Source: an uncultured Ignavibacteriota bacterium
GTDB lineage: Bacteria > Bacteroidota > Ignavibacteria > UBA10030 > UBA8401
Assembly (NCBI GenBank): GCA_903958625.1
Contig: CAJBTU010000028.1
Span: 1 to 46,684, forward strand
DNA length: 46,684 nucleotides
Reading direction: 5' to 3'
The notes under the pieces were generated by a model. The model ran no database searches. It was not told the DNA's origin and worked only from the letters and a program-made list of their open reading frames with translations. Below are positions 1 to 46,684 of this stretch, one piece after another. Position 1 is the stretch's first letter; each line of letters starts with the position of its first letter. Both the position numbers and the translations under genes were made by a program.

Positions 1-246
1 GCATATTTCCCGAATGAAGAGGGATTCTCCTTTGCAAAAGTGGTGAAAAAAGATCCGGCACGGGAAAAGACATTTGAGGAAGCACAGTCGGAAGTATCCG
101 GAGCATTTCAGGAGTTCGAGACAAAGCGCTTGAGCGATGAATGGTATCAGTCGTTATTAAAGAAATACCCCGTGGTCTACGTGAAAGATGCGTTGACAAA
201 AACATTTGCTGCGCCTCATCCGGCGGCGGCAAAAGAAAAACAATGA
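1..246 (+). CDS. C-terminal fragment of a probable SurA/PpiC-like peptidylprolyl isomerase (truncated by window edge)
   Basis: Frame 1 is open from base 1 to TGA at 244-246. The tail '...EFETKRLSDEWYQSLLKKYPVVY' resembles C-termini of SurA-like foldases and is followed by two further SurA-like genes. Confidence 0.6.
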   Translation, partial: AYFPNEEGFSFAKVVKKDPAREKTFEEAQSEVSGAFQEFETKRLSDEWYQSLLKKYPVVYVKDALTKTFAAPHPAAAKEKQ

Positions 247-1127
247 TGAATTGCCAATACCATCAAGAGGAAAGCGGGCTTCGCTTTCCTCTTTTCTTTT
301 TCGGGATAATGCTGTTGTTTTTCGCCGGCTGCTCCGAGCCGGAACAGAGCGGCACCGTCGTTGCCAGGGTTGACAACCAAATGCTGACAATGGAGATGAT
401 TAGAGCCAACGTCGATACATCACGCGCTCTGACGCAGAATGACATACAACAGTATGCCAATCGCTGGGTAACCAATGAATTATTGTTCCAGGAAGCCCAG
501 CAGCGCGGATATGATATCTCGGAACAGATCAAACAAAAATTAAACGATGCGAGAAAGCAGTTCAGCATTGCCGAATTGCTGGAAAAAGAAGTCTATTCCC
601 TTGCTTCCAACGATATACGAAGAGAAGAGATCGCATTGTACTTTCAAGCTCACAGTGATGAATTCATTCTCCGCGAAACACTGGTCCGTCTATCGGTCGT
701 GATCTTCGGTGAATTCGAGCCTGCAAATCAATTCCGCACAACGGTGTTGAACGCCGGCGAGTGGGAAAAGACGATCGATCAATACCGTTCTGATCCGGCA
801 AAAGGGCTGATGTCTTATTCTGATTCTGTTTTCTACACGAAGTCTTCCCTCTATCCCCAGGATCTTTGGAAGGTTGCAAGTGCTCTTGGCGTGTCGGAAG
901 TATCGTTTCCGGTCAAGACCAGCGCCGGATACATTGTCCTTCGTTCGCTGGGACAGTTCAAAGAGAATACCATTGCGCCGCTGCATTATATGGAGGCCGA
1001 TATTCGCAATCGCCTGGCCATGGAGCTTCGTCAAAAAAGATATCAGCAGTTCATACAGGAACTGCGAAACAAACACACGGTGACAATGATGATCGCCGGA
1101 ACAGATACAACGGGAGGATTGGAATAA
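243..1127 (+). CDS. Lipoprotein with SurA-N/PpiC-like peptidylprolyl isomerase domain
   Basis: ATG at 243 overlaps the upstream stop (ATGA). Lipobox 'LLFFAGC', then 'VVARVDNQMLTMEMI' and a PPIase-like 'PVKTSAGYIVLRSLG' segment. The ORF-track start at 141 is upstream of the likely start. Confidence 0.8.
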   Translation: MMNCQYHQEESGLRFPLFFFGIMLLFFAGCSEPEQSGTVVARVDNQMLTMEMIRANVDTSRALTQNDIQQYANRWVTNELLFQEAQQRGYDISEQIKQKLNDARKQFSIAELLEKEVYSLASNDIRREEIALYFQAHSDEFILRETLVRLSVVIFGEFEPANQFRTTVLNAGEWEKTIDQYRSDPAKGLMSYSDSVFYTKSSLYPQDLWKVASALGVSEVSFPVKTSAGYIVLRSLGQFKENTIAPLHYMEADIRNRLAMELRQKRYQQFIQELRNKHTVTMMIAGTDTTGGLE

Positions 1128-1130
1128 ACA

Positions 1131-2399
1131 ATGAACTTCAAACATTTGATATCATTCGCATTTATATTCTGTTACGCTTTCGCGCAGCAGTCGCTGGATA
1201 AAATAATAGCCGTTGTCGACAAAGAGGTCATCACCGAATCGGATCTGAATTTCACCGTACAACAATTGGCGGTACAGAACCGGCTCGATCCGAAATCAAA
1301 GGAATTGCGGGATCGCGTGCTGGATGGAATGATCAACGATAAACTTGTTCTCGCACAGGCAATTGAGGACAGCGTCATCGTTACCGACGAAGAAGTGACC
1401 GAGCGTCTTGAACAGCAGATACAGCGGATGACGTATCAGGTCGGCGGCCAACAGAAACTGGAAGAGGTGTACGGAATGACCGTCAACAGAATGAAGCGCG
1501 ATTTCCAGTTCCGTGAGCTCATTCGGAAACAGATGCTCGTTCAAAAGATCCAGCAGCAGCGGCAAACACAGTTGACCGTATCGCGGCGTGAAGTAGAAGA
1601 ATTTTTCGGCACCTACAAGGACAGCATTCCTAAAGTGCCGACGGAGTTTGAATTAAGTCATATCTATATCGAACCAAAACCGGATTCAACCGTGTTGAAG
1701 GCACTTGTCAACAAAGTGCAGAAGATCGTCGACAGCATCAAGGCGGGAGGAGACTTTGCCGATTTTGCAAAACGCTATTCGTCGGACGGTTCTGCTGCGC
1801 AAGGAGGCGATCTCGGTTTTGCCCGCCGCGGTTCTTTCGTGAAGGAGTTTGAAGAGGTTGCATTCACCCTCTCTCAAAACGAGATCTCCAAACCGGTGAA
1901 GACACAATTTGGATATCACGTTATTCAACTGGTTGACCGCAGAGGCGATGCCGTCCGGACGCGCCACATCCTCTTTCCCGTCGAGATGTCGCAAGTAAAC
2001 GATGATTCAACGATCGCTCAGCTGAAACGTATCCGCACATCGGCAATGAACGGCGAAAAATTTGGTGTGCTGGCGCGCAAATTCTCCGAGGATAACGACA
2101 CAAAAGATGTCGGCGGGGATCTCGGGAAAGTCGCCGTGGACCAGCTTGATCCTTCCTATGAGGATTTCGTTAAAACGGCAAAGGCCGGAGACATCAGCGA
2201 ACCGCGGAAGCTCACAGTGCAGAACAAATACGGATATCACGTCATTTATGTCCGTTCGATCACCGCGGAACATTTGATCAATATGAACGAAGACTATAAA
2301 CGACTGGAACAACTGGCGTTACAATTCAAACTGAGCAACAAATATGAACAGTGGGTAGAAGAATTGCGGAGAACGATCTACTGGGAAAAGAAATTGTAA
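1131..2399 (+). CDS. SurA-like peptidylprolyl isomerase with two parvulin domains
   Basis: 'IIAVVDKEVITESDL' SurA_N motif; two parvulin repeats ('DFADFAKRYSSDGSAAQGGDLGFARRGSFV', 'KFGVLARKFSEDNDTKDVGGDLGKV'). Confidence 0.92.
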   Translation: MNFKHLISFAFIFCYAFAQQSLDKIIAVVDKEVITESDLNFTVQQLAVQNRLDPKSKELRDRVLDGMINDKLVLAQAIEDSVIVTDEEVTERLEQQIQRMTYQVGGQQKLEEVYGMTVNRMKRDFQFRELIRKQMLVQKIQQQRQTQLTVSRREVEEFFGTYKDSIPKVPTEFELSHIYIEPKPDSTVLKALVNKVQKIVDSIKAGGDFADFAKRYSSDGSAAQGGDLGFARRGSFVKEFEEVAFTLSQNEISKPVKTQFGYHVIQLVDRRGDAVRTRHILFPVEMSQVNDDSTIAQLKRIRTSAMNGEKFGVLARKFSEDNDTKDVGGDLGKVAVDQLDPSYEDFVKTAKAGDISEPRKLTVQNKYGYHVIYVRSITAEHLINMNEDYKRLEQLALQFKLSNKYEQWVEELRRTIYWEKKL

Positions 2400-2461
2400 C
2401 TCGATCGAATTTTAATTATACTAACACACTTATTTCATTGATATAAATCAGGAGAAGCACA

Positions 2462-2716
2462 ATGGCACAGCATAAATCGGCGGTAAAACGCATCCGCTCA
2501 ACAGAACGCCGCACAAAGCGGAATGTTGCGGAAAAATCAACCATGAAAACTTTGTTGAAGAAGGTCCGTTCGACGGAGACAAAGGAAGCCGCACAGGCGA
2601 TATTGAAGGACACGGTATCGTTCCTTGATAAACTTGCGGGCAAAAAGGTGATTCACACCAACAAAGCCTCGAACTTGAAATCAAAGTTAACGAAGCATGT
2701 CAACAAATTGAAATAA
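2462..2716 (+). CDS. rpsT: 30S ribosomal protein S20
   Basis: MAQHKSAVKRIRSTERRTKRNVAEKSTMKTLLKKV... is characteristic of S20; SD 'aggaga' upstream. Confidence 0.95.
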   Translation: MAQHKSAVKRIRSTERRTKRNVAEKSTMKTLLKKVRSTETKEAAQAILKDTVSFLDKLAGKKVIHTNKASNLKSKLTKHVNKLK

Positions 2717-2730
2717 CTTCTATCATCAAA

Positions 2731-2762
2731 ACAAAGAACCCCGGAATTCCGGGGTTCTTTGT
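2731..2762. terminator. Bidirectional intrinsic terminator between rpsT and the convergent TPR gene
   Basis: Perfect palindrome ACAAAGAACCCCGGAATTCCGGGGTTCTTTGT followed by TTTT, between converging stop codons. Confidence 0.85.
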
Positions 2763-2763
2763 T

Positions 2764-3921
2764 TTAAACAAATCCGTCCTTTTCCATTTGTTTCTGCTGA
2801 AGCTCCCTGATCCGCTGCTGATATTCGCCTCCCTTTGCCGGCTGCGAAAACATCAGAATCTCGTATGCCTGTATTGCCGCGCGATATTCGCCTTGCGAAG
2901 CATATATTTCTGCCAGGGTTGGCGTTACCGCATCTGTTTCGTAGGCTTGATCCTCCGTAGCCTCCTCCGGCACCGGATGCAGCGGCTGATAATTTTCCTG
3001 CGGTACAATTTTCTCGGCGCTCTGCAGTTTTTCCGCCAGCGAATCAATGTCCGTCGACGGTTGTATTTCTTCCCGTTCGGATTCGTCATTCATCGCGTTC
3101 ATTTCGGCGAACAGCTGTGCCTGTTCCGGAGAAGCAAAAACCGGTTCCGGTTCGCTATGACTTTCCGGCAGCGGTGCGGGTTCTGCCGCTTCAAAATTAT
3201 CATTCACAAAAACGTGTGCACTATTTTCTTCGCTGCCGGATGCTTGCTGCGCCGGCTGATCGCCTCTCAGATAATCATCAAAGGACATCGGGGATTGCGT
3301 ATTAATGCGCGATTGGTTCTGCGCTAAATATTCTTCATTTGTCGGGAACGCTTCTTCGGAGGTGTGCAGTTCTTCCGTTACTGTTTCAAATAGTGATTCG
3401 TGTATGTACGGTTGTTCAGTTGATGATACGGCTTGTTCGGCCTGTAACGGCATGAATGCCGGCTCTTCAGCACCAGAAGAGTCAAACGTGGTGTGCGGAT
3501 ATAGTTCTTCGCTCTGTTCCGGCGAAGATGATTGCTGTTCAATCAAAGAGTCACTGCTTGTTCCGGCCGGTGAAGGTGCAAAATAATTTTCATCCGTTGT
3601 GCGCGTTGATTCATCCGGTTTGTTCGGAACAGAGATCAGAAGTTGTGCGGCGGTTTGGTTGAATGGCGATAACTCCAATGCTTTTTCAAAAGCACTCTGC
3701 GCTCTGGAATATTCTTTGAATGACAGATGAGCTTTACCGAGGACAATATACCCTGCAAAGTAAGTGGGAAACTGTTTGATCCCTTCTTCCAGCAGCTTCA
3801 TCGCTTCGCCCGATTGTTCTTTACCTATATACAGTTCGGCAAGACGTGCAAAGAGCGGCGACTGAGGGTTTTCCGCCATTTTTTGTGCAAGAAACTCTAT
3901 GTCGAATTCTTCAAATTCCAT
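2764..3921 (-). CDS. TPR-repeat protein
   Basis: TPR motifs 'PLFARLAELYIGKEQSGEAMKLLEEGIKQFP', 'FAGYIVLGKAHLSFKEYSRAQSAFEKALELSP'. Likely start MEFEEFDIEF; the ORF track extends to 4047. Confidence 0.8.
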   Translation of the reverse strand: MEFEEFDIEFLAQKMAENPQSPLFARLAELYIGKEQSGEAMKLLEEGIKQFPTYFAGYIVLGKAHLSFKEYSRAQSAFEKALELSPFNQTAAQLLISVPNKPDESTRTTDENYFAPSPAGTSSDSLIEQQSSSPEQSEELYPHTTFDSSGAEEPAFMPLQAEQAVSSTEQPYIHESLFETVTEELHTSEEAFPTNEEYLAQNQSRINTQSPMSFDDYLRGDQPAQQASGSEENSAHVFVNDNFEAAEPAPLPESHSEPEPVFASPEQAQLFAEMNAMNDESEREEIQPSTDIDSLAEKLQSAEKIVPQENYQPLHPVPEEATEDQAYETDAVTPTLAEIYASQGEYRAAIQAYEILMFSQPAKGGEYQQRIRELQQKQMEKDGFV

Positions 3922-4061
3922 AATAAGCCGGTGTTCATCCTCTGCCAATGGCCTAAAATAGCTAACATTGCGTTGAATTGCAAAATTGTTATTATTGAAA
4001 TGAGCGCGATTAAATTTCGTATATTTCTCAACAGTATCCTTACACACATATTGAATACCTT

Positions 4062-4676
4062 ATGAGTTGGTTATTCGGAATAATTGGTCCAAATATTCGA
4101 AATGGTGATCTTCATCGCTATAGAACTTTCCACGATACCCAAATCTACGAGTACGTGAAAGAAGGAAGCCATTATTTTGCCGGCGGCGGGAATATCCAAA
4201 CATGTTTTTCCGGAAAGAATGCAGCCGATGGGTCGTTTTGGATGGGGTTGGGGATCATCCTTCAAACAGAAGATCGCGGAAGCAAAATATATTCCCGGGA
4301 AGAATGGAGCAGTATTGCGCATAATGCGGAGATGCTCAAAGGCCAAAACGGTCATTACGTTCTTCTGACATTTGACGGCAACTTGTTTAACATACAAACC
4401 GATGCGCTGGGATTGCGTACAATCTATTGGGCTCAAATTGAAAATGAAATTGTCATCAGCACAAGAATGGATTGGATCGCGAAATATCGTAATGGTTCTA
4501 CCGTTGACTATCGCAATACCGGGTCCCGTTGGTTGTTGTTCAATCAATTATCCTACCGTTCTTTGGTCAAAGAAACAAATCGCTTGGGTCCTAATGGCAA
4601 AATGACTGTCCGTAACAACCGCGTTACGTTCACCAGCGAACTTTTTACCCCCCCCCCCCGCATTTACGACAATTAG
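4062..4676 (+). CDS. Asparagine-synthase-like protein, N-terminal (class II amidotransferase-like) part; frame interrupted at a poly-C tract
   Basis: MSWLFGIIGPNI... with 'GHYVLLTFDGNLFNIQTDALGLRTIYWAQIENEIVISTRMDWI', typical of the Asn-synthase N-terminal domain. Reading continues in the +1 frame after C12 at 4648-4659. Confidence 0.75.
   Translation: MSWLFGIIGPNIRNGDLHRYRTFHDTQIYEYVKEGSHYFAGGGNIQTCFSGKNAADGSFWMGLGIILQTEDRGSKIYSREEWSSIAHNAEMLKGQNGHYVLLTFDGNLFNIQTDALGLRTIYWAQIENEIVISTRMDWIAKYRNGSTVDYRNTGSRWLLFNQLSYRSLVKETNRLGPNGKMTVRNNRVTFTSELFTPPPRIYDN
4648..4659 (+). repeat. Homopolymeric C12 tract inside the asparagine-synthase-like gene
   Basis: ctttttA(C)12Gcattt read directly. Upstream codons ACC CCC CCC CCC CGC lead to a stop at 4674-4676; deleting one C gives ACC CCC CCC CCC GCA TTT and opens into the downstream ORF. 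Confidence 0.95.
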
Positions 4677-4725
4677 TTCGAGAGAAGATGCAGTAGAGTC
4701 TCTTCAAGCATTTCTTCTGCCGGAG

Positions 4726-5796
4726 TTGAAAGGAAAACAGATATCGCTTGGTTTGTCAGGCGGACTGGATTCCCGAGTACTTCTTTCGCTAATATTGAGA
4801 TCGGGAAGAAAAGATTTCCAAACGCATACCTTTGGAAATCTTCTTGACCCGGATGTTTCCGTACCAAAAACGATAGCGGAAAAAGAACGCTTTGTAAATA
4901 TCACGTATGATACTTTGATAACCACCACTCAGGAACTCACAACGATCCTACTGAGCTATGCCGCAGAAACAAATCTCATTGAACCAATTTCTACCGCGTT
5001 GAGACTAAAGAATGTATTTTCTCTTGATCCTAACCGATTTATTCTGATCGATGGCGGTTTTGGTGAAATTGCACGGCGACAATATATGAACAGACTGGCG
5101 CTCTATGGCGAACGTCCTTTCCGCGACCACAATATTGAACTTATCCTGAATAACCTGAGGGTGCGGAGAGGGAATTTTTTCTCGGTTGATATTGTCCGGC
5201 AAATGGAGGAAGGCGTGCATGAAGAAATTTCGGAGATGATGCAAACAATGCCGGATATCAGGGAAATAGGTCTGGGAAACTATTTGGACTTATGGTCGGT
5301 CCGCGCACGTTTCCCCAATTTCGGCAGCGATGAGCAGGCGCGCCTGGACAAACATATTTTGAATTATATGCCGTTTGCGCAACTAAGCTTTATAAATTCA
5401 GTTTTCTCAATGCCCATCTCCCTCCGAAAAAACGGAACATTGTTCAGAGAGATTATTAAAACAAGTTATACACAATTAACGAAATATCCCCTTGTTAAAA
5501 GCGGTGTCACATATCCGTTTTCTTTCTCAACGAAAGCATCATGGCTTTTTACGAAAATAAAATCAATGACGGGAAAACGGTTCAATGAAAATCATATTGA
5601 TCCGTTCCTTGGAATAATGAGAGAATATATCTTTGATCTTCTTCATTCAAAAGGAGTGCAGGAAAATCCAGCGTACAATTATCCTCATATCCGGTCTTCT
5701 ATAGAAAACTATTATCGCGGCGACATGACAAATAAAAGCGAACTGATTTGGTGGCTGACGTTCGAACTTTGGAGAAGATCCGTCGAGCTGAAATAA
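4726..5796 (+). CDS. Asparagine-synthase-like protein, C-terminal ATP-pyrophosphatase (PP-loop) part
   Basis: 'ISLGLSGGLDSRVLLSLILRSG' contains the PP-loop SGGLDS motif. The frame is open back to the poly-C tract (AFTTISSREDAVESLQAFLLPEL...). Confidence 0.8.
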   Translation: MKGKQISLGLSGGLDSRVLLSLILRSGRKDFQTHTFGNLLDPDVSVPKTIAEKERFVNITYDTLITTTQELTTILLSYAAETNLIEPISTALRLKNVFSLDPNRFILIDGGFGEIARRQYMNRLALYGERPFRDHNIELILNNLRVRRGNFFSVDIVRQMEEGVHEEISEMMQTMPDIREIGLGNYLDLWSVRARFPNFGSDEQARLDKHILNYMPFAQLSFINSVFSMPISLRKNGTLFREIIKTSYTQLTKYPLVKSGVTYPFSFSTKASWLFTKIKSMTGKRFNENHIDPFLGIMREYIFDLLHSKGVQENPAYNYPHIRSSIENYYRGDMTNKSELIWWLTFELWRRSVELK

Positions 5797-5824
5797 AGAA
5801 CGCCGGCAAGCGCCGGCGTTCTTT
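5795..5824. terminator. Bidirectional intrinsic terminator
   Basis: AAAGAACGCCGGC-aagc-GCCGGCGTTCTTT, 13-bp perfect stem followed by T, between converging genes. Confidence 0.88.
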
Positions 5825-5846
5825 TGTGCATCGCTATTTTGCTTTG

Positions 5847-7346
5847 TTACACTGCCAGCGGTTCAACAGCCAAATTCAACTGCGCCAACTTTATGCGGCG
5901 GGCTTCAAGGGCCTGCTGAACGGAAAGTAATGCAACAAATCCATAACCGCAGGTGAACAAAAGCTGAAACGGAACCGCGGCAATTTCAAGGTAGTATAAG
6001 GATGATAGAACTCCAAAAAAGCAGTAGAGGGCAAGGGCAATCTCTATAAGCACCGTCCAACTGAATTTTACCGGAACATATTTCTTATCGTTCCACGACT
6101 GTTTCTTACCTTCAATGCCGTATTTCGGCGTACGGACAAATTCGCTCTTCCGTTTGAATAATCCTTCCAGAACCGCTTTGCTGTTGTTCACGGCAAAACC
6201 CATGCTCCCCGCCATAAAGACCGGAAACAGCATGATCCGTTTGCGCCAATCGGCGTAAATATCTTTCTGTGAATACAGATAGAACAGAAATGAACCGATG
6301 AATGCCAGCACAAAGACCGACATGAAATCAAAGTATGCGTCGAACCTGCCGCCGTGTTTAATAAACGTCAGCGGTACGTTCAGTATGCTCGCGAGAATGA
6401 TGAACGGAAAAACAATATTGTTCGTTAAATGGAACGTGCTGTGAAATTTAATACGGAACGGGATGTCCGATCTCCACACCATGGGGAGAAGTTTCCTTGC
6501 CGTCTCGATCGCGCCTTTGGTCCAGCGGAATTGCTGCGATTTCAATGCGTTGATCTCGGCCGGAAGTTCCGCCGGCGAGGTCACGTCGCGCAGAAATTTG
6601 AATTTCCATCCGCGAAGCTGTGCGCGATAGCTGAGATCAAGATCTTCCGTCAGCGTATCACTCTGCCAGTTGCCGGCATCGATGATCGTTTCTTTTCTCC
6701 AGACGCCGCCCGTTCCGTTGAAGTTGATAAAATATCCGGCCTTGTTGCGGATATTCTGTTCGATCACAAAATGACCGTCAAGCGCCATTGCCTGCGTGCG
6801 GGTCATCAGTGAATAATCGCCGTTCAAATGCTCCCACCGTGTCTGCACCATGCCGATATTTTTATTGGCGAAGAAATATGGAATTGTCTTTTGCAGAAAC
6901 TCCGGTTTCGGAATGAAGTCCGCATCGAAGATCGCAATAAAATCGCCTTTGGCTGTTTTCAATCCCTCTTTCAGGGCACCGGCTTTGAATCCCTGGCGGT
7001 TTGTGCGGTGAACGTGGGTGATGTCATATCCTTTTGCCTGTTTTTCACGCACGATGCTTGCCACAAGATCGACCGTTTCATCGGTTGAATCATCGACCAC
7101 CTGGATCTCGATCCTGTCCCTCGGATAATCGATGCTGCACGATGCGTCGATCAGGCGGCGCACAACATACATTTCGTTGTACAACGGCAGCTGGATGGTT
7201 ACCATCGGAGTCTCGGTAAGCGGAAGATCCCCTTCCACCTCGTTGCGGTGCTTATAATAATGATAGATCATGACGAATCCGTGAGCGCCAAAGACAAAAA
7301 GAATGCTGAGGCAGATGATGTACGAAATCAGTATGAATTGTTCCAT
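5847..7346 (-). CDS. Cellulose-synthase-like family 2 glycosyltransferase, membrane protein
   Basis: 'PMVTIQLPLYNE', 'IFDADFIP', 'TEDLDLSYRAQLRGW', 'QQFRWTKGAIE' (Q..RW motif) plus C-terminal TM segments. Confidence 0.93.
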   Translation of the reverse strand: MEQFILISYIICLSILFVFGAHGFVMIYHYYKHRNEVEGDLPLTETPMVTIQLPLYNEMYVVRRLIDASCSIDYPRDRIEIQVVDDSTDETVDLVASIVREKQAKGYDITHVHRTNRQGFKAGALKEGLKTAKGDFIAIFDADFIPKPEFLQKTIPYFFANKNIGMVQTRWEHLNGDYSLMTRTQAMALDGHFVIEQNIRNKAGYFINFNGTGGVWRKETIIDAGNWQSDTLTEDLDLSYRAQLRGWKFKFLRDVTSPAELPAEINALKSQQFRWTKGAIETARKLLPMVWRSDIPFRIKFHSTFHLTNNIVFPFIILASILNVPLTFIKHGGRFDAYFDFMSVFVLAFIGSFLFYLYSQKDIYADWRKRIMLFPVFMAGSMGFAVNNSKAVLEGLFKRKSEFVRTPKYGIEGKKQSWNDKKYVPVKFSWTVLIEIALALYCFFGVLSSLYYLEIAAVPFQLLFTCGYGFVALLSVQQALEARRIKLAQLNLAVEPLAV

Positions 7347-7395
7347 AGTATTAACTGTTAAATAAATGATAGATGTAGTGTTATAGACTTTTTTC

Positions 7396-7887
7396 TTACC
7401 AGCCCGAAACAGTTTCGAGCAAAATATCTTCGGCTACTTTATTCACCGCTTCGTTCAATGCAACATCGCGTGTCTGCTGCCCCTGCGTGTATTCTCCCCA
7501 ATTGGAAAAATCCCGCTCCCAAATTTTTTTTCGGAATTTCATATCGGTGTATGAAGCGTGGACGGACACCGTCACCCTGCGCGTGCGCACGATATCATTT
7601 CCACCGATGACCGACGGCGCGTCGATAATCGTTGAGATCGTTCCTTCAATAATTGAATCCGCCGTCAGCCGTTCGCCGATCTCGAGATTGTTGTCGTTGC
7701 GGAACTGCTCGATCACTTTCTGGGTGAACTTTTCGCGCAATCCCGGCTCGCCGAATCCGCTGACATCCTCGAAAAGCGGGATCGCGATCGTCTTCAAATG
7801 CGGCGCGACCGATGCGCCGGTGAACGAATAGCATCCGCCGAACAGCAGCACGCAAATACCGGCAAAAATAGTGGCAGACGTTTTCAT
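7396..7887 (-). CDS. lptE: LptE-family LPS assembly lipoprotein
   Basis: Lipobox 'LLFGGC'; 'YSFTGASVAPHLKTIAIPLFEDVSGFGEPGLREKFTQKV' typical of the Bacteroidota LptE family; located after the sigma-54 regulator gene. Confidence 0.85.
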   Translation of the reverse strand: MKTSATIFAGICVLLFGGCYSFTGASVAPHLKTIAIPLFEDVSGFGEPGLREKFTQKVIEQFRNDNNLEIGERLTADSIIEGTISTIIDAPSVIGGNDIVRTRRVTVSVHASYTDMKFRKKIWERDFSNWGEYTQGQQTRDVALNEAVNKVAEDILLETVSGW

Positions 7888-9011
7888 AAACCGTATTCTT
7901 TAATCTTTCTGTATAGTGTCCGTTCCGATATCTGCAGTTCATCGGCAGCAAGACGACGATTATTGTGAAATTTTTTCAGCGCTGTTTCGATCATCCTTCG
8001 TTCCATCTCGCTCAGCGAGAGGTTCTCTTGAACGGCATTGTTCTGATTTCCGCCTACCGCAGCCGAGCCGCCAATGACCCCTTTCACAAGGTTCTTCACT
8101 TCCAGCATATCGTTCTTCAATTCGATCAGCGCGCGGTACAATAACTGCCGTTCATCAAAATCATTCTGTTTGGAGATGACCATGGGAAGATTGCGTTCTT
8201 CCGACGGCATCCGGAGATATTTTCTGATGTCGTCGGCATCCAGTTTCCGACCACGCTCCAGTACCAGCATGCTTTCAACAACGTTGCGTAATTCACGGAC
8301 ATTTCCGTTCCAATAATATTGCTGCAGCATTTCCACTGCCGCTGCCGTCATTCCTCCGAACTTGATGCCGTTCTTCGCGGAAAATTCTCCGACAAATTTT
8401 TCAAAGAGCAGCGGAATATCTTCTTTGCGTTCACGCAGAGCCGGGATGCGCACGTTCACAGACCGCAGACGGTAGAACAGATCCTGACGGAAGTTTCCGT
8501 TACGTACTTCGTGTTCCAGGTCTTTGTTCGTTGCTGCAATCACCCGCACATCCACTTTGCGCGCAACAGAAGAGCCGACGCGTAGAAATTCACCATTTTC
8601 CAGGATGCGTAAAAATTTCACCTGCGTTGCAAGCGGAAGTTCACCGATCTCATCCAGAAAGATCGTTCCGCCGTCAGCCAGTTCAAAATATCCTTTTCGT
8701 TCGCTGCTTGCGCCGGTGAACGATCCTCTTTCGTGTCCGAATAATTCCGATTCAATAATCCCTTCGGGGATAGCCCCGCAGTTCACTGTTACCATTGTTC
8801 TTTTTGCGCGCCTGCTTGCACCATGAATGGCATGGGCGATCACTTCTTTGCCCACACCGCTTTCGCCGGTGATCAAAACCGTGATATCGGTCGGAGCAAC
8901 GTGCTGCAGCACCTGTACAAGTTCCTGCATCTCGAGCGATTCGCCGACGATGCCGAATTGGCGCTGAAATTCTTTTCTGTCCAGTGTTTGTTCCATTCCT
9001 GTTCCGTTCAC
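7884..9011 (-). CDS. Sigma-54-dependent Fis-family transcriptional regulator (AAA+ and Fis HTH, no receiver domain)
   Basis: 'GESGVGKEVIAHAIH', 'ELFGHERGSFTGA', 'GGTIFLDEIGELPL', C-terminal 'ALKKFHNNRRLAADELQISERTLYRKIKEYGL'. The start may be internal at MEQTLD (8996). Confidence 0.94.
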   Translation of the reverse strand: MNGTGMEQTLDRKEFQRQFGIVGESLEMQELVQVLQHVAPTDITVLITGESGVGKEVIAHAIHGASRRAKRTMVTVNCGAIPEGIIESELFGHERGSFTGASSERKGYFELADGGTIFLDEIGELPLATQVKFLRILENGEFLRVGSSVARKVDVRVIAATNKDLEHEVRNGNFRQDLFYRLRSVNVRIPALRERKEDIPLLFEKFVGEFSAKNGIKFGGMTAAAVEMLQQYYWNGNVRELRNVVESMLVLERGRKLDADDIRKYLRMPSEERNLPMVISKQNDFDERQLLYRALIELKNDMLEVKNLVKGVIGGSAAVGGNQNNAVQENLSLSEMERRMIETALKKFHNNRRLAADELQISERTLYRKIKEYGL

Positions 9012-9751
9012 CGTTTCACCACAAACCAGTCCAGGTTAAACTTCGATTTCAATTCGCTGCCAAACGTCCGCGCAGCCTGTTCATCGGCAAATCCTTCAAA
9101 TGCCACTGCGTAGACAGTCTTTCCGCCGCTGAGTTTTGCGAATACCACTGCTTTTTTACCCACAACTGAAGTAAAATTGTTTGCCTGTTCCAATGCTGCA
9201 ACTTCTTGAGAATAGACCCCTACCTGCACAGCAAAAATTCCATTTGAAACCGCAGGAACATTCGTTTCCGAAATCCCTGCCGCGCCGGTTTGCTGCACTG
9301 CAGATTGCTGTTCCGGCTGCGCTGTTGGCGGGATCTCCGTCTTTACCGGCTCTTTACCATTTCTTTTGGCATAGATGGAGTTGGGATATTGGTCGTTCAG
9401 CTGGGCAATTTTTGCATCCGCCGTCTTATATAACCCTACCGCATAATAATATTGATACACCTTATAGAGAGCATCGTCTGCCCAAACGCTTTGGGGAAAA
9501 TTGTCGACAAAGAGCTGATATTTTTTCACTGCTTGATCGCCGTTCTCCGTAACGTATGCCTCCAGATATTTCACACCGGGATCGTTTGGAAGCTGCTGCA
9601 ATAATGAGGAGATCTCTTTCCGCACCTGGTCGATCTTTCCGGAGTGGATCAGATCAAGGCGCTGCCGTACTTCCTGTTCGTCCAGCTGAGCAAAGAGCGG
9701 AACAGTCATCAATACAACGGTCAGCAATATGGAGGAAATATATTTTATCAT
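9008..9751 (-). CDS. SPOR-domain / TPR-like secreted protein
   Basis: Signal peptide; C-terminal 'GIFAVQVGVYSQEVAALEQANNFTS...KTVYAVAFEGFADEQAARTFGSELKSKFNLDWFVV' SPOR-like. Confidence 0.82.
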   Translation of the reverse strand: MIKYISSILLTVVLMTVPLFAQLDEQEVRQRLDLIHSGKIDQVRKEISSLLQQLPNDPGVKYLEAYVTENGDQAVKKYQLFVDNFPQSVWADDALYKVYQYYYAVGLYKTADAKIAQLNDQYPNSIYAKRNGKEPVKTEIPPTAQPEQQSAVQQTGAAGISETNVPAVSNGIFAVQVGVYSQEVAALEQANNFTSVVGKKAVVFAKLSGGKTVYAVAFEGFADEQAARTFGSELKSKFNLDWFVVKR

Positions 9752-9785
9752 TTTATAACTCCTTGTTACGCATCATGAATCATCA

Positions 9786-11108
9786 TCAATTCATGTTTGA
9801 AACAAGTGTGCCAAACAATGTTTGGGCATTTGCCCGTTCGATCCTTACGGTCCGGATTTCACCGACCGCTCCGTCTTCCCTGGGGAACAATGTTTTTTTA
9901 TTGGTGTCTGTCCGTCCGAGAAGATCGTCCGCAGAACGCGAACTGTCGCGTTCGACCAGTACTTCAACTTCTTTTCCGATGAGGAGCTGATTGATATCAA
10001 ATGCGATGCCGTTCTGCAGCTCGATAATCTCATTCAGCCGTTCAACTTTCAACTCTTCGGCAACATCATCTCCCATTTCCCACGCTTTCGTGCTCTCTCG
10101 GGGAGAATATTTAAACATAAATGCGCCGTCGAACTTCACTTTTTTCAGGATCTCAAGCGTCATTCTGTGGTCTTCGTTTGTTTCCGTCGGAAATCCTGCC
10201 ATGATATCGGTTGAAAAACTCGCTTCGGGAATTGCCTGTTTAATCTTTTGCATCAATCCAAGATAATGCTCGATGGTGTAAGTGCGATTCATCAATTTCA
10301 ATATCCTGTTGGAACCCGATTGAACCGGAAGATGAACATATTTGCAGATATTTTTGTGCGCCGCGATCGTTTCAATCAGTTTATCGCTCATATCCTGGGG
10401 ATGGGATGTCATGTACCGAATGCGCATCGTGTTGTCCACACGGGCTGCTGACCGGAGCAGGTCGGCAAAATCGTATTCACCATCGTGATACGAATTCACG
10501 TTTTGTCCGAGCAGTGTCACTTCTTTGAATCCCTGTGCGCTGAGTTTGTGCACTTCGTCGATCACGCTTTTCATGCTTCTGCTCCGTTCACGTCCGCGGG
10601 TGAAAGGCACAACACAGAACGTGCAGAACTTATCGCAGCCCCGCATCACGGAAAGCCAGGCGCTTATTCCTTCGGTGCGGAGAGGGGTGATATCGTCATA
10701 ATTTTCAACGCGGGAAAGCTTCACGGCAATGCCGCGCTGACCGGCGTAGGCATCTTCGATCAATTTGGGAAGTTTCCGGTATTCATCCGGTCCGACTACG
10801 AGATCAACAAGATTGTTCTTTTCGACTAACGTCGTCCGCAATCGCTCTGCCATACAGCCAAGGATGCCGATCAACACTTCTGGATTCCTGCGTTTGTGTT
10901 CTTTCAGTTCGGAGACTCTTTGATGGGCGCGCAACTCAGCATTATCACGGACGCTGCATGTGTTCACTAAGATCAGGTCGGCGTTTGCTGCATCTTTTGT
11001 AGGCGTATAACCAATTCCGTTCAAGACGCTGAGTACAACCTCGGTGTCTGCCACATTCATCTGGCAGCCATAGGTTTCAACGTAGATTTTTTTGGATTTT
11101 GTTTCCAT
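9786..11108 (-). CDS. miaB: tRNA (N6-isopentenyl adenosine(37)-C2)-methylthiotransferase
   Basis: 'YVETYGCQMNVADTEVV', radical SAM 'MRGCDKFCTFCVVPFTRGRERSR', C-terminal TRAM region. Confidence 0.96.
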   Translation of the reverse strand: METKSKKIYVETYGCQMNVADTEVVLSVLNGIGYTPTKDAANADLILVNTCSVRDNAELRAHQRVSELKEHKRRNPEVLIGILGCMAERLRTTLVEKNNLVDLVVGPDEYRKLPKLIEDAYAGQRGIAVKLSRVENYDDITPLRTEGISAWLSVMRGCDKFCTFCVVPFTRGRERSRSMKSVIDEVHKLSAQGFKEVTLLGQNVNSYHDGEYDFADLLRSAARVDNTMRIRYMTSHPQDMSDKLIETIAAHKNICKYVHLPVQSGSNRILKLMNRTYTIEHYLGLMQKIKQAIPEASFSTDIMAGFPTETNEDHRMTLEILKKVKFDGAFMFKYSPRESTKAWEMGDDVAEELKVERLNEIIELQNGIAFDINQLLIGKEVEVLVERDSSRSADDLLGRTDTNKKTLFPREDGAVGEIRTVRIERANAQTLFGTLVSNMN

Positions 11109-11482
11109 TTTGCTCTACAAATATACCTCCCTGCTGACATTTGGACAATTAAAAGTCGGTAAATTAATGAAATTTAATTCAAACGCTGAATATTAACCGA
11201 TTTTAACAATAGAGAAGTTTGCCGTTTTGTCAGTTAATTGCATACGGAAAGAAAAAAGCGTACGTTTTCACTACCGAGTTATCAACACTTTACGCACAGG
11301 AAGACTTCAGATCTATTTTGAATTTTTTCGCATAAATGATGTTTTTTGATTGTTTTCGGCAACAATTCGAAAATTCATTGCTGTTTCTGAGTAATATCCG
11401 CCAATTTTAATATCCTTACCTTGGCATAAAGTTTGGACAACATATACCATCACCACTATTCTATCATTAAACGGAAACTACC

Positions 11483-12469
11483 ATGAATCCACAAAATTTT
11501 ATCTCGGATGTCAGAAACAAGGCCAAACAACTTAAAAAGACAATAGTCCTTCCGGACGCCATCGATCCACGTGCCATGAAAGCGGCCCGGATCATTGCAG
11601 ACGAGGGTATTGCTACGCCAGTACTGATTGGAAATGAAGCTGCCATTAAAGCAAAAGCAACCGAAGAAAACATCTCCCTTGCCGGACTGAAGATCATCGA
11701 TCCTGAAAAATCTGAACTGCTAAAATCCTTTTCGGAAAAATTCTTTGAAATGCGCAAAGCAAAGGGTCTCCTCCTTCCGGAAGCAACAGAGACAATGAAG
11801 AAACCGCTCTTCTTCGGCGCCATGATGGTCCGGGAAGGATTGGCCGACGGCAGCGTTGCCGGATCTTTTTCCACAACCGGCGATGTGATGCGGGCGGGAA
11901 TTCAAGTGATCGGTGTAAAGGAAGGAATCAGCGTTGTCTCAAGTTTCTTTGTGATGGTGTTTCCGAACCAATTATTCTCGTTTGCCGATTGTGCGGTCGT
12001 TCCGGATCCGACGGCGGAACAACTTGCCGACATTGCATTAACAACAGCTGAGAATCATGCAAAACTTACCGGAGAAGAAGCGCGTGTTGCCATGCTTTCC
12101 TTCTCTACTAAAGGAAGTGCAAATCATCCTCATGTTGAGAAAGTTGTGAAAGCAACGGCACTGGCAAAACAGAAAAATCCGAATTTGAAACTCGACGGTG
12201 AAATGCAGTTAGATGCAGCGATCGTTCCAAAGGTCGGTGCATCGAAAGCGCCGGGAAGCAGCGTTGCGGGCACAGCCAATGTTCTTGTCTTCCCTGATCT
12301 TGATGCCGGAAATATCGGATACAAACTTGCCCAGCGTCTCGGCGGCGCAGAAGCAATCGGACCGATCGTGCAGGGATTGAAAAAACCGGCATTCGATCTA
12401 TCGCGCGGTTGTTCCGTTGACGATATCGTGAATACAACGGCGATCAATGCGGTGATAGGAGCAGTATAG
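11483..12469 (+). CDS. pta: Phosphate acetyltransferase
   Basis: '[18 protein letters not shown]', '[23 protein letters not shown]', '[16 protein letters not shown]', '[38 protein letters not shown]'. Confidence 0.95.
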
Positions 12470-12475
12470 AGCAAT

Positions 12476-12497
12476 GATGAATTATGAATGATAAATG
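12476..12497 (+). repeat. Left arm of a 22-bp inverted repeat flanking the four-helix-bundle gene
   Basis: GATGAATTATGAATGATAAATG matches the reverse complement of 12858-12879 (GATGAGTTATGAATGATGAATG) at 20/22 positions. Confidence 0.8.
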
Positions 12498-12507
12498 ATG
12501 AATTGTT

Positions 12508-12873
12508 ATGGCAAAAGAGAATATTGTTAAGAATAAAAGTTTTCAATTTGCAGTAAAAGTTGTCAATACTTACAAATTTCTTACTGAAAATAAAAAGGAG
12601 TACGTTCTGAGCAAACAGTTGCTTCGATCTGGAACGTCTATTGGAGCAAATGTTCGTGAAGCAGATAATGCAGAATCAAAAGCAGACTTTATACACAAAC
12701 TAGCCATTGCTCAAAAAGAGACTGATGAAACACTCTATTGGTTGGAATTATTAAAGGAAACAAATTATATCTCTGACGATGAATATACATCGATTTCTTC
12801 TGATGCATTTGAAATATTAAAAATCATTCGCAGCATTATCATAACTTCCAAGAACAACATTCATCATTCATAA
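12508..12873 (+). CDS. Four-helix-bundle protein (S23 / 23S rRNA intervening-sequence-protein family)
   Basis: 'NKSFQFAVKVVNTYKFLTENKKEYVLSKQLLRSGTSIGANVREADNAESKADFIHKLAIAQKETDETLYWLELLKETNYI' is diagnostic of the family. Confidence 0.93.
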   Translation: MAKENIVKNKSFQFAVKVVNTYKFLTENKKEYVLSKQLLRSGTSIGANVREADNAESKADFIHKLAIAQKETDETLYWLELLKETNYISDDEYTSISSDAFEILKIIRSIIITSKNNIHHS

Positions 12874-12879
12874 CTCATC
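12858..12879 (-). repeat. Right arm of the 22-bp inverted repeat flanking the four-helix-bundle gene
   Basis: CATTCATCATTCATAACTCATC; the repeat-like sequence (TTTATCATTTATGA) continues into the ATG of the next gene. Confidence 0.8.
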
Positions 12880-12890
12880 GTTTATCATTT

Positions 12891-13391
12891 ATGAAAAGTA
12901 ACGATTGGATTTCCCGTTTAGATTTACAGCCTCATCCGGAAGGGGGATATTTCAAAGAAATCTACCGGGCAGAAGGTGTTATTTCGCAGCCCAATCTGCC
13001 GATGCGGTATAACGGAGGACGTTCTTATTCAACCGCCATCTATTATCTGTTGGAGAGCAATGACTTCTCGTCGATGCACCGGTTGAATTCCGACGAACAA
13101 TGGTTTCATATCGACGGTTCGGCCCTTACCATTCACTCCATTTCGCCGGACGGAACATATACCCAGCATCACATTGGAAAACATTTGGACAATGGGGAAT
13201 TACCGTACGCCGTTGTTCCGCGCGGGTGCTGGTTTGGAGGAACCGTTGAAGAGAATAATTCGTTTTCTCTTGTCGGATGTATCGTAGCACCGGGATTTGA
13301 TTTTGATGATTTTGAACTGGCAAAACGAAATGAATTACTAAAGCAGTATCCGCTGCACAAAAACCTCATCGAAAAACTGACCAGAACATGA
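12891..13391 (+). CDS. Cupin-domain protein (DUF985 type)
   Basis: 'LDLQPHPEGGYFKEIYRAE', 'STAIYYLLESNDFSSMHRLNSDEQWFHIDG', 'SLVGCIVAPGFDFDDFELA'. Confidence 0.9.
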   Translation: MKSNDWISRLDLQPHPEGGYFKEIYRAEGVISQPNLPMRYNGGRSYSTAIYYLLESNDFSSMHRLNSDEQWFHIDGSALTIHSISPDGTYTQHHIGKHLDNGELPYAVVPRGCWFGGTVEENNSFSLVGCIVAPGFDFDDFELAKRNELLKQYPLHKNLIEKLTRT

Positions 13392-13400
13392 TGATACCAT

Positions 13401-13429
13401 CCATCCGACGGAGATGAACTGTCGGATGG
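13401..13429 (+). terminator. Probable intrinsic terminator
   Basis: CCATCCGAC-ggagatgaact-GTCGGATGG followed by gTTTatg. Confidence 0.5.
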
Positions 13430-13436
13430 GTTTATG

Positions 13437-13754
13437 TCACAGCATTCCGATTAACGGTATAACAATATAGCTTAACGCAAAAGCGTCGACAACTTCCACG
13501 GCAAGCGGAATACCAACGCCGTCGGGATAGATATCGGCATCGGCATTTTTCACGATAAAAAACCCGGCAACAACAATTGTCAATGCAAAATGGAGCATCG
13601 CAGGAAAAGGAATATAGCCCGCCAGCATTGAAGAACCCGCACACAATGCACATGTGATCAATCGTGCATCAAGTTTACGAATCTTTAATGCAGTGTAATA
13701 CAGTATTCCCTTCAGCACAAGGTCGATCAGCGGTATAAAGACTTCGATCTTCAT
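13437..13754 (-). CDS. Small hypothetical integral membrane protein
   Basis: 105 aa, hydrophobic helices; ATG overlaps the end of the upstream queF-like ORF. Confidence 0.65.
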   Translation of the reverse strand: MKIEVFIPLIDLVLKGILYYTALKIRKLDARLITCALCAGSSMLAGYIPFPAMLHFALTIVVAGFFIVKNADADIYPDGVGIPLAVEVVDAFALSYIVIPLIGML

Positions 13755-14164
13755 TTTTTCCGTTGATATTCCGTTTCAACCGTCATTGCAATTCCGCCGC
13801 GAACGGCATACGCTGCCGTCACTTTGCAGCGGCGGGGTTTCAGTGTAGCAACAAGGTCGTCAAGGATAACATTAACGACATGTTCGTAGAACGTTTCTTC
13901 ATTCCGAAATGTTTGGAGATAGAGTTTTAACGATTTCGATTCGATGATAAATTTGTCCGGAACATATTCAATCTGCAGAGTAGCAAAATCGGGCTGACGG
14001 TTTACGGGGCCGAGCGTTGTAAATTCGTCCGTTGTGAGCGTAATGGTATAATTCCGGCCGGCATGATGATTCGGAAATACTTCCAGATTTTTTTGAGGCG
14101 CAGAATCCTTACCGAGAAGCGATAACGATTGAAGGTCTTTCACTGATGTTCGTTTCTTTGGCAT
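13751..14164 (-). CDS. QueF-family (preQ0 reductase-like) protein with non-canonical active site
   Basis: 'FTTLGPVNRQPDFATLQIEYVPDKFIIESKSLKLYLQTFRNEETFYEH...VRGGIAM' aligns by eye to QueF motifs ('LCPxTxQPDF', 'ESKSLKLYLxSFRN', 'RGGI'). Confidence 0.85.
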   Translation of the reverse strand: MPKKRTSVKDLQSLSLLGKDSAPQKNLEVFPNHHAGRNYTITLTTDEFTTLGPVNRQPDFATLQIEYVPDKFIIESKSLKLYLQTFRNEETFYEHVVNVILDDLVATLKPRRCKVTAAYAVRGGIAMTVETEYQRKK

Positions 14165-14193
14165 CGATACAATTCCCCCTTGCCGTGCAATGG

Positions 14194-15087
14194 TTAATGA
14201 ATATTCTGCAGTTTGCTCGATAGAAGATAATCGCGAAATTGACGCCGAACGGCAAGCACTTCGTTATGCGTCAAATCAGTGTGAATGAAGATCAAGCGGT
14301 TGTTTTTCAGTTCGGTTAACGACAGATCTTTTTCTTCTTTAGCGAAAAATGTTTTTCCCCATCCCTTCAGATCGGCCATCAGGTTTTCAGATTCATTCTT
14401 CGTGCCGCCGCTGTCGGTATAGATGTTGACAAATCGTCCTTTGTAGCGGTCGATCCAATACGCATATTTTTCCGTTTGCCCGTAGAGCGCATCAAACAAA
14501 ATCACATCGGAAATATTTTTTGTCATTCCGCCGCGCATCAGAGCAAACGATATAACGCGGTATGCGCCGCTGTGTCCGGCCAGAACAATCTTTCCCGCAT
14601 TTTCCGTTTTGATCCTGTTCTCTTTTTTCAAATAGTTTAAGACATCATTCACAAGATTTTTTAATCCACCGGTCTCTTCCATGCGTCCTCCGAATGAATC
14701 GGGAGAGTCTTTCGGTCCTTCGGGAAAAATAAAAATGGCATTCTTTTTTGATTCGACAAACTGTTCGATCAATTGAAACTGGGCACACGCCGTGTCGATA
14801 TTATTGTTCCAGCCGTGAAAATACAGAACAAGATCAATACTTTTTTCGGGCGCGAATCCTTTGGGAATAAAAATTGCTACGCTGCTGTCGCTGTAATGCG
14901 CTCGTGCGGAAAATGTCTGATTATTATAGAATCTTCCTTGTGCGCGGTCCGGATGCGGGAATGGAGCAGAAGAGAATTGTGGAATCATCAAATTGCCAAG
15001 ATGAGAGTACCGGTCCGGCAGTGATTGCGAATACGCATGAACAATCATTGTTGACATCAGACAAATAGCGGCAATATATTTTTTCAT
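14194..15087 (-). CDS. Secreted alpha/beta hydrolase-like protein
   Basis: Signal peptide 'MKKYIAAICLMSTMIVHAYSQS'; 'LVLYFHGWNNN', nucleophile elbow 'VLAGHSGAYR'. The ORF track extends to 15147. Confidence 0.75.
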   Translation of the reverse strand: MKKYIAAICLMSTMIVHAYSQSLPDRYSHLGNLMIPQFSSAPFPHPDRAQGRFYNNQTFSARAHYSDSSVAIFIPKGFAPEKSIDLVLYFHGWNNNIDTACAQFQLIEQFVESKKNAIFIFPEGPKDSPDSFGGRMEETGGLKNLVNDVLNYLKKENRIKTENAGKIVLAGHSGAYRVISFALMRGGMTKNISDVILFDALYGQTEKYAYWIDRYKGRFVNIYTDSGGTKNESENLMADLKGWGKTFFAKEEKDLSLTELKNNRLIFIHTDLTHNEVLAVRRQFRDYLLSSKLQNIH

Positions 15088-16196
15088 CGTTTTTCCTTTA
15101 CAATGCGCTCGATCACTTCCATCGTTTTCTCGGCACCGATCTGCCAATCGAACTCTTTGGAACGAGTCAAAGCATCGGCTGCCAGCCGGGTGCGCAAATT
15201 ATCGTCGCGAAGCAGTAATATGATCTTTTCTGCCAGCTGCTCGCGGTCGCCGTATTCGTACAGCAACCCCGTCTCGCCGTCGATCACCGCATCACGCAAT
15301 CCCTGCACATTGCTCGAAACGGTTGTGGTGCCGCAGGCATTCGCTTCTATGGCCGTCAATCCCCATCCTTCTTTCGCCGACGTATTCACGGCTACATGCA
15401 TTTTGTTGAGCCATTGCACTTTCTCCGCTTCGCTGACAAACCCGGTAAATGTAACACTCTCTTTCAATCCCAGCGTGTTCGTCAATTCCATTAACCTCGG
15501 CTTGTCATCACCGTCACCGACAATAACAAGTTTGGCATCCGGTATGATCTTTTTGACGATAACAAATGCTTCCAGAAGATGATCGAACGATTTATATTTT
15601 TTCAGCCGGCCGAGTGCGCCGATTAGCGGTACCGAAGATTTTTCTACTCCGGTCTGTCGGAACAGGTTGTGGTTCATGCCGTACGGAACGTAATGAACCC
15701 TCTCCGGTGAGAATCCATTCGCATTCACTTCGGTGACGGTGCTCGGAGAATGAATCATAAAATGGATCTTGCGGTATAGGGGAAGCGATACACGTTCTGC
15801 AAGATACACGTACGACGCAAGCGGAAAGACCGCTTCTTTGAAGACACTGGTTCCGAGAAGATGGTGGAGTTCTCCGAGAACAGGTTCCCGAACATAGGCC
15901 GGGGTGCAAAACGGTATCTTGTTCACGTCATCAACGATCAGGTCGAATTTCTGATCCTTGAATGTCGAGAAATATTTCTGCATCACAACATAGTTGAAAA
16001 GGAACCGTCCGCCCTGACGGATGATCTTGATACCGTTGGATTCGTCGATTGGTTTTGCGCCGTTGTACGTTGAACAGAAGAGCGTAACATCGTGTCCCAT
16101 GTTCGCTATGCGCGAGTATGTTTCGTGCAGATGAACTTCGGCGCCGCCGGCGAGCGGATGAGAGAGGTCCTGCCAATTGAAAATGAGGATTTTCAT
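15084..16196 (-). CDS. Glycosyltransferase family 4
   Basis: 'MKILIFNWQDLSHPLAGGAEVHLHE', 'ALGRLKKYKSFDHLLEAF', 'STSAKEGWGLTAIEANACGTTTVSSNVQGLRDAV'. Confidence 0.92.
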   Translation of the reverse strand: MKILIFNWQDLSHPLAGGAEVHLHETYSRIANMGHDVTLFCSTYNGAKPIDESNGIKIIRQGGRFLFNYVVMQKYFSTFKDQKFDLIVDDVNKIPFCTPAYVREPVLGELHHLLGTSVFKEAVFPLASYVYLAERVSLPLYRKIHFMIHSPSTVTEVNANGFSPERVHYVPYGMNHNLFRQTGVEKSSVPLIGALGRLKKYKSFDHLLEAFVIVKKIIPDAKLVIVGDGDDKPRLMELTNTLGLKESVTFTGFVSEAEKVQWLNKMHVAVNTSAKEGWGLTAIEANACGTTTVSSNVQGLRDAVIDGETGLLYEYGDREQLAEKIILLLRDDNLRTRLAADALTRSKEFDWQIGAEKTMEVIERIVKEKR

Positions 16197-16268
16197 AAGC
16201 GCAATTGATAATGCCTGAATGATCATAGAGAATGAACTATTGTCCAATATCTACGATCAATCGTTTTG

Positions 16269-17039
16269 CTATTTCTTTTTTCCGATCACGCCCATCGACA
16301 GCGCGGTGTAGGTTGTCAGTGTGCTGTCCTTTACGGCATCGCGGAGCGCTTTGCGGATATTGTACAGCACCGGAATTTTCGGATTGAGCGGAAGCTTGAT
16401 CTTCACCGCCCGCAGTGCCTCGCGGGTCATGCGATAGAACAAACTTGGATACATCCATTCACCGTAGGTATGGACAGTCTGCAGCCCCAGTTTTTCCATC
16501 TCTTTTTTCAACTCAGGAACGGAGAACGACCGCTCCCAGCCGGCGAACCATTGATCGATCGCGATCAGAAATGTTTTGATGAGTGTGTAAATGTGGTACC
16601 GCTGCGGAACGTCTACGCAGAGCAGTCCGCCGGTTTTCAATACGCGGATGTTCTCTTTCAGCAACGCTTCTGCTTTTTCGTAGCGGAAATGTTCCAGTAA
16701 TCCCTGGTGAAAGATAATGTCGAATGTTCCGTCCTTGAACGGCAGCCGGAACGTGTCGCCGCCGATGATCCGGACATCCATCTTCTCTTCTTCGGCGATC
16801 CGTTTCATGATCTTCAGCGAGTTCATTGAATAATCGAGCTGGTACACCTCGGCGCCGCGTTCAACCAGCGGAAAACTATCGCGCCCGGTTCCCGCTCCGA
16901 TCTCGAGTATCTTTTTCCCCTTCACGTCGGTCACTTTGACCAGATTGCGAACGACACGGTCGGAGTTGGAATAGACCTCCTTAAATTCTTTTTTTTCTTC
17001 CCAAAAATTATCCCAGTGTTCTAAACGAGATTCTTTCAT
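16269..17039 (-). CDS. SAM-dependent class I methyltransferase
   Basis: 'KKILEIGAGTGRDSFPLVERGAEVYQLDYS', 'FDIIFHQGLLEHFR'. Confidence 0.88.
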   Translation of the reverse strand: MKESRLEHWDNFWEEKKEFKEVYSNSDRVVRNLVKVTDVKGKKILEIGAGTGRDSFPLVERGAEVYQLDYSMNSLKIMKRIAEEEKMDVRIIGGDTFRLPFKDGTFDIIFHQGLLEHFRYEKAEALLKENIRVLKTGGLLCVDVPQRYHIYTLIKTFLIAIDQWFAGWERSFSVPELKKEMEKLGLQTVHTYGEWMYPSLFYRMTREALRAVKIKLPLNPKIPVLYNIRKALRDAVKDSTLTTYTALSMGVIGKKK

Positions 17040-17092
17040 AACAACAAACGATTAGATGAATGATTATCAGATAGTGAGACGTATGCAAGTAA

Positions 17093-17124
17093 AAAAAGGA
17101 TGAAGATCGCTCTTCACCCTTTTT
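17093..17124 (-). terminator. Probable terminator downstream of the DUF2723 gene
   Basis: AAAAAGGaTGAAGA-tcgc-TCTTCAcCCTTTTT, one internal A/C mismatch. Confidence 0.6.
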
Positions 17125-17158
17125 CCATTATCTTTTTGACGATGTGTATTCTGTCACG

Positions 17159-19927
17159 CTATTTCTTCGCAACTGAATCTTTGTTTGTAACTCCCTTCAA
17201 TGCCATTTGTGCCTGGATCTGGCCTTTTTGCCCCGCCACCCATTCCGGCAGTCCCTGCACCCCCGCATACGCAGTATTGATCCTGTCAAGTATGCCGAGA
17301 GCTTTGTCGTATTCCTGGCGGGTCTGGTACAGCGTGAACAACATGTAATACGGATGATATTGATTTGTGAACGGTTCGCTGATCGGTTTCGATACCACAT
17401 CAAGCAATTTTGCCTCGAGGTTCTTCGTCATTTCTGTGTAACGATCCTTCGCACCGGCGAACTGGTAGAAATTGGTGATATCAAATTCTACGCGGTAATC
17501 CATCGGAAGAACTGTTGAAGGAAGTTTCACATTCATCGAATCAAGCGTTTCAACCGCTTTCGCATTATCGCGGGCAGTGTTGATATAATAAAGCGCAAGA
17601 CGCATGAATGCATTTCGATAGTTCATTGCAAGACGAACAACATTCTCGTCGTAGAACACGGTTGTGTCACGCAGGCCGCGGTACCGGTATCCACGTTGGA
17701 AATTCAGATTTGGTACAGCGGGTTCGTTCATCAGGTTCGCCGAAAGAATCTTCGGATCGATCACTCCTTCGTCGCTTGGGGCGGCATACGGGATCAATTT
17801 CATCGCCAAACCATCCATGCGGAAATAACGGTCGAGTCCGATCTTTGAATCGGGTGTTGATGTAACGGCCATATAGATCGGACGGACCCAGTTGTTCGTG
17901 CGGATGATGTCGTATGCCATGATATCCTGCGCGCGGATCGCTTTGATCGCTTGTCCGCCGGCCTGGGGGAAGGAGACCGTATTCGGAAGAATGAATCGAA
18001 GCTCTCCGGATTTTGCGGAGGTATCGTTCTTCACTTGCGGCTGCTGCGGACGGTCCGAGAATTGCTGATACTCACGCATCACTTCTGCCGGAACGGGGAT
18101 CGTCATTTCGCGCGGTTCCCATTGCATCGGTCCGATCTGTTCGATCTCCTGATCGCTCAGGCTGATCGGCACTTTTTTGGCGCCGAACGGTTCGCCATGT
18201 TTCAACTGTGTGATATACCACGATGTGTTCACCAAACTCAGGTTCACAATACGGACATCGCGGCGGACACCTTCAACATCCTGCAAGTACCAAAGCGGGA
18301 ATGTATCGTTATCACCGTTGGTGAACAAGATCGCATCGGGTTCGCACGACTGCAGAAGATTGTATGAATAATCCCACGCAACATAATCTCCGGAGCGGTC
18401 GGCAGATTTATAGTTTGTCCGCGCCATATTTGCGGGAACAAATACCAGAATAAGAAATAGCGCCCCGTAGGTCAGATATTTCTGCAATTGTTCGTTCTTC
18501 ACGGCTTCGCGGATGGAATCGATGATGCCGATGGTGCCGATACCGATCCACAATGAAAAGACAAAGAACGCGCCGACAAAGAAATAATCACGTTCGCGCG
18601 GCTGCGGATTCTGCATGTTGAAGTACAGCGCCATGATCAGGCCCATCAAAATAAAGAAGTTGAAGAAGACCCACCACATGACCTTGTCTTTTTTCCAATG
18701 ATAATAGAATCCGAACAGACCGATGATCAGCGGAATGCCCCACAGTTGTTTCCAGTTCACGCCGGCCCCCTGAAAATCCCCTTCGCTTCCGGCATACTGC
18801 CACAAGAAATACCGCATGAACATCTCGTCCAATTGATATCGCATCAGATAATCCCAGTCGCTCTTGTAATTTGTATAGATTCCCTGATGCTGCGGTTCCT
18901 GGCTCCAGCGGCGTTTCACGAACGGAGCGTCGCCGTACTGTTCACGATTGAGATATGAAACCAGTTTTTTCAGCGTGCTGGGATCGTTCTCATTCATCGG
19001 CGTATTGGCATTTGCGCGGATGATCACCTGCGTATATGTCGAGTATCCGAGAATGATCAGTAAAAATGATAATGATGCAATATTCAGCATCTCGCGTTTA
19101 TGCCGGACGGAATACCACACGCCATAGATCGCTGCAATTATTGCGGCGATGGGAACCATCGTCCACAGCATGCTCTTTGATTCCTGTCCTCCCCCGATTG
19201 TATATTCGCCGTCAAGCATGTTCGGCAAAATTTTGACAATACCGGGATAGACGATCGCAAAAATACCAATGGCAATGAGACCAAAAATGATGTAATTGCG
19301 AATGGAGAACTCGTAGCGGCGGAAAAATACGATGATAAGAAACGGAAAGATCACCATCAGCGCCAGCAAGTGAACGCCAAGCGACAGTCCGATCATATAG
19401 GCAATAAGAAAAATATATTTTTGATGACTGGGCGTATCGGCACGTTCATTCCACCGAAGAGCAAGCCAGATCAAAAGACCGATGAAAAACATTGCCGCGC
19501 CGTACACTTCCGCTTCAACAGCATTGAACCAGAACGTCGGGCTGAAAGTAAGAGAAAAAGCACCGACAGCCGAGGCACCGTACAGGGTAATTTTATTCCA
19601 CCAGTCTTCCGTTCGCGGACGCCATAGAATAATAAGTTTTACGATGGACAGATAAAGAAACAACGATGTGAATGCGCTGCAGAGTGCAGAGACAAGATGA
19701 ACACGCACGGCCGGATCGCTATAGGTCGGGATCATGCTGAACACCTTCCCGATCAACAAAAACAGGGGTGAACCGGGCGGATGGGGAACCTGCATCAGAT
19801 AGGCGGCCGAAATGAACTCGCCCACATCCCAAAATACGACCGTATCCGAAAGTGTTAAAATATAGGTGAACAGCGATCCGAGAAAAACGAATCCGGCAAC
19901 GAATTTATTCAGTTTAGTGTGCTCCAT
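17159..19927 (-). CDS. DUF2723-family large membrane protein (O-mannosyltransferase-like)
   Basis: 'TVVFWDVGEFISAAYLMQVPHPPGSPLFLLIGKVFSM' is characteristic of DUF2723; many TM segments. Confidence 0.9.
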   Translation of the reverse strand: MEHTKLNKFVAGFVFLGSLFTYILTLSDTVVFWDVGEFISAAYLMQVPHPPGSPLFLLIGKVFSMIPTYSDPAVRVHLVSALCSAFTSLFLYLSIVKLIILWRPRTEDWWNKITLYGASAVGAFSLTFSPTFWFNAVEAEVYGAAMFFIGLLIWLALRWNERADTPSHQKYIFLIAYMIGLSLGVHLLALMVIFPFLIIVFFRRYEFSIRNYIIFGLIAIGIFAIVYPGIVKILPNMLDGEYTIGGGQESKSMLWTMVPIAAIIAAIYGVWYSVRHKREMLNIASLSFLLIILGYSTYTQVIIRANANTPMNENDPSTLKKLVSYLNREQYGDAPFVKRRWSQEPQHQGIYTNYKSDWDYLMRYQLDEMFMRYFLWQYAGSEGDFQGAGVNWKQLWGIPLIIGLFGFYYHWKKDKVMWWVFFNFFILMGLIMALYFNMQNPQPRERDYFFVGAFFVFSLWIGIGTIGIIDSIREAVKNEQLQKYLTYGALFLILVFVPANMARTNYKSADRSGDYVAWDYSYNLLQSCEPDAILFTNGDNDTFPLWYLQDVEGVRRDVRIVNLSLVNTSWYITQLKHGEPFGAKKVPISLSDQEIEQIGPMQWEPREMTIPVPAEVMREYQQFSDRPQQPQVKNDTSAKSGELRFILPNTVSFPQAGGQAIKAIRAQDIMAYDIIRTNNWVRPIYMAVTSTPDSKIGLDRYFRMDGLAMKLIPYAAPSDEGVIDPKILSANLMNEPAVPNLNFQRGYRYRGLRDTTVFYDENVVRLAMNYRNAFMRLALYYINTARDNAKAVETLDSMNVKLPSTVLPMDYRVEFDITNFYQFAGAKDRYTEMTKNLEAKLLDVVSKPISEPFTNQYHPYYMLFTLYQTRQEYDKALGILDRINTAYAGVQGLPEWVAGQKGQIQAQMALKGVTNKDSVAKK

Positions 19928-20003
19928 TACATCCTCTTAAGTGGGAAAACAAACAACAATAGTGCATAAATATACTTTGAAAGTGCCTCTTTTCAAAAGA
20001 AAA

Positions 20004-21146
20004 TTACAAGATCAATTTCGCAGCAACCTCATCGCAGACGGCGTATCCACGGGAAGTGAGAGAAATAATATTGTTTTGACGAGTGAACAATCCCTCCTGT
20101 TCCATCTCCTTAAGAATCACCCGTTTAACGGAAAAAACATCCTCCCCGTAGAGCGAATACAGTTTTTTCAGATCGATGCCGGTGCTTCTCAGTCCTAAAA
20201 AGATCTCTTCCGTAAGAAATTTTTTCCTGTCGATCGCTTCGCTCCCGGAAACCGGAAATTCCCCCTGTTCCAGCGCATCGCAATAACTTTGTATGCTTCT
20301 TACGTTCCACCACCGCTTACCGCTCGTAGATGAATCCTTGCAGAAGGAGTGCGCCGATGGTCCAAAACCGATATAGTCGCTGTGATTCCAATAATTGGAA
20401 TTATGCCTCGAACGGTATCCCGGCTGCGCAAAGTTGGAGACTTCATACTGCTTGTATCCGTTGGCATTCATTGTTTCAATGGTGATCTCGTACAGTTCCG
20501 CATCCTTTTCGTCAGTAAGGGGTGAAACAATTTTGTCCTTTACCATTACAGCCAGCGGCGTCTGTTCTTCTACTATTAGAGCGTATGCAGAGATATGTTT
20601 CGGCTGCAGCGCGACTGCGCGCCGGAGGTTTTCCTTCCATCGTTCCGGCGTCTGATTCGGCAATGCAAAAATAAGATCGCAGCTGACGTTGGTGAAGCCG
20701 GCTTTGTACGCACTTTCAATGGCGCGCTCCGCCTCGCCGGCGGAATGAATGCGGGTAAGAAATTTCAGGTCATCATCATGAAATGACTGAATGCCAAAAC
20801 TGATGCGGTTGAAGCCTGCGGAACGGAATTCGCCGAGCTTGTTCAGTTCCACCGTTCCGGGATTCGATTCGCAGGTGATCTCGGCGTCCGGCTCAATGCG
20901 GTATTTTTTTTGCAGCAGGGAAAATATTCTTTCGAATTGGTTTGCGGAAAGCAATGACGGCGTACCGCCGCCAAAGAAGACCGATTCGATCGTTTCATTT
21001 ATCGGCAATGCGCCGGACCGAAGTATTATTTCCTTTTCAAGTGATTCGAGGAAGCGGTCCATTGAACTCATATTCTCTATGGAATAGAAATCGCAATAGA
21101 TGCATTTGTGTTCGCAGAATGGAATATGAAGATAGAGTGAAGCCAT
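20004..21146 (-). CDS. hemW: Radical SAM heme chaperone HemW (coproporphyrinogen III oxidase-like)
   Basis: 'LYLHIPFCEHKCIYCDFYS', 'VFFGGGTPSLL', 'RISFGIQSFHDDDLKFLTRIHSA', 'SNFAQPGYRSRHNSNYW'. Confidence 0.94.
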   Translation of the reverse strand: MASLYLHIPFCEHKCIYCDFYSIENMSSMDRFLESLEKEIILRSGALPINETIESVFFGGGTPSLLSANQFERIFSLLQKKYRIEPDAEITCESNPGTVELNKLGEFRSAGFNRISFGIQSFHDDDLKFLTRIHSAGEAERAIESAYKAGFTNVSCDLIFALPNQTPERWKENLRRAVALQPKHISAYALIVEEQTPLAVMVKDKIVSPLTDEKDAELYEITIETMNANGYKQYEVSNFAQPGYRSRHNSNYWNHSDYIGFGPSAHSFCKDSSTSGKRWWNVRSIQSYCDALEQGEFPVSGSEAIDRKKFLTEEIFLGLRSTGIDLKKLYSLYGEDVFSVKRVILKEMEQEGLFTRQNNIISLTSRGYAVCDEVAAKLIL

Positions 21147-21201
21147 AATTTAAGGCGTTACCGTCGATTTTCAAAAAATCTAAGCGACAAACGATTTTCT
21201 T

Positions 21202-21942
21202 TTACCGGATAATAGTTCCAATGCGTCCCCATTGAATTCCATCGGAGTTTTTGGACCAATAGATCAGCATTGCTTTGCCGACAATATTTTCTTCGGGGAT
21301 GAAACCCCACACCCGGCTGTCCGAGCTGTTATTGATATTGTCTCCAAGCGCAAAATAATAATTTCTCTTTACGATATACGACGGAGTCTCTTCTTGACCG
21401 ATGAATATTTTTCCGTCACGGAGTTCTATTCGGGCGCCTTCGCGTTGAATAAACACCTTCCACTTCAAAAAGTTCTTCGCGTTCACATCGATCGTCATGC
21501 CTTGATGCGGAACGATAACGGGCGGAAAATCCGTTTTTGCATGATCGAAATAACTCATCCTCATTCCGTTCACGCGGATGCTGCCGTTCACGATATCGAT
21601 CGTATCGCCGGGCAAACCAAGACAGCGCTTGACAAGAAAAAGATTCCGGATAGGAAGTACTTCGTTCGGTTCGCCGGGAAAATCAAAAACGATCACGTCG
21701 CCGCGCTGAACCTCTTTTAATTTCGGGAATTGAAACTGCGGTAGAGAGATATAGAGAAACTTCTGAGGAGTGCGGGCGCCGTAGATGAACTTGTTCACCA
21801 GCAGGTAATCACCGACGCGGAGCGTGGTGTTCATTGATTCCGACGGGATCTTGTAGGCATCAATAATACACGACTTTAAACCGGCGGCGAACAACAGAGT
21901 GAAAAAAAATATGAAGAGAACATCTTTGACCTTACGCCACAT
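21202..21942 (-). CDS. lepB: Signal peptidase I
   Basis: 'IPSESMNTTLRVGDYLLVNKFIYG', 'VKRCLGLPGDTIDI', 'YFALGDNINNSSDSRVWGFIPEENIVGKA'. Confidence 0.94.
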   Translation of the reverse strand: MWRKVKDVLFIFFFTLLFAAGLKSCIIDAYKIPSESMNTTLRVGDYLLVNKFIYGARTPQKFLYISLPQFQFPKLKEVQRGDVIVFDFPGEPNEVLPIRNLFLVKRCLGLPGDTIDIVNGSIRVNGMRMSYFDHAKTDFPPVIVPHQGMTIDVNAKNFLKWKVFIQREGARIELRDGKIFIGQEETPSYIVKRNYYFALGDNINNSSDSRVWGFIPEENIVGKAMLIYWSKNSDGIQWGRIGTIIR

Positions 21943-21954
21943 TGTTCTTCCGCC

Positions 21955-22971
21955 TTAACTGATCAGGGTGCCGATGCGGCCAAAGCGGATCGTTTCGGGA
22001 TTGAACAGGGTAACAACAAGTTTGGTAACGATATCAAGGATCATATTGTGACCGGAGAACGTCGTATAGATCCATTCCATGCGCATCGTTTCGCCGCGCA
22101 TGGCAAGCTGTTCGCGGAATTCATCCGTCAGCGTGACCGAAAAATAAACGAACATCGGCGTTCCGACAATATTTTCCCGCGGAATGAATCCCCAGAAACG
22201 GCTGTCGAGAGAATTATCGCGGTGGTCACCCATACCGAAGACATAATCTTTTTCGACAACGTAGGTGTCAGTCACTTTTCCATCGATCGCCACCATACCG
22301 TCAGAACGTAATTCCGGCGCATGACCGTCCCGTTTAATGAATGTTTCCCACATTCTGAAGTTTTCGGGGATGATCTTCATTGCCATCCCTTTTTTCGGAA
22401 CGACAAGCGGTCCATAATTGTCTTCGTTGAACAACGCTGTCGGAGGGAACGACCGGTCATCCTGATACGACGGCGGAATGATGCGAAGATTATCGAATTT
22501 CATGTTCTTTGGTACCGGTGCGGCCTGACCATTGATATAGACAACGCGGTTCCTTATCTGCAGCGTATCACCGGAAACCGCCATACACCGTTTCAGATAG
22601 AAGGTGAATGCTTCGGGCTTCACTTCATCTCTCATTCCCGGAAACTCGAACACGATCACGTCGCCCCGTTTCACGTCTCTGACTCCCGGCAGTGTTGTCC
22701 ACGGAAGCCGGATATCGGTAAACATGATGTTGCGCGGAGTCGATGCGCCAAAAATAAATTTGTTGACCATCAGAAAATCGCCGGTCAGCACTTCGTTCTC
22801 CATGGAACCGGTCGGCACAAGGAATGATGCAATGATAAAATTATTGAGCAGGATGAATCCGCCGAAGACGATAACGAATTCCTTCACCTGAGCGATGATA
22901 TTTTCTTTCCACGTCAGCGGTTTTTTTGGTTCTTCTTTTTTGATCTCTTTTTCTTCTTTTGCCATTGACAA
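21955..22971 (-). CDS. lepB: Signal peptidase I (second tandem copy, longer)
   Basis: 'VPTGSMENEVLTGDFLMVNKFIFG', 'LKRCMAVSGDTLQI', 'VFGMGDHRDNSLDSRFWGFIPRENIVG'. Confidence 0.94.
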   Translation of the reverse strand: MSMAKEEKEIKKEEPKKPLTWKENIIAQVKEFVIVFGGFILLNNFIIASFLVPTGSMENEVLTGDFLMVNKFIFGASTPRNIMFTDIRLPWTTLPGVRDVKRGDVIVFEFPGMRDEVKPEAFTFYLKRCMAVSGDTLQIRNRVVYINGQAAPVPKNMKFDNLRIIPPSYQDDRSFPPTALFNEDNYGPLVVPKKGMAMKIIPENFRMWETFIKRDGHAPELRSDGMVAIDGKVTDTYVVEKDYVFGMGDHRDNSLDSRFWGFIPRENIVGTPMFVYFSVTLTDEFREQLAMRGETMRMEWIYTTFSGHNMILDIVTKLVVTLFNPETIRFGRIGTLIS

Positions 22972-23022
22972 TCCTATGAATAATTTCTTTGTAAGTCTGC
23001 TCTGTTTTTTTCGGAGCTATTC

Positions 23023-24828
23023 CTAGTCATCACCCATTTTCAATACGGCAAGAAATGCTTCCTGCGGAAGTTCTACCCGTCCAACCTGTTTCATCCGCTT
23101 TTTTCCTTCTTTCTGTTTTTCAAGGAGTTTGCGTTTTCGGGAAATGTCTCCGCCGTAACATTTGGCAAGCACGTTTTTCCGCATGGCGGAGATCGACGTC
23201 CGCGCAATGATCTTGCTGCCGATGGCCGCCTGAATGGCAATTTCAAACATTTGACGTTGGATAAGCTCCTTAAGTTTCACGCACAGCTTTTTCCCTATTT
23301 CAAAGGCTTTATCGTGATGCACGATCGTTGAAAGGGCGTCAACCTGTTCCGTATTCAGCAGAATATCGAGTTTCACAAGATTGGATTCACGGTAGTCCAG
23401 ATACTCATAATCCAGCGAAGCATAACCGCGCGTTAATGATTTCAGCTTATCGTAGAAATCAAAGATGATCTCCGATAACGGAAATTCGTAGGTAAGATCG
23501 GCGCGCGTCGGATCGAGATACGAAGTATCCTTCCAGATGCCGCGGCGGTCGGTGGCCAGCTTCATAATGTTGCCGATGTATTCCGTCGGCGTAATGATCT
23601 GTGCTTTAATGAAAGGTTCTTCAACCCGTTCTATCTTTGTCGGATCGGGCATATCGGCCGGATTATCAACAACGATCATCTCGCCGCTGGTGAGGATCAC
23701 GCGGAACTCCACGTTCGGAACCGTTGTGATGAGGGATTGATTGAACTCGCGTTCCAGCCGCTCCTGAATGATCTCCATGTGAAGCAGTCCGAGAAATCCG
23801 CAGCGAAAGCCGAATCCCAATGCGCCGGATGATTCCGGAACGTAGATGAGGGACGAATCATTGAGCGCAAGTTTTTCCAGTGAATCGCGCAGTTCGGCAA
23901 ACTCGTCGCTGTTCGTCGGATACAATCCGCTGAACACCATCGGCTTCACAACTTTATAACCTGCAAGAGCTTCGGTTGATCCGTGATATTGCGTGGTGAT
24001 CGTATCGCCTACTTTTGTATCGCGCACATTCTTCAGTCCCGCAATAACATACCCGACGTTCCCGGCCGTGAGTTCTCTCGTGCGGCTTTTATTCATGTAG
24101 AGAACGCCGCACTCTTCCACTTCCGCCGTGTTGCCGTTGTTAATAAATTTTATTTTTTCTTTTTCCTTCAGCACTCCGTCCACAACGCGCACATACGCAA
24201 CCGCACCGCGGTAAGCATCGAACTTCGAATCGAAGATCAGTGCACGCAGCGGTTTTTCCGGATCACCTTTCGGCGCGGGAACTCTATTCACCACAGCTTC
24301 AAGGATATCCTCAATTCCGATCCCTGCTTTTGCGCTTGCACGGATAATATCTTTGTCGTCGCATCCCATCAGACCGATCACTTCATCTCTCACGGTATCC
24401 ATCATCGTTGCCGCCGAAGGAAGATCGATCTTATTCATCACAGGAATAATTTCCAGTCCGGAATCGATCGCCAAATATAAATTGCTGATCGTCTGCGCTT
24501 CCACTCCCTGCGACGCATCAACCACCAGAATTGCTCCTTCGCATGCCGCTAACGAGCGTGAAACTTCATATGTAAAATCAACATGACCGGGTGTATCAAT
24601 AAGATTGAGCGTGTAGGTTTCGCCGTTTTTAGCCTTGTATTCCATCTGAATGGCGTGCAGTTTGATGGTAATTCCGCGTTCCTGCTCAAGGTCCATATCA
24701 TCAAGAACCTGATTTGTCGTCAGATCCCTTTTGGTGATGCGTCCTGTAAATTCGAGTAAACGGTCGGCCAACGTGGATTTGCCGTGGTCAATATGGGCGA
24801 TAATGCAGAAATTTCGAATATTATTCAT
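23023..24828 (-). CDS. lepA: Elongation factor 4
   Basis: '[26 protein letters not shown]', '[22 protein letters not shown]'; C-terminal '[26 protein letters not shown]'. Confidence 0.97.
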
Positions 24829-24947
24829 TGTTCTATGGAAATCCGTGGTAGTCGTTGAGTATTTGTTTCGTTTAATAGTTGAGATTTCCGATGACGGTAT
24901 CTCATCTACGTATATGCTCAACCGCTTCTTACCTGCTCTTTAAACAA

Positions 24948-25020
24948 AAATCCCTGCCGAAATGCCTGCCTACCCTTCGAAAATCCTTTAGGGCTGTCAG
25001 GCAGGCTACATAGGCAGGGT
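24948..25020. repeat. Compound palindromic intergenic repeat (REP-like)
   Basis: Nested arms CCCTGCC(24952-24958)/GGCAGGG(25013-25019) and GCCTGCC(24964-24970)/GGCAGGC(25000-25006), with inner CCCT/AGGG. Confidence 0.7.
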
Positions 25021-25072
25021 TTCTGCATCTAAAATACTAATAATAGAAAGGAATCGCAAGGAAGGAGTTTTG

Positions 25073-25165
25073 ATGAAAATCTGCAACTTCGTCCGGTTTT
25101 ATCGTATCCATATACTCCGTATATTCAATCGCTGGAAAAGCATATCCGGAAACTCACTAACGTAA
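25073..25165 (+). CDS. Putative 30-aa small ORF (MKICNFVRFYRIHILRIFNRWKSISGNSLT), possible leader/microprotein
   Basis: ATG preceded by 'aaggaaggagttttg'; stop TAA 5 nt before the ATG of the M1 peptidase, which has no evident SD of its own. Confidence 0.4.
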   Translation: MKICNFVRFYRIHILRIFNRWKSISGNSLT

Positions 25166-25170
25166 AAATT

Positions 25171-28100
25171 ATGAAACCATCATCCGCTCTTCTTCTTTGC
25201 ACTATATCATTATTCAGCCTGACTCTGCACTCTCAGGAAATAACCCGGCTTCCGAGCGGCAAACCTTCTGCTGCATACTGGCAGCAGCGGACCGATTACA
25301 ACATTAAAGCAACTTTGAATGCCGAAAAGAAGCTTCTTACCGGAACGGGAACGGTCACCTACTATAATAACTCCCCCGATACTCTGAAAACGATCGTCTG
25401 GCATTTGTACCAGAACATCTTCCGGAAGGATTCATCACCGCGCAAAAATGACGAGGCTTCCACGCGGGCGCTCAGCATCACAAAAGGGATCGAGATCGAA
25501 ACGGTAACGATCAACGGATCGAAAAGCGATCCGCGGGTCGATGAAACAATCATGGAGACACCGCTGGCGGTTCCGCTCCTTCCAAAAACTTCAGCAACCA
25601 TCACGGTGTCATGGAACTATGAGATACCAAAAGATCCGGAGCTGCGCACCGGCAGCGAGGGGAAAGATTTCGGAATATGCCAATGGTATCCTCAAATTGC
25701 GGTGTATGACGACATCCGCGGCTGGGACCGGACGCAATATCTTGGAATTGCGGAATTCTATGCTGAGTACGGAAACTGGAACGTGGAACTGACGGTTCCG
25801 AAAAATTATATTCTTGCTTCAACAGGCACACTTTTAAATCCGAACGACGTTCTCACATCTTCACAACTGAATCGATTTAATTCTATTACAAAAGATTCAA
25901 CCACCCGCATCATCCTTCCCGGCGAGATCGATTCAACAAGCGACATGATCAGCAAAGATTCCATCGTCTGGAAATTTTCCGCGGAGAATGTCCGCGATTT
26001 TGCGTGGGCGGCTTCGCCGAATTATGTGTGGGACGGAACAGTAACAAACGATGGAGTGCGCATCTATGCATTCTATCACCCAAAAGAATACCGTGCTTCG
26101 GTTCCGCTGCTGATGAGCGACGCAACCAACTGGGACGATGGAGCACAGATGGCAAAACAATCCATCGAACATTTTTCAAAAAACTTCGGGAAATATGTCT
26201 ATCCTCAGGCGACCGTTGTCTCCGGTCCTGTTTCAGGAATGGAATATCCGATGATGATCTTTGCGGGATCTGGCGACGCAGTATCGAACATGCTGTATTA
26301 CGTTATCGCTCATGAACTGGGACACGAATGGTATCCGATGATGATCGGGAACAATGAAACAAATTATCCGTTCATGGATGAAGGATTCAACACGTACATT
26401 ACCGCAACGGCCGCAGAAGACCGGTACGGCAATAACGGACTGCTGAACAAGGATTTTCTCGTGCAATACTCCTGGATGAATCCGCCGGAAACAAATGTGC
26501 GCCTGTTCGAACAACGCATGTATCTGATGTCGGCACGCGCAAATAACGAAGCGACAGTGATGGCACATCCTTATGTAATTCCTTCGTCACAGTACGGCGT
26601 GATGGCATATCAAAAACCGGCAACGGTATTGGTGATGCTGGAAGATTTGCTGGGAAAGGAAACCTTCTCCAAAGGTATGAACGAATATTATTCCCGCTGG
26701 CTCTTCAAGCATCCGTATCCCAACGATTTCTTCAATACCATGGAAAACGCTGCCGGCCGGGATCTTGACTGGTTCTGGAACCAATGGTTCGACCAGACAT
26801 GGAAACTGGACATGGCCGTCGATGAGGTGAGCAATGCAGAACATAACGGCATCTGGAGATCAACGATCGTATTGCTCAATGAAGAACAGGCGGTAATGCC
26901 GGCTACGCTGCGTCTTACACTCGACAATGGAACAACACGCGATATCCGGTTCTCCGAAAAAGTATGGGCCAAAGGAAGCCGCGCCGAGATCCTCGTTGAT
27001 TCTCTCCCCGCAAAAGTGAAGAATGTCGTGATCGATCCCGAAATGAAACTCTCCGACGTCGATCGATTGAATAATTCGTGGTCAATGCCTCCCGTGGTCT
27101 TCGACTACGGATTCAATATCGCCAATACCCTCACTTATCCGCTCGATGCATACCGAATCAATGCGGCACCTGCCGTCGGTTTCAATCTGCGCGACGGATT
27201 TGAGCTCGGCACATCCATCAATGGAAATTATATGGTGAGCGATCACAATATTACGCTCAACGCAAAACATGGAATACGCAGCAATGTTCCCGATTACGAA
27301 CTTTTATATTCAACGCCCCTCAGAATGTGGGATCCGCAGCTGACAACGTCTGCACGGTTCTTCCGTTTGGACGGATTCAATGGTTGGCAATGGATGATAG
27401 AGAAAACATTCAATCATCAAAAGAATCTTGCACGCAGTTACCGACGAACATTCATCATCAACACGAGCATCCTTTCCATCCGTGTTAACGATGCGCGTTA
27501 TCTCGGCAATCGTGCGGAGTGGAACACAACAGGCCATCTCGACGCCGGGTTCATCAGTTTAAAATATTTTGAAAATTATTCCTGGGGAAGATTCTTCCTG
27601 CGGCTGGAAGATGAGTTTGGTACACCGACGTCGTCGTTCAGTTATTCAAAGCTGACCAGCGAAGCAAGGTTCGACCATCCGCTTTTCCCGGGCATGAAGG
27701 TCAACTGGAGATTGTTCGCTGGAAATTCAGCCGGATCAGTTCCGGTACAAACTGCGCACTCGCTGACACAGGCAACGCCGCTGGAGAGGTTTGACAGTTG
27801 GTTCTTCCGCACGCCGGTTGTCGGACAATCGCTTCGCGACAACTTCGCAAAATCAGGGGGCGGGAATATGTTCCTGCAGCACGATACAACGGCAATGAAT
27901 GTTGCCGCGTTGAATGTTGCCGTATCGAGCGGACCGTTTGTTCTGTTCGCCGATGCGGGTACATTGTGGGATTCAACAACAACACGGTTCAAACAATTCT
28001 ATTATGATGCCGGAGCGGGATTGCAGCTGAATATCGGGAACATTGGCATTGCTAATTTCAGCACCGGTCCGATCGGACTGGGAATATATTTCCCGATCTA

Positions 28101-28176
28101 TCTTAAGGATCCCGCGCGTCCGGCCGACAAAGAGATCGATTACCGCTGGAGAATTATCTTCGGAGTCCGGTTATAG
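25171..28176 (+). CDS. M1-family metallopeptidase with long C-terminal outer-membrane-beta-barrel-like region
   Basis: '[13 protein letters not shown]' and zinc motif '[25 protein letters not shown]'; C-terminal ~350 aa of amphipathic alternating strands. Confidence 0.9.
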   Translation: [1001 protein letters not shown]

Positions 28177-28205
28177 CTATTCAATAATATATTCGGCAGT
28201 TCCGG

Positions 28206-28231
28206 AACCCCGAAGAATAATTCGGGGTTCT
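28206..28231 (+). terminator. Intrinsic terminator
   Basis: GAACCCCGAA-gaataa-TTCGGGGTTC followed by TTTATTTTAT. Confidence 0.85.
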
Positions 28232-28337
28232 TTATTTTATCTGTGGATACATCGGCGTACACTGTATCGTCTGCACGTTCTTTTGCGGAATCAACGAAAT
28301 TATTTACAATATCTTTCTTCCATCATCGTCTGTTACT

Positions 28338-28949
28338 GTGAGTATAACTGATAACAATACGGAACATTCATTGGTCAATGCGATCGCATTAGAAAAACAG
28401 CCTCACGTCCACATCGCCGCGGAACAGACATTCCGGACGGAACGAAAACGCCTGTTCGATTTCATCCGCCGGCGCGTGCGGACAAATGAGGATGCGGAAG
28501 ATATCATGGAGGATGTCTTCTTTCAATTGCTCTCCAGTTACAGCGTTACGGAACCGATCGAGAAAATGACATCGTGGCTCTTCACCGTTGCCCGGAATAA
28601 AGTGATCGATTGGTACAGAAAGAAGCGTCCCGAGTCGTTGCCGCGCGACAACGATGATCCGTCGCTTCCGTTGAACCTGGAAGACATTCTATACGACCCG
28701 ACACAAAATCCCGATCAGGTCTATGCCCGTTCTCTTGTCTGGACGGAACTTGCCGAAGCTTTGGACGGACTGCCGGAAGAACAGAAACAGGTCTTCGTGA
28801 TGCACGAACTGGAAGGGAAAAGTTTCAAGGAGATCGCCGAGATCACCGGCGAACCGCAGAACACGCTTCTTTCAAGAAAACGATATGCCGTGCTCTACCT
28901 GCGAGAACAACTGCAGGAATTATATGATGAATTCGATTTTCATGCTTAA
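28338..28949 (+). CDS. ECF-type RNA polymerase sigma factor
   Basis: 'EDIMEDVFFQLLSSY', 'WLFTVARNKVIDWYRKKRPE', 'LPEEQKQVFVMHELEGKSFKEIAEITGEPQNTLLSRKRYAVLYLREQL'; GTG start. Confidence 0.92.
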   Translation: MSITDNNTEHSLVNAIALEKQPHVHIAAEQTFRTERKRLFDFIRRRVRTNEDAEDIMEDVFFQLLSSYSVTEPIEKMTSWLFTVARNKVIDWYRKKRPESLPRDNDDPSLPLNLEDILYDPTQNPDQVYARSLVWTELAEALDGLPEEQKQVFVMHELEGKSFKEIAEITGEPQNTLLSRKRYAVLYLREQLQELYDEFDFHA

Positions 28950-28959
28950 AAAAATAATC

Positions 28960-29001
28960 GCAGGCTTCGGTCTGCAAAAAACCGCAGCCCGAAAGCTGCG
29001 G
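28960..29001 (+). promoter_or_regulatory. Tandem RNA hairpins in the sigma / membrane-protein intergenic spacer
   Basis: GCAGGC-TTCG-GTCTGC (28960-28975; one G-U) followed by A-run and CCGCAGC-ccgaaa-GCTGCGG (28982-29001). Confidence 0.5.
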
Positions 29002-29024
29002 ACACAGAATAAGGAGATACAACA

Positions 29025-29369
29025 ATGAAATACTGGTGGATAGGAAAAGCTGCAAAATTTATTCTCTTCGTTACCGCAATGATCGCGTTGTTCGGATTTG
29101 CCGTAATGCAGTTATGGAACTGGTTGATCCCGGAGATATTCCACGGACCGGCCGTCACATATTGGCAAGCGATGGGTCTTCTGCTTCTTTCGCACATTCT
29201 TGTGCGCGGATGGCACGGACACAGCGGAATGGGATGGAAATCTCACCGGTGGAAACACCGCATGGAAGAAAAACTTGCTGCCATGACCCCCGAAGAACGG
29301 GACCAGTTCAAAGCTGAGTGGAAACGCCGATGCGGACATTATCCCGGCGAAGAAAAAAAAGAATCGTAA
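29025..29369 (+). CDS. Small membrane protein with charged C-terminal region, downstream of ECF sigma gene
   Basis: SD 'aaggagat'; two hydrophobic helices, then 'HRMEEKLAAMTPEERDQFKAEWKRRCGHYP'. Confidence 0.75.
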   Translation: MKYWWIGKAAKFILFVTAMIALFGFAVMQLWNWLIPEIFHGPAVTYWQAMGLLLLSHILVRGWHGHSGMGWKSHRWKHRMEEKLAAMTPEERDQFKAEWKRRCGHYPGEEKKES

Positions 29370-29374
29370 TACAG

Positions 29375-29411
29375 ACACCGTCATGCTGAACCAAATTCGG
29401 CATGACGGTGT
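29375..29411. repeat. Palindrome / possible terminator or dispersed 'GTCATGCTGAA' type repeat
   Basis: ACACCGTCATGCTGAA-ccaaa-TTCGGCATGACGGTGT, 16-bp stem with one T-G wobble; no clear T-run. Confidence 0.6.
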
Positions 29412-29461
29412 TGTATAATTAACAAATTCGATTCACAACAATTTAATCACTAGGGGAAAAA

Positions 29462-30148
29462 ATGAATATCGGAATACTTGGTGCCGGCGGCGTTGCCCGC
29501 GCAATTGCTGCAAAACTTGTTTCGCTCGGACACTCTGTGATGCTTGGAACACGTAACGTGGAAGAAACAAAGAACAGAACAACGGGAGACACAATGGGGA
29601 ACGTCTCTTTTCAGGAGTGGTCATTAAAGAATAGTACCGTTACCGTCGGCACATTTGCCGATGCAGCGGCGTTCGGAGCAATGCTTGTTAATGCAACCAC
29701 GGGCAGCGGTTCTCTTCCCGCCCTTGCTGCGGCCGGAGAAAATAATCTTAACGGAAAGATCCTCATCGATATTTCCAATCCGCTCGATTTTTCTAAAGGA
29801 TTTCCTCCGTCGCTGACCGTTTCCAATACCGATTCGCTCGGAGAACAGATCCAACGAGCATATCCGAAACTGAATGTGGTGAAAGCATTCAACACTCTTT
29901 CCAGTCCGCTGATGGTGAATCCGTCGCTCGTGAACAACGGAGATCACACGCTGCCGGTCTGCGGTAACGATGCCGAAGCAAAGAAAAAAGTTGTTTCACT
30001 TTTGAACACCTTTGGATGGAAGAGCGAAAATATTCTTGATCTCGGCGACATCACCAACGCCCGCGGAACCGAAGCATTCCTTTTGCTGTGGATACGTATG
30101 TTCGGCGCATTCCAAACACCGATGTTCCAAATGAAGATTGTAAAGTAA
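29462..30148 (+). CDS. NADPH-dependent F420 reductase-like NAD(P)-binding oxidoreductase
   Basis: 'MNIGILGAGGVARAIAAKLVSLGHSVMLGTRN', 'KVVKAFNTLSSPLM'-like 'LNVVKAFNTLSS', 'CGNDAEAKKKVVSLLNTFGW'. Confidence 0.85.
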   Translation: MNIGILGAGGVARAIAAKLVSLGHSVMLGTRNVEETKNRTTGDTMGNVSFQEWSLKNSTVTVGTFADAAAFGAMLVNATTGSGSLPALAAAGENNLNGKILIDISNPLDFSKGFPPSLTVSNTDSLGEQIQRAYPKLNVVKAFNTLSSPLMVNPSLVNNGDHTLPVCGNDAEAKKKVVSLLNTFGWKSENILDLGDITNARGTEAFLLLWIRMFGAFQTPMFQMKIVK

Positions 30149-30987
30149 TGAACGGAAAAATCTGCCTTATCACCGGTGCAACCGGAGGAATTGGAAAAGA
30201 GACTGCACTCGGACTCGCACAACAGGGAGCAACGGTTGTGATCGTGGGACGGGACGAAGCGAAGACCACTGCTGTTGTTGAAGAGATCAAACGGGCGTCA
30301 AACAATCCCGGCATCCATTATCTGATCGTTGATCTATCCTCGCAACAGGATGTGCGCGCTGTTGCGCGCCAATTCAAAGAACGGTTCGCGCGGCTTGATG
30401 TGCTGGTGAACAATGCCGGCGGTGTATTTTCCGGGCGGCGGACAACCGTTGACGGAATTGAATATACTTTCGCGCTGAATCATCTTGCATATTTTCTGCT
30501 GACAAATGAATTGATCGATCTTCTGAAACAAAGCGCCCCATCCCGCATCATCAATCTTTCATCGGAGGCTCAGCGGGGAGCAAGGCTCGACTGGAACAAT
30601 CTGCAGGGAGAGAAACACTACAGTTCGTTTGGACAGTACTGCTTCACCAAACTGACAAACATCATGTTCACGTACGAGCTGGACCGGCGGCTGCGCGGAA
30701 GCAATGTAACCGTTAATGCCGTTCATCCGGGCGTTGTGTCATCCGGTTTCGGTACCACGCTTGGACGCCGCTTGCAGATACTGTATTCCTATATCCGTCC
30801 CTTCATGCGATCCTCGAAAAAAGGAGCGGAGACAGTGATCTATCTTGCCTCGTCCCGCGAAACGGCAGAGATCAGCGGAAAATATTATTTTGATAAAAAA
30901 CAGATCCGGTCTCAACAGGTATCCTACGATGAATCTGCGGCGAAAAAACTCTGGCGGATCAGCGAACAACTTATCGGGCAGGCGTAA
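30148..30987 (+). CDS. Short-chain dehydrogenase/reductase family oxidoreductase
   Basis: 'KICLITGATGGIGKETALGLAQQGATVVIVGR', 'VLVNNAGG', 'YCFTKLTN'; TAATG overlap with upstream gene. Confidence 0.92.
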   Translation: MNGKICLITGATGGIGKETALGLAQQGATVVIVGRDEAKTTAVVEEIKRASNNPGIHYLIVDLSSQQDVRAVARQFKERFARLDVLVNNAGGVFSGRRTTVDGIEYTFALNHLAYFLLTNELIDLLKQSAPSRIINLSSEAQRGARLDWNNLQGEKHYSSFGQYCFTKLTNIMFTYELDRRLRGSNVTVNAVHPGVVSSGFGTTLGRRLQILYSYIRPFMRSSKKGAETVIYLASSRETAEISGKYYFDKKQIRSQQVSYDESAAKKLWRISEQLIGQA

Positions 30988-30998
30988 TTTCAATTACT

Positions 30999-32222
30999 AT
31001 GAACGATTCTCAACAAACTAAGCGGAAATCAATGCCAATAAATGCTGTTTTCTTTCTCTGGATCGGAATAATGGTCACCGTTCTCGGTCTCGGCTACTAT
31101 TATATGGGACAGCGAATCATCATTCCTTTCAAACTTGAGGCGCCGTATAAACAGATTGCCTGGAGCGTATTAACGCTGATGTATCTAATCCCGTTCAGCT
31201 CCTTCTTTCTTCTTCGCGTGGCGGAGAAATGGAGCGATTTCTTTTCGTGGATCGGTTACGTCGGACTTGGCTTTCTCTCATTCGTTTTTGTCATGCTTTT
31301 TTTCCGTGATATGGCGTGGTTACTGGGATTGGCCGGACAGAAACTATTCTCACTCCTCTCCTCATCACCGCAAACGGTCGATGCGGCAAAAAGGGAATTT
31401 CTGCTGCAGACAACAAATCTTGGCGTGCTGGGAGTTGCGGGAACGCTGACGGCGTACGGAGTATATGAAGCACGGAAAACTCCGGGGATCGTCAATATCG
31501 ATATTCCGATCGCGAAACTTCCGCAGGAGTTCGACGGATTCAGGATCGTGCAGATCAGCGACATTCATGCAGGGCTTACCATTAAGCGGGACTTCATTGA
31601 AGTAATAGCCGATGAAGTACGGAAACTTGCTCCCGATCTGATAGCCTTTACCGGCGACATGGCGGATGGTTCCGTCCTTCATTTGAAGAACGAACTGGCT
31701 CCGCTTGCCGATGTCTATGCTCCGCACGGAAAATTTTTCGTTACCGGCAATCATGAATATTATTCCGGTGCCGATCAGTGGGTTGCACACGCACGCGAGA
31801 TGGGGTACGATGTGTTGATGAACGAACACCGTCTGGTAACAAAGAACGGTGCATCGTTTGTTCTTGCCGGGGTCACCGATTACAGCGGAGGGGGTTTCTC
31901 GCCGGCTCATAAATCCGATCCGTCAAAAGCGCTGAATGGCGCCCCAAAGGATCTGGCAAAAATTCTGCTGGCTCATCAGCCGCGCACGTTATTCCATGTG
32001 AACGATCTCGATCTGGATCTGGTGCTGATGGGACATACACACGGCGGACAATTTTTTCCGTGGAATCTTGTTGCAACAATCGGACAGCCGTTCATTAAAG
32101 GATTAAACAAATACAATGACCGGACATGGGCGTATGTGAGCAAAGGAACAGGTTATTGGGGTCCTCCGGTGCGTGTCGGAGCCCGGTCGGAAATTACGGT
32201 GCTGACGTTGAAAAAAGCATAA
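30999..32222 (+). CDS. Membrane-anchored metallophosphoesterase
   Basis: N-terminal TM segments; 'RIVQISDIHAGLTI', 'AFTGDMADG', 'VTGNHEYY', 'LMGHTHGGQ'. Confidence 0.93.
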   Translation: MNDSQQTKRKSMPINAVFFLWIGIMVTVLGLGYYYMGQRIIIPFKLEAPYKQIAWSVLTLMYLIPFSSFFLLRVAEKWSDFFSWIGYVGLGFLSFVFVMLFFRDMAWLLGLAGQKLFSLLSSSPQTVDAAKREFLLQTTNLGVLGVAGTLTAYGVYEARKTPGIVNIDIPIAKLPQEFDGFRIVQISDIHAGLTIKRDFIEVIADEVRKLAPDLIAFTGDMADGSVLHLKNELAPLADVYAPHGKFFVTGNHEYYSGADQWVAHAREMGYDVLMNEHRLVTKNGASFVLAGVTDYSGGGFSPAHKSDPSKALNGAPKDLAKILLAHQPRTLFHVNDLDLDLVLMGHTHGGQFFPWNLVATIGQPFIKGLNKYNDRTWAYVSKGTGYWGPPVRVGARSEITVLTLKKA

Positions 32223-32256
32223 ATAAAAACAGAGGAATTATCGAAAAGATTTTTAG

Positions 32257-32276
32257 ATGCGGACGAAAGTCCGCAT
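32257..32276 (+). terminator. Intrinsic terminator
   Basis: ATGCGGAC-gaaa-GTCCGCAT followed by TTTCATTTTT. Confidence 0.85.
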
Positions 32277-32306
32277 TTTCATTTTTAAAATCGCGGGAGA
32301 AAAAAT

Positions 32307-33281
32307 CTAACGGTTTGCAACACCGGTAAGAAAGTACATTATGGCAAGTGCGGCTAATTTTGCGGTTCGTCCGTCCTGATCGAATTTAGGATTGAGTTCA
32401 ACAATATCGATGAGTTGAGTTTTGCGTCGTTTGCCTGCGAAGAGGGCGGCGGTGAGAAATTCCTCGGCGGTAAATCCGGTCGGCAGCGGTGCGCTTACTC
32501 CCGGAGCATCGGCGCTGTGCACTACATCCAGGTCAAAACTGACATAGAGTGAATCCACGGATGAAGTTGACAGTTCGTACGCAAGCTCGAGCGTTTTTGA
32601 AATTCCTTCGGCCCGCACATCGCGGAGCGAAAAGACGGTCGCGCCCCGCTCTATCAATTCAGCATAATGGGCGGCAGAATTTGCAAACGATTGAATGCCG
32701 ACCTCAACAAGGTTCATGGCGTTCAGCGCCGAGCCCTGCATATCCAGCATCTGGCGGAACGAGGTGCCGCTGTTCCGTTTCGGTATCGGTTTATAGTAAT
32801 CCAGGTGGGTATCGATATTGATCACGCCGACATTCTTCTTCCCTTTGGAAAGAGCCAGGAAGTTCGGAAAAGCTATATCGTGTCCTCCCCCGAGCACAAT
32901 CGGTATGATGCCGGCGGCCACAAGGGTATGCACTACTTCCGTTATTGTTTCGTGTGTCTTCTCAAGCGTTTTTCCGATTTTAATATTACCGAAATCGAAT
33001 ATCGGGAGGCTGGATAGCGAATTTTCTTTGCCGACAACAAAGGGGGTCCGTTTATAGAACTCCGCACGTATCGCGTCCGGTCCCTCCTTAGCGCCGATAC
33101 GGCCTCCGTTGCGCTTTACTCCCTCATCCGTCGGTACGCCGACGATGCCGATCTTCACGTCGTTGGTGAATTTTTTTTCTCCGCGAAGGACGAGATCCCC
33201 CATCCGCGGATCGGAAGCATCCTTGCGCGAGAAGAAGAGTGTGTCATTCGGTGCAATCAGGGATCGGAAAATTGTGCTCAT
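32307..33281 (-). CDS. Arginase-family ureohydrolase (formimidoylglutamase/agmatinase-like)
   Basis: 'IVLGGGHDIAFPNF', 'NIDTHLDYYKP', 'YVSFDLDVVHSADAPGVSAPLPTGFTAEE'. The ORF track extends upstream to 33374. Confidence 0.85.
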   Translation of the reverse strand: MSTIFRSLIAPNDTLFFSRKDASDPRMGDLVLRGEKKFTNDVKIGIVGVPTDEGVKRNGGRIGAKEGPDAIRAEFYKRTPFVVGKENSLSSLPIFDFGNIKIGKTLEKTHETITEVVHTLVAAGIIPIVLGGGHDIAFPNFLALSKGKKNVGVINIDTHLDYYKPIPKRNSGTSFRQMLDMQGSALNAMNLVEVGIQSFANSAAHYAELIERGATVFSLRDVRAEGISKTLELAYELSTSSVDSLYVSFDLDVVHSADAPGVSAPLPTGFTAEEFLTAALFAGKRRKTQLIDIVELNPKFDQDGRTAKLAALAIMYFLTGVANR

Positions 33282-33400
33282 ACGTAATGCTAAAGTTATG
33301 AAAGTTCCCGCAAGATGCAAGTAAAGTTTTTGCATCTTGTTCCAATTTACTGTAATATTCATAAAATTATCCAAATACCATTCGTTAATATTCTACTTTG

Positions 33401-33889
33401 ATGCCGAAACACGTACGGTTAATTCTCATCACGCTTCTTTTCGTAACACTGCAAACAACGATCGTCAGTTTTACATCCATCGCAAATATCATCCCCGATG
33501 TGATGCTCATCTGGATCGTCTACATTGCCATTACACAGGGACAGATACCGGCAACCGTATACGGATTTGCGATCGGGCTTTTGCTCGATCTTATCAGCGG
33601 GCAGTTCCTCGGTCTGTCCGCATTATCAAAAACAATCGCGGGCTTTCTTTCCGGATATTTTTTTCATGAGAACAAGATCGATCTCAATCTGGCGAACTAT
33701 CAATTCCTGATCTTTGTCGGAATTTCTTCCATTGTCCATAACCTTATTTATTTTATCATTTTCACTCAGGGAAGCGATGTCGGTCTCTTCACCGCAGTTT
33801 TCCGGTTCGGATTGCTGTCTGCGCTGTACACCACGTTCGTTGCAACAATACCAATGTTCATTAATGCACGCAGACCGTCCCTGCGGTGA
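33401..33889 (+). CDS. mreD: Rod shape-determining protein MreD
   Basis: Hydrophobic; 'IIPDVMLIWIVYIAITQGQIPATVYGFAIGLLLDLISGQFLGLSALSKTIAGFLSGYFF'; followed by mrdA/rodA. Confidence 0.88.
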   Translation: MPKHVRLILITLLFVTLQTTIVSFTSIANIIPDVMLIWIVYIAITQGQIPATVYGFAIGLLLDLISGQFLGLSALSKTIAGFLSGYFFHENKIDLNLANYQFLIFVGISSIVHNLIYFIIFTQGSDVGLFTAVFRFGLLSALYTTFVATIPMFINARRPSLR

Positions 33890-33951
33890 CTGTGTGGAGA
33901 ATTATTCCTTTATCAGGGTTCGGCAGTCCAACGTAATAAACGCAAAGTACT

Positions 33952-35778
33952 ATGATCGATGATTTTGGTTCCGCCGACAGGCGGTTTGTTATCAGGGTAA
34001 TACTTGCGGCAGGATTCCTGATCCTGTTTGCGCGGCTGTTCCAATTACAATATGTGAATGCGGAAATCTACGGAAAAGAGGCGGAAGAGAATTCTATTCG
34101 CAATGTTCCGAAGGTGGCAATCCGCGGTTATGTCTACGACCGTAAAGGAAAACTCCTGGTTGACAATCGTCCTTCATACACCGTTGTACTCACGCCCGTC
34201 GATTTTGACAAACAGTATCTTCCGCTGCTCTCTAGCATTCTTTCGATGCCGGAAGAAGCCATCATCGACAAGATAAAGCTCGGACGGAAGTACAACGCCT
34301 TCATTCCAACACGCATCAAGCGGGACATTTCCTTCGCCGAACTTTCGATGCTTGAAGAGCACAAGGACAAATTGTACGGCGTGGAGATACAGATGGAATC
34401 GAAACGATCGTATCCGACCAGTGCTCGCGGAAGCCATCTGTTCGGATATGCAAAGGAAATTTCGGATGCGCAGCTGGAAAAACAGAAGAGCGACTATCAG
34501 CCGGGCGACATCATGGGAAGCACCGGCATAGAAGCAAAATATGAACAGCTGCTGCGCGGCTTGAAAGGATTTGAATTTATTTCGCAGAACGCCAAGGGAC
34601 AGATCATCGGAAATTTTGACAATGGCAAGCACGATATTCCTCCCATCGACGGACTCGATCTGCATCTGGCGATCGACGGAGACGTGCAGGCCATGGCCGA
34701 ATCATTGCTTGCGGACAAACGCGGCGCCGTTGTTGCGATCGATCCGCGCAACGGGGGCATCATTGCGCTGGTCAGCAAACCGGACTATAATCTTTCGTTG
34801 ATGAGCGGAACAACAACGCCGGAAATATGGCGTTCGCTGAACAACGATGAAGGAATTCCTCTCTATAACCGTGCAACACTTACGCGCTATCCTCCCGGAT
34901 CGACGTTCAAGATGCTTCTTGCACTCGTAGCGCTGGATAAAAAAATCATCGATGAAAATTGGACGATAACGTGTTCCGGTTCATTTCGGTACGGCAACAA
35001 GGTCTTTAAGTGCGAACATGTTCACGGACGTGTTAATGTGGTCGATGCAATCCACCGGTCGTGCAACGTCTTCTTCTATCAATTGATGCTGAAAGTGGGA
35101 TTGGACGATTGGAGCGAAATGGGAAAACAGTTCGGATTCGGCAAGCAGACCAAGATCGATATCACGGAAGAGAATTCCGGACTGATGCCTGACAGAAATT
35201 ATTATGACCGAATACACGGAAAAGGTAAATGGACACAGGGATATCTTATCAGTCTTGGCATCGGACAAGGTGAGGTCGGCGTAACACCGCTGCAGATGGC
35301 AAATTATGCTTCCATGCTTGCAAATAAAGGAAAATTCTACCAGCCGCACGCTGTGAATACCGTTGTCAATAAACGGACACAACGGCGCGAACCGGTAAAA
35401 GTGGAACAGCGTCAGATCGAACTCTCCGAACATGCGTGGTCGCTGGTGCGGGAAGGGATGCGCAGAGTGGTAATGGAGGCCGGCGGAACCGGACGGGCGG
35501 CTCGCGTTCCCGGAATTGAAGTTGCCGGCAAGACCGGAACGGCGCAGAATCCGCACGGTAAGTCGCATGCTTGGTTCATGGGATTCGCACCGTACGACAA
35601 TCCGAAGATCGCCATCTGCGTAATGATCGAGAACGTGGGATACGGAGGAGCATTCGCCGCTCCGATCGCTGGATATTGCATGGAAGAATTCCTTTACGGC
35701 GAGATCATCCGGAACGGAAAACATCCGCTGCCGATGGAGCCGAATCTTCCTGACGAAGAATCTGTTGCTGTCAACTAA
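33952..35778 (+). CDS. mrdA: Penicillin-binding protein 2
   Basis: '[27 protein letters not shown]' (SxxK), '[11 protein letters not shown]' (SxN), '[13 protein letters not shown]' (KTG). Confidence 0.95.
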
Positions 35779-35801
35779 TCGGTATTATTTTTCAAGAGAA
35801 C

Positions 35802-37022
35802 ATGAATTCATTTTTCAAAGAATATTTTGACCGGGTAATCTTCTTTAGCGTTCTTTCGCTGGCGGGGATCGGTCTGCTTTCCATCTACAGCGCAACATTC
35901 GATGCCTACGAAGGACGCGATTTCTTCCGGCAGCTGATGTGGGTTGGCGTCGGTTTCGTTTCCATGATGACGATGATGCTTCTTCCGCTCCGCTGGCTGC
36001 AGCGGAATGCATTGCGGATATTCTTTGCGTCGCTAAGTTTACTTCTGCTTGTTCTTGTGGTCGGGAAACGGGTCTATGGTTCACAAAGCTGGCTGGGATT
36101 TGCCGGGTTGGGAATCCAGCCTTCCGAGTTCGTAAAGATCTCTACGATGCTTGCGCTCGCGTCATTCCTGAGCCAAAGCGATGTGAAGGCGACCGATCTG
36201 AAGGATCTCGTAAAGACAAGCGCCATTGTCGCTCTGCCGATCGGCCTTATTATGCTGCAGCCGGATTTCGGCACCGCAATGACATTTCTCGCAATGTATA
36301 TTCCGGTTCTTTATTGGGCAGGAGCATCGAAATTTCTGATTATCATTATCATTGCGCCGGCATTCGTTGCCGCGGCATCGGTCTTCGGAACAACGCCGTT
36401 TCTGATCGTTCTGATCCTGCTTGGAATTGGTCTCTACATTCTGCGTGATGAGAACAGATTCTTTGCAACGCTTGTCTTCGGCACAAATGTCGTCATCGGA
36501 TTTTTTGTACAGATCGTCTATAACAAGCTCCCGCTCTACCAGCAGAAACGTATCTCCACATTTCTCGATCCCAACAATGATCCGCTTGGGGCCGGATACA
36601 ATGTTATTCAGGCTAAAGTAGCGATCGGTTCGGGAGGATTGCTGGGCAAAGGGTTTATGCGCGGAACGCAGACGCAGCTGAGCTTTATTCCAAAACAATG
36701 GACCGATTTTATCTTCTGTGTTCCCGGAGAAGAGTTCGGCTTACTTGGCGGCATCGTGGTTCTTGGATTATTCGCCGTTCTGTTGTTTCACGGCGTTCGT
36801 CTCGCTTCCATCGCAAAGAACAAGTTTGGATCCCTTCTTGCCATAGGATTTACGTCGTTGTTCACATTTCACGTTTTTGTCAATATCGGTATGTCTGTGG
36901 GTTTAATGCCGGTAATAGGCATACCGCTCCCGTTCCTAAGTTACGGTGGTTCTTCTCTTGTCTCCTACATGATGGTGGCGGGTTTGATGATGAATGTCTA
37001 CGCCAATCGGAAAGAATACTGA
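35802..37022 (+). CDS. rodA: Rod shape-determining protein RodA (SEDS family)
   Basis: 'LLSIYSATF', '[13 protein letters not shown]', '[23 protein letters not shown]', '[32 protein letters not shown]'. Confidence 0.95.
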
Positions 37023-37140
37023 TCGCTGTTCTGTGTCACAAAGCAATATTACCTGCAAATGTCCGTTGAGGTTCTCAGGGGGAGTTTGTATTTTCTTAAA
37101 GCTTATTGATTCATTTATGCCGCGGGGAGAAGACGATCTA

Positions 37141-37806
37141 ATGAAAATAATTGCAGTTGCTTTCCTGATGATTATTGGTCTTGGGTGTCAGGATGACCAA
37201 TTAGTGGCGATCACCGACGGGAAGGTTTATTCCCAGCTTAATGTTCGTTACGATAAGAATTCCAACAAAACTGCTGCAACCGCAGCCTTTTGGAAGGAAT
37301 CGCAAAGCGGACAACGGCTGATCTTCAACGGAAATGCAAAGATCCTGTTCGAAGATGTTGCAATGGATTACCGGGCGGGCGATTATACCTATATCAAAGA
37401 ATTGGATAATTTTCATTCACCGGCTGTTTTCAAGATCACCGATGTGAATAATAAGGTCTTTACCAACACTGCTACGCTCAACACGATCGATTTTCCGTTG
37501 TCACAGAAACTGGATACGATCGATTCCTCAAAACCATTGACCATCGCATGGGCCGGAATTCCTCTGGAGAAACTCGAGATTGTTACACTGCGCATCGGCA
37601 CGGTCGCTGCCGCTCAGGATACAACGGGAAAAACAAGCGTATCATTGTTATCGTCGCATTTTACGCAGCTCGGTTCCATAAAAAATACGGTCGTTACCAT
37701 AACGCTCGAACGCTCAAAATCTCCCGGTCTTACAAACGATCTTGGGGGTGGGGGGATGATGACCTCTCAGTATGTGGCGACGACGAAATCTGTTTTCTTG
37801 AAATGA
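37141..37806 (+). CDS. Hypothetical lipoprotein
   Basis: 'MKIIAVAFLMIIGLGCQDDQ' lipobox; no recognised domain. ORF track starts earlier (36994) inside rodA. Confidence 0.65.
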   Translation: MKIIAVAFLMIIGLGCQDDQLVAITDGKVYSQLNVRYDKNSNKTAATAAFWKESQSGQRLIFNGNAKILFEDVAMDYRAGDYTYIKELDNFHSPAVFKITDVNNKVFTNTATLNTIDFPLSQKLDTIDSSKPLTIAWAGIPLEKLEIVTLRIGTVAAAQDTTGKTSVSLLSSHFTQLGSIKNTVVTITLERSKSPGLTNDLGGGGMMTSQYVATTKSVFLK

Positions 37807-37864
37807 CTTCCCGCCAATAAAGACTCAGATTTTTTTCGAAGGCGCAAACAAAACTGAGCATAAC

Positions 37865-38905
37865 TCACCATTCAATGGTTTCACCCAGTTTCGACGCAAA
37901 AAAATTCTCTTTCGGTAATTGCCGCTGAACAACTGCCTCAAATAATTTCTTCGGCGGTTCATCCATTGGCTCATCCGTCATCACGTATGTTCCCCAGTGG
38001 ATACCAAGCATTTTTTTTCCTTCCAGATCCAAAAATGTCTGGACCGCTTCTTCGGGATTCATGTGGACAGACTTCATCAGTTTTCGCGGTTCGTATGCAC
38101 CCATGGGAATGAGTGTAAGGTCGAACGGGCCGAATTTCTTTCCGATATTTTTGAAATGAGAACAGTAACCGGAGTCGCCGGCGAAATAGAATTTTTTCTT
38201 TCCCAGAACAGTCCACGAGCACCACAGCGTCTGATTCCTGTCGTTCAGCCACCGTCCGGAAAAATGCTGCGCCGGCGTACAAACAATCTTTAATCCGTTG
38301 ACCGTCGCACCTTCCCACCAGTCGAGTTCCTCCACGTTGCGTATGCCCCGTTCTTCAAACCAGTCGCGCACTCTCAGCGGAACAAAGAATTTCACGTGAG
38401 GATTTCTATCCATAATATCTTCAATGGATGATTCGTCGAGATGATCGTAATGATTGTGGGATATCAGGACAAAATCGATCGGCGGAAGTTTTTCGATCGA
38501 TATTCCCGGTTCGGAGATCCTCTCACTTCCCGCCCATTTGAACGGACCGACCCGATCGGACCAGACGGGATCGGTGAGGAATGTTTTTCCCTCCATCTGA
38601 ACCAGCACGGTTGAATGACCGATCCACGTAGCAGTGTACGGTCTGTTCTCTTTCAGTAAAACACCGTCGTTATATTCCCTCGGAATATCGATCTTTTCAG
38701 AAGAGGAAAATGTCTGGGGAATTTTTTTAATGATCCACGGAGCCATCTCTGAGAACCCCGCTTCGGCAAAATCGGGATCGGTGTTGATAAATCCATTCTC
38801 GCCATGATGCAGCGGAAGGCCGGAACGGTCCTGAGCAAGCGCGGTAAGCGGCGGAAGCATGAACGGTGTGACAACAAGCTTTTTTAAGACGGTACGGCGA
38901 TCCAT
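37865..38905 (-). CDS. MBL-fold metallo-hydrolase (UlaG / NAPE-PLD-like)
   Basis: 'TATWIGHSTVLVQMEGKTFLTDPVWSDRVGPF', 'LISHNHYDHLDESSI', 'FAGDSGYCSHFKNIG', 'HWGTY'. Confidence 0.92.
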   Translation of the reverse strand: MDRRTVLKKLVVTPFMLPPLTALAQDRSGLPLHHGENGFINTDPDFAEAGFSEMAPWIIKKIPQTFSSSEKIDIPREYNDGVLLKENRPYTATWIGHSTVLVQMEGKTFLTDPVWSDRVGPFKWAGSERISEPGISIEKLPPIDFVLISHNHYDHLDESSIEDIMDRNPHVKFFVPLRVRDWFEERGIRNVEELDWWEGATVNGLKIVCTPAQHFSGRWLNDRNQTLWCSWTVLGKKKFYFAGDSGYCSHFKNIGKKFGPFDLTLIPMGAYEPRKLMKSVHMNPEEAVQTFLDLEGKKMLGIHWGTYVMTDEPMDEPPKKLFEAVVQRQLPKENFFASKLGETIEW

Positions 38906-39090
38906 AGGGAAAAGTATAAACTTAATTCTATCAGGCGCAAGGATTATAGCAAACATCGGCAATATACAGCACTATTCAAAACGGATAAACAGGAGTATAG
39001 TTTCATCCATAATTTGTATTGAATTCACACTCTTTTTTCTCTATTCTTTTCAATAATCGCATCCTTTTTTAGTTTCAATGCATCAAACTC

Positions 39091-39684
39091 ATGAAAGAAT
39101 CTCCCGACCTGATTAACGAAAAAGAGCTCATTGCCAGGGTAAAGAACGGCGATGAACGTGCGTTTGCTCAGCTGGTAAAACTGTATGAGCAGACCGTGTG
39201 GGGATTTGCATTCAAGCTCTGCCGTAACAAAGAGAAAGCCGATGAATCGTACCAGGATACATTCATCAATGTCTACCGGAAGATCGATCAGTTCGATTCG
39301 CGTTCGAAGTTCTCCACCTGGCTCTATACGATCGTTGCCAACAACTGTTTGATGAACCGGCGGAAGAGAAAAATGGACGGATTGCTTGAGTCGCTGGATG
39401 ATGCGCCGGATGTTGGAAACGAAGACGTACAGAAACAATTAGCAGTGTGGGACGATTCGCCGATCGACACCATGATGAACAAAGAAATGCGCGAACAGAT
39501 GGACGCGGCGATCCAGGAACTACCGGATGAGTATAAGGTGGTCTTTGTGCTGAGGGATCTGGAAGATAAAACGGCGGAAGAAACAGCGAAGATCCTGAAC
39601 CTTACCGTTCCTGCGGTGAAATCGCGTCTGCGGCGCTCAAGGATATTTTTACGGCATAAATTACACGGTTTGATGAGGGCATGA
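39091..39684 (+). CDS. ECF-type RNA polymerase sigma factor
   Basis: 'ARVKNGDERAFAQLVKLYEQTVWGFAFKLCRNKEKADESYQDTFINVYRKIDQFD', 'LPDEYKVVFVLRDLEDKTAEETAKILNLTVPAVKSRLRRSR'. Confidence 0.95.
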   Translation: MKESPDLINEKELIARVKNGDERAFAQLVKLYEQTVWGFAFKLCRNKEKADESYQDTFINVYRKIDQFDSRSKFSTWLYTIVANNCLMNRRKRKMDGLLESLDDAPDVGNEDVQKQLAVWDDSPIDTMMNKEMREQMDAAIQELPDEYKVVFVLRDLEDKTAEETAKILNLTVPAVKSRLRRSRIFLRHKLHGLMRA

Positions 39685-39968
39685 AGCATTTACATTCACA
39701 CATACAAAAACATATCCATACACTCTCCTGCGGAGATGTGTATGAGCATTTATGCGATAATTTGGACTCAAAGCTGGATTCCGAATCGTGCCGCAGAATC
39801 AAAGCGCATATGCAGGAATGCAAGAATTGTTCGGCTATGCTCGATTCGCTGAAAAAGACCATCCATTTATATCAACAATATCCCGCCCCGGTCCTGCCCG
39901 AAAAAACGCGAAAAAAGCTCTTCGCCGTTATTGAAATGAAAAAAACAAAAAAACGCCCGGTCCGCTGA
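39681..39968 (+). CDS. zf-HC2-type anti-sigma factor
   Basis: ATGA overlap with sigma gene; 'RRIKAHMQECKNCSAMLDSLKKTIHLYQ' (H..xC..C zinc motif). Confidence 0.85.
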   Translation: MKHLHSHIQKHIHTLSCGDVYEHLCDNLDSKLDSESCRRIKAHMQECKNCSAMLDSLKKTIHLYQQYPAPVLPEKTRKKLFAVIEMKKTKKRPVR

Positions 39969-40073
39969 ATCCTTTCCCGTTTAACTGCATCATACTATAA
40001 CAAAACAACGAACAGCGACTCGAAGCATTTATATTTTTGCATAACATCACTAAATAATTTAAAGGAAGTCTCC

Positions 40074-40280
40074 ATGAAAAATAATATTGGGAAAATCGAA
40101 CAACCGATCCGTATCGCGCTTGGATTGCTCATTACCTCGCTTGCATTTTGGGGGCCGGAAACACCCTGGGCATACGCAGGCCTGATCTTTGTTGCAACGG
40201 GTTCCGTGCGCTATTGCCCCATCTGGCACATGATTGGTGTGAACACAAATAAAAAAATTGAAACAGAAAAATTAAAATAA
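40074..40280 (+). CDS. DUF2892 (YgaP TM-domain-like) protein
   Basis: 'MKNNIGKIEQPIRIALGLLITSLAFW...GLIFVATGSVRYCPIWHMIGVNT'. Confidence 0.88.
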   Translation: MKNNIGKIEQPIRIALGLLITSLAFWGPETPWAYAGLIFVATGSVRYCPIWHMIGVNTNKKIETEKLK

Positions 40281-40296
40281 TAGGACAGGATACGTT

Positions 40297-40671
40297 ATGA
40301 CCGAAGCATTGACAAAAGAGACATTTTTAACAAAGGTATTTGATTTCGAAACGAACCAGGAGTGGAAATTCAACGGTGAACTTCCTGCTGTTGTGGATTT
40401 CTGGGCGCCGTGGTGCGGTCCGTGCAAAATGGTCGGACCGGTCATTGATGAACTGTCGGACGAGATGAAGGGACAGGTAAATTTCTATAAGGTGAATACC
40501 GATGTTGAACAGGAACTCGCAAGCGTTTTCGGAATCCGTTCGATTCCTTCGCTCCTTTTCATTCCCAAAGAAGGAAAGCCGATGATGGCCGCCGGCGCAC
40601 TGCCGAAAAACGAATTGAAGAAGGTCATCAACGAAAACTTATTGTCGAAAAAGATCATCGCGATTTCATAA
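40297..40671 (+). CDS. Thioredoxin
   Basis: 'AVVDFWAPWCGPCKMVGPVIDELSDE', 'YKVNTDVEQELASVFGIRSIPSLLF'. Confidence 0.95.
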   Translation: MTEALTKETFLTKVFDFETNQEWKFNGELPAVVDFWAPWCGPCKMVGPVIDELSDEMKGQVNFYKVNTDVEQELASVFGIRSIPSLLFIPKEGKPMMAAGALPKNELKKVINENLLSKKIIAIS

Positions 40672-40685
40672 GGAAACGAATACGT

Positions 40686-40928
40686 ATGCCAACATATGAA
40701 TACCGCTGCGAAGAGTGCAGCAAAGAATACGAAGTCTTCCATAAAGTAAAAGAAGTTGAAGATGATGTTGTCTGTCCGGTATGCAGCTCGTTGTCTCACG
40801 AGCGGCTCATGTCCGTCACGGGAATGTCAATGAACAGTTATTCATCGGCATCTTCCTCATCCGGTTATAGTTCGCCGGATTCATGCAGCGGCGGCGGTTG
40901 CTGCGGCGGATCGTGCGGAGTTAATTGA
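40686..40928 (+). CDS. FmdB-family zinc ribbon protein with Cys/Gly-rich tail
   Basis: 'MPTYEYRCEECSKEYEVFHKV...VVCPVCSS' and tail 'CSGGGCCGGSCGVN'. Confidence 0.9.
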   Translation: MPTYEYRCEECSKEYEVFHKVKEVEDDVVCPVCSSLSHERLMSVTGMSMNSYSSASSSSGYSSPDSCSGGGCCGGSCGVN

Positions 40929-40929
40929 T

Positions 40930-41343
40930 ATGAATAAAAAGATCAAATACGGTGCTGTGATTGTTATTGCCGCAATAATTGCGCTCTTCATTGGTGCACA
41001 ACAGACCGTGAACAGCGATACGGCGATCCCGGCAAAAGAGGCCCGCATACAATTAGCAAAAGATTCAACCATTGTTCTCTTAGATGTGCGGACACCAAAC
41101 GAACACCTGACAGAACGCATTGCTGACACTCCGTTGATTCCTCTGCAGGAACTGGAACAGCGAATTCATGAATTGGACTCTTACAAGGACCAAACAATCA
41201 TTGTCTATTGCCGATCCGGCAACAGAAGCGGTTCTGCCGTCAGGATTCTTCGTGAGCGCGGTTTTAAGGCTCTGAATATGCTGGGGGGTATCAACCAATG
41301 GAAAGCTGAACAATTCCCAACCATTACCGGACCAACCAAATGA
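40930..41343 (+). CDS. Membrane-anchored rhodanese-like protein
   Basis: N-terminal TM; 'VLLDVRTPNEH', active site 'VYCRSGNRSGSAVRIL', 'LGGINQWK'. Confidence 0.92.
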   Translation: MNKKIKYGAVIVIAAIIALFIGAQQTVNSDTAIPAKEARIQLAKDSTIVLLDVRTPNEHLTERIADTPLIPLQELEQRIHELDSYKDQTIIVYCRSGNRSGSAVRILRERGFKALNMLGGINQWKAEQFPTITGPTK

Positions 41344-41711
41344 CAACAGAACAGATATTTTTATATGCGCTGATCGCAATTCTGGCAATTTTTTCCATTC
41401 GGAAGCAATTGCTGGCGCGGTCACTTAACAATTATTCGGGTTCCGAGGCAAAACAAAAAGTGAAAGCCGGCAGTATTTTGCTGGATGTGCGCACGGCCGG
41501 CGAACGCAGTTCGCTTTCGATCCCTTCGTCCATTCATATTCCGCTGCAGGAACTTTCGTCGCGGATGAAGGAACTGGAAAAATACAGGGCGAAAGAGATC
41601 ATCTGCTATTGCGCCAGCGGATCGCGCAGCGTGAATGCCGGAATTAAGTTAAAGAAAGCAGGATTCACAGCGGGGAATCTTAAAGGAGGAATATCCTCAT
41701 GGAATTTCTAA
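41340..41711 (+). CDS. Second membrane-anchored rhodanese-like protein
   Basis: 'ILLDVRTAGERSSLSIPSSIHIPLQEL', active site 'CYCASGSRSVNAGIKL', 'LKGGISSW'. Confidence 0.92.
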   Translation: MTTEQIFLYALIAILAIFSIRKQLLARSLNNYSGSEAKQKVKAGSILLDVRTAGERSSLSIPSSIHIPLQELSSRMKELEKYRAKEIICYCASGSRSVNAGIKLKKAGFTAGNLKGGISSWNF

Positions 41712-41947
41712 AACAATTAACGTTGTGGCAGAAACGCGGAATTGCTTCGGTTCTCGGAGGCATTGCCGGCTACTCATATTATTATTACATTGGCTGTGCC
41801 AGCGGCACCTGTGCTATTACCAGCAATCCGTATATCTCCACGGGATACGGTATGCTGTTCGCTGCATTACTCATCAGCAAACCAAAAGCAGATCAGAAAG
41901 AAGAGACCAATGGAACCGGTACCTCAACAACCGATCAAAAAATTTAA
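41699..41947 (+). CDS. DUF6132-like small membrane protein
   Basis: 'GIASVLGGIAGYSYYYYIGCASGTCAITSNPYISTGYGMLFAALL'; overlaps both neighbours. Confidence 0.8.
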   Translation: MEFLKQLTLWQKRGIASVLGGIAGYSYYYYIGCASGTCAITSNPYISTGYGMLFAALLISKPKADQKEETNGTGTSTTDQKI

Positions 41948-42371
41948 GACCTTTACATATCACTCGGGCGTCGAATGGAAATCGGAGCGTCAGGGTTTGC
42001 TCCGCTCCGAAGGAAAACCGGATATTTCTGTTTCCAGTCCACCTGAATTCAAAGGTATCCCCGGTGTATGGACTCCGGAAGATCTATTCGTAGCGGCTGT
42101 TGAAATATGCCAAATGTCGACGTTCCTGGCGTTCGGTATACGGAAAGGAATCCCGCTCAAATCGTATAAGAGTTCTGCCGAAGGATTACTGGAAAATGTT
42201 GACGGAAAGTACCGCTTCACCAGGATCACGGTAAAACCGGAGATCGTTGTGGAACAGAGCTGGACGAAAGAGCAGGTTGAAGAACTTGTTCACGCCGCTC
42301 ACGAAAACTGTCTGATCGGCAACTCGATATCCGCCGAAGTTCTTGTGGAACCAACGATCATTCTTCAATAA
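41910..42371 (+). CDS. OsmC-family protein
   Basis: 'YHSGVEWKSERQGLL...PPEFKGIPGVWTPEDLFVAAVEICQMSTFLAF...AHENCLIGNSI'. Start assigned to MEPVPQQP rather than the longer ORF-track start. Confidence 0.88.
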   Translation: MEPVPQQPIKKFKTFTYHSGVEWKSERQGLLRSEGKPDISVSSPPEFKGIPGVWTPEDLFVAAVEICQMSTFLAFGIRKGIPLKSYKSSAEGLLENVDGKYRFTRITVKPEIVVEQSWTKEQVEELVHAAHENCLIGNSISAEVLVEPTIILQ

Positions 42372-42428
42372 GGCGGCTCCGGTGCTTCATCTATTTTTTA
42401 ACACTCATCTTGCAGGATCACCAACAAT

Positions 42429-42812
42429 ATGAATTACGGATTCTCTAAAATTGTAGCGCTCTCATTCGATGAGGCGATCAAAAAAGTGACCAACGAACTG
42501 AAAAAAGAAGGTTTCGGTGTACTTACGGCGATCGATCTCAAAGAGACACTAAAGAAAAAGATCGGCGTCGATGTTCCCCGCTATACAATTCTTGGCGCCT
42601 GCAATCCGCACTTTGCACACAAAGCGCTTCAAACCGAAGTTGAAGTCGGCCTCCTGCTCCCCTGCAATGTGATCGTCTATGAAAGCGATGGCTCTACGCA
42701 TGTTTCCGTTTTTGATCCGCTGGTAATGGAAAAGATCATTGAAAATCCCGCTATGAAACCGATCGCCGAAGACGTGCAGCAGAAACTTCGGCGTGTAATT
42801 GCCGCAATGTAA
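42429..42812 (+). CDS. DUF302-domain protein
   Basis: 'SFDEAIKKVTNELKKEGFGVLTAIDLKETLKKKIGVDVPRYTILGACNPHFAHKALQTEVEVGLLLPCNVIVYE'. Confidence 0.92.
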   Translation: MNYGFSKIVALSFDEAIKKVTNELKKEGFGVLTAIDLKETLKKKIGVDVPRYTILGACNPHFAHKALQTEVEVGLLLPCNVIVYESDGSTHVSVFDPLVMEKIIENPAMKPIAEDVQQKLRRVIAAM

Positions 42813-42914
42813 GGTAAGGGGTTTTCCACTGCACCATCCATCCTCTTGCCGTGGAATGATCCATTGATATTTAAAACATTTCTCTGAAACTGCATTTTTT
42901 CCGTTGTATCAAAA

Positions 42915-43754
42915 TCATATATCCTGTTTATTCAGCATCCGCCGCGCGATCACAAGGGGGATGCCGATCCACAATAATAATGATCCTGTCAGCAGCGTGA
43001 TACTCAGACCGCTTCCGCCGAGGAACCGGAGCAGTGCAGCTCCCGCCGCTCCAAAGATCGTCACGTTATCAAGAATGATCAGCGATGCAACTCTGACCAT
43101 GTCAACCGGATTGCCGAAGAGCGATAGGAACAGTATGATATTTGCGGTTTGACCTTTGAACAATAACGACACGCCGAGAACGATCAGATCGTAGAACAGA
43201 ACGAAGAAGAACCAGGCAAAGAGCGAAATGCCGAACGATCTGGATGTGCGGTTATTTGTTGTGGAGATCAGCACGGCGACAACCAGAAAGACAAGGGCAA
43301 GCAATAAGGAGAGTATCACAAACATTGCATATTGCAGTAATCCTTCCCCACCGGTCACCGACGAGATGATCCCTCCGGCGACAACAAATCCGATGATCAT
43401 GGAGAGTGAAAGGGAAAAAAATAATCCAAGCACTTTTCCCAGAAGAACTTCTGCGCGAAAGACCGGCTGGGAAAAAAGCAGTTCCGTTGTGCCCCGGTCG
43501 CCGGTAAAACTGAGCGTACCCATGATCAGAGAAACAAGCGGAACAATATACAGGACCAGATTCAGCATGCTTGCCGACGTGCGCGTAAAATTCTGCATAC
43601 CGGAAAAACCTTCCGCCACGATACCGATGTACGAGATGCCGACAATAAGAACTCCGAAGACAACCGCGAAAATAATCGTCCACTTGTTCCGGATGTTTAC
43701 CAGCAATTCCTGACGCGCAATGCGGGTTATGAGCAATAGATTCATGGTGTTCAT
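42915..43754 (-). CDS. nosY: ABC transporter permease, NosY-type
   Basis: 'ITRIARQELLVNIRNKWTIIFAVVFGVLI', 'FTGDRGTTELLFSQPVFRAEVLLGKVLGLF'; linked to nosL/F/D. Confidence 0.85.
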   Translation of the reverse strand: MNTMNLLLITRIARQELLVNIRNKWTIIFAVVFGVLIVGISYIGIVAEGFSGMQNFTRTSASMLNLVLYIVPLVSLIMGTLSFTGDRGTTELLFSQPVFRAEVLLGKVLGLFFSLSLSMIIGFVVAGGIISSVTGGEGLLQYAMFVILSLLLALVFLVVAVLISTTNNRTSRSFGISLFAWFFFVLFYDLIVLGVSLLFKGQTANIILFLSLFGNPVDMVRVASLIILDNVTIFGAAGAALLRFLGGSGLSITLLTGSLLLWIGIPLVIARRMLNKQDI

Positions 43755-44197
43755 TATTTTTTGTCCGTAGCACGGCATGCTGCACCATTCATCTCCGTCA
43801 GATTTGGCGGGAATTGTTCGTGCAATTCTTTTGCACGCTGCTGGTCCGCTACCGCAATCTGTCCGGATCCCATTGGCGTTTCGATGCCTGTTTGGACAAT
43901 GATGCTTTTCCCGAACGGGATCCATTCTTTTGTATCATAATTCTTTACGAAGATCGCCGCAAATTCATCCACGCTGTGCGTCTTGCGATAGTTCTCGAAA
44001 CACTGAAGATCGTCGAACTTCACTGCCGAACAATCCTTGTTGATAATCTCCGAAGCGAACTGTGCATTGGAGACGGTCATGCGGCAGGCGGAACATTCGT
44101 CCTCCGGGAAGAGTTCTACCGGCGTGATCTGTTTGGGAGCACACGATAAAAGAAGAAATGCCGAAAGCAGGACCAGGGTGAGTTTATTATTTTTCAT
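43754..44197 (-). CDS. nosL: NosL-family copper-binding lipoprotein
   Basis: Lipobox 'LLLSC'; 'PEDECSACRMTVSNAQFASEII' (CxxCxM motif), 'KFDDLQCF'. Confidence 0.9.
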   Translation of the reverse strand: MKNNKLTLVLLSAFLLLSCAPKQITPVELFPEDECSACRMTVSNAQFASEIINKDCSAVKFDDLQCFENYRKTHSVDEFAAIFVKNYDTKEWIPFGKSIIVQTGIETPMGSGQIAVADQQRAKELHEQFPPNLTEMNGAACRATDKK

Positions 44198-44909
44198 AGT
44201 GAGAACTCCCTACATAATGTAAATACAGATCTTCGATCGTTCCTGTTTTCAGAAATGTTGTGCGAAGATCGTCAATGGACTCAAGTGCGCCGAGTTTTCC
44301 CGAAACAAAGATGGCCACGCGGTCCGCCAGCTGTTCGGCTTCCGCAAGCAGATGCGTGGAAAAAATTATTGTTTTCCCTTTTTCTTTTTGCTGCAGAATA
44401 AAATCGCGGAACTGTTTCACCCCCTGCGGATCAAGATTTGCCGTCGGTTCATCCAGCAATAGAATGGGGGAATCGGGAAGAGAAATTACCGTCATACCCA
44501 ACCGTTGGATCATTCCGCCGGAGAATTCGTTCACCGGTTTATCGGAAAAGCCGTTAAATCCGGCGTTCGCCAGCGCCTCATCGGCCGCAGACCGCGAGAT
44601 GTTCCGAAGCGAACCATAGAAGCGGACAACCTCCCTCGCCGTGAGCGTTTCCGGAAAAATAACGCGCTGCGGAAGATAGCTGATAAGATTTTTCGCTTCT
44701 TTCGACCGCTTCCGGACATCCAAATTGTTGACCAGTATCGTGCCGTGCGTTGGAAGACAAAGACCCACAATCGATTTCAGGGTTGTTGTCTTTCCGCTGC
44801 CGTTTGGACCAAGGAAGGCAAAGACTTCCCCCTGCTTCACATCGAACGAGACATCGTTCACCGCGGTGAATTTTCCATATTGCTTTGTGAGATGCTGAAC
44901 AGAGATCAT
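44187..44909 (-). CDS. nosF: ABC transporter ATP-binding protein, NosF-type
   Basis: 'FLGPNGSGKTTTLKSIVGL', 'NEFSGGMIQRLGM', 'ILLLDEPTANLDP'; position between nosD and nosL. Confidence 0.9.
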   Translation of the reverse strand: MISVQHLTKQYGKFTAVNDVSFDVKQGEVFAFLGPNGSGKTTTLKSIVGLCLPTHGTILVNNLDVRKRSKEAKNLISYLPQRVIFPETLTAREVVRFYGSLRNISRSAADEALANAGFNGFSDKPVNEFSGGMIQRLGMTVISLPDSPILLLDEPTANLDPQGVKQFRDFILQQKEKGKTIIFSTHLLAEAEQLADRVAIFVSGKLGALESIDDLRTTFLKTGTIEDLYLHYVGSSHYEK

Positions 44910-46258
44910 ATTGTTGTTCCCTTCCGTGCGCGGACAACAGACACGATCAGGACCGAAAGAAGCAACGGTATAAGTATTGAAACGATAGAAGCCGATGTTT
45001 GTTTGTTCTGTTCCTTACTGTCGCTGTTCATTTTTTGATTGAACCACGTGAGCGGAACAGGTTCTATGAGGGGCCATTGATCACACTCACCGGACACATC
45101 CAGAATCGGAAATGCTTTTGACGAGACTGCCAGAGCCTGTGACGCCGGACTGTACAGATAGAGCCGGACATTGGAATTCTTTGATTCAAGATACGAGAAG
45201 ACATTTTCGATCTTCATTGGTATGTCGCCGATACCGTTGTTATCCATGTCGTATCCCGTATATGAACTCCAGTAATTCCCCCGGCCGTTCAAATTCCAGA
45301 ATGATTCGGTCCGTCGTCCTACGATGGTGAGCGGATTCAGGTTGTCGATAAAATTGTTTCCGGTGAATGTATTATGAACGGCATTCTGGAACATCTCCAG
45401 CGCCAGGTCGTTCCGCGCAATAATGTTGTTGCGGAAAAGATTGTTGGTCGACGACTCGAAGAATATTCCGGTCACATTATCGGAAATGATGTTCGAATCG
45501 GCGGTGCAATAATGGCAATCTTGCAGCAGCATGCCGTAGGATGCAAATCCGCGATTGCGTAAAAATATATTGTGTTTCATTACGATGCCGCGGGTGAACA
45601 TGATTGCTGCGCCGGCAACATTGTCGCGAAAGATATTCCGTAAAAACGTGTTCGAATCGGCATACATATAATGCAGGCCGTACCGCAAGTGGTGAACTTC
45701 ATTGTCCTGAATAAGCGTATGATTGGCATTTTGGATATAGAAACCGTCCCGCGTTTCGGAAACGGTATTTTTTTCCAGAATATTGTAATTGGAATTCCAC
45801 AGATGGATGCCGCTCCCCCGTTCGCCTTGCGTCAGAGACTTTCGTCCGGTAACAATGTTCCGTGCAATAGTATTTGAATCTGATTTGAGGAGGTAAATTC
45901 CAAAGAGAATATCGCTGAGCGTATTGTCCCTGATGGTGTTGTTGTTTGATTTGATCAATATCCCGGCATCTTCATTGACAAGCATGTTTCCGCAATGTTC
46001 AATCATAAAACCGGACAACGTACACTGCGGCGAAAGTATGGTAACAATACTTCCTGTTCCTGTTCCGCGGAGAACGGGAGATCCTTTCCCGATGAGATGG
46101 ACTGTTTTTGCGATGACGATATTTTCAATAAATGTTCCGCCGTCGACCACAAGCGTGTCGCCATCCTGCGCGCGGTCAATACGAAGCTGCAGCTGCGCAT
46201 TGAGCGTCTGCGCAACCATTATCACGACGGCAATATATGACAGCCTGTTCAAGACCAT
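44906..46258 (-). CDS. nosD: NosD-type parallel beta-helix periplasmic protein
   Basis: Repeated 'N.I..N' beta-helix rungs, e.g. 'NNTIRDNTLSDILFGIYLLKSDSNTIARNIVTG', 'GNYWSSYTGYDMDNNGIGDIP'; C-terminal TM helix. Confidence 0.92.
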   Translation of the reverse strand: MVLNRLSYIAVVIMVAQTLNAQLQLRIDRAQDGDTLVVDGGTFIENIVIAKTVHLIGKGSPVLRGTGTGSIVTILSPQCTLSGFMIEHCGNMLVNEDAGILIKSNNNTIRDNTLSDILFGIYLLKSDSNTIARNIVTGRKSLTQGERGSGIHLWNSNYNILEKNTVSETRDGFYIQNANHTLIQDNEVHHLRYGLHYMYADSNTFLRNIFRDNVAGAAIMFTRGIVMKHNIFLRNRGFASYGMLLQDCHYCTADSNIISDNVTGIFFESSTNNLFRNNIIARNDLALEMFQNAVHNTFTGNNFIDNLNPLTIVGRRTESFWNLNGRGNYWSSYTGYDMDNNGIGDIPMKIENVFSYLESKNSNVRLYLYSPASQALAVSSKAFPILDVSGECDQWPLIEPVPLTWFNQKMNSDSKEQNKQTSASIVSILIPLLLSVLIVSVVRARKGTTI

Positions 46259-46683
46259 GTGAACATCAATAATACCCCAAAGACAATTGACTGCGCCAGA
46301 AGAAGGAATCCAAGTTTTTTAAATCTCACTCGTTCGTTCAATTGTATTGTTCCGTACACTGCATGAACAATCATCGGTACAAAGGCGATAACAACGGTGA
46401 ACACCGTCCAGCGAAAGAGCGACAGAAGAATGACCGCGGCAATAACAAACAAATGATAAAGAATATTCATTTTCCCCAGTTTCAGTTTTTCCTTTGCCGA
46501 AAAATGTTCCGCTGAACGCGATGCCGCGCCGATCTTCATGTGAACGTAAAAGACACTGCAGCCGAAGAACAGAAAGTTCAATATCCACAGCACCGCTCCA
46601 TTCAGGTCGAACGATCCTGTGGAAACATAATAAGCAGCCGGAGCACTCAGCGTCAGCCCTGCAACGGCCGTCAGATCGCCTGC
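46249..46683 (-). CDS. YwiC-like membrane protein, C-terminal part (truncated by window edge)
   Basis: Frame is open to the edge: '...GLTLSAPAAYYVSTGSFDLNGAVLWILNFLFFGCSVFYVHMKIGAASR...'; the ORF-track GTG start at 46593 is probably internal. Confidence 0.7.
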   Translation of the reverse strand, partial: AGDLTAVAGLTLSAPAAYYVSTGSFDLNGAVLWILNFLFFGCSVFYVHMKIGAASRSAEHFSAKEKLKLGKMNILYHLFVIAAVILLSLFRWTVFTVVIAFVPMIVHAVYGTIQLNERVRFKKLGFLLLAQSIVFGVLLMFTWS

Positions 46684-46684
46684 A

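Follow-up and report, generated by a model that had tools for sequence, protein, structure and literature searches.

A run of 12 C's within an asparagine-synthetase-like gene of an uncultured Ignavibacteria-type bacterium is best explained as the switch of a contingency (phase-variation) locus, turned ON and OFF by slipped-strand mispairing and OFF both in this assembly and in that of a sister species. Judging from sequence comparisons, I put the probability of this reading at about 0.57. The tract would then be a conserved and probably functional homopolymer switch, of a familiar type but in an organism and a gene where none was expected.

Most of what is known of phase variation by homopolymer slippage comes from host-associated bacteria; it has been little studied in free-living ones, and the family of asparagine-synthetase-like enzymes is not known to switch. 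A literature search found nothing joining asparagine synthase with phase variation and nothing on homopolymer switching in Ignavibacteria. If the reading is true, a conserved switch at a single locus, in an environmental lineage that is uncultured, would point to pressure from phage, or some other pressure directed at the surface, outside hosts.

The Tract and Its Reading Frames

The features considered, numbered from the first nucleotide of the window (the whole stretch of DNA that was analysed, 46,684 nt), are these:

2764..4047, minus strand: TPR gene, divergent, flanking the site; its real start is probably near 3921
4062..4676, plus strand: N-terminal half, class-II-amidotransferase-like (Ntn) domain, 204 aa, beginning MSW
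4648..4659, plus strand: C12 homopolymer of the linker between the domains, the putative frame-switching element; a single length class out of three is in frame
4660..5796, plus strand: C-terminal half, PP-loop ATPase (Asn_synthase-like) domain, in the frame read with C11
4674..4676, plus strand: TAG stop, which ends the product early in the assembled (OFF) frame
4756..4773, plus strand: PP-loop motif SGGLDS, nearly invariant among relatives
5847..7346, minus strand: GT2 glycosyltransferase gene, convergent, flanking the site

The tract comprises exactly 12 C's, four bases more than the next longest homopolymer in the window (8). Pattern searches of the whole genome (3.99 Mb) found seven C/G runs of at least 8, and C12 is the only one that reaches 10, hence the longest. 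A genome-wide repertoire of contingency loci was dismissed on this count.

The arrangement that an initial annotation of this DNA had described is present: an ORF at 4062-4676, the C12 tract within it, a TAG 15 nt after the tract, and a second frame, open from 5' of the tract to 5796, that carries SGGLDS. With the tract set to each length class, one class of the three gives a product of 577 aa, and the other two meet a stop within about 5-14 codons, giving products of about 203 and 210 aa. The in-frame class needs one C fewer than was assembled. Both the proposed fusion of the halves by loss of a single C and the assignment of the assembled sequence to the OFF phase, with a truncated product, are thus borne out; only that one length class restores the full protein. 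The same frame logic, with one length class in frame, is found in the sister species (G004) and in a distant relative (G342), both considered below.

On the proposed mechanism, the tract would gain and lose C's by slipped-strand mispairing at replication. With a length of the in-frame class, translation would continue through to the complete enzyme (about 577 aa); in the other two classes only a truncated N-terminal domain would be made, with the ATPase missing. Length changes that keep the frame would add or remove prolines in the linker, and extra prolines should be tolerable, because the tract lies in a variable interdomain loop, poorly conserved among relatives. Switching would presumably be reversible, at some rate, and OFF cells would be one phase of a mixed population. 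MutS is present in the genome, so slippage may be slow and the rate modest. The tract exceeds the length of at least 7 for G/C runs within coding sequences that serves as the cut-off for phase-variable genes in Campylobacter (PMC6321876). Candidate lists based on run length also take in loci whose switching is too infrequent to qualify, and a locus that is accidentally mutable, with no selected switching, is not a case of phase variation (PMC11868660).

The Sister Species and the Accuracy of the Assemblies

Among the eight genomes available for the genus, two, each the only one of its species, possess the gene: the source genome and G004 (uncultured Ignavibacteriae bacterium KTt_bin-1621, contig CAIOTF010000054.1), where it likewise sits between the TPR and GT2 genes. 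The C-terminal halves are 81% identical. G004 has C8 at the orthologous position, near 53,560-53,575 of its contig (a comparison of lengths based on one genome from each species), and is also out of frame; no ON copy was seen in the genus. The frame offsets are opposite, G004 being one C short and the source having one C too many. The two sequences differ by one base 3' of the tract, so the in-frame length class has itself changed between the species. Since G004 has only four C/G runs of at least 8 in its 4.2 Mb, the likelihood of a chance tract at the orthologous position is negligible. The initial annotation had looked to homologues for a tract at this position, and the outcome is divided: the sister species has one, at C8 rather than C12, and most homologues have no C tract.

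Perhaps the assembled length is simply wrong and the true tract is in frame. The source genome is a draft assembly of 426 contigs with a single long homopolymer, and assemblies of short reads from mixed strains can give an incorrect run length. Against such an error, the separate assembly of the sister species is also out of frame, and at a mere C8, a length that is normally read well. I inspected all 11 C/G runs of at least 8 in the two genomes, and the two orthologous tracts are the only ones at which a frame is broken. Of the other nine, seven sit inside long uninterrupted frames of 254-740 aa, so that runs of 8-9 in long genes of both assemblies stay in frame; the eighth falls in a short frame of 141 aa, and no long frame spans the ninth. 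Most A8 and T8 runs in the window also sit within intact ORFs. The control tracts therefore lend no support to random homopolymer errors of assembly. That C12 itself is such an error I consider very improbable, and even with a wrong length the tract would be real and orthologous.

The only other C/G 9-mers in the source genome are at G000:C175:7691-7699 and G000:C317:16771-16779. One has no long frame and is apparently intergenic, and the other is in frame in an ABC-type permease-like gene.

Selection on the Two Halves

Selection was estimated between the source genome and G004, with the neighboring GT2 and SurA genes as yardsticks of divergence. dN/dS is about 0.2 for the N-terminal half and about 0.12 for the C-terminal half, at dS of about 0.7-0.9, and by this measure both halves are under purifying selection. 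Apart from the tract, there are no stops or frameshifts in about 570 codons in either species; with neutral substitution at 0.1-0.3 per site, the C-terminal half would be expected to have acquired a stop in almost every case. The possibility of an old pseudogene was dismissed on the low dN/dS and the lack of further lesions. The branches leading to the two proteins in the tree are short and similar in length, which, taken with the selection, indicates that a useful protein has been translated over the greater part of the period since the two species diverged. Translation over so long a period would rule out a fixed frame break for most of that time.

The strongest rival is recent inactivation, because the gene is often lost. 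The tract would be slippery by accident, a mutational hot spot in a dispensable gene, and both lineages would recently have slipped out of frame, as a step toward losing it. The remaining six genomes of the genus indeed lack the gene, their site being empty or otherwise occupied, and copies in G013, G047, G052, G024 and G067 are degenerate or frame-broken: those of G047 and G052 by deletions, with mere remnants in G024 and G067. By the state of these sequences, the gene has been lost repeatedly among relatives. The balance of branch lengths and the selection on both halves speak against recent loss in the present pair, as do the position of the sole lesion, at the same reversible site in two species, and the retention of a long unbroken CCC run though CCC accounts for 18% of Pro codons. 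I therefore think recent loss unlikely.

The degenerate and remnant copies are those at L016/L023, L017/L048, L019 and L037 (G052, G047, G024 and G067, respectively). In the G013 homologue the frame breaks within the C-terminal domain, at a run of T7 (L013, about 2219-2228), which could be an error, as the coverage of the contig is low (about 7x).

Relatives across the Class

The gene has matches in 78 of the 391 genomes of the class, and nearly all of the strong matches are single frames of about 560-620 aa. Among viral contigs no relative was found.

The prevalence of intact relatives bears on whether the out-of-frame tract might be the normal condition, with ribosomal frameshifting or transcriptional slippage providing some full-length enzyme in every cell. 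Both genomes of the genus are out of frame, runs of C permit CCC_CCC re-pairing, and frame-broken genes can be conserved by such means (PMC3711429). Most relatives, however, require no shift. Programmed recoding is further disfavored because it predicts a single conserved direction, and opposite directions are observed: the two species would need opposite shifts, and the run length is not conserved, so that the conservation of direction and site expected of a programmed frameshift fails. No dedicated stimulatory element was found at the tract, as seen in the native sequence rather than against shuffled ones. Slippage by RNA polymerase is ascribed to the weakness of A-U hybrids, with documented cases at A/T runs (PMC6260861), and the tract is C. 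The transcriptional slippage that the initial annotation had offered as its alternative is retained within this explanation, burdened by the same opposite shifts and A/T documentation, and the explanation as a whole seems to me decidedly improbable.

The intact relatives bear as well on a true split gene, with the N-terminal and ATPase domains as two separate subunits. Both halves are open, and a TTG with a GGAG-like sequence is available at 4726. That start is not conserved in G004, the relatives are fused, and the tract accounts for the break without further assumptions. I find a split gene scarcely credible.

The slipped-strand switch accounts at once for the tract, for its differing lengths, for offsets in opposite directions and for the selection. 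What stands of the original proposal of a switch is a conserved tract of variable length, opposite offsets, selection on both halves and the lack of frame breaks at other C/G runs; the surface-glycan role proposed with it is weakly supported. A counterpoint to the switch is that the genome contains no second tract of this kind, where pathogens have multi-locus phasomes.

G342, a distant relative, carries a C10 tract (L139:1505-1514) in the corresponding linker, in frame and about 12 residues ahead of the PP-loop. It must have arisen independently, because G342 is far from the source/G004 pair in the tree. Since the G342 genome has 20 C/G runs of at least 8, the parallel is only suggestive, not conclusive. 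It is conceivable, and I offer it as a tentative generalization, that poly-C switches arise repeatedly in the linkers of this family (in this genus and independently in G342), making a phase-variable enzyme that modifies the envelope or a small molecule in free-living uncultured bacteria. A homologue in G109 has a G9 run (coding strand; L133:1503-1511) near the C-terminus, in frame.

Identity of the Protein

The Pfam family PF00733 (Asn_synthase) matches just above threshold, at 21.3 bits versus 21. With NCBIfam, relatives give only sub-threshold matches to asparagine-synthase and macrolactam-cyclase families: relatives score 20-26 bits with TIGR01536, against a curated score of 267 bits, and neither half from the window is listed at an E-value of 0.01. 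The model of an intact relative (pLDDT 86.5) has a two-domain fold, matching the hydroxyamidotransferase TsnB9, AsnB and the carbapenam and beta-lactam synthetases over both domains with E-values of about 1e-13 to 1e-18. The PP-loop motif SGGxDS and the synthetase fold, by which an asparagine synthetase is recognized, are thus both found. The N-terminal catalytic Cys of the glutaminase domain (MC) is absent: the gene in the window begins MSW, as do most relatives, and the rest have other non-Cys residues at position 2. Beta-lactam synthetase has likewise lost the N-terminal glutaminase Cys.

By sequence and predicted fold, then, the protein is a divergent ATPase like asparagine synthetase and beta-lactam synthetase, without the glutaminase cysteine. 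The first identification as asparagine-synthase-like had the superfamily right, and needs amending in that the branch is divergent and lacks the catalytic Cys. By analogy, ATP may serve the enzyme to activate an acid, after which an amide would be closed or attached without glutamine. Its likely reaction is the formation of an amide bond, or one like it, with a free amine or ammonia on a small molecule or a component of the cell envelope, a suggestion that I make weakly.

Genomic Context

A role in surface polysaccharide had been proposed from the adjacent GT2 gene. That argument is weak, and the neighbor was dismissed as evidence of a glycan operon: the GT2 gene is on the opposite strand, convergent, and is conserved in 22 of 22 genomes of the family, whether the synthase is present or absent. 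There are slight hints of a connection elsewhere. The relative at L040 lies after a flippase and a DegT aminotransferase, and in two congeners, G003 and G005, a small GT2-type glycosyltransferase replaces the synthase at the same site. A glycan link is possible, and a role of the synthase in surface glycans is only weakly supported.

The site between the TPR and GT2 genes (4048-5846 in the window; L105-L119 in relatives) is one where cargo is exchanged. Besides the two congeners just mentioned, G001 has a likely remnant of the small glycosyltransferase and G002, G006 and G007 are empty. G013, G018 and G010 have synthases there, those of G018 and G010 from another clade.

Comparison with Known Systems

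Asparagine synthetase B, the beta-lactam and carbapenam synthetases and TsnB9 (PDB 7ylz, 1ct9, 1q15, 1jgt) share SGGLDS with the present protein and the two-domain fold with the model of its relative. The differences are an identity of only about 12%, MSW or MGW instead of MC, and scores far under the NCBIfam cut-offs. The frame-transition genes that the GeneTack survey assigned to phase variation also have a conserved frame break at a homopolymer, in a survey that covers complete genomes (PMC3711429). The poly-G/C loci of Campylobacter jejuni and Neisseria differ from this one in that the organism is here an uncultured Ignavibacteria-type bacterium, the tract is single, MutS is present and the locus is known from assembled sequence alone. 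The likeness to these loci consists in a long C/G homopolymer within an ORF, a full product from only one length class in three, a tract length that differs between two species (C12 and C8), and a frame unbroken elsewhere.
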